Shown piece by piece: positions 1 through 36,448 of a stretch of DNA of 36,448 bases. The translations under genes were made by a program, and so were the position numbers. The DNA comes from Bacteroidota bacterium. GTDB taxonomy: Bacteria; Bacteroidota; Bacteroidia; NS11-12g; UBA955. A model generated the notes under the pieces. The model was not told the origin of the DNA and did no database searches. It saw only the letters and a list, made by a program, of their open reading frames with translations. The number at the start of each line of letters is the position of its first letter. Positions within the stretch are counted from its first letter, which is position 1. Location of the stretch: contig CANFXY010000008.1 of assembly GCA_947451105.1 (NCBI GenBank), forward strand, positions 1 to 36,448. Reading direction: 5' to 3'.

Positions 1-437
1 TCGACAGAAAACACCAAGTTTAACAACAATATTTGACCCACCACTTTGGCCAAACTTTGTTTGGTTTTCTTTTCAGATTCTAAATGTTCGTCAACATTAA
101 ATTTATGGTGTATTTCTGTGGTCGATTTGTAGATCAAAAACAAACCACCCGCAATTAAAATCAAGTCTTTTATACTAACATCTTTGCCTTCAAAATCAAA
201 TGGCAAGGTGAATAAGGTCGATTGGGCTTCGATAATCAGTTGAATCAGCACCAACAACAAAAGGCGTAAAAGCATGGCCAATAGCAAACCAATATTTCTG
301 GCTTTCTTTTGTTCGTGTTTCTCTACACGACCGGCCACAATACTAACAAATATAATATTGTCAATGCCAAGTACAACCTCCATGAAGGTTAGTGTGATTA
401 GGCTCATTAAGCCTGCGGAACTCAATATTTCTTCCAT
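1..437 (-). CDS. TerC family integral membrane protein (C-terminus beyond window)
   Basis: Manual translation of the minus strand from ATG at 437: [62 protein letters not shown]..., with the TerC hallmark [11 protein letters not shown]. Open to the window edge, so absent from the ORF track. Confidence 0.9.
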
Positions 438-458
438 TCGATTTGCAAAAATAAATGT

Positions 459-1202
459 TTAATTAGATTGCGACTTGCTTCTTTTATACATTTCTGTGTT
501 TTCAAGATAAAACCCACGCATTAATAGACGAAAGTCTTCTGTTTTTTCGCCATCTTCTCCCATTAACAATAGCTTTTCTTCTGACAATGCACTTTTTTCT
601 GTTTTGCTATAACAAAATATACTGCGGTAATGTTTTCCTGGTTTGTTGTAAATTTTAATTGCTTTTAACGCATGTAAATTGTTTTCTGCGGCCAATGCAT
701 TAAATTCTTCTGCTTCTTGGGGTGGATAAATGAGCCAAAATTTTCCAGCTGGGTTTAATATGTCGTGAATGCGTTTGATCAAGGTCAATGTGTCGAGCGA
801 TTTGTTGTGTATGGCTCGGTTTTTTTCACTGTCCGTTTTTTCTAAATGGTTCTTAAAATAGGGTGGGTTGCAAACAATCAAATCATAGGTCTGGCCATAG
901 TTGAACAACAAAGCGTCAGCATGAATGCTTGTTATCCGTTCCGCAAATTTGCTGTTTTCAATGTTTTCTTTGGCTTGCTCATACACCACCTGTTCAATTT
1001 CAATAGCCGTCACAGAAGCTTCTGGGTAGCGTTGGGCAAGAAACAAAGCGATTACACCCGTTCCCGTGCCAATGTCTAGACAGTGCTTAGGCGTTTCGGT
1101 TTCTGCAATGGCACCCAAAAGGCAGGCATCGCTGTTCACTTTTAATCCTTTGTCTTGACTGAAAATGCTGAATTCTTGGAAATGAAAAAAACTATTTCCC
1201 AC
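459..1202 (-). CDS. trmN6: tRNA1(Val) (adenine(37)-N6)-methyltransferase
   Basis: 247 aa; FHFQEFSIFSQDKGLKVNSDACLLGA N-terminus, LDIGTGTGVIAL SAM motif and VCNPPYF catalytic motif typical of YfiC/TrmN6. Confidence 0.9.
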   Translation of the reverse strand: MGNSFFHFQEFSIFSQDKGLKVNSDACLLGAIAETETPKHCLDIGTGTGVIALFLAQRYPEASVTAIEIEQVVYEQAKENIENSKFAERITSIHADALLFNYGQTYDLIVCNPPYFKNHLEKTDSEKNRAIHNKSLDTLTLIKRIHDILNPAGKFWLIYPPQEAEEFNALAAENNLHALKAIKIYNKPGKHYRSIFCYSKTEKSALSEEKLLLMGEDGEKTEDFRLLMRGFYLENTEMYKRSKSQSN

Positions 1203-1209
1203 CGTTAGA

Positions 1210-2256
1210 TTACAAAATCAACATGGCGTCGCCGTAACATTGGAAACTATATTTTTTCTTTATAGCTTCTTTGTAGGCGTCCATCACGAAATCGTATCCA
1301 CCAAACGCAGTAGCCAGCATCAATAAAGTGCTTTCTGGTGCGTGAAAATTGGTGATAAAGGCATTGGCAATAGAGAAGTCATACATTGGAGAAATGAATT
1401 TGTCGGTCCATCCAGTGCTTGCATTCAATGTGCCTGTAGATGATACAGATGATTCAATGGCACGCATTGAGCCTGAGCCAACGGCAACGATTCTCTTCTT
1501 TTGCAGTTGAGTGGCGTTAACCAAGGCAGCCATTTGCTCGCTGATTGAATAACTCTCTGAATCCATTTTATGTTTGCTTAGGTCCTCAACTTCCACATTT
1601 CTGAAAGTGCCTAAACCTTGGTGCAATGTTAATTCAGTGAATTTAACCCCTTTAATGTCCATACGCATCATCAACTCTCTGCTGAAATGCAAGCCCGCTG
1701 TTGGAGGTGCTACAGCGCCTTCTACAGTAGCAAATATGGTTTGGTAACGCTCTTCGTCTTCTTTTTTAACTGCGCGTTCAATGTATTTTGGAATTGGTGT
1801 TTCACCAAGCTTTCTAACAATGTTGTTGAACTCTTCTTTAGTGCCATCGAACAAGAAACGAATGGTTCTACCTCTGCTGGTGGTGTTGTCTACTACTTCA
1901 GCCACTAGGTCGTCGTCGCCGAAATACAATTTATTGCCTACACGGATTTTACGCGCTGGATCTACCAATACATCCCATAACTTGTGCTCTTCGTTTAATT
2001 CTCTCAATAAGAAAACTTCAATTTTTGCACCGGTCTTTTCTTTGTTTCCATACATTCTTGCAGGGAAAACACGGGTGTTGTTCATGATGAATAAATCGTC
2101 TTCATCAAAAATGTCTAAGATGTCCTTGAATTTTTTATGTTCAATTTTTTGTGTTGCTCTGTTCAATACCATTAGTTTGCTCTCATCGCGGTTTTTGTGC
2201 GGGTCTTGTGCAATCAAGTTTGCTGGTAAATCAAAGCTGAATTTAGATAATTTCAT
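1210..2256 (-). CDS. queA: S-adenosylmethionine:tRNA ribosyltransferase-isomerase
   Basis: 348 aa; [12 protein letters not shown] start, [21 protein letters not shown] and [18 protein letters not shown] motifs of QueA. Confidence 0.96.
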
Positions 2257-2352
2257 TGGACTATAATTAGGGTAAAAAAGGGTGCAAAAGTAATATATTT
2301 TATGCTAAAAGGCAAGTTTAATATTTAATTAATACGATTAAACTGCGAAATG

Positions 2353-2958
2353 TTAATCGTCTTCTCCTTCTGAACCCGCTCCAGTTGCCCTGTTAGCATC
2401 GTAGTTTCCGTCCTTCAAACCTTCGCAAATTCCTTCCACCTTTTTTTGTGCCCGATCAAAAGCCAAGTCTGTATCCTTTATCGGCTTTAGTAATTTATCC
2501 GCAAGGGCATAAAGCTTGGTTACGTCTTCTTTTTCTTTTCTGAAATAGGTTAAAAAGGTTTCTTTCTCATAGTCTTTGCTGTGCGCCGACTCTTTCAGTG
2601 TTTTCAACTGAATCAAGAGTTCTTCAATCTCCATCACGATTGGCTTGAAACTGTCTATTGCTTTGCCATACAATTTGCCATAGCTCTTGTACTCGTCCAT
2701 GAGCTGTGCTGTTTCCAAATCAACCACCATGTTTTTTTCTCTGTATCGAGAGTCGCAAAACCCATAGTTGTGTTTGATGATGTCTTTGCGCTCTTGGATT
2801 TCTTCTAAAGGCATGTAATCCAACCAAGTGCGAATAGTTTGCACACGCATTTGTAGCGTATCGATCAATTCCAACTCAGCTTTCACTTCATAATCTGCCT
2901 TATAACCTTCCTTACAAGACATTAACAATAACACACAGGGAATAAAATATTTAAACAT
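2353..2958 (-). CDS. hypothetical lipoprotein
   Basis: 201 aa; N-terminus MFKYFIPCVLLLMSCKEG resembles a lipobox; charged helical remainder; family not recognised. Confidence 0.65.
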   Translation of the reverse strand: MFKYFIPCVLLLMSCKEGYKADYEVKAELELIDTLQMRVQTIRTWLDYMPLEEIQERKDIIKHNYGFCDSRYREKNMVVDLETAQLMDEYKSYGKLYGKAIDSFKPIVMEIEELLIQLKTLKESAHSKDYEKETFLTYFRKEKEDVTKLYALADKLLKPIKDTDLAFDRAQKKVEGICEGLKDGNYDANRATGAGSEGEDD

Positions 2959-3007
2959 ACTGCAAAATTATATTATTTTTATATAGTTTTGAACTCAAGT
3001 TTAAGAT

Positions 3008-4294
3008 TTGTTAACACGTACCGATTATAAACGCGTAAGAGAAATCGTTTTCCTAAAAGACGTTGGACTTCTTGCTGTGTCTGCTTTTGGTGGGCCCGAA
3101 ATGCATATTAGCCTTTTTCTTAAGCATTTGGTTCATGAGAAAAAGTATATCAGTGAAACAGACTTACTCGAATTAAACAGCCTCTGTCAAATTCTTCCCG
3201 GCCCCTCTTCTACACAAACACTGACCTCTATTGCCTACAAGATAGGAGGACCTCGCTTGGCGTTTTTAGCGCTCATGATTTGGATTTTGCCAGCCACCTT
3301 GCTTATGTCGTTTTTTGTGCTTTCAACCAGCTTCGTAAAGCCTGAAGTGTTTACCTTTATCGGACCAATGGCACTCGGATTCATCGTGGTAGCGGCATTT
3401 CAAATGTTTAAACTCATAAAAAAAGACAGTCTGAATATTGGTCTCGCCATCCTTGCAGCGCTTTTGTCTTTTCTTTTTCATTCACCCGCAGCCTTTCCCG
3501 TATTGCTCTTGGCGGGTGCTTTGGTGACGGTTAACTTTGGTAAGAAAGATTTTATTCCCAACAACAAGCCCCTCATCAATATCCGTTGGGCAAATTTGTC
3601 GCTTATGTTTATGATCCTCATCACTGTTGCTGTGGTTGGATTGTACACCAAAACACAATTTCCTCGGTTTTCTCAACCCATACGTTTGTTTGAAAATACC
3701 TACAGAATGGGCACCATGGTCTTCGGTGGTGGCAATGTTTTGTATTCAATGATACTCAAAGAATTTGTTGAGTTTAAGCCCAAACAATACCTCAGTTTAA
3801 GCGAGTTTAATACCGGTTTGGGGCTGCTTCAAGCGGTTCCAGGGCCAACATTTTCATTGGCTACATTTGCCAATGGAATGGCCATGAAAAACCTTGGATA
3901 TGGCTTCAATGGTCAACTTATTGGCTGTGGTATTGGAACCCTAGCAATCTTTTTGCCAGGTACTTTGTTGATATTTTTTGTGTACCCAATTTGGAGCCAA
4001 GTAAAAGAATATCCAATCATTTACCGTTCTTTAGATGGAATAATTTCGGTGTCCATTGGCTTTATTTGGTCAGCAGCCATCTTTATGTTGTTGCCTTATC
4101 TACAATCTATTCTCTCTGAAATCTCTTTGTTTTTAGAGTGTCAGAAAAAGGGAATGGGCATGCACGATTTAACTGATCAATATCTTTCGCTAATCGTTTT
4201 TATCATAACTTTGGTATATTTGCAATACAAGAAACTACCAACTGTTCTTTTGGTTTTTGTAACTTTGTTGGCCGGCTATTTGTTATACAATTAA
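3008..4294 (+). CDS. chrA: chromate transporter (CHR family), two-domain
   Basis: 428 aa; AFGGPEMHISLFLKHLV...LCQILPGPSSTQ in the first half and a second FGGGNVLYSMIL...GLLQAVPGPTFSLATF copy, the duplicated CHR layout. Start appears to be TTG at 3008. Confidence 0.88.
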   Translation: MLTRTDYKRVREIVFLKDVGLLAVSAFGGPEMHISLFLKHLVHEKKYISETDLLELNSLCQILPGPSSTQTLTSIAYKIGGPRLAFLALMIWILPATLLMSFFVLSTSFVKPEVFTFIGPMALGFIVVAAFQMFKLIKKDSLNIGLAILAALLSFLFHSPAAFPVLLLAGALVTVNFGKKDFIPNNKPLINIRWANLSLMFMILITVAVVGLYTKTQFPRFSQPIRLFENTYRMGTMVFGGGNVLYSMILKEFVEFKPKQYLSLSEFNTGLGLLQAVPGPTFSLATFANGMAMKNLGYGFNGQLIGCGIGTLAIFLPGTLLIFFVYPIWSQVKEYPIIYRSLDGIISVSIGFIWSAAIFMLLPYLQSILSEISLFLECQKKGMGMHDLTDQYLSLIVFIITLVYLQYKKLPTVLLVFVTLLAGYLLYN

Positions 4295-4300
4295 ATAGAT

Positions 4301-4948
4301 ATGAATAAAAAAATTGGTCTTTATCTGCTTTTGCTTTTGCCTTTCATTACGGAGGCACAAACGCAATTACAAAGGGACAGCGGATTGATACAGTTTTCAG
4401 GTATTTTATTGTCTTCAGACAGTATCTATCCAATTCCATTTGCAAACATTTTTGTTCAAAGAAAGCCTTATGGGACTTATTCTAATTTAGAAGGCTATTT
4501 TTCTTTTGTCGCTCGAAAGGGAGATACCGTGGTTTTCTCTCACGTAGAATTTAAACGTTCTGTTTTTGTCATTCCGGATACTTTGCACGATTACAAATAC
4601 AGTATTGTCAAACTATTGACACAAGACACCGTTTATTTCCCTGGTGTTGTTATTATGCCGATGCCCAACCGCGCAACCTTCGATCATTTGTTTGTGACCA
4701 AAGAGATCCCTAACGATGATGTTCAAAGGGCTAAAAACAATATGGAACGTGAAGAGCTAAAAGAACAAGCGTTCTCCTTAGAAGGCTCTGACGCCTCTGA
4801 AGCGTATAAACAGATTACAAGGATGTATGCCCAAAAATCTTACTATGCGGGTGGACAAATTCCGCCAATGAATATTCTTAATCCATTTGCATGGGCACAG
4901 TTTTTTGATGCTTGGAAACGGGGCGATTTTAAAAAGAAAAGCCGTTAA
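4301..4948 (+). CDS. carboxypeptidase-like regulatory domain protein (probable exported protein)
   Basis: 215 aa; signal peptide MNKKIGLYLLLLLPFITEAQ, then ILLSSDSIYPIPFANIFVQRKPYGTYSNLEGYFSFVARKGDTVVFSHVEFKR, a CarboxypepD_reg-like pattern. Confidence 0.65.
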   Translation: MNKKIGLYLLLLLPFITEAQTQLQRDSGLIQFSGILLSSDSIYPIPFANIFVQRKPYGTYSNLEGYFSFVARKGDTVVFSHVEFKRSVFVIPDTLHDYKYSIVKLLTQDTVYFPGVVIMPMPNRATFDHLFVTKEIPNDDVQRAKNNMEREELKEQAFSLEGSDASEAYKQITRMYAQKSYYAGGQIPPMNILNPFAWAQFFDAWKRGDFKKKSR

Positions 4949-5646
4949 TTAAACAGTTGCATGATTGGTCTGATAATGCTTATCAATCCAATAATTAAAA
5001 TCAAAATCAGGGAACTCATTTTAAACTTATCTTGAGGCAATTTATTCAATATCTTCTTGCCTAAATACGTGCCAATAAAGCCAATTAGGAGCAAAACAGG
5101 CACATAAACAATGTTGGTTTTGTTGAGATAACCATTGTATACATAAACCACTGTGCGGCTTAAATCGATGCTTAAGTCAATAGCTGCGGAGGTTGCTACA
5201 TAAACATTCTTTTCTAAATTGAAGGCAGACATGGTAATGCCACGAACTGCCCCGCCTGTGCCAATTAATCCCGAGGCAAATCCAGAAATAGCCCCGCCAA
5301 AATACATTTGTGACTTACCCGTGCTGATCTGCGCATTGTTGTTAATCAAAAAGTAAATGCTTAATCCGATTAAGAAAAAGCCTAAAAGCATTTCTAAGAT
5401 TGAAGAGGCCATTCTTTCACTCAACAATCCACCCAATACCACAAAGATGATAGAGGGGATGCCGATGTTAATTAGAAGCTTTTTATCTATGCCATCCCTG
5501 AACAATACAATTTTACTGACATTGCTCGATAGGTGGAAGAGGGCCGTAATGCCTAATACGGAATGAAAATCTAAATAAAAGTTCGCAATTGGAACAAAGA
5601 ATACCGATGAGCCAAATCCTCCTACTGTGCCAATAATTTCGGCCAA
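4945..5646 (-). CDS. TauE/SafE-family sulfite exporter-like membrane protein
   Basis: 233 aa; GTVGGFGSSVFFVPIANFYLDFHSVLGITALFHLSSNVSKI and a second GLIGTGGAVRGITM half, TauE/SafE-like. Start codon uncertain (see findings). Confidence 0.8.
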   Translation of the reverse strand: MAEIIGTVGGFGSSVFFVPIANFYLDFHSVLGITALFHLSSNVSKIVLFRDGIDKKLLINIGIPSIIFVVLGGLLSERMASSILEMLLGFFLIGLSIYFLINNNAQISTGKSQMYFGGAISGFASGLIGTGGAVRGITMSAFNLEKNVYVATSAAIDLSIDLSRTVVYVYNGYLNKTNIVYVPVLLLIGFIGTYLGKKILNKLPQDKFKMSSLILILIIGLISIIRPIMQLFN

Positions 5647-5687
5647 TAGAGCTAAGGCTATAAAGGAAAACTGACGAATCGTAAGGC

Positions 5688-6809
5688 TTAGTAATTGTTA
5701 AGCATCATTGGCATCACCAACATCACCACTTCTTCGTCTGCTTCATTTTCTGCAGGAACCAAAAGACCAGCGCGGTTAGGTGTAGACAATTTCAATTTAA
5801 CTGAATCGTGGTCTACGTTAGACAGCAACTCCAATAAGAAACGAGAGTTGAATCCGATTTCGATGTCTTCGCCATCGTATTCGCAAGCGCGTTTTTCGTT
5901 TGCTTCGTTTGCCAATTCAATATCCTCTGCACTTGCAGCCAATTCATTGCCTGTAATTTTGATTCTGATTTGGTGGGTGGTTTTGTTAGAGAAATTAGCT
6001 ACACGTTTAACGGTTTCTAAAAAGTCTATGCGGTTAATGCCAACAATGTTGTTGTTGTCTTGTGGAATTACTGCTTTGTAATCAGGATATTTCTCGTCGA
6101 TTAAACGGCAAGACAATTTTAAATTGTTGCTGGTGAAGAATACATTTGATTTGTTGAAATCAATTTGTATTGGTGTTACATCATTGCTCAATGATGATTT
6201 TAATAAGTTAAGCGCTTTTTTAGGTAGGATGAAGGTGTGCTCCATACCAGGCTTAATGTCGTGACGGGTTAATTTAACCAAACGGTTGGCATCTGTCGCA
6301 ACAAAGTTTAAGCTGTCGTTGTACAATTCAACATAAACACCGGTAAGGTTTAACCTCAAATCGTCATTGCCTGTAGCAAATAAAGTTTTGCTGATGCATC
6401 TTAATAAGACGTTTGAAGGCATTGAGAAAGCACTCTCTGATTCAATTTCAGGAACCTTAGGGAAGTCAGCGCCGCTTTGACCAGCCAATTTGTAGCGGCC
6501 ATTCGCAGTTCCTAATTCTATGCCATAGGTTTCATCGTTTACAGTGAAAGTGATCGGTTGGTCGTTTAACATTTTAACGGTGTCAATCAACAACCTTGAT
6601 GGGATAGCCACCAAAATATCTTCTTTAGATTCAACCTGCAATGAAGTCGACATTGAAGTCTCTAAATCGGTGGTTGAAATGGTAAGCGTACCACTTTTAA
6701 TGTCAAACAAGAAGTTATCAAGGATTGGTAATACAGGCTTCGATACGATTGCCCCACTTACTTTACTTAAATGCTCTAATAATTCTGGTGCCGCTACTAT
6801 AAATTTCAT
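5688..6809 (-). CDS. dnaN: DNA polymerase III subunit beta (sliding clamp)
   Basis: MKFIVAAPELLEHLSKVSGAIVSKPVLPILDNFLFDI... LVMPMMLNNY. Trimmed from the ORF-track start at 6860 to the canonical MKF at 6809. Confidence 0.95.
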   Translation of the reverse strand: MKFIVAAPELLEHLSKVSGAIVSKPVLPILDNFLFDIKSGTLTISTTDLETSMSTSLQVESKEDILVAIPSRLLIDTVKMLNDQPITFTVNDETYGIELGTANGRYKLAGQSGADFPKVPEIESESAFSMPSNVLLRCISKTLFATGNDDLRLNLTGVYVELYNDSLNFVATDANRLVKLTRHDIKPGMEHTFILPKKALNLLKSSLSNDVTPIQIDFNKSNVFFTSNNLKLSCRLIDEKYPDYKAVIPQDNNNIVGINRIDFLETVKRVANFSNKTTHQIRIKITGNELAASAEDIELANEANEKRACEYDGEDIEIGFNSRFLLELLSNVDHDSVKLKLSTPNRAGLLVPAENEADEEVVMLVMPMMLNNY

Positions 6810-6897
6810 ACTAATTTCAGACTTTTTTATCTGATTGCGAAAGTAAATACACCCTCGCAAGGTATATTCACATAATTATCTCTTTTATTCACAAAAT

Positions 6898-8301
6898 CTA
6901 CTGCATATCGAATATTTTGCCCGGGTTTAAGATTAAATTCGGGTCAAAACTGCGCTTGATTCCGCGCATTATTTCAAAATGTGCGTTGCTAAACACAATG
7001 TCCAAATAGGGCTTTTGTACCAATCCGATTCCGTGCTCTCCACTAATGGTTCCTCCGTATTGTTTGCACAATTCAAAAATCTCGCGTATGGCCTTCGGTA
7101 AACCGCCATTCCATGCCTCATCATCCAAATCATTTTTCAATATGTTTACGTGCAAATTGCCGTCGCCTGCATGGCCATAACACACGGTTTCAAAGCCGTA
7201 TTTCTCGCTGATTTTACTTACACCTTCATAAAGGTCGGGCAAATAAGAGCGCGTTACCACCGTGTCTTCTTCTTTGTATACAGAATGTTGTTTTACAACT
7301 TCGCCAATCGATCTTCTGATTTTCCAAAACTTCTCTTTGGTCTCACTGTCATCGGCCATCAAGACTTCCATAACATGATTGGCCTCCAAGGCTGCATATA
7401 TTTTTTCGCATTGTGGCATCAAATCACTTTCGTTAAAGGCATCAACCTCAATCAGTAAATAGGCTTTTTCTTCACCCATCTCAAAAGCAATATTGTTTTT
7501 CTCTACAGAAAGCTTTACGCCTTTGCGGTCCATAAACTCAATGGCCGACGCTTGCACGCCTTCTGCGAAAATTGCTGGCACTGAGGCACAGGCTTCTTTG
7601 GCGTTGGCAAAACTCGCCAACATTAAGCTTCTGTAGGGTGGGTAGGGGATTAACTTCAAGGTCATTTTACACACAATGCCCAACGTGCCCTCACTGCCCA
7701 CCATCAATTGTGTTAGGTGATAGCCTGTAGAATTCTTTAACACATTGGCTCCCGTTTGTATAATTTCTCCATTGGCCAATACCACTTCCAAATTTAACAC
7801 ATAGTCTTTGGTCGTGCCATATTTTACACAACGCGGTCCGCCACTGCTGTGCGCTATATTGCCGCCTAAGGTGCAACTGCCTTTGCTGGCGGGATCTGGG
7901 GGATAAAACAATCCCAAAGCCTGAGCCGCTTCTTGTAAGGCTTCATTGATAACGCCTGGTTCGACTATGGCTTGGTGATTGACTGTGTCGATTTCTAAAA
8001 TGCGGTTCATTTTTTCGAAGCCCAATACCACGCCACCCTCTATGGGCAAACAGCCTCCACTTAATCCCGTTCCTGCACCTCTGCAGGTTAATGCAATTTG
8101 GTTTTCGTTGCAAATCTTAGCGATTTGTGAGACCATCTCTGTGCTGCTGGGCAACAAGACCAATTCTGGCGCAAAGCTGAGGTCTTCTGTATAGTCGCGG
8201 CCATAACGGTCCAACGATTCTAAGTCGGTTTTGTAATTGCCTTCTCCAACTATTTGACAGAGTGCTTCTGCCATGCGTTTATCAATGCGGGTGTAGCCCA
8301 T
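6898..8301 (-). CDS. FAD-binding oxidase, glycolate oxidase GlcD / D-lactate dehydrogenase family
   Basis: 467 aa; LTCRGAGTGLSGGCLPIEGGVVLGFEKMNRI, YPPDPASKGSCTLGGNIAHSSGGPRCVKYG, VCYGHAGDGNLHVNI and GTISGEHGIGLVQKPYL motifs. Confidence 0.93.
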   Translation of the reverse strand: MGYTRIDKRMAEALCQIVGEGNYKTDLESLDRYGRDYTEDLSFAPELVLLPSSTEMVSQIAKICNENQIALTCRGAGTGLSGGCLPIEGGVVLGFEKMNRILEIDTVNHQAIVEPGVINEALQEAAQALGLFYPPDPASKGSCTLGGNIAHSSGGPRCVKYGTTKDYVLNLEVVLANGEIIQTGANVLKNSTGYHLTQLMVGSEGTLGIVCKMTLKLIPYPPYRSLMLASFANAKEACASVPAIFAEGVQASAIEFMDRKGVKLSVEKNNIAFEMGEEKAYLLIEVDAFNESDLMPQCEKIYAALEANHVMEVLMADDSETKEKFWKIRRSIGEVVKQHSVYKEEDTVVTRSYLPDLYEGVSKISEKYGFETVCYGHAGDGNLHVNILKNDLDDEAWNGGLPKAIREIFELCKQYGGTISGEHGIGLVQKPYLDIVFSNAHFEIMRGIKRSFDPNLILNPGKIFDMQ

Positions 8302-8364
8302 GCTGCGAAATTAGTGTTTAGATTTTGAAATCGTTTCCTACCCGGCATCGAGTTTACAAACAAG

Positions 8365-9294
8365 TTATTTCAATGTAGACGTTTTCTTCGTGGTGTATAC
8401 CCTGATCCAATCGACAACAAATTCGTTGCGTTGGAAATTCTCAGGCAAATAGTTTAAATACTTGGCTTCAAAACAATTGTTGATGATTACCACCATTTCA
8501 TCGTCTAACCATTTTTTTAATTTGTCATTTACACGCATGTACGACACGCATTTTCCATCGGTGTAAAGCTTAATGGAATTTGGGGTCCACAAGCAGCCAT
8601 AGACGTGAAAACTGCTGTCTGTGTTCTTGGGCAGATTGATCTTGCGGCACAAATACCCCCTCGATTTTGAACCCGACTCGCCCCAATGCACCGTTGTGTA
8701 TTGGGCATGAACAGATTTGCCAGTCTTTTGTCCATACATCTCAAATATATCTATTTCGGGAGGCCACCTATTGGCACCCGTTAGCCAAAAGGCTGGCCAG
8801 GTTGCCGCCCCACTGGGGTTCTTTGATCGGATTTCAAAATAACCGTATTTCTGCTTAAACGAGATGTCTGAATTGATTAATCCTACCGCATACGGCACCT
8901 TTACAAGGCTGTCTTTTACTTTGAATGTTTTGGGTTTGTAAGCGCCGCCCAAATACAAATAGCCATCTTTCGCCTTTACCTCTGCAGCGTCGTAGTACTG
9001 GTGTAAATTGTCGGGATGAACTTCGCCCCAAGGCTGACCAGGTCGCCATTTTTTGAGGTCTAAACTGTCAAACTCATCTGAAAAACTTAAAATCCAATTG
9101 CTGTCGGCAAACTGTTGTTTCAGTGGTTTGTGCTTATGTAAACTGTAAGAAAATTTTAAACCCGCGTTGCGCACACTTAAGTTTTTCTTGATTAGAAAAG
9201 TTTGTATGGGTCTTTTGTTTTTGTCTAAAGGACGCTCAACTCTATAGCATGCGCTAAAAAATATCAGCAGTAGGATTAAGCCCCAACGCATCAT
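8365..9294 (-). CDS. glycoside hydrolase family 16 lipoprotein
   Basis: Start trimmed to MMRWGLILLLIFFSACYR (lipobox); GH16 catalytic signature PEIDIFEMYG (ExDxxE), WPAFWLTGANRWP. Start overlaps the ppa stop (TAATG). Confidence 0.87.
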   Translation of the reverse strand: MMRWGLILLLIFFSACYRVERPLDKNKRPIQTFLIKKNLSVRNAGLKFSYSLHKHKPLKQQFADSNWILSFSDEFDSLDLKKWRPGQPWGEVHPDNLHQYYDAAEVKAKDGYLYLGGAYKPKTFKVKDSLVKVPYAVGLINSDISFKQKYGYFEIRSKNPSGAATWPAFWLTGANRWPPEIDIFEMYGQKTGKSVHAQYTTVHWGESGSKSRGYLCRKINLPKNTDSSFHVYGCLWTPNSIKLYTDGKCVSYMRVNDKLKKWLDDEMVVIINNCFEAKYLNYLPENFQRNEFVVDWIRVYTTKKTSTLK

Positions 9295-9935
9295 TAAGCA
9301 ATTTCTTTTTGGTAGTCTTCCGCCGCTAGATGCAAGACCTGCTTGCATTCTTTAGCACCATACACATCGGTAATAACTACCTTGTTTTCTTGACTCTGAG
9401 GATCCAATTTATAGGTCTTAAAATAATGAAGTAACCTTTGCAATATGGCTTCAGGCAATTCCGAAATATCCTGCATGTGGCCATACATAAGATCGTCTTT
9501 TAAGACGGCAATAATTTTATCGTCTGCTTCGTGCTTGTCTACCATTCTCAAGCCACCAATCGGAATGCATTGCAATAAGATGTTGTGGTTTTGTATAGGG
9601 CGCTCACTCAATACGCAAATGTCCAGCGGATCTCCATCGCCTTTTACACCTGTGAGTCCTGATTTTTCCATGCAAAATTTTGCGATCTCTTTGCCGCAAT
9701 AGGTCTGTGGAACAAAACCGTAAAGGGCAGGGCAGAGGTTGCTGAATTTTTGAGGACGGTCTATTTTCAACAGACCACTCTCTTTGTCTAATTCGTATTT
9801 TACGGTATCAAATGGGGTAATTTCAATGTACACATTGATAATATCAGGAAAGGATGCACCTTTTGAAACGCCGTGCCAAGGATGGGCTATTTTCAAGACT
9901 TTATTTCTTAAAGAATATAACTGCGGGACTGCCAT
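9294..9935 (-). CDS. ppa: inorganic pyrophosphatase
   Basis: HPWHGVS, KYELDKESGLLKIDRP, YGFVPQTYCG, GDGDPLDICVLSERP and DDKIIAVLKDD motifs. The true start may be inside the ORF, since it overlaps the preceding gene. Confidence 0.92.
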   Translation of the reverse strand: MAVPQLYSLRNKVLKIAHPWHGVSKGASFPDIINVYIEITPFDTVKYELDKESGLLKIDRPQKFSNLCPALYGFVPQTYCGKEIAKFCMEKSGLTGVKGDGDPLDICVLSERPIQNHNILLQCIPIGGLRMVDKHEADDKIIAVLKDDLMYGHMQDISELPEAILQRLLHYFKTYKLDPQSQENKVVITDVYGAKECKQVLHLAAEDYQKEIA

Positions 9936-10335
9936 TGTAATCTACCGAAAGCTTTAATAAAGCGTCTTCTAAAGTTACAACAGTGGCAGTGTCTGTTAGT
10001 CCAAGCACAGTGCCAATTAGTTTTTTCTTTCCATCGTAAAATTCCCAATGGGTAGCTGTTGAATCAGGATTGCCAGAACAGATGTTTTTGTTCTCGTACT
10101 GCATCAAGGTGCTGTCTTTGTAGAATCTATACGAATCGTCTTGCTGACAAGCCGGAACCGCCAAGTTGTAGACATCCAAACCACTTACTTCCACTCGGTA
10201 AATTTTCCATGGAGCTGAAGTAATTCTTTTCATGTCAAGATCTTCAGTTACAACTCCAGGATTTGGAGGTGATTCTTTATAACAAGAAACGGCCCAAATA
10301 CTAGCTACAGCAAATACAAAAAGAATTTTTTTCAT
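9901..10335 (-). CDS. lipocalin-like small lipoprotein (paralogue A)
   Basis: 144 aa; MKKILFVFAVASIWAVSCYKE lipobox; APWKIYRVEVSG...DSYRFYKDSTLMQYE...WEFYDGKKKLIG. Confidence 0.7.
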   Translation of the reverse strand: MKKILFVFAVASIWAVSCYKESPPNPGVVTEDLDMKRITSAPWKIYRVEVSGLDVYNLAVPACQQDDSYRFYKDSTLMQYENKNICSGNPDSTATHWEFYDGKKKLIGTVLGLTDTATVVTLEDALLKLSVDYNGSPAVIFFKK

Positions 10336-10337
10336 GT

Positions 10338-10823
10338 CTATGGGTGTGTAAAGCTAATGGTAGCTGGAATGCCACTGTAGGTCGCATTGATTTTTAACAA
10401 GGTTTCGCTCAATTCTACAATGTCTGTGGTGTCATTTAAAACATTGGTGCTGGTTAGTTTTACATTTAAAATCAACTGGGTGTTGTTGTTGTAAAATTTA
10501 TAAATACTAACACTTGAGTCAGGGTCCGTTGGACTGCATTTGCTGGTCATGTCATACAAAGACAATGAATCATCGGTTCTGAAACGGTATTGGTTGTCTT
10601 TGTTACAAGATTCTATTAAAAAGGAGTTCCAAAGGTCTTGACCACTGCTCACAAGGCTAGAAACTTTCCAGTTCTTTTGGGTTAGCAATTCTAATTTGGT
10701 TTTGCTGCTTCCATTATTGTTGTTGTTATCCGGTTTGTTCTCAGTTTTTTCACATGAATAAACAAATAAACTAACAACGCTTAATAAGATAATTGGCTTT
10801 AATAATTTCATAATAGAAAGCAA
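10338..10823 (-). CDS. lipocalin-like small lipoprotein (paralogue B)
   Basis: 161 aa; lipobox LLSVVSLFVYSCEK; NWKVSSLVSSGQD...DNQYRFRTDDSLSLYD...YKFYNNNTQLI, colinear with paralogue A. Confidence 0.7.
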   Translation of the reverse strand: MLSIMKLLKPIILLSVVSLFVYSCEKTENKPDNNNNNGSSKTKLELLTQKNWKVSSLVSSGQDLWNSFLIESCNKDNQYRFRTDDSLSLYDMTSKCSPTDPDSSVSIYKFYNNNTQLILNVKLTSTNVLNDTTDIVELSETLLKINATYSGIPATISFTHP

Positions 10824-10860
10824 ATGTAAATTATTTTGGCTTATTTTGCAAGTTCATAAA

Positions 10861-11586
10861 ATGGCTTGGTTTAAAGATTGGTTCAATACCTCATACTATC
10901 ATACACTGTATGGTCAAAGAGACGAAAATGAGGCGAAATTATTTATTAATAATTTACTCAATTTTCTAAACCCCCACGAAGGTGCAAGGTTTTTGGACTT
11001 GGCCTGTGGGAAAGGCCGACATTCATTCGACCTCTCTAGCCATGGTTATTCCGTTTGTGGTGTAGACCTCAGCACCGAGAGTATTGCAGAAGCTAAAACT
11101 CTTGCTAATTCTAAACTTGAGTTTGATGTGCATGACATGCGCAAGCCATACAAACAAGCTTACTTCGATTACGTCTGCAATCTGTTTACCAGCTTCGGTT
11201 ATTTTGATGCACAAGAAGACAATATAATGACCTTGACTGCCGTATGTCAGGACCTAAAGCCGAAAGGTGTTTTTGTGCAAGACTTCTTCAATGCCCACAA
11301 AGTGCAAAAGAATTTACTGCCCTACGAACTTAAAAGTATAGATGGTATTGATTTCGAAATCACCAAAGAAATTATAGACAAACGGGTGATTAAAACCATT
11401 CGTTTTACCGACCAAAATGAATCATTTGAGTTTCAAGAAAAAGTAAGTCTTTTTGATTTGGATGACTTTAAAACCATGTACCAAAATTCAGGTTTGAATT
11501 TGTTGCATGTGTTTGGCGACTACCAGCTCAATGCGTTTGACCTTGAGCACTCCGACCGTTTAATTTTAATCGCTGAAAAACCATGA
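10861..11586 (+). CDS. class I SAM-dependent methyltransferase
   Basis: FLDLACGKGRHSFDLSSHGYSVCGVDLS motif I; start trimmed to MAWFKDWFNTSYYHTLYG at 10861 (ORF track starts at 10846). Confidence 0.87.
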   Translation: MAWFKDWFNTSYYHTLYGQRDENEAKLFINNLLNFLNPHEGARFLDLACGKGRHSFDLSSHGYSVCGVDLSTESIAEAKTLANSKLEFDVHDMRKPYKQAYFDYVCNLFTSFGYFDAQEDNIMTLTAVCQDLKPKGVFVQDFFNAHKVQKNLLPYELKSIDGIDFEITKEIIDKRVIKTIRFTDQNESFEFQEKVSLFDLDDFKTMYQNSGLNLLHVFGDYQLNAFDLEHSDRLILIAEKP

Positions 11587-12146
11587 GCAACGCTTTTGAT
11601 ACCTATTTCTACCGACTAATCAACCAAACACTCAGCGCTGAATGGCTAGATGTTGTGATGGTGCGCTTCTCTGACAAAATATTTTGGACGCCCCTATACG
11701 CTTTGTGCATTTATTTCATGGTAAAGGAGTTTGGCAAAAAAGCCATGTTAATTCTCTTGTTTTTATTTGTTGCTGTAGCAGCATCAGACCGTCTAACCAG
11801 TGGGTTTATGAAGCCGTATTTCGGAAGGCTTAGACCTTGTCATGAACTTGCTCTTACACCACGTATACCCGAAGGCGTGACTTGCAGCGACACAGGTAGC
11901 ATGGCGTCTTCGCACGCGGCCAACCATTTTGCATTTGCTGTGTTTATGGTCTTGTTGTATGGTTTAAAAAAACGTTCAAATACCATATTCTGGCTGTCGT
12001 GGGCCACTGTTATTGCCTATAGCCGTGTATACAACGGTGTGCATTATCCAACGGATGTAATTGTTGGTGCTATGGTAGGAGCCTTGTTTGGGTTTTTAAG
12101 TTTTAAATTGTACAATTGGTCTTTAAGTAAACTAAAATGGAAATGA
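11583..12146 (+). CDS. PAP2-family phosphatase
   Basis: 187 aa; KPYFGRLRPC, GSMASSHAANHFAFA and SRVYNGVHYPTDVIVGAMVG are the three PAP2 motifs. Confidence 0.92.
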   Translation: MSNAFDTYFYRLINQTLSAEWLDVVMVRFSDKIFWTPLYALCIYFMVKEFGKKAMLILLFLFVAVAASDRLTSGFMKPYFGRLRPCHELALTPRIPEGVTCSDTGSMASSHAANHFAFAVFMVLLYGLKKRSNTIFWLSWATVIAYSRVYNGVHYPTDVIVGAMVGALFGFLSFKLYNWSLSKLKWK

Positions 12147-12859
12147 TATTGCCGATACTAATACTCTTGTCTGGCCCCCTGTTAGGCATTGTTTTGCAAA
12201 GGGTACTCAAAGTGCATTCGCATAAGTTCATTTCGCACACCGTGGTTTTCAGTGGTTCATTCTTAATGGGAATTGCCATATTTGGCCTAATGCCGGAATT
12301 GTTTGACAACATCAAAACAGCAGGGCTATGGATAGTCTTTGGTTTTTTATTCCAAATATTTTTAGAGCGTTTTACAGGTGGCTTGGGACACGGACACATC
12401 CACAGCCACGAGGTACCTAAGAGTGAATTGGTGCTTTTTACAGGACTTATGGTTCATGCTCTACTTGAGGGGTATTCTGCTGGCTTGAGCAATTACGTTA
12501 ACCCAGGTGTTATAAGCGGCATGATAGGAGGGATAGCGATTCACGAGATTCCTGCAGCTTTCTCGCTTTCGGTCCTCATGCATTCTAAATGGCAGAAATC
12601 TGGTCACGTTTACTTATTTCTTGTCTTGTACATTTTTGCAACGCCACTTGGGTATACAGCGGGTGTGTTTGTGCACAATGCAAACATCATATCAGAGAAT
12701 CTCTCGCAAATCATCACAGCCATTATCGCAGGTACTTTCTTGCATATAAGTACCACCATCGTATTCGAAAATTCTTTGCGAAAAAAAGAGGGCCTCAGCA
12801 AGTGGGCCCTCATTATATCTGGTTTGGGTATTTCTTATTTGGCTTGCTGGCTCGGTTGA
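12137..12859 (+). CDS. ZIP family metal transporter
   Basis: 240 aa; GHGHIHSH His-rich loop, MVHALLEGYSAGLS and IAIHEIPAAFSLSVLM (ZIP TM4/TM5 signatures). Confidence 0.85.
   Translation: MEMILPILILLSGPLLGIVLQRVLKVHSHKFISHTVVFSGSFLMGIAIFGLMPELFDNIKTAGLWIVFGFLFQIFLERFTGGLGHGHIHSHEVPKSELVLFTGLMVHALLEGYSAGLSNYVNPGVISGMIGGIAIHEIPAAFSLSVLMHSKWQKSGHVYLFLVLYIFATPLGYTAGVFVHNANIISENLSQIITAIIAGTFLHISTTIVFENSLRKKEGLSKWALIISGLGISYLACWLG
12779..12811 (-). terminator. rho-independent terminator for the minus-strand BadF/NagK-like gene, embedded in the ZIP coding sequence
   Basis: Minus-strand reading: GAGGGCC (12811-12805), 10-nt loop, GGCCCTC (12794-12788), then T7 (12787-12781). Confidence 0.75.
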
Positions 12860-13701
12860 GCTGGATGCGCAAGGTGGTAATCGTACAATGATTGTATCGG
12901 TTGCTTAATAATTGTACCAATATTTACTTTGAATTCTTTGGCAACCATACGCAATTGTTTTTCGTATATAAATGCAATTGATCCTACGAAATTTACAGGC
13001 ACTGTTTTGTGTTTTCCGTACTTCACAATGTGGGTGCCGAAAAACTCTCTAAAAGAGGCCAAAACAATAGATTCTATGTATTTGAAATTGATGTTGTCTC
13101 CTATAAATTTAGCATAAGTGGCCATATAGGTATTGCCATTTTTGCCATAAACATTCTCAATGATTTGGTCTTTGCTCTCATGGCAAGATTCGAAGAACAA
13201 ACGGATGTTGATTGGCATATCGTTGTAGAAGTATGCTTTTAATAGAAGTTTTCCCATGTGCATGCCGCTGCCTTCATCCCCTAAGATAAAGCCTAGGCCA
13301 AAACTTGGAATTTGAGGTAAAATGGATTTGCCACCCCAATAACAAGCATTGCTGCCGGTTCCAAGTATGCAGGCTATGCCTTCTTTGTTTCCGCAGGTTG
13401 CAATTGCAGCGCCATCTAGGTCGTGCGTTACATGAATAACCGCATCCGTAAATACCTCGCTTAATGCTTGTCTAACGGTTTCTTTATGGGCTTCACTGTC
13501 GCATCCTGCGCCATAATAGTATACGTGGGTGAATTTACTAAGCGTATGGTCCTTAAAAGTTTTTTTAATTTCTTTGGCTATAAATTCTTTTTTGTGAAAA
13601 AACGGGTTGAATCCCATGCTTTCGACGATTCTAGGCGTTTTGGTAATGCCCATGTACATCCAATCGCATTTGGTACTTCCGCTATCTGCTACAAGTATCA
13701 T
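12835..13701 (-). CDS. BadF/BadG/BcrA/BcrD ATPase-family kinase (N-acetylglucosamine kinase-like)
   Basis: 288 aa; MILVADSGSTKCDWM phosphate-1 motif, THDLDGAAIATCGNKEGIACILGTGSNACYW, PSFGLGFILGDEGSGMHMGK. Confidence 0.85.
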   Translation of the reverse strand: MILVADSGSTKCDWMYMGITKTPRIVESMGFNPFFHKKEFIAKEIKKTFKDHTLSKFTHVYYYGAGCDSEAHKETVRQALSEVFTDAVIHVTHDLDGAAIATCGNKEGIACILGTGSNACYWGGKSILPQIPSFGLGFILGDEGSGMHMGKLLLKAYFYNDMPINIRLFFESCHESKDQIIENVYGKNGNTYMATYAKFIGDNINFKYIESIVLASFREFFGTHIVKYGKHKTVPVNFVGSIAFIYEKQLRMVAKEFKVNIGTIIKQPIQSLYDYHLAHPAQPSQQAK

Positions 13702-13715
13702 AATCTAGGCCTTGA

Positions 13716-14603
13716 TTAATTAAACATACCATCCACAATAACACCTGTATCATGGCTGTTGATGCACATTACAGGAACTTTACCACTGTGGTTAACGATT
13801 TGTTGAGCGTAGCTTCCCAATAGAAATTCACTGAATCCTTTTTCTTGTTGGGTCATGATCATAATCAAATCAGCATTGATTTCTGATGCATAAGCCAAGG
13901 TGTCTTCTGCAAAACTATCTGGATATTTTTCTTCATCCAAACCACGAACAATATAGTTTGCGTTGTTTGCAGATAAAATATCTTGGGTTTGATTCACCGC
14001 GGCGAAAATTCTGCCTTTTACTTCAGGATTACTCGAGTTTTCATAAATAACATGGATAACGCTGTTAAAACGTTTTGCTAAATGAACTGCCCATGAAACT
14101 TTTTGTCTGCTTTCTCTTGATAAGTCAATTGGCAAAACAATTTTCTCATATCCGCTCTTGCTGATAGATTGGTCTTTAACCACAACAACTGGAACTTTAG
14201 CATAGTTGATTACACGGCTAGCATTGCTGCCAGTGATTTGTTGTAAGCCACTCGCACCATTGGTTCCCATAACGATGCTGTCGAAATTTTCTTTCTCAGC
14301 AATCTCAGTAATTACTTTGTAAATTTTACCCGTTTCAAAACGTTTGTTGATCTTTACATTTGGAAAAGATTGTGCAGATTCTGCAATCAATTTGTCCATT
14401 TTCATATCAACGGCTTCTTTGATTAGACCCATTTTTTCATCTGAGCCAAACAATCCAAAAAGACCACCTTCGTCTTGAATGTTTAAAAGGGTTATTTCAT
14501 TTTTGTATACATCTGCAATTTTCAAGGCATGGCCTAGAGCATTGTGTGCGATTTCAGAAAAATCTGTAGGCACTAAAATGTTGTTGTTGTTATTTCTATT
14601 CAT
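13716..14603 (-). CDS. universal stress protein, tandem UspA domains
   Basis: 295 aa; ILVPTDFSEIAHNAL, IVMGTNGASGLQQITGSNASRVINYAKVPVVVVKD and a second domain ending LGSYAQQIVNHSGKVPVMCI. Confidence 0.9.
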   Translation of the reverse strand: MNRNNNNNILVPTDFSEIAHNALGHALKIADVYKNEITLLNIQDEGGLFGLFGSDEKMGLIKEAVDMKMDKLIAESAQSFPNVKINKRFETGKIYKVITEIAEKENFDSIVMGTNGASGLQQITGSNASRVINYAKVPVVVVKDQSISKSGYEKIVLPIDLSRESRQKVSWAVHLAKRFNSVIHVIYENSSNPEVKGRIFAAVNQTQDILSANNANYIVRGLDEEKYPDSFAEDTLAYASEINADLIMIMTQQEKGFSEFLLGSYAQQIVNHSGKVPVMCINSHDTGVIVDGMFN

Positions 14604-14633
14604 AATGAGGGAATATGTTTGTTGTTGTTTTCT

Positions 14634-15341
14634 TTATGCGATATTTGAATAAACGTTTTGAACATCTTCGTCGTCCTCTAATTTGTCAATTAGATTTTCA
14701 ACCTGTTCTTTTTCTTCGTCCGTTAAAGTGATTAAGCTGGTAGGCATTCTTTGTAACTCTGCACTTACCAATACCAAACCTCTGCTCTCAAGTGCTTTTT
14801 GCATAGAACCAAAGTTCTCAAATGAGGTGGTGATAACCATTTCTCCATCTTCAACCTCTATTTCTTCTAGGCCTGCATCAATCAATTCAAATTCTAATTC
14901 CTCAGGATTTATGCCTTCTGTTTTGATTACAAAAACACTTTTGCGTTCGAAAGCAAAGTCTAAACTGCCTGATTTGCCTAATTCGCCGCCACCTCTGTTT
15001 AGGTGCATGCGTATGTTCGCTACCGTGCGGGTAGGATTGTCTGTTGCCGTTTCAATAATTAAACCAACGCCTTTCATGCACATTGCTTCATAAGCAATCT
15101 CTTCGTAGTTGCTGGTGTCTTTACCTGCCGATCTTTTAATGGCCGCATCAATACGGTCTTTCGGCATGTTTTGACTTTTTGCATTGGCAATAACAACCCT
15201 TAATTTGGCATTTGATTCTGGATCTGGTCCGCCTGATTTAATGGCAATGGCTATCTCCTTGCCATACTTGGTGAATGTTTTCGACATCTTGTCGAAACGC
15301 GCGAACATTTTATGTTTTCTTTTTTCGAATACTCTTCCCAT
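14634..15341 (-). CDS. yebC: YebC/PmpR family transcriptional or translational regulator
   Basis: 235 aa; MGRVFEKRKHKMFARFDKMSKTFTKYGKEI, NAKSQNMPKDRIDAAIKRS, YEAMCMKGVGLIIETATDNPTRT. Confidence 0.93.
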   Translation of the reverse strand: MGRVFEKRKHKMFARFDKMSKTFTKYGKEIAIAIKSGGPDPESNAKLRVVIANAKSQNMPKDRIDAAIKRSAGKDTSNYEEIAYEAMCMKGVGLIIETATDNPTRTVANIRMHLNRGGGELGKSGSLDFAFERKSVFVIKTEGINPEELEFELIDAGLEEIEVEDGEMVITTSFENFGSMQKALESRGLVLVSAELQRMPTSLITLTDEEKEQVENLIDKLEDDEDVQNVYSNIA

Positions 15342-15494
15342 ACAGAGGTAAATAAATAGCTCCGCAAAGTTAAATATTTAAATGAAAATCAAAACAATTA
15401 AAATAGGATTATTATCAGTTTTTTAAATACTTGAAAAGTATAAGTATTTGATTGTTAGATTTAGACCTTAAAGTCTGAAATATGAGGTAAGGAT

Positions 15495-16256
15495 TTACCA
15501 CTCAGCCCGAGGATACGCGCGCTGCATGTATTGCATGTCTGCCAAAATATAGCCCATGTGTTCACTGTGCATGCCCGTTTTTCCTCCTTTTTGTTGGAAG
15601 CTTGATTCAGGGATGCTTAAAGTTGCTTCTTTTAAAATCTCTTCGACTTTAGATCTCCACTTTATTGAAAGTGCATTCAGATCCGCTCCAATTCCTTTTT
15701 CTTGCATCTCCATTTCGCTTGTCGATGGGATGAAAAATTCACCTGTATATTCCCAAAGTGCATTCAATGCATTTTGCATTTTTAAATGGCTCACTTCTGT
15801 TCCATCGCCTAAGCGAATCATCCACTCACTGCTCCATTTTACATGGTAAGTAGACTCTTTGATTGTTTTTTTAGCGATTTCTTTTAGGCGCTCATCGCTG
15901 CTGTTTATAAGTGCTTCTTGTAAATAGTAGTGAAACACATCGTAAAAGAACTGTCTTGTGATTGTATATGCCCAATCGGTGTTGTTTTGCTCTAACAACA
16001 AGGTGTTGCGGTATTGCGTCACATCGCGTAAAAAAGCCATGCTGTCTTCTGTGCTATCACCACCTTTAAGTTCGGCGGCATATTGGTACAAACTTCTGGC
16101 TTCACCAATTAGATCCAAAGTAATATTGGTTAATGCAATGTCTTGTTCAAGCACAGGGCCGTGGCCACACCATTCTGCATTGCGCTGTCCCAATATCATG
16201 CTGTTGTCTGCCAAGTGCAGAACATAGTCAATAAGTATGTCTTTTGTTTCAGCCAT
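15495..16256 (-). CDS. paaC: 1,2-phenylacetyl-CoA epoxidase subunit PaaC
   Basis: 253 aa; LADNSMILGQRNAEWCGHGPVLEQDIALTNITLDLIGEARSLYQYAAEL; follows paaA and paaB. Confidence 0.92.
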   Translation of the reverse strand: MAETKDILIDYVLHLADNSMILGQRNAEWCGHGPVLEQDIALTNITLDLIGEARSLYQYAAELKGGDSTEDSMAFLRDVTQYRNTLLLEQNNTDWAYTITRQFFYDVFHYYLQEALINSSDERLKEIAKKTIKESTYHVKWSSEWMIRLGDGTEVSHLKMQNALNALWEYTGEFFIPSTSEMEMQEKGIGADLNALSIKWRSKVEEILKEATLSIPESSFQQKGGKTGMHSEHMGYILADMQYMQRAYPRAEW

Positions 16257-16543
16257 TACATGTGGTTCAATTCTACTGGCAAATTGTAAAAAGTCGGATG
16301 TCTGTATATTTTATCATTTGCTGGTTCAAACAAAGCCTCTTGTTCAGATGGCTCACTGGCATGTATATGTTTGCTTTCGACAACCCAAATGCTTACACCT
16401 TCCATTCTTCTGGTGTAAACATCGCGCGCGTTTTCAATCGCCATTTGTAGGTCTGCTGCGTGCAAACTGCCTACATGCTTATGGTTCAACCCTTGTTTTG
16501 CGCGTATAAAAACCTCCCAAAGAGGCCATTCTTTTGTGCTCAT
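16256..16543 (-). CDS. paaB: 1,2-phenylacetyl-CoA epoxidase subunit PaaB
   Basis: 95 aa; WPLWEVFIRAKQGLNHKHVGSLHAADLQMAIENARDVYTRRMEGVSIWVV. Confidence 0.93.
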   Translation of the reverse strand: MSTKEWPLWEVFIRAKQGLNHKHVGSLHAADLQMAIENARDVYTRRMEGVSIWVVESKHIHASEPSEQEALFEPANDKIYRHPTFYNLPVELNHM

Positions 16544-17494
16544 TTATGCTGCTTCTATTTGATTGTTTGCTTTTGCTTCTCTCTTCTCTGCGTATGCGGT
16601 AGCTGCTTCTCTTACCCAAGCACCGTTTTCCCAAGCATCAACTCTTGCTTTTAGTCTTTGTTTGTTGCATGGTCCATTTCCTGCAACCACTTGGAAAAAT
16701 TCATCCCAGTTAATTGCGCCGAAATCATAATGTCCACGTTCTTCGTTCCATTTCAAATCTTTGTCAGGTATGGTCAAACCAAGCAATTCAGCTTGCGCAA
16801 CCGTTACGTCTACGAATTTTTGTCTTAACTCATCGTTGCTAAAACGCTTAATTTTCCACTTCATGCTTTGCGCACTGTTTGGTGAATTGTCGTCGTTAGG
16901 ACCAAACATACTGATACTTGGCCACCACCATCTATTCAAAGCATCTTGAGCCATTGCCTTTTGTGCTTCGCTTCCCTTGGTTAAAGTTAACATGATTTCA
17001 TAACCTTGTCTTTGGTGGAAAGATTCTTCTTTACAAACCCTCACCATGGCTCTTGCATATGGACCATAGCTGGTTCTGCACAATGGCACTTGATTCATAA
17101 TCGCTGCACCATCTACCAACCAACCAATTGCTCCCATGTCTGCCCAAGTTAAAGTAGGATAGTTGAATATACTGCTGTATTTCGCCTTTCCACTGTGAAG
17201 TTCTTCCAACATTTCGTCGCGGCTCATGCCCAAAGTTTCAGCAGCTGAGTAGAGGTATAAACCATGCCCAGCTTCGTCCTGAACCTTTGCCAATAAAGCA
17301 ACTTTACGGCGTAAATTTGGAGCACGGGTAATCCAATTTCCTTCAGGCAACATTCCAACAATTTCACTGTGAGCGTGTTGGGAAATTTGGCGCAACAAGG
17401 TTTTGCGGTATTTTTCCGGCATCCAATCTCTTGGTTCAATTTTAATCTCTTGATCGATTTTATCTTGGAATATTTCTTCTAGTTTGATTTCCAT
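16544..17494 (-). CDS. paaA: 1,2-phenylacetyl-CoA epoxidase catalytic subunit PaaA
   Basis: 316 aa; [65 protein letters not shown] di-iron motifs. Confidence 0.94.
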
Positions 17495-17524
17495 AAGTGT
17501 TTATTTTGATGTAAAATAAGATGA

Positions 17525-17559
17525 CAAATTTATAAATAAACAATCCACTTTACAAGTGG
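17525..17559 (-). promoter_or_regulatory. candidate paaABC promoter with an overlapping operator-like palindrome
   Basis: Minus-strand TAAATTTG (17532-17525) fits the Bacteroidetes -7 TAnnTTTG; TTG (17555-17553) lies 20 bp upstream; perfect palindrome CCACTT-TAC-AAGTGG at 17545-17559 spans that element. Confidence 0.45.
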
Positions 17560-17606
17560 TTTTAGATTTTTGCGTATTTTTATTCAACAACTTCCTAAAT
17601 AAAAAA

Positions 17607-17672
17607 TGACTTAGATCAGTTCTTTTCACTGCTCTGGGTCATAATTGCCTTTTTCAATTAGCTATAGTTTTG
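17607..17672 (+). promoter_or_regulatory. usp-ccoI promoter with tandem FNR/FixK-like boxes
   Basis: TGAC-TTAG-ATCA at 17607-17618; weaker TGCTCTGGGTCA at 17630-17641; -7 element TAGTTTTG at 17665-17672. Confidence 0.55.
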
Positions 17673-17700
17673 TGCATTAGTATATTTAATCTACAGAAAT

Positions 17701-18525
17701 ATGAAACCCAATAAAATAGTCTTTGCCGCTCACGATTTTAGTTTGGCGTCTAAAAATGCCGTTGAAATAGCTGCCGATTTAGCATATAAAACGGGATCTC
17801 GCTTGTTTATTTACCATGTTGTTTCGACTTCTGTACTTGCCGACAGCGAAAATTTATATACCTATAACCCAGAAGCGGACATCAAAAAATCATCGGCTCT
17901 CTTGCGCCGCGGCATTACCTACCTTAAAAAATCAAGACCAGGTATGCAAATCGCTTTTGAAGTGGATTACGGATTTTTAGTCCCTACCATTGCAGATAAA
18001 GTAGAACAATTGAACCCTTGGGTTTCTGTTGTGGGGGTTAAAAAAAGAACTGGACTCGATAAAGTAATATTTGGCGATGTGTGCACCACTTTAATTGGCA
18101 AAATTAAAAGTCCGCTCTTCGTTGTTCCGTTCAACACAAAGGCACTTAAACTCGACCATATTGCCTATGCATGGGACGGGAAATCTGCGGAAGTACACCA
18201 ATTAAATGCTTTGAAAGAAATGCTGCAAAACAATGAAGCAACACTGACCGCAATCAATGTTTCACACTACGATGAATCTGTTGAACGCAATGCGGGTAAC
18301 TTTAAGCAAGGGCTTAAAAAAATGTTTTCTGCACAAACAACCGACCTAAAACAAATTCAGGGTCTCGACAAAGAAGTTGAATTTGAAAAAGCCATTAAAA
18401 ACCTAAAACCAGATTTATTGGTTGTATACGCACACCATTACAATGTGTGGCAAAATTTATTTCACAAACGTTTTTCAAAATACGCACTTAAATTTACCCA
18501 ATCACCAGTCCTTATCGTTTGTTAA
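17701..18525 (+). CDS. universal stress protein
   Basis: 274 aa; KIVFAAHDFSLASKNAVEIAADLAYKTGSRLFIYHVV...SPLFVVPF and a second half ending LKFTQSPVLIVC. Confidence 0.85.
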   Translation: MKPNKIVFAAHDFSLASKNAVEIAADLAYKTGSRLFIYHVVSTSVLADSENLYTYNPEADIKKSSALLRRGITYLKKSRPGMQIAFEVDYGFLVPTIADKVEQLNPWVSVVGVKKRTGLDKVIFGDVCTTLIGKIKSPLFVVPFNTKALKLDHIAYAWDGKSAEVHQLNALKEMLQNNEATLTAINVSHYDESVERNAGNFKQGLKKMFSAQTTDLKQIQGLDKEVEFEKAIKNLKPDLLVVYAHHYNVWQNLFHKRFSKYALKFTQSPVLIVC

Positions 18526-18539
18526 GCTAGTTTTATCGT

Positions 18540-20975
18540 ATGGAAATTGATCTGAAAGCTGGTGTATTAACCAAGGGCTTAAATCAAGCCATAGTTTCAA
18601 ATACCAAAGAATGCGCCCACTGCGGTTTGCCATGCGACGAGCATGTTGTCCTTGAATCTGATCTTTCTTTTTGTTGCTCTGGTTGCGCTGCCGTTTTTAC
18701 CCTATTAAACGACAGCAATATGTGCCGCTATTATGAAGACGGTAAAGGTCTCACGCCAGAATCAACGGAGCTTGGTGGGTTAGACTTTTTAGACGAGGCT
18801 GAAACAGCGGATAAATTCAAAATCTTTAGCCAAGGAGACACCGTTCAATACAAATTTAGAATCCCAGGAATGCACTGCAATTCCTGTATCTATTTACTTG
18901 AACGTTTGGATAGGTTAAACCCATCTGTACTTTCTTCTAGGGTCGACTTTTTTAATAAAGAATTGATCGTTACGGTCAAAAATGGTCCCAAGGTTCTGTC
19001 GAGTCTTGTCACTTTATTGTTTAGTCTAGGTTACAAACCAGACCTTACTTTATCGAATAACTCAGGCGCCAACAAAAGTAAATTTTCTCCCCGGGCCATC
19101 AAAATTGGCATAGCTGGTTTTTGCTTCGGCAACATCATGATGCTCAGTTTCCCTGAATACCTAGGCTTGTCGCTCGATTCCTCAAGCGCTGCGTTAAAGC
19201 ATTGGTTCGATTACATCAGTTTGGCCCTCTCATTACCCGTTTTGTTTTATTGTTCTTCTGAATTCTTCGAGAGTTCTTACAAAGCCATCAAAACAAGAAC
19301 TTTGAACATCGACTTGCCAATCACCCTAGCCATAGTTGCTGCATTCGGAAGAAGTTTATACGAGCTGTTTGTGATGAACCACTCTGGTTATTTTGATAGC
19401 ATGACGGGTATCGTGTTTCTGTTGTTAACGGGTAGGTATTTCCAAGACTTGAGTTACCATTCGTTGACCTTCGACCGCGATTACCGTTCCTACTTCCCAT
19501 TGTCCGCGCGCTTAATGGTCAATGGCACGTCTCAAGTTGTAAATATCTCTAAGCTTCAAGAAAACGACACCATAGAATTGCGCAATTCAGAGCTGCTTCC
19601 TGCCGATGCAATTCTAAGCTCTGGAATGGTAACAGTCGACTACAGTTTTATTACGGGTGAATCAAAACCAGTTGCGGTTCAAGAAGGTGAAAAGGTATAT
19701 GCTGGAGCGGTTATTAATGGCCGTTCCGCACAATTTAAATTGCTGGGCTCTACAGACAATAGCCGCTTGGTTAAATTATGGGCCATAGAAAAAGACAAAT
19801 CAGAAGTCGACAATTCATTAACTGAAAAGTTGAACTACTACTTTACCCTTGGTCTGTTATTGGTTGGTGCTTTTGCTTTTATTTACCAATACAATGTGAA
19901 TGGTTTGGAAGAGGCATTTAAATCGCTAACCAGCGTGCTCATTGTTGCTTGCCCTTGTATCTTATTGTTGGCTACTACTTTTGCCAATGGCCATTTGTTA
20001 AGAACCTTGAAAAACAATGGCATGTTCGTGAAAAACAAAAACACCTTGAGCCAAATGGCCAAGTGTGACACCTTTGTTTTTGATAAAACCGGCACCCTTA
20101 CGGACAATAAAGCATTTGAAGTTGACAATAAAACAACGCTTAACGCGGAAGAACTGAACATGTTTGGCTTCCTTTGCCACCAATCGGTTCACCCATACAG
20201 TGTGGCCATAGCCCATGCGTTTTATAAAGTTAATTTTCAATTAGACGCCTACACCGATTTTACAGGTAAAGGTCTTCAAGGTTTAATCAATTTAAACCGA
20301 ATTAAATTGGGCTCTGCACATTTCTTAAAACAAGAACAGCGCAATATAGGAGAGGGGCAAAGTGCCATTCATGTCGAAATTAACGGCGTGTACAAAGGCA
20401 GTTTCTTGCTTACCCACAGAATAAGACCTGAAACCAATTCGGTTTTGCTCGACTTGAAATTACAAGGTTATTCATTGTATTTGTCTAGTGGCGACAACGA
20501 ACTCAATCCAGAGATAAACCATTCGGTATTTGAAGAAACCTTGATCAAGCAACAACCTGAAGACAAGGTGTCTTTGGTTAAAAGTTTAAAAACCCAAGGC
20601 AAGGTGGTTTGCATGGCAGGTGATGGATTAAACGATGCACCTGCGCTGAAAGAAGCCGATGTGGCGGTCTCTGTGGCTGACCACGAAAATTCATTCTTTC
20701 CTGCCTGTGACGTTTTGTTAACCGCAAATGCGTTAGGCAATTTACCTTCACTAATGCAAATGGTAAAAGCAGCAAAATGGGTGGTGATCGTAAGCTTTGC
20801 TTTTTCTCTTATTTACAATGTTATTGGATTGTACTTTGCAATTACCGCACAATTGTCGCCTCTTACAGCTGCCATTTTGATGCCTAGTAGCAGCATCTCT
20901 ATGTTGATCATTACCTGGGTAATGACCAATGTGATGGCCAAATTGATCATAAAAAAAGAACAAATTACACCGTAG
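18540..20975 (+). CDS. ccoI: heavy-metal (Cu) translocating P-type ATPase of the CcoI/FixI type
   Basis: 811 aa; Cys-rich N-terminus CAHCGLPC...FCCSGCAAVF, HMA motif GMHCNSC, TGES, ACPC, DKTGT, HP locus and GDGLNDAPALKEADVAV; adjacent to cco genes. Confidence 0.93.
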   Translation: MEIDLKAGVLTKGLNQAIVSNTKECAHCGLPCDEHVVLESDLSFCCSGCAAVFTLLNDSNMCRYYEDGKGLTPESTELGGLDFLDEAETADKFKIFSQGDTVQYKFRIPGMHCNSCIYLLERLDRLNPSVLSSRVDFFNKELIVTVKNGPKVLSSLVTLLFSLGYKPDLTLSNNSGANKSKFSPRAIKIGIAGFCFGNIMMLSFPEYLGLSLDSSSAALKHWFDYISLALSLPVLFYCSSEFFESSYKAIKTRTLNIDLPITLAIVAAFGRSLYELFVMNHSGYFDSMTGIVFLLLTGRYFQDLSYHSLTFDRDYRSYFPLSARLMVNGTSQVVNISKLQENDTIELRNSELLPADAILSSGMVTVDYSFITGESKPVAVQEGEKVYAGAVINGRSAQFKLLGSTDNSRLVKLWAIEKDKSEVDNSLTEKLNYYFTLGLLLVGAFAFIYQYNVNGLEEAFKSLTSVLIVACPCILLLATTFANGHLLRTLKNNGMFVKNKNTLSQMAKCDTFVFDKTGTLTDNKAFEVDNKTTLNAEELNMFGFLCHQSVHPYSVAIAHAFYKVNFQLDAYTDFTGKGLQGLINLNRIKLGSAHFLKQEQRNIGEGQSAIHVEINGVYKGSFLLTHRIRPETNSVLLDLKLQGYSLYLSSGDNELNPEINHSVFEETLIKQQPEDKVSLVKSLKTQGKVVCMAGDGLNDAPALKEADVAVSVADHENSFFPACDVLLTANALGNLPSLMQMVKAAKWVVIVSFAFSLIYNVIGLYFAITAQLSPLTAAILMPSSSISMLIITWVMTNVMAKLIIKKEQITP

Positions 20976-21020
20976 TTTAACCGCCTTTAGAAGTAGTCGT
21001 AAGCGCATAAATTAAGTAGA

Positions 21021-21048
21021 AGGCACATCCGAAGGGATGTGCTTTTTT
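21021..21048 (+). terminator. rho-independent terminator after ccoI
   Basis: GCACATCC (21023-21030) - GAAG loop - GGATGTGC (21035-21042) followed by TTTTTT. Confidence 0.88.
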
Positions 21049-21301
21049 ATATCTTCGAATGTCTATTGACTTGCTTTACAGCATTCAAATTTTAGGATAA
21101 TAAATTAGATGACGCCGCTTAGTTCTTTTAGAGCCAGAAGGCGAATACTGTGAATCTTGTAATTGGTTTATTGTTTTGAGACATTCTTGCTAAAACATTT
21201 TAATAAAAATTAATCTTCAGTGGTATAGCCATTTGTGCGTTTAGAAACAGTGTTTTCCAATTTTAAATACCGATATTTTTTGTACCATACAAGGCGAATA
21301 A

Positions 21302-21367
21302 CTGACGAGCGTCAGTTCAGAACATGATTCAGGTCATCGATGTAAAAAACGCATCTAAATACTTTTG
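21302..21367 (+). promoter_or_regulatory. cco operon promoter with tandem FNR/FixK-like boxes
   Basis: CTGAC-GAGC-GTCAG at 21302-21315; ATGAT-TCAG-GTCAT at 21324-21337; -7 element TACTTTTG at 21360-21367. Confidence 0.65.
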
Positions 21368-21371
21368 AACC

Positions 21372-21539
21372 ATGGAAATCATGATGCTTTTAATCGGCGC
21401 CAGTATGGTATTAGCCTTATTCTTTTTAATCATGTTTGTCCGTGCCGGAAAGCAAGGGCAGTTCCGCGACACCTACACCCCATCGGTTCGAATTTTATTC
21501 GAGGATGAAGAAACAGAAAATTCCAAAATTTCAAAATAA
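21372..21539 (+). CDS. ccoS: cbb3-type cytochrome oxidase assembly protein CcoS
   Basis: Manual translation: MEIMMLLIGASMVLALFFLIMFVRAGKQGQFRDTYTPSVRILFEDEETENSKISK*; short single-TM CcoS-like protein before ccoNO. Too short for the supplied ORF track. Confidence 0.87.
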   Translation: MEIMMLLIGASMVLALFFLIMFVRAGKQGQFRDTYTPSVRILFEDEETENSKISK

Positions 21540-21545
21540 ACAGAT

Positions 21546-23681
21546 ATGAATAAAGAAACCTTCCATTATGACAACAAAATCGCGAAATGGTTTGCCTATG
21601 CGACTATGCTATGGTCGCTTGTGGGCATGCTTGTTGGATTACTCGCAGCATTTCAGCTTGTATTTCCGGTATTAAACTTAGACTTGCCTCAAACGAGTTT
21701 TGGTCGCATTAGACCCGTTCACACCAACGCCATCATCTTCGCTTTCGTAGGTAATGGTATTTTTATGGGTGTATACTACTCTTTGCAACGTTTGTGCAAA
21801 GCGCGTATGTTTAGCGATGCCTTGAGTAAAATCCATTTCTGGGGTTGGCAATTAATTATTGTTCTTGCCGCAGTTACTTTACTTGCCGGATATACCACAG
21901 GTAAAGAATACGCAGAGTTAGAATGGCCAATCGACATCTTAATTGCACTTATTTGGGTGGTGTTTGGATGGAATATGTTTGGAACCATTTTAAAACGCAG
22001 AGAACGTCATTTGTATGTTGCCATTTGGTTTTACATCGCAACCTTCGTTACCGTTGCGGTATTGCACATTGTCAATTCATTCGAATTGCCATTTAGCTGG
22101 ATGAAATCTTATAGTTTCTACGCTGGTATGCAAGATGCCTTGGTGCAATGGTGGTATGGCCACAACGCAGTAGCATTTTTCTTAACCACGCCTTACCTTG
22201 GTTTGATGTACTACTTCTTGCCTAAAGCTGCTGACAGACCGGTATACTCTTACAGATTGTCAATTATCCACTTCTGGGCCTTGATATTCTTATACATCTG
22301 GGCTGGTCCTCACCACTTGTTGTATACCTCATTGCCTGATTGGGCTCAATCTTTAGGGGTTGTGTTCTCTATAATGTTGATTGCTCCAAGTTGGGGTGGT
22401 ATGATCAACGGTTTGTTAACCCTTAGAGGTGTATGGGATAAAGTTAGAGAAGACGTGGTGTTGAAGTTTATGGTCGTTGCAGTAACTGCTTACGGTATGG
22501 CAACTTTCGAAGGTCCAATGCTTTCTTTCAAAAACGTTAACGCCATTGCCCACTTTACCGATTGGATTGTTGCACACGTGCACGTTGGTGCTTTGGGTTG
22601 GAACGGTTTCTTAACCTTCGGTATCTTATATTGGTTAATTCCTCGAATTTTCAAAACAGATCTATACAGCAAAAGCATGGCCAATACCCACTTCTGGTTA
22701 GGTACACTTGGCATTCTTTTATACGCAATCCCTATGTACTGGGCTGGTTGGACACAAAGTTTAATGTGGAAAGAGTTTACGCCAGACGGAACATTGAAAT
22801 ACCAATTCCTTGAAACGGTTGTTCAATTAAAACCTTTCTACTTGTTGCGCTCTATTGGTGGTACTTTGTATTTCTTCGGTGCAATCTTAATGGTATACAA
22901 TTTAATTAAAACCATTCGCGCCGGTAAAGCGGTTGATGATGAAGCTGCAGAAGCTGCACCATTGTCTGACAACTACGAACCTCATCATACAGAGCACTGG
23001 CACCGTTGGGTTGAAAGAAGACCTGTTCAATTGTTGGTGTTGTCATTGGTTGTTATTTTAATTGGTGGAGCGGTTGAGTTTATTCCATCGTTCTTAATTA
23101 AAAGCAATGTGCCGACCATCAGCAGTGTTAAACCATACACACCTCTTGAATTGCAAGGCAGAGACATCTACATCCGCGAAGGTTGTTATACTTGCCACTC
23201 TCAAATGGTTCGTCCTTTTAGAAGTGAAACTGCAAGATATGGTGAATACTCTAAAGCTGGAGAGTTTGTATACGACCATCCATTCCAATGGGGCAGTAAA
23301 CGTACGGGTCCAGACTTAGCAAGAGAAGGTACTCAAAAAATCAGAAAACCAAACTCTTGGCACTTCAACCACATGTACGAGCCGCAGTCCATCTCCCCAG
23401 GTTCTATCATGCCGCGTTACACTTGGTTGTTTGAAAATGATATCGATATGGATATCACTGAGGCAAAAATCAAAGCCATGCAAACGCTTGGTGTGCCTTA
23501 CGAACAAGGCTACGAGAAAGAAGCCAACAAAGATTTAATGAAACAAGCCAACGAAATTGTTGCTGATCTACAAAAGGAAAACATCAAAGCAATGCCTCAA
23601 AAAGAAATTATTGCCTTGATCGCTTACCTACAAAGATTGGGAACTGATATCAGCGCTGAACCTACAAACACTCAAAAATAA
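21546..23681 (+). CDS. ccoNO: cbb3-type cytochrome c oxidase, fused subunits I and II (CcoN-CcoO)
   Basis: 711 aa; haem-copper His motifs RPVHTNAIIFAFVGNG, WWYGHNAVAFFLT, GPHHLLY, HVHVGALGWNG; the C-terminal part has a single CYTCH and GPDLAREG...SIMPRYTWLF of CcoO. Confidence 0.95.
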   Translation: MNKETFHYDNKIAKWFAYATMLWSLVGMLVGLLAAFQLVFPVLNLDLPQTSFGRIRPVHTNAIIFAFVGNGIFMGVYYSLQRLCKARMFSDALSKIHFWGWQLIIVLAAVTLLAGYTTGKEYAELEWPIDILIALIWVVFGWNMFGTILKRRERHLYVAIWFYIATFVTVAVLHIVNSFELPFSWMKSYSFYAGMQDALVQWWYGHNAVAFFLTTPYLGLMYYFLPKAADRPVYSYRLSIIHFWALIFLYIWAGPHHLLYTSLPDWAQSLGVVFSIMLIAPSWGGMINGLLTLRGVWDKVREDVVLKFMVVAVTAYGMATFEGPMLSFKNVNAIAHFTDWIVAHVHVGALGWNGFLTFGILYWLIPRIFKTDLYSKSMANTHFWLGTLGILLYAIPMYWAGWTQSLMWKEFTPDGTLKYQFLETVVQLKPFYLLRSIGGTLYFFGAILMVYNLIKTIRAGKAVDDEAAEAAPLSDNYEPHHTEHWHRWVERRPVQLLVLSLVVILIGGAVEFIPSFLIKSNVPTISSVKPYTPLELQGRDIYIREGCYTCHSQMVRPFRSETARYGEYSKAGEFVYDHPFQWGSKRTGPDLAREGTQKIRKPNSWHFNHMYEPQSISPGSIMPRYTWLFENDIDMDITEAKIKAMQTLGVPYEQGYEKEANKDLMKQANEIVADLQKENIKAMPQKEIIALIAYLQRLGTDISAEPTNTQK

Positions 23682-23685
23682 ACCT

Positions 23686-23856
23686 ATGAAATTCATCCAT
23701 TATTTAGAGAACATATCGGGTATAAGTATTTACCCATTGACATCACTACTTATATTTTTTATCTTTTTTGTCGCCCTACTTTGGTTCGTTCTTAAAACAG
23801 ATAAACAGTATTTAAAAGAAATAGAACAAATCCCTTTCGATAACAACAAGCAATAA
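23686..23856 (+). CDS. ccoQ: CcoQ-like small membrane subunit
   Basis: Manual translation: MKFIHYLENISGISIYPLTSLLIFFIFFVALLWFVLKTDKQYLKEIEQIPFDNNKQ*; one TM, positioned between ccoNO and ccoP. Missing from the ORF track. Confidence 0.78.
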   Translation: MKFIHYLENISGISIYPLTSLLIFFIFFVALLWFVLKTDKQYLKEIEQIPFDNNKQ

Positions 23857-23858
23857 TT

Positions 23859-25007
23859 ATGATGAGAACAATCAAATCAATAACCTTCGTCATCGCGACC
23901 CTTATATCTTTCAATGCGTATTCATTAAGTCCAGCCCCTACTAGTGAATCAATTGGAAGCAATCCACTTTTCATAGCCATGGGCACTCTTGCCGCTGTTT
24001 TGTTAATGGTTATTATTATTTTATCTGGTGTTTTAAGAACAGCCGTTAAAACAAAAATTCGTGAAATTATTTCAAATAAAGGTACAAAAGCACTTATGCT
24101 CATCATGATGCTTTTTGCCTCTGGAAGTTCATTTGCTCAAACTGCCGCACCAGCTGTGACTGAAAGCATATATGAATCCAGCCCAATTGCAGGGATGCAC
24201 CCGCTTGGATTCTTTTCATTGTTTCTTGTTCTGTTGCTTGAATTGTTTGTCATCCTTTGGTTGTGTTTGGTCATTCTTAGAATTATCGTAAAACGCGAAG
24301 CGGTGGCATCGGAAAAAGCAGGTGAAAAAGTTAACAAAGAATCTTTCTTAAGCAATTTCGTTTCTCGAAAATTGTTAGGGGTTAAACCTGTAGAAAGCGA
24401 TAAAGATGTAATGCTCGACCACGATTATGATGGCATCAAAGAATTGGACAACGATTTGCCACCATGGTGGAAATACGGCTTCTATTTGACCATTGTTTCA
24501 GGGATCATTTATCTTTTCAGTTACCACGTAACCCACAACTCTAAATCGAGCTTAGAAGAATACGAATACGAAATGGCTGAAGCGGAAAAAAGTGTTAATG
24601 CATACAAAGCAACGCTTGCCTCTAATGTTGACGAATCCAATGCTACATTCACTGGTAATATTGATGCCGGTAAAGCTACTTTTGTTAAGAACTGTGCAGT
24701 ATGCCACGGCAATGAAGGCCAAGGTTTGGTAGGACCAAACTTCACCGACAAATACTGGGTATATGGCAACAAAGCCGGCGACATGTTTAAAATAGTTAAA
24801 AATGGTACCAACAAAGGAATGAAAGCTTGGAAAGATGAGCTGAGTCCTGTTGATATCCAAAACGTAATAAGCTATATCCACACCTTGCAAGGAACAACAC
24901 CTGCAAATCCGAAAGCGCCAGATGGTGTATTGCTTGAAGATGAAGTTGCTGCGGGCGGTGACTCTACAAGTGTAAAAGATTCTGTGAAAGTAATTGAAGT
25001 AAAATAA
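23859..25007 (+). CDS. ccoP: cbb3-type cytochrome c oxidase subunit III (single CxxCH)
   Basis: 382 aa; DHDYDGIKELDNDLPPWWKYGFYLTI is the CcoP N-terminal domain; one haem-c site CAVCHG; several predicted N-terminal TM segments. Confidence 0.92.
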   Translation: MMRTIKSITFVIATLISFNAYSLSPAPTSESIGSNPLFIAMGTLAAVLLMVIIILSGVLRTAVKTKIREIISNKGTKALMLIMMLFASGSSFAQTAAPAVTESIYESSPIAGMHPLGFFSLFLVLLLELFVILWLCLVILRIIVKREAVASEKAGEKVNKESFLSNFVSRKLLGVKPVESDKDVMLDHDYDGIKELDNDLPPWWKYGFYLTIVSGIIYLFSYHVTHNSKSSLEEYEYEMAEAEKSVNAYKATLASNVDESNATFTGNIDAGKATFVKNCAVCHGNEGQGLVGPNFTDKYWVYGNKAGDMFKIVKNGTNKGMKAWKDELSPVDIQNVISYIHTLQGTTPANPKAPDGVLLEDEVAAGGDSTSVKDSVKVIEVK

Positions 25008-26425
25008 TGAGTTCTGACCCCTTCGAACTTGAGCACGTTGACCAATCTTACAGAGACTCTATAGGAACTATAGGCGCCGATGGAAAACGCAAATGGGTTT
25101 TCCCTTGGCAACCTAAAGGTAAGTTATACAACTACAGAACCGCCTTATCTATTGTGTATTTGTTGGTCCTGTTTGGTTTGCCCTTCTTGAAATACAATGG
25201 GCACCCCATGTTTCTTTTTAATGTTTTAGAAAGAAAATTCATTCTCTTCGGTGCCATTTTTTGGCCGCAAGACTTGGTGATATTTGGCGTGGCCATGATT
25301 ACTTTTGTGCTCTTTGTTGTTCTATTTACCGTTGCTTTTGGTCGTGTGTTTTGCGGATGGGTTTGCCCCCAAACGGTTTTTCTCGAAATGGTGTTTCGCA
25401 AAATTGAATACTGGATAGACGGTTCTGCCGCCAATCAAGTAAAACTAAAAAACAGCCCTTGGACCCGAGAGAAAATAGTTAAAAGAACCCTGAAACATTC
25501 CATTTTCTTTCTCTTCGCTTTTCTAATCTCCAATACTTTCTTGGCGTATATGATCAGCGTTGATGGATTGTACAAGATAATCACTGAACCTGTTTCTGAA
25601 CATGCCGTTGGCTTAACACTCATACTAATTTTTAGCGGTGTTTACTACTTTGTGTTTGCTTGGTTTAGAGAACAGGTTTGCCTTATTGCATGTCCTTATG
25701 GCAGATTGCAAGGCGTGATGCTCGATAAGAATTCTATCGTTGTGGCTTACGATTACAAACGCGGAGAGCCAAGAGGCCATATCCACAAAGGCGAAGACCC
25801 CGCGTCTAAAGGCGATTGCATCGATTGTGGAATGTGCGTAAAAGTTTGTCCAACCGCTATTGATATCCGCAACGGTACCCAGTTGGAGTGCGTAAACTGT
25901 ACCGCCTGTATTGATGCCTGCGACGAAGTGATGGAAAAAGTACAAAAGCCAAAAAGGTTGATTAAGTTTACCAGCGAAAGTGCCATCTCGACAGGGATTT
26001 CACACCTTTTTAACTGGAGAACCCGTGCTTACAGTGTGGTATTAATTTTGCTGCTTGGTATACTTATAACTTTGATTGCCAGTAGGAAAAATATCGACAC
26101 CACCATACTCCGGTCGCCTGGACTTTTATTCCAACAACCAGACAGCACGCATTACTCAAACTTGTTCCTGATCAAAACCATCAATAAGACCTATTACGAT
26201 GCTAATCTTAAAATTGTTGTTATAGAACCATCAGAAGGTGTTGTGAAAAGTATTGGCCGCGACATTAAAATCAAAGCCGAGTCAAAATACGATGGTCAGT
26301 TCTTCTTAGTTATACCAAGCAGTCAGATGACTGGCCACAAAACCAAAGTGGTCTTGGATATTTACCGAGACGGTGAAAAAATAGAGCGTGTTAAAACCAA
26401 TTTCCTAGGCCCAATTTATCAATAA
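25007..26425 (+). CDS. ccoG: cytochrome c oxidase accessory protein CcoG (FixG-like ferredoxin)
   Basis: 472 aa; CGWVCPQTVFLEMVFRKIEYWIDG, CLIACPYGRLQGVMLD and CIDCGMCVKVCPTAIDIRNGTQLECVNCTACIDACDEVM 2x[4Fe-4S] motifs. Confidence 0.95.
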   Translation: MSSDPFELEHVDQSYRDSIGTIGADGKRKWVFPWQPKGKLYNYRTALSIVYLLVLFGLPFLKYNGHPMFLFNVLERKFILFGAIFWPQDLVIFGVAMITFVLFVVLFTVAFGRVFCGWVCPQTVFLEMVFRKIEYWIDGSAANQVKLKNSPWTREKIVKRTLKHSIFFLFAFLISNTFLAYMISVDGLYKIITEPVSEHAVGLTLILIFSGVYYFVFAWFREQVCLIACPYGRLQGVMLDKNSIVVAYDYKRGEPRGHIHKGEDPASKGDCIDCGMCVKVCPTAIDIRNGTQLECVNCTACIDACDEVMEKVQKPKRLIKFTSESAISTGISHLFNWRTRAYSVVLILLLGILITLIASRKNIDTTILRSPGLLFQQPDSTHYSNLFLIKTINKTYYDANLKIVVIEPSEGVVKSIGRDIKIKAESKYDGQFFLVIPSSQMTGHKTKVVLDIYRDGEKIERVKTNFLGPIYQ

Positions 26426-26845
26426 ATGAATTTCAAATATTTTATCATAGCCATCTACCTTGTTTTTGTTGCCCTCATTGTTACAATGGTTTTTAAAAGT
26501 TGTGGTCAGAACATTGACCTTGAAACGAAAAACTACTACGCTGAAGAGCTTCAGTACCAAACGAAAATTGATGCATTAAAAAAAGGCAATCAATATGCCG
26601 ATTCATTTGTTGTTTACGAGGATGCTGGCATGGTTAAAGTAAAACAAGCCAAATCTTTGCTTTGTGATTCTATAAAATTGGTGTTCAAAAAGCCAGACAA
26701 TGCGAAAGCGGACAGAAGCTTTGTTTTTAAAGGGTCAGTGATTGAACCCATTTTGAAATCTAATTTTGTGCCCGGCGTATACGGATTGAATATTTACTTG
26801 TACTCAAACGGCGTTTACCAAATCGAGAAAAAAATAAAACTGTAA
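26426..26845 (+). CDS. ccoH: FixH family protein
   Basis: 139 aa; N-terminal TM then CGQNIDLETKNYYAEELQYQTKIDALKKGNQY typical of FixH; operon context. Confidence 0.83.
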   Translation: MNFKYFIIAIYLVFVALIVTMVFKSCGQNIDLETKNYYAEELQYQTKIDALKKGNQYADSFVVYEDAGMVKVKQAKSLLCDSIKLVFKKPDNAKADRSFVFKGSVIEPILKSNFVPGVYGLNIYLYSNGVYQIEKKIKL

Positions 26846-26846
26846 G

Positions 26847-27542
26847 GTGTTAATCAACGGGCTAATATTTGGATTGATCTCAACCCTGCACTGCGCAGGG
26901 ATGTGCGGTCCTTTGGCCTTTTATATCCCTTCGCAAGTAAAGGGAGACAAACGTGTTTTTGCCATACTATACCAAGTGGGCAGGATTGCAATTTATGTTT
27001 CTATCGGCCTGATGGTTTATCTACTTGGTATGTCGTTCTCGTTTTTCAAACTGCAACAAACCCTATCCATTGTTATGGGTAGTTTAATGGTTTTGTACGT
27101 TTTATGGCCCTTGTTGAAATTGCCGAAACTTAAACTATTCTCCAATTTCCAAGGAACTGTGCTTAAAAAAATATCTGCTGCCATAGGTGCAAACAGCAAC
27201 AAATCAGCGCTAGGCTTGGGGATGATGAATGGCCTTTTGCCTTGCGGTGCTATTTATATCGCTGCTCTGTATTGTGCAAGTTTCAACCAAGTTTCGGATG
27301 CCATAATTTACATGCTCTTGTTCGGAGTTGGAACCATGCCGGTGTTCATCGCTGCTTGGATGTTGCTCTCTAAGCAGTTCTCATTTAAAGTAAAACGATT
27401 TACCTATTTATACAAAGCTTTGCCTTTAATTGTAGGTGTTTTGATGATATTAAGAGGTGCAAACCTCGGAATTCCTTACCTTAGCCCCGAATTGGAAAAT
27501 AGCAATCAAACGGTTACTGTAAAAAATTGCTGTAAACATTAA
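26847..27542 (+). CDS. SafE/TauE-family membrane protein of cbb3 loci
   Basis: 231 aa, GTG start; GLISTLHCAGMCGPLAFYIP and GMMNGLLPCGAIYIAALYC, typical cco-linked SafE-like protein. Confidence 0.87.
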   Translation: MLINGLIFGLISTLHCAGMCGPLAFYIPSQVKGDKRVFAILYQVGRIAIYVSIGLMVYLLGMSFSFFKLQQTLSIVMGSLMVLYVLWPLLKLPKLKLFSNFQGTVLKKISAAIGANSNKSALGLGMMNGLLPCGAIYIAALYCASFNQVSDAIIYMLLFGVGTMPVFIAAWMLLSKQFSFKVKRFTYLYKALPLIVGVLMILRGANLGIPYLSPELENSNQTVTVKNCCKH

Positions 27543-27546
27543 TTTA

Positions 27547-28782
27547 ATGGAGAATTTTAACCATAACGAAATATTAGAAGGAATGTTCACCGATGCCACT
27601 GAAGGCATTATTGTGAGCAATTCAAAAGGACAAATTGTTCTGTCCAATCCCAAAGCCTTACAGATGTTCGGCTACGACAATGAGACCATGTGCACTTTGG
27701 TGATTGAAGATTTAGTGCCTTCTCGTTTCTTACACATGCACAAGGAGCACCGTTCCAACTACCACCACAATCCTTCGCCACGCTCTATGGGTGTTGGGCG
27801 AGACCTGTGGGCCAAACGGAATGATGGCACCGAATTTCCTATAGAAATCAGCTTGAGCTACGTAAAAGCCGTTGACAGCATGTTGGTGGTTTCATTTGTA
27901 ATCGACATTACAGAAAGAAAGAAGAAAGACAATGAACTAAGAGAGGCCAATGAACTGTTAAAGAAGACGAGTTTTCAGTTGTCTAAATTGAACCAAGACC
28001 TCGAACAAAAAGTTCAAGAACGCACACTAGAACTGGCTGAAATGATTCGGAAATTAACCGAATCAAAGAAAGAAGTGGACATGGCCTTGGAAAAAGAACG
28101 TGAATTAAACAATTTGAAGTCTCGTTTTATCAGCACCGCCTCTCACGAATTTAGAACCCCTTTGGCCACCATTATGTCATCGGTATCATTGACGGGTAAA
28201 TATGCCGAAAGCATGGATAAAAACAACATGTTTAAGCACATCGATCGGGTGAAAAATTCGGTAAACCATTTAACCGATATATTAAACGATTTTTTGTCTT
28301 TGGATAAGCTCGAAGAGGGTGCTGTAATGGCCAATCCTGAATACTTGGGGCTCAACGAATTGATCGCCACCATTACAGAAGAAATAAAGTCAATTGCCAA
28401 AGCAGGGCAGCGCATCAGTTTTGCCGGCTTGCTGGGCAACGATCAGATTTTTATTGACAAGAGAATATTGAAGAACATCATGTTTAATTTGATCAGCAAT
28501 GCCATTAAGTATTCGAATGAGAATACCAACATTGACATCAAATTAAGCAAAGACGCCAATACCTTAACCATTGAAATAAAAGACCAGGGCATAGGTATTC
28601 CTTTGGAAGACCAGGCCCATATATTCGAGCGTTTCTACCGCGCCAACAACAGTGGCAATATGCAAGGAACAGGACTAGGCTTAAACATCGTTAAAAAATA
28701 CGTTGAGATATTAAAAGGCGATATCCAATTTAAAAGTGTTCCTGAAAAAGGAACCAAATTCACACTCAAATTTCCAATATAA
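27547..28782 (+). CDS. PAS-domain sensor histidine kinase, FixL-like PAS
   Basis: 411 aa; PAS ending VVSFVIDITERKKK, coiled coil, HisKA FISTASHEFRTPLATI, HATPase NLISNAIKYSNEN...DQGIGIP...GTGLGLNIVKKY; 4-nt gap from the preceding cco-linked gene. Confidence 0.93.
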   Translation: MENFNHNEILEGMFTDATEGIIVSNSKGQIVLSNPKALQMFGYDNETMCTLVIEDLVPSRFLHMHKEHRSNYHHNPSPRSMGVGRDLWAKRNDGTEFPIEISLSYVKAVDSMLVVSFVIDITERKKKDNELREANELLKKTSFQLSKLNQDLEQKVQERTLELAEMIRKLTESKKEVDMALEKERELNNLKSRFISTASHEFRTPLATIMSSVSLTGKYAESMDKNNMFKHIDRVKNSVNHLTDILNDFLSLDKLEEGAVMANPEYLGLNELIATITEEIKSIAKAGQRISFAGLLGNDQIFIDKRILKNIMFNLISNAIKYSNENTNIDIKLSKDANTLTIEIKDQGIGIPLEDQAHIFERFYRANNSGNMQGTGLGLNIVKKYVEILKGDIQFKSVPEKGTKFTLKFPI

Positions 28783-28795
28783 AAAACAATAAAAC

Positions 28796-29857
28796 ATGGC
28801 CTATATATTATTAATTGAAGACAACGAAAACATGAGGGAAAACACCTCAGAGATTTTAACTTTAGCAGGCCACCAGGTCGAAACGGCCAGCAATGGCAAA
28901 GAGGGCGTGATTAAAGTTCAATTAAATAAACCAGAATTAATCATTTGCGATATCATGATGCCAGAACTGGATGGTTATGGCGTATTGCACATGCTGAACA
29001 GAGACCCAAACACCAACCAAATTCCATTCATCTTTTTAACGGCAAAGGCCGACCGTTCTGATGTGCGCAAAGGCATGGAGCTAGGGGCCGACGATTATGT
29101 AACCAAGCCATTCGACGATGTTGAATTGCTGGCTGCTGTCGATACCCGTTTGAAGAAGTCAAGTTTGTTGACTGGTCATAGCTTCGCTCATAACTCTGAA
29201 GGCTTTGACCATTTTATCCGCCAGGTAAAATCGATAGAAGAGTTTGCCCGCGTTGACGCCAATGCCCGCAACAAACAATACAAAAAGAAAGACATTATTT
29301 ATTCAGAAAGCAATACCCCTTTGTATTTATACCTGATTGAAAAAGGGAAGGTAAAGACCGTTAAAAACAACCGCCAAGACAAAGAACTTATCACTGGTTT
29401 GTATAATGAAGGCGACTTCTTTGGTTATATTGCCTTGATGGAAGACAATGTGTATGAAGACGAGGCGATTGCGATGGAGGAAACCCGTTTGAAATTGATC
29501 CCCAAAGATGATTTTTACAAATTGATTTACCAAAATAGGGAAGTGGCCAACACCTTTATGAAGCTTTTAAGCAAAGAAGTAAAGGAAAAGGAAGAACGCC
29601 TATTAAAAATAGCCTACGACAGCGTAAGAAAAAAAGTATCTGAAAGTTTAATGATGCTAAAAGACCGCTATGGAAAAGAAGGCAGCGATGTGTTCAGTTT
29701 CCCTATTAGCAGAGAAGACCTAGCCCACATAGCCGGAACAGCCACAGAGACGCTTATAAGAACGCTGACAGACTTTAAAGAAGAAGGTCTGATAGAGATT
29801 AAAGGCAGCACCATTACCATCGTCGACGCGAATAAATTGCGTTCGATGAAGAATTAG
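28796..29857 (+). CDS. response regulator fused to cNMP-binding domain and Crp/Fnr-type HTH
   Basis: 353 aa; receiver ILLIEDNENMRENTSEIL...LIICDIMMPELDGYG...FLTAKA...DDYVTKPF; cNMP fold YLIEKGKVKTVK...LYNEGDFFGYIAL; HTH ISREDLAHIAGTATETLIRTLTDFKEEGLIEI. Confidence 0.94.
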   Translation: MAYILLIEDNENMRENTSEILTLAGHQVETASNGKEGVIKVQLNKPELIICDIMMPELDGYGVLHMLNRDPNTNQIPFIFLTAKADRSDVRKGMELGADDYVTKPFDDVELLAAVDTRLKKSSLLTGHSFAHNSEGFDHFIRQVKSIEEFARVDANARNKQYKKKDIIYSESNTPLYLYLIEKGKVKTVKNNRQDKELITGLYNEGDFFGYIALMEDNVYEDEAIAMEETRLKLIPKDDFYKLIYQNREVANTFMKLLSKEVKEKEERLLKIAYDSVRKKVSESLMMLKDRYGKEGSDVFSFPISREDLAHIAGTATETLIRTLTDFKEEGLIEIKGSTITIVDANKLRSMKN

Positions 29858-29895
29858 ATTGGAATTGGGGTTTACAGACAATAGCTGCTCGTAAG

Positions 29896-30387
29896 ATGAA
29901 ATTTGATATTTACACCTTGTTGACCAAGGGAAGCATCAATCCAAGACTTGAATTGAACAAGACTTTACATTCAGAAATTTTAAAGGAAATCTCGGACTTA
30001 GATGAAGTGCATCATAATTGGTTGAATGCACCCGAAAACTATCCAAACTATTCGTGTAAAATCAATGAGGGAACTTTGGAGTTTTCATTCTGTGATGGCG
30101 TTTTAAAATGGTATTTTATTAATATATACTTTAAAATGCGGGCTAAAGAAATCAGTAAGTTTCAACGGTTTTATAAAAATGACAAATACCTGAGGTATAG
30201 TTTTGATGAATTGATTTTATTTTTCAAAAAACAAAATGTCTCAATCGATGTAAAGTTGTCCGATTCAATTCTTAATCTAAATTACATAAGAACTGAATTT
30301 GGCGTTGTAATTATCTATGACATTGAAATGAATTGTATTGTAAGAATTTGCGTTGAGAATGATTTATATCCCAAGCTTGTTTTTTAG
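29896..30387 (+). CDS. hypothetical protein
   Basis: 163 aa intact ORF, MKFDIYTLLTKGSINPRLELNKTLHSEILKEI...; no family recognised. Confidence 0.55.
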   Translation: MKFDIYTLLTKGSINPRLELNKTLHSEILKEISDLDEVHHNWLNAPENYPNYSCKINEGTLEFSFCDGVLKWYFINIYFKMRAKEISKFQRFYKNDKYLRYSFDELILFFKKQNVSIDVKLSDSILNLNYIRTEFGVVIIYDIEMNCIVRICVENDLYPKLVF

Positions 30388-30425
30388 AACTTCACGTAAA
30401 CAATAATCCACAAACCATCCAAAAT

Positions 30426-30465
30426 AAAAAAATGGGAACCATTTGAAACAGTTCCCATTCTTTTA
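30426..30465. terminator. bidirectional rho-independent terminator
   Basis: AATGGGAAC (30431-30439) / GTTCCCATT (30451-30459), an A-rich run before and CTTTT after, between convergent genes. Confidence 0.75.
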
Positions 30466-30592
30466 CAATATAAATTTTATTTCCTGAGACAAAGATATGT
30501 TTACAGATTATAGTCTAAATTACTTTTCGATGATGAACGATGGATTTTCGAAATAGGTCTAAAATCTGTAGATAAACGATTTTAAGCTTGTT

Positions 30593-31282
30593 TTATAATA
30601 GGTTAAGTCGCTTGTAAACAGATTCTCTATATGTTTTCCCAATGGGAATAAACTTGTCGTAATACGAAATGCAATTGTCTTCAATGTTGTTTATTCGGTC
30701 TATACGGATAATAAATGAACGGTGAACGCGCATAAATTCATTGGAGGCAAACTTTTGTTCTATCGAATGCATGGTGGAGTGCACTATGAATTTTTCTTTT
30801 TCAGTATTCAAGGTTACATAATCGCCCAACCCTTCTATCCATAGCACATCCGACTTGTTAACCTTTACAATGATATTTCCTTTTTTAATGAAAATTATAT
30901 CGTTTTCAATTTTGTCAATATTGTGTTTCTCAAACATGGCTTGAGCTTTCGCCACTGCATTTAAAAATCTAGGCAAGGCAACGGGTTTTACAAGATAGTC
31001 TAGCACATTGTGCTCGTAAGCTTCCAATGCGAATTCTGGGTGTGAAGTGGTTAAAACAATCAGCGGGTGTGGGTGCTTCATGGCTTTAATAAATTCAATG
31101 CCATTGAGCTCGGGCATTTCTATGTCTAAGAAGATTAGATCAATAGGGTTGCTTGCAATATAGGAAAGGGCTTGTAGGGCGTTGTTAAATGTTTTTACCA
31201 GCGTTATTTGTTCTGCCTTTAATACACATTGTTGTGTTGCTAGTAAGGCTATTTCATTGTCGTCTATTATGATGGCTTTCAT
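30593..31282 (-). CDS. LytTR-family response regulator
   Basis: 229 aa; receiver AIIIDDNEIALLATQQ...DLIFLDIEMPELNGIEFI...DYLVKPV and LytTR domain FIKKGNIIVKVNKSDVLWIEGLGDYVTL...FMRVHRSFIIRIDRI. Confidence 0.94.
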   Translation of the reverse strand: MKAIIIDDNEIALLATQQCVLKAEQITLVKTFNNALQALSYIASNPIDLIFLDIEMPELNGIEFIKAMKHPHPLIVLTTSHPEFALEAYEHNVLDYLVKPVALPRFLNAVAKAQAMFEKHNIDKIENDIIFIKKGNIIVKVNKSDVLWIEGLGDYVTLNTEKEKFIVHSTMHSIEQKFASNEFMRVHRSFIIRIDRINNIEDNCISYYDKFIPIGKTYRESVYKRLNLL

Positions 31283-31299
31283 AATTGTTAAATTTCTTT

Positions 31300-34278
31300 T
31301 TAAGGTTGTAGTTCTCTAATTTTATTTTCTAATTCTGGATAAAATACGTCCAACATGCTGCGCATAATATCCACTTGTTTCATTAGTTCTGATTTGTCTA
31401 TTCCATTTGTGGTGTCTATAGATAATTGCCCCAACAAGTCGCTGATTTTTTGTAAGCCAAAGATATCAAAGGATGATTTTACTTTGTGGCACAAATCTCT
31501 GAGTTTTTGTATGTCATTATATTCAATGGCATGCTCGATGTTTTGCAATTCATCTGGGATCTGTTTCAAAAACAATTGAATCATTTCCATTTCAAAATCA
31601 CTGTTGCCCGCAGATAGTTCCTTCAAATAGTTCATGTTTACTTTCAAGGCGGCGGGTTCATCCATTTGGTCTAATTGAATTCCCTCTGTTGTGTTGCCTA
31701 TTAATGCCTTTGAAAGCTTTTTAATGATTTTGTGGTAAAGTGTATCTGGATTAAATGGTTTCGAAATAAAATCATTCATGCCAGCGGCTATGCATTTTTC
31801 TTTTTCTCCAACGATGGAGTGGGCCGTCATTGCTATTATAGGGGTGTTGAGTCTTAGTGTATTTCGAATGATCTTAGTGGTTTGATAGCCATCCAATTCA
31901 GGCATTTGAATGTCCATTAAAATCAGGTCGTAATTTTTGACCTTCAACATGTCTAAACCTATCTGTCCATTGATGGCCAATTCAACATCAAAATCAAAGT
32001 TGTTTAAGACATTTTTTGCCAATTTTTGGTTCAAATAATTGTCTTCTATTACCAAGATAATTGGTTTTCTAATGTGCGCGCTTCTTTGGTTTTGGTATTT
32101 CTCTTTAAGCGTTTCGTTTTTAATTCCTATATCAAGCTTTAAAACAAAATGAAATTCTGAGCCGATACCTTCTTTTGATTTTAATTCCAATTCGCCACCC
32201 ATCAATTGGATCAGGTTTTTTGAAATGCTCAAGCCAAGTCCGGTGCCTTCATACTTGCGGTTGATGGCATTGTTCACCTGGCTAAAACGCTCAAATATTT
32301 TTTCTTTCTTTTCGTCTTGTATCCCAATACCTGTGTCCTTAACTTTAAATAGTATTTGGTGGTAAGTGCTTCCGCTGTTTAAGAGCGTGGCAGAAAATTC
32401 TACCGATCCATTTTCGGTAAACTTAATGGCATTGCCAACCAAATTGATTAATATTTGATTCAAACGCAGGGCGTCACACATCAAGAATTGTGGAATATTG
32501 GGGTCGAATTGGAATGAGAAACTCAAGTTTTTTTGATTGGCACTGATTTTTAATAAATCATACACATTCTTCATAATCAATTGGACATCAGAAGAACTGG
32601 TTTCTATCGTAACTACCCCGGATTCAATTTTTGAAAAGTCTAGGATGTCATTGATAATTGACAGTAAGTTTTCTCCCGCAACCTTAACAGAGTTGGCATA
32701 GTCTTTTTGTAAATGGTTTAGCCCCGTATGCGACAACAATTCTGTAAATCCAATAATGGCATTCATTGGCGTTCTGATCTCATGGCTCATATTGGCTAAG
32801 AATTGGTCTTTTGAAATAACCGATTCTTCCGCTTGTTTTTTGGCTTTTAATAGTTCCTCTTCCGCAAGTTTACGTTCTATAAAGGCCCCAATTTGTAAGC
32901 CAGTACTCTCAAACATCTGTATAATATTCACATCTGTTTTTTTGGATTTAGAACTAAAATATTGCATTACTCCAATGACCTCGTTGTTAAACAACACTGG
33001 AAATAGGAGGGAAGATTTAATTTTATAGGTATTAGAAATGGTCTTTTCTATTAGGCCATTTTCAAATCCCATGTCAAATATCCATATCGGACTTTTTTTC
33101 TGCCACACGCGGCCAGACAGCGATTCTCCAACATTGATTTGTTGCTGTTGTATGAAGCTTTTTAATTCATCATTATGCGGATAAGTGAATTGATAATAGG
33201 TATGCGCAATGAGTTTGTTGTCGTCTTTTTTTGTTCTCCAAAAAACGCCAATGTCCCACTCCAAGCGGTAGCAAATTTGCTCCGCAATATGTAAAACAGA
33301 TGTATTGATGCCGTCGTTTTCACTCAGAATTGAAATAAGCCTAGCCTCTAAAGTCATGCGCTCTTGGGCAGATTTCTTTTCTGTGATGTCTTGTTGGATG
33401 GCCATATATTGGTAGGTCTTGCCCTTCTTGTCGAGGAAAGGGATAATGCTACAATCGACCCAAAAATAATTGCCGTTTTTATCTTTGTTTCTAATCTCCC
33501 CATGCCACAATTCACCATGGCTAATGCTTTCCCACATTTCTTCAAAGAAGATTTGGCTGTGGTGGCCTGAGTTGAATATGCTGTAGGCTTGACCCAACAG
33601 TTCTTCTTTAATGTAGCCCGATGATTTGCAAAACTTATCGTTTACAAATTTGATATACCCGTTGCGGTCGGCAATGGCAACGCCAGACGATTGGTCTAGG
33701 GCAAACTTATACGCCGCTAGGTCTATTTCAGTTTGGTTGACACGCTCGTTGAGCAATTGGTTGAGCTCATTTTGAAGATTCTTGTTTTGCTTTCTAAGGT
33801 TTAATAAAATCGTAATCTGCTTAGAAAGGCTGTAAAGACCTTCAATTTGTTCTCTGTTTAATTGCTTTGCTTTGGTGTCAATCACGTTGATTGTTCCTAT
33901 TTTGAAACCTTCAACACTCGTAATAGGTACACCGCCAAAAAATCTAAAATTTGGATGCCCAATTACCATTGGGTTTTTCACCAATTCTGAATCCAAATAG
34001 GCATCTGGAATTTCGAAGTATTCTTTGTTTGAAATAAGATCAAAACAAAAATCAAAGTCACCACGCAGGTCATAGATATTGAGTCCTACACTCGATTTTA
34101 TTTGGTGTTGTTTTCCGTCGAAAATGGAAATGATTGCAACCTGGGTTTGGCATAAATGAGCAGCCATTTGAACGACTGCATCGGTTTCAAATTCTGGTAT
34201 TTTTTCCAAAATATTGAAATTGATGAGCGCCTCTAATCGTTCTCTCTCATTGTTAGTTAAATTGAGTCGCTCTTTCAT
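31300..34278 (-). CDS. hybrid sensor histidine kinase (GAF-PAS-GAF-HisKA-HATPase-REC-HPt)
   Basis: 992 aa; GAF-like N-terminus, PAS YIKFVNDKFCKSSGYIKEELLGQ, HisKA FLANMSHEIRTPMNAIIGFTELL, REC ILVIEDNYLNQKLAKNVL...LILMDIQMPELDGYQ, HPt RDLCHKVKSSFDIFGL. Confidence 0.93.
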   Translation of the reverse strand: MKERLNLTNNERERLEALINFNILEKIPEFETDAVVQMAAHLCQTQVAIISIFDGKQHQIKSSVGLNIYDLRGDFDFCFDLISNKEYFEIPDAYLDSELVKNPMVIGHPNFRFFGGVPITSVEGFKIGTINVIDTKAKQLNREQIEGLYSLSKQITILLNLRKQNKNLQNELNQLLNERVNQTEIDLAAYKFALDQSSGVAIADRNGYIKFVNDKFCKSSGYIKEELLGQAYSIFNSGHHSQIFFEEMWESISHGELWHGEIRNKDKNGNYFWVDCSIIPFLDKKGKTYQYMAIQQDITEKKSAQERMTLEARLISILSENDGINTSVLHIAEQICYRLEWDIGVFWRTKKDDNKLIAHTYYQFTYPHNDELKSFIQQQQINVGESLSGRVWQKKSPIWIFDMGFENGLIEKTISNTYKIKSSLLFPVLFNNEVIGVMQYFSSKSKKTDVNIIQMFESTGLQIGAFIERKLAEEELLKAKKQAEESVISKDQFLANMSHEIRTPMNAIIGFTELLSHTGLNHLQKDYANSVKVAGENLLSIINDILDFSKIESGVVTIETSSSDVQLIMKNVYDLLKISANQKNLSFSFQFDPNIPQFLMCDALRLNQILINLVGNAIKFTENGSVEFSATLLNSGSTYHQILFKVKDTGIGIQDEKKEKIFERFSQVNNAINRKYEGTGLGLSISKNLIQLMGGELELKSKEGIGSEFHFVLKLDIGIKNETLKEKYQNQRSAHIRKPIILVIEDNYLNQKLAKNVLNNFDFDVELAINGQIGLDMLKVKNYDLILMDIQMPELDGYQTTKIIRNTLRLNTPIIAMTAHSIVGEKEKCIAAGMNDFISKPFNPDTLYHKIIKKLSKALIGNTTEGIQLDQMDEPAALKVNMNYLKELSAGNSDFEMEMIQLFLKQIPDELQNIEHAIEYNDIQKLRDLCHKVKSSFDIFGLQKISDLLGQLSIDTTNGIDKSELMKQVDIMRSMLDVFYPELENKIRELQP

Positions 34279-34693
34279 TATTGGTCATTTATTCACGCCA
34301 ATAAACGGTGTAAATAATTCTTATTGGTAATTTGTTCAAATATAGTATGACGCCATTCAAGAAAGAGATAATTGCCTCATTTTTAGTTATTCACAAACAA
34401 AAGTTTTTGTATTAATCCTTTGTTTACAGGTGTTTAAGTAAAAGAGTTCAATTTAATGGCTCATAAAAAATACACAAACTTAGACATTTTTTTTATTAAA
34501 TGAAAAAAAACAAATGACAGCAAGCGTTTGGCTCGTTTTTGTGCTCTGAAAAAACACTTTGGTGGATAAACTCTTGATAATCGTTCATCTAAAATTTGAA
34601 TCCATTTTCCGAATTAAAATTGGCCATAATCGAAAAGTTTTAAGGCAATATTTGAAACAACTTACTTTCGTTTCATTAATTTAAATAAGCATT

Positions 34694-36448
34694 ATGAATA
34701 AACTCTACCACATCAAAAACTACTTTAAGGCGGCATTGGCTGTTCTTGTTGTAGGTTTCTGTGCGCCTGCTTATGCTCAGTTGTCTGGGACTTACACCAT
34801 CAACAACGCTGCAACCACAGGCGGAACCAACTTTGCCACTTGGCTTGATTTTAGAAACGCTATCACCACTGGTGGTGTAAGCGGGCCTGTAACAGTCAAT
34901 GTATTAACAGACAATACCGAAAGTTCACAAATCAATTTAGGTCCTATTACTGGTACTTCATCAACCAACACGGTTACCATCAACGGTAATGGTAAGTTTT
35001 TATCTGTTGCTGTTGCTGACGCTGTTATCTTGTTGAGCGGTGCTGACTATTTTACTTTCGACAAAGTTACAGTTAGAAACACAACGACAAGCCAATACGC
35101 TCAAGGTTACAGATTGTACAACGGTTCAGACTACAACACCATTTCTAATGGTACGATTGAATTCACATTAATGGCTACTGCAACTACTGCAGGTGGAGCT
35201 TATGTTGCGTTTTCAAGTTCTGCAACCTCAATGACTGCTACAAGTACAACTGGTCATGGTAACTTCTGTACCATCAGCAACAACTTGATGCGTACAACAA
35301 ACGCGAATAGTCCAGGTCCAGCTTATGCAATCACTTGCACTGGTAATACTTCAACGTATACCTCTACTGCACAAAACAACACCATCATTGGCAACACCAT
35401 TCAAAACTTCTACTACATGGCTATTTACATGTTCTACACGAATGGTAACCAAGTTTTGAACAACGATATCTCTCGTGTAAACTCTAGCATTTACAATTCA
35501 AGTGCTACTTTATATGGTATCTACTCATATTATTCTTATGCAGCTAACCGTCCAACTAAATTAGATGGCAACACTTTGCACGACTGGCCTTGTGTAGGTG
35601 CTACAACTTCTTCTGCTCCTTCAAGCATCTATGCATTCTACACATTGTATAACTATGGTAACGCTAGCTACAGATTCTCTGTGAGCAACAACAATATTTT
35701 GAGATTAAGAGCTACTACCTATTTATACCTAGGTTATAACTTCTACAACTACTTCTTCGATTTGATTGGAAATACAGCTAATGACGCAGACGTAACTACT
35801 GGTACAGCTGTTTATTATTTCTATGGTTGGTACAACGGTTATTCATACAGTTCATACCGTTACAACAGCAATACCATCCAAAACTGCGATGGTGGCTACT
35901 ACTGGTATGGTATTCAAAACTACTACCCTCAAACTCCAGCAGGTGTTCAAGAGATCAATGACAACATTATCCAAAACAACGTAGGTGCATACTACTATGC
36001 TTACCGCATATACTCTTACTATGCTCAATATGCTAATGCTACTTACCAAATTGACATGAAGAGAAACCAAATTAAGAATAACGGTACTGTATACTATTAT
36101 ACATATAACATTTATTGCTACTATTATGGTTGGTACAACATCGAAGACAACATCATCGATGGCAACACCACCAACTACTATTATATGTATAACATTTATG
36201 CCTATTACTATGGCAACTACAAAGTTTCAAGAAACATTATCCGCAACAACAAAGCAATCGCAGGTAACGTAGGTTATATGTACAACATTTATGCGTACTA
36301 CAACTACAACTTAGAAATCTTGAGCAACTTAATTTATGACAACATTGGTTACTATGGTACTTATGGAATCTATGCTTACAATGGACAAACCGGTTCTTGG
36401 CCAGCTGAGATCCGTCAAAACACCATTAAAGTAAATGGTTCTCAATCA
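34694..36448 (+). CDS. large secreted Tyr/Asn-rich repeat protein, likely right-handed parallel beta-helix (C-terminus beyond window)
   Basis: Manual translation of 585 open codons from ATG 34694: signal peptide MNKLYHIKNYFKAALAVLVVGFCAPAYAQ, then SGTYTINNAATTGGTNFATWLDFRNAITTGGVSGPVTVNVLTDN, then repeats such as YYYMYNIYAYYYGNYKVSRNIIRNN. Open at the window edge, so absent from the ORF track. Confidence 0.9.
   Translation, partial: MNKLYHIKNYFKAALAVLVVGFCAPAYAQLSGTYTINNAATTGGTNFATWLDFRNAITTGGVSGPVTVNVLTDNTESSQINLGPITGTSSTNTVTINGNGKFLSVAVADAVILLSGADYFTFDKVTVRNTTTSQYAQGYRLYNGSDYNTISNGTIEFTLMATATTAGGAYVAFSSSATSMTATSTTGHGNFCTISNNLMRTTNANSPGPAYAITCTGNTSTYTSTAQNNTIIGNTIQNFYYMAIYMFYTNGNQVLNNDISRVNSSIYNSSATLYGIYSYYSYAANRPTKLDGNTLHDWPCVGATTSSAPSSIYAFYTLYNYGNASYRFSVSNNNILRLRATTYLYLGYNFYNYFFDLIGNTANDADVTTGTAVYYFYGWYNGYSYSSYRYNSNTIQNCDGGYYWYGIQNYYPQTPAGVQEINDNIIQNNVGAYYYAYRIYSYYAQYANATYQIDMKRNQIKNNGTVYYYTYNIYCYYYGWYNIEDNIIDGNTTNYYYMYNIYAYYYGNYKVSRNIIRNNKAIAGNVGYMYNIYAYYNYNLEILSNLIYDNIGYYGTYGIYAYNGQTGSWPAEIRQNTIKVNGSQS
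35819..36396 (+). repeat. in-frame degenerate protein repeats (Tyr-rich strand plus N-I-I-x-x-N strand)
   Basis: Units of about 28-34 aa: YYYAYRIYSYYAQYANATYQIDMKRNQIKNNGTV / YYYTYNIYCYYYGWYNIEDNIIDGNTTN / YYYMYNIYAYYYGNYKVSRNIIRNNKAIAGNVG / YMYNIYAYYNYNLEILSNLIYDNIGYYG. Confidence 0.8.

Follow-up and report, generated by a model that had tools for sequence, protein, structure and literature searches.

Tyrosine-Rich Gene at a Contig Edge

The gene at the right edge of the window (the whole stretch of 36,448 nucleotides of a Bacteroidota bacterium that was analyzed here) raises the question of what function a predicted secreted protein might derive from a region in which almost every fourth residue is a tyrosine. 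The open reading frame begins with ATG and is open at its 3′ end, and since the window represents an entire contig (G000:C8) of a 2.76 Mb assembly (86% complete, 196 contigs), the contig end truncates the gene (Table 1). Tyrosine accounts for 14.4% of the 585 visible residues and for 24% of the last 217. The original prediction had counted, by hand, about 52 Tyr in about 200 residues, which proved exact for the 200 consecutive residues richest in Tyr, beginning at residue 374; the same number is found in the 217 residues encoded from position 35800 onward. The three repeat segments that it quoted are all present in the protein, and the motif Y-x-hydrophobic/G-Y/Q-x-Y/F/L/G-Y occurs nine times, whereas shuffling the residues of this Tyr-rich stretch 5000 times gave 0.32 occurrences on average and never more than 5. 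All other ORFs of the window contain 2–6.5% Tyr, and those of at least 200 aa reach at most 16 Tyr per 200 residues. Charged residues are very scarce in the Tyr-rich region (K 2.3%, E 1.9%, D 2.8%). A canonical signal peptide, KNYFKAALAVLVVGFCAPAYA|Q, was read by eye at residues 1–28.

For the last visible 149 bp of the gene, the remaining contigs of the genome offered no convincing counterpart, and plasmid records gave no match. Contig G000:C69 carries a sorting tail at its edge, which was considered as the missing gene end and rejected, as the next ORFs read as TatD and enoyl-CoA hydratase; these match a different paralogue locus (G006, G009:C194, G028), and the tail therefore probably stems from a paralogue. 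The arrangement of a paralogue locus followed by enoyl-CoA hydratase and TatD (by eye) recurs across genera (L033, L035, L047, L120), and the tail of G000:C69 fits it. In one related genome (L109–L111; G009:C37, C42, C194) the downstream half lies on one contig, and two others, which end inside paralogues of the gene, each contain 116 bp identical to a part of it. Near-identical stretches of paralogues seem to fragment the assemblies, and recombination among the copies is a possibility. Contigs of several other genus members also end inside the Tyr-rich gene.

Table 1. Positions in the window of the Tyr-rich gene, its parts and the neighboring regulatory genes.
Feature	Position	Strand	Basis or remark
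LytTR-type response regulator adjoining kinase	30593..31285	-	domain search
GAF-PAS-GAF hybrid histidine kinase with receiver and Hpt domains, divergent neighbor	31300..34278	-	domain search
Tyr-rich T9SS-type beta-helix protein gene	34694..36448	+	585 codons visible, 3′ end lost at contig edge
Signal peptide, residues 1–28, predicted cleavage APAYA|Q	34694..34777	+	read from sequence; AF2 helix at residues 6–23
N-terminal cap and first Tyr-poor beta-helix coils, residues 29–239	34778..35410	+	alignment, AF2 model
Tyr-ladder part of beta-helix, residues 240–585, 11 coils in window	35411..36448	+	AF2 model, coil register
Tyr strand coil 1, anchor I244	35411..35437	+	coil alignment
Tyr strand coil 2, anchor I276	35507..35533	+	coil alignment
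Tyr strand coil 3, anchor F315	35624..35650	+	coil alignment
Tyr strand coil 4, anchor G347	35720..35746	+	coil alignment
Tyr strand coil 5, anchor W379	35816..35842	+	coil alignment
Tyr strand coil 6, anchor I407	35900..35926	+	coil alignment
Tyr strand coil 7, anchor I439	35996..36022	+	coil alignment
Tyr strand coil 8, anchor I473	36098..36124	+	coil alignment
Tyr strand coil 9, anchor I501	36182..36208	+	coil alignment
Tyr strand coil 10, anchor I532	36275..36301	+	coil alignment
Tyr strand coil 11, anchor I559	36356..36382	+	coil alignment

Predicted Fold and Tyrosine Register

From a shallow input alignment (six rows, taken from the window and related loci), AlphaFold returned an ordered, beta-helix-like model of the window protein, an all-beta solenoid whose coils each comprise three strands (pLDDT 81, pTM 0.84), which is the outcome that had been anticipated. 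In this model the predicted parallel strands are arranged in triplets, each coil running from the Tyr strand to strand 2, an Asn turn and strand 3, and invariant asparagines (N229, N257, N293, N333, N360, N393, N491, N545, N576) line up as a ladder in the turn that leads into strand 3. The three strands per coil, the Asn between strands 2 and 3 and the coil consensus are reminiscent of PbH1 proteins (TIGR03804, PF13229/PF05048), from which the family is set apart by its fixed Tyr columns, up to five in number. The TIGR03804 score (19.9 bits) lies marginally above the cut-off of 19.45, that of Pfam Beta_helix PF13229 (11.9) below its cut-off of 25.9; no Pfam family covers the beta-helix part, and a sequence search of the PDB gave no relatives at E up to 1. 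The top PDB matches found with Foldseek are parallel beta-helices, namely PL6 alginate lyase (E 2.4e-6), GH136 lacto-N-biosidase, chondroitinase B and tailspikes, with PfbA ranking lower, but the low query-normalized TM-scores (about 0.2–0.4; rmsd ∼8 Å or more) mean that they back the fold class only and not a shared function. The model of a longer relative (L065; mean pLDDT 57) shows the helix to about residue 620 and is confident there only. The N-terminal half of the full-length protein is predicted to be a right-handed parallel beta-helix, whose Tyr strand would, by analogy with known PbH1 proteins, correspond to PB1. PB1 is the face that holds the substrate in polysaccharide-active PbH1 members.

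Alignment of the coils on an anchor residue, with the anchors set by hand on the window sequence, yielded the register Y(-4)-phi-Y(-2)-G-I(0)-Y(+1)-x-Y(+3)-Y(+4) on strand 1. The tyrosines therefore do fall in columns along one strand, as the original prediction of Tyr ladders had proposed, and the repeats it described are real; however, the anchors are spaced by 27–39 residues rather than 28–34, and the register begins not at about position 35800 but already around residue 240 (nucleotide 35411). Over 24 sequences and 11 coils, Tyr occupies position -4 in 57%, -2 in 83%, +1 in 72%, +3 in 61% and +4 in 74% of cases, while -1 is G/A and -3 and 0 are mostly hydrophobic. Where Tyr is absent from -4, +1, +3 and +4, 58–91% of the residues are polar, which suggests that these columns are exposed, whereas the residues replacing it at -2 are hydrophobic about half the time and this column may face inward; the predicted orientation of the side chains rests on this substitution pattern. 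Within four residues of the coil anchors, the family alignment holds no conserved D, E, K, R or H, the conserved D/R/H being located at least nine residues away, and catalysis on the Tyr strand is therefore unlikely.

Conservation of Tyrosine Among Relatives

Computed against 23 relatives over the aligned region, retention is highest for Tyr (0.67), followed by Asn (0.61) and Gly (0.52). At the same time, conserved Tyr codons differ between TAC and TAT at 29 of 62 positions in comparison to G009:C137 and at 18 of 55 in comparison to G009:C194, and between coils of the gene 109 Tyr codons agree and 107 differ (n = 216). The codon choice is thus scrambled while Tyr is retained, which indicates that the amino acid and not the DNA has been kept. 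No DNA tandem array of coil length was found in the gene, and this, together with the scrambled codons, rules out recent tandem duplication or slippage as the source of the repeats; the coils are old, with the amino acid held in place.

Phenylalanine, the usual substitute of Tyr in general protein evolution, makes up just 7% of the replacements, which instead favor Asn (19%, a share somewhat inflated by the general abundance of Asn in this region) as well as Gly, Ser, Ala, Gln, and Thr. Judging from these substitutions, the hydroxyl group or polarity of Tyr seems to matter, and because relatives keep the rows of Tyr, the face looks like a selected surface.

Distribution and Domain Architecture of the Family

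Protein searches gave matches in 55 of 59 genomes (the window’s own and relatives), many of them best over the N-terminal part. With a profile of the Tyr-rich part, hits at E up to 1e-10 were obtained in the order (42 of 67 genomes), in a class sample (32 of 293) and in a phylum sample (5 of 299), whereby each sample includes the window’s genome and the phylum sample repeats two class genomes. Many family genomes encode several copies, and in one of them (L036, G026:C18:165000-184000) three Tyr-rich beta-helix genes lie in tandem on one strand.

Complete copies are ∼1500–1600 aa long and consist of a signal peptide, the beta-helix (∼600–700 aa), a PKD part with six domain hits and, at the C-terminus, a sorting tail of T9SS type A. 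Por_Secre_tail (PF18962) was identified in G009:C137, G013:C278, and G028:C22, the first of which also matches TIGR04183, and PKD domains in all three; past the helix, Tyr falls to about 3.5% in complete PKD-bearing relatives. In this architecture they resemble T9SS type A cargo with PKD domains (PF18962/TIGR04183, PF18911), although their beta-helix head matches no Pfam family. The T9SS C-terminal domain that the original prediction had suggested looking for is thus present in the complete relatives, the window copy itself being cut before this point. A shorter paralogue of 801 aa, encoded on contig G000:C28 of the window’s genome, is without PKD domains; the YPNP-type stretch at its C-terminus looks by eye like a sorting tail, but received no Pfam score. 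The genome encodes T9SS machinery (SprA_N, E 7.8e-166); with the solenoid model and the right-handed beta-helices among the best PDB matches, this supports the earlier view of a secreted Bacteroidota-type beta-helix protein.

Relatives elsewhere in the class (e.g., G129:C1, L124) share the sequence of the N-terminal cap (seen in G129) and a YGIY coil core with Tyr in 75% at -2 and 76% at +1, while their partner domains differ by eye. Their columns -4, +3, and +4 are mostly without Tyr (20–31%, versus 55, 56, and 82% here over the first seven coils), all of these percentages coming from alignments built on a profile, toward which they are biased, rather than from a phylogenetic reconstruction. 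Since the class relatives keep the YGIY core only, the three extra columns look like additions in the window’s lineage to a shared theme. Tyr content ranges from 16 to 34 per 200 residues in other class families and from 28 to 53 in complete helices of the window’s family. One of the other class families includes an open frame of 9439 codons with a Tyr-rich YGIY-type helix (L098/L123, G185:C76; 34 Tyr per 200).

The open-licence literature on T9SS or beta-helix proteins rich in Tyr yielded no description of the family. BamA of Bacteroidota also has an extracellular loop rich in Tyr (EL3), which is unrelated and whose function is unclear (PMC12578637).

Possible Functions of the Tyrosine Face

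The export signal, the solenoid head and the PKD domains and T9SS tail of the relatives point to a surface binding protein. We consider that the protein has about an even chance of being a surface adhesin exported by the T9SS, with a non-catalytic Tyr binding face along its beta-helix. It would be delivered to the cell surface or the extracellular space, where strand 1 of each coil would set up to five Tyr in register and the stacking of coils would join them into one continuous face; going by the domain order in full-length relatives, PKD domains would follow the helix head as a plausible spacer, ahead of the C-terminal T9SS tail. Lying along the solenoid, the Tyr face could then hold a long extended partner, e.g., a polysaccharide or matrix chain. 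If the ligand were a glycan, the protein would represent a type of adhesin without a Pfam family.

Arrays of stacked tyrosines are not without precedent. It had been stated that no named family carries such a ladder, which holds insofar as no Pfam family covers the helix, but this overlooks both the tyrosine ladder of ice nucleation proteins (INPs) and the Tyr-lined groove of the Streptococcus pneumoniae adhesin PfbA. PfbA (PMC3718772; 3zpp, 4mr0) is likewise a surface beta-helix with a groove partly lined by Tyr (Y378, Y401, Y441, Y443), no evident catalytic machinery and no detectable lyase activity (PMC3718772). Unlike the protein studied here, however, it has an electropositive groove with few Tyr and is a cell-wall-anchored Gram-positive protein, and it bound none of the glycosaminoglycans tested (PMC3718772), which counts against the analogy in terms of binding. 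The original prediction was to be doubted if homologues showed the composition to be common and functionally assigned; it is indeed common to the whole lineage, yet without an assigned function. The face is repeated and apparently selected, and natural relatives with two or with up to five Tyr columns offer a built-in comparison.

INPs are also beta-solenoids in which Tyr stack coil on coil (PMC10727499, PMC9247515), and tyrosine-ladder dimer models have been published for them (PMC9247515, PMC10727499). By analogy, the Tyr face might be a self-association surface through which solenoids pair or form sheets by Tyr–Tyr contacts, giving rise to fibers or a surface layer. A face wider than that of INPs, the scarcity of charged residues, and several paralogues per genome that could co-assemble are all in line with this idea. 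But INPs have coils of 16 residues with one ladder and TxT arrays, whereas the coils here span 27–39 residues with several Tyr columns and no coil-length array in the DNA, and a head on a tether would fit the PKD domains and sorting tail better than a free fiber. We tend to favor binding over self-association, which we regard as unlikely, albeit worth keeping in mind: the tyrosine-ladder principle of INPs would then have a second instance, with a wider face. With about as much reservation, it may be speculated that the multi-column sheet is a purpose-made material interface, expanded stepwise from the two-Tyr YGIY core, that would serve side-by-side assembly, Tyr cross-linking or charge relay.

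A dedicated function might also be lacking altogether, if Tyr, being a good strand residue, had expanded in this lineage by ordinary structural or compositional drift. The class-wide presence of the YGIY core at -2 and +1 indicates that part of the motif is structural, and the Tyr content is graded between the families. We nevertheless find drift slightly harder still to defend, as no residue is better retained than Tyr for all the scrambling of its codons, and Asn takes its place much more often than Phe does; Tyr is also kept across genera in the extra columns -4, +3, and +4 and is not abundant in the other ORFs of the window.

The dense and regular spacing of Tyr and the predicted extracellular location would in principle suit a matrix protein that is cross-linked upon oxidation, through dityrosine or DOPA links between adjacent faces, but this seems improbable: a search confined to tyrosinase-family genes found none in the window’s genome and one in just 1 of 39 genomes, and no oxidase was recognized by eye in the ORFs flanking the relatives’ genes. 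Least credible of all is an enzyme that degrades polysaccharides, as a lyase or hydrolase, in a cleft lined by aromatic residues, despite PL6 and GH136 enzymes being the best fold matches, given that strand 1 carries no conserved acidic or basic residue that could be catalytic and that the PDB holds no sequence match at E up to 1.

The preferred reading of a non-catalytic binding face is accompanied by a genomic setting that includes a divergently oriented hybrid histidine kinase (Table 1). Because a similar kinase gene is found divergent from the relative in G013:C3, too, the kinase is possibly a regulator of the Tyr-rich gene. Other paralogues adjoin a Crp-like regulator or are flanked by ORFs that were assigned by eye to ComEC and TatD/enoyl-CoA hydratase. 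Further upstream in the window (18540–27542), a cluster resembling that of a cbb3-type cytochrome oxidase was recognized by eye, including a copper P-type ATPase, oxidase subunits and assembly proteins.
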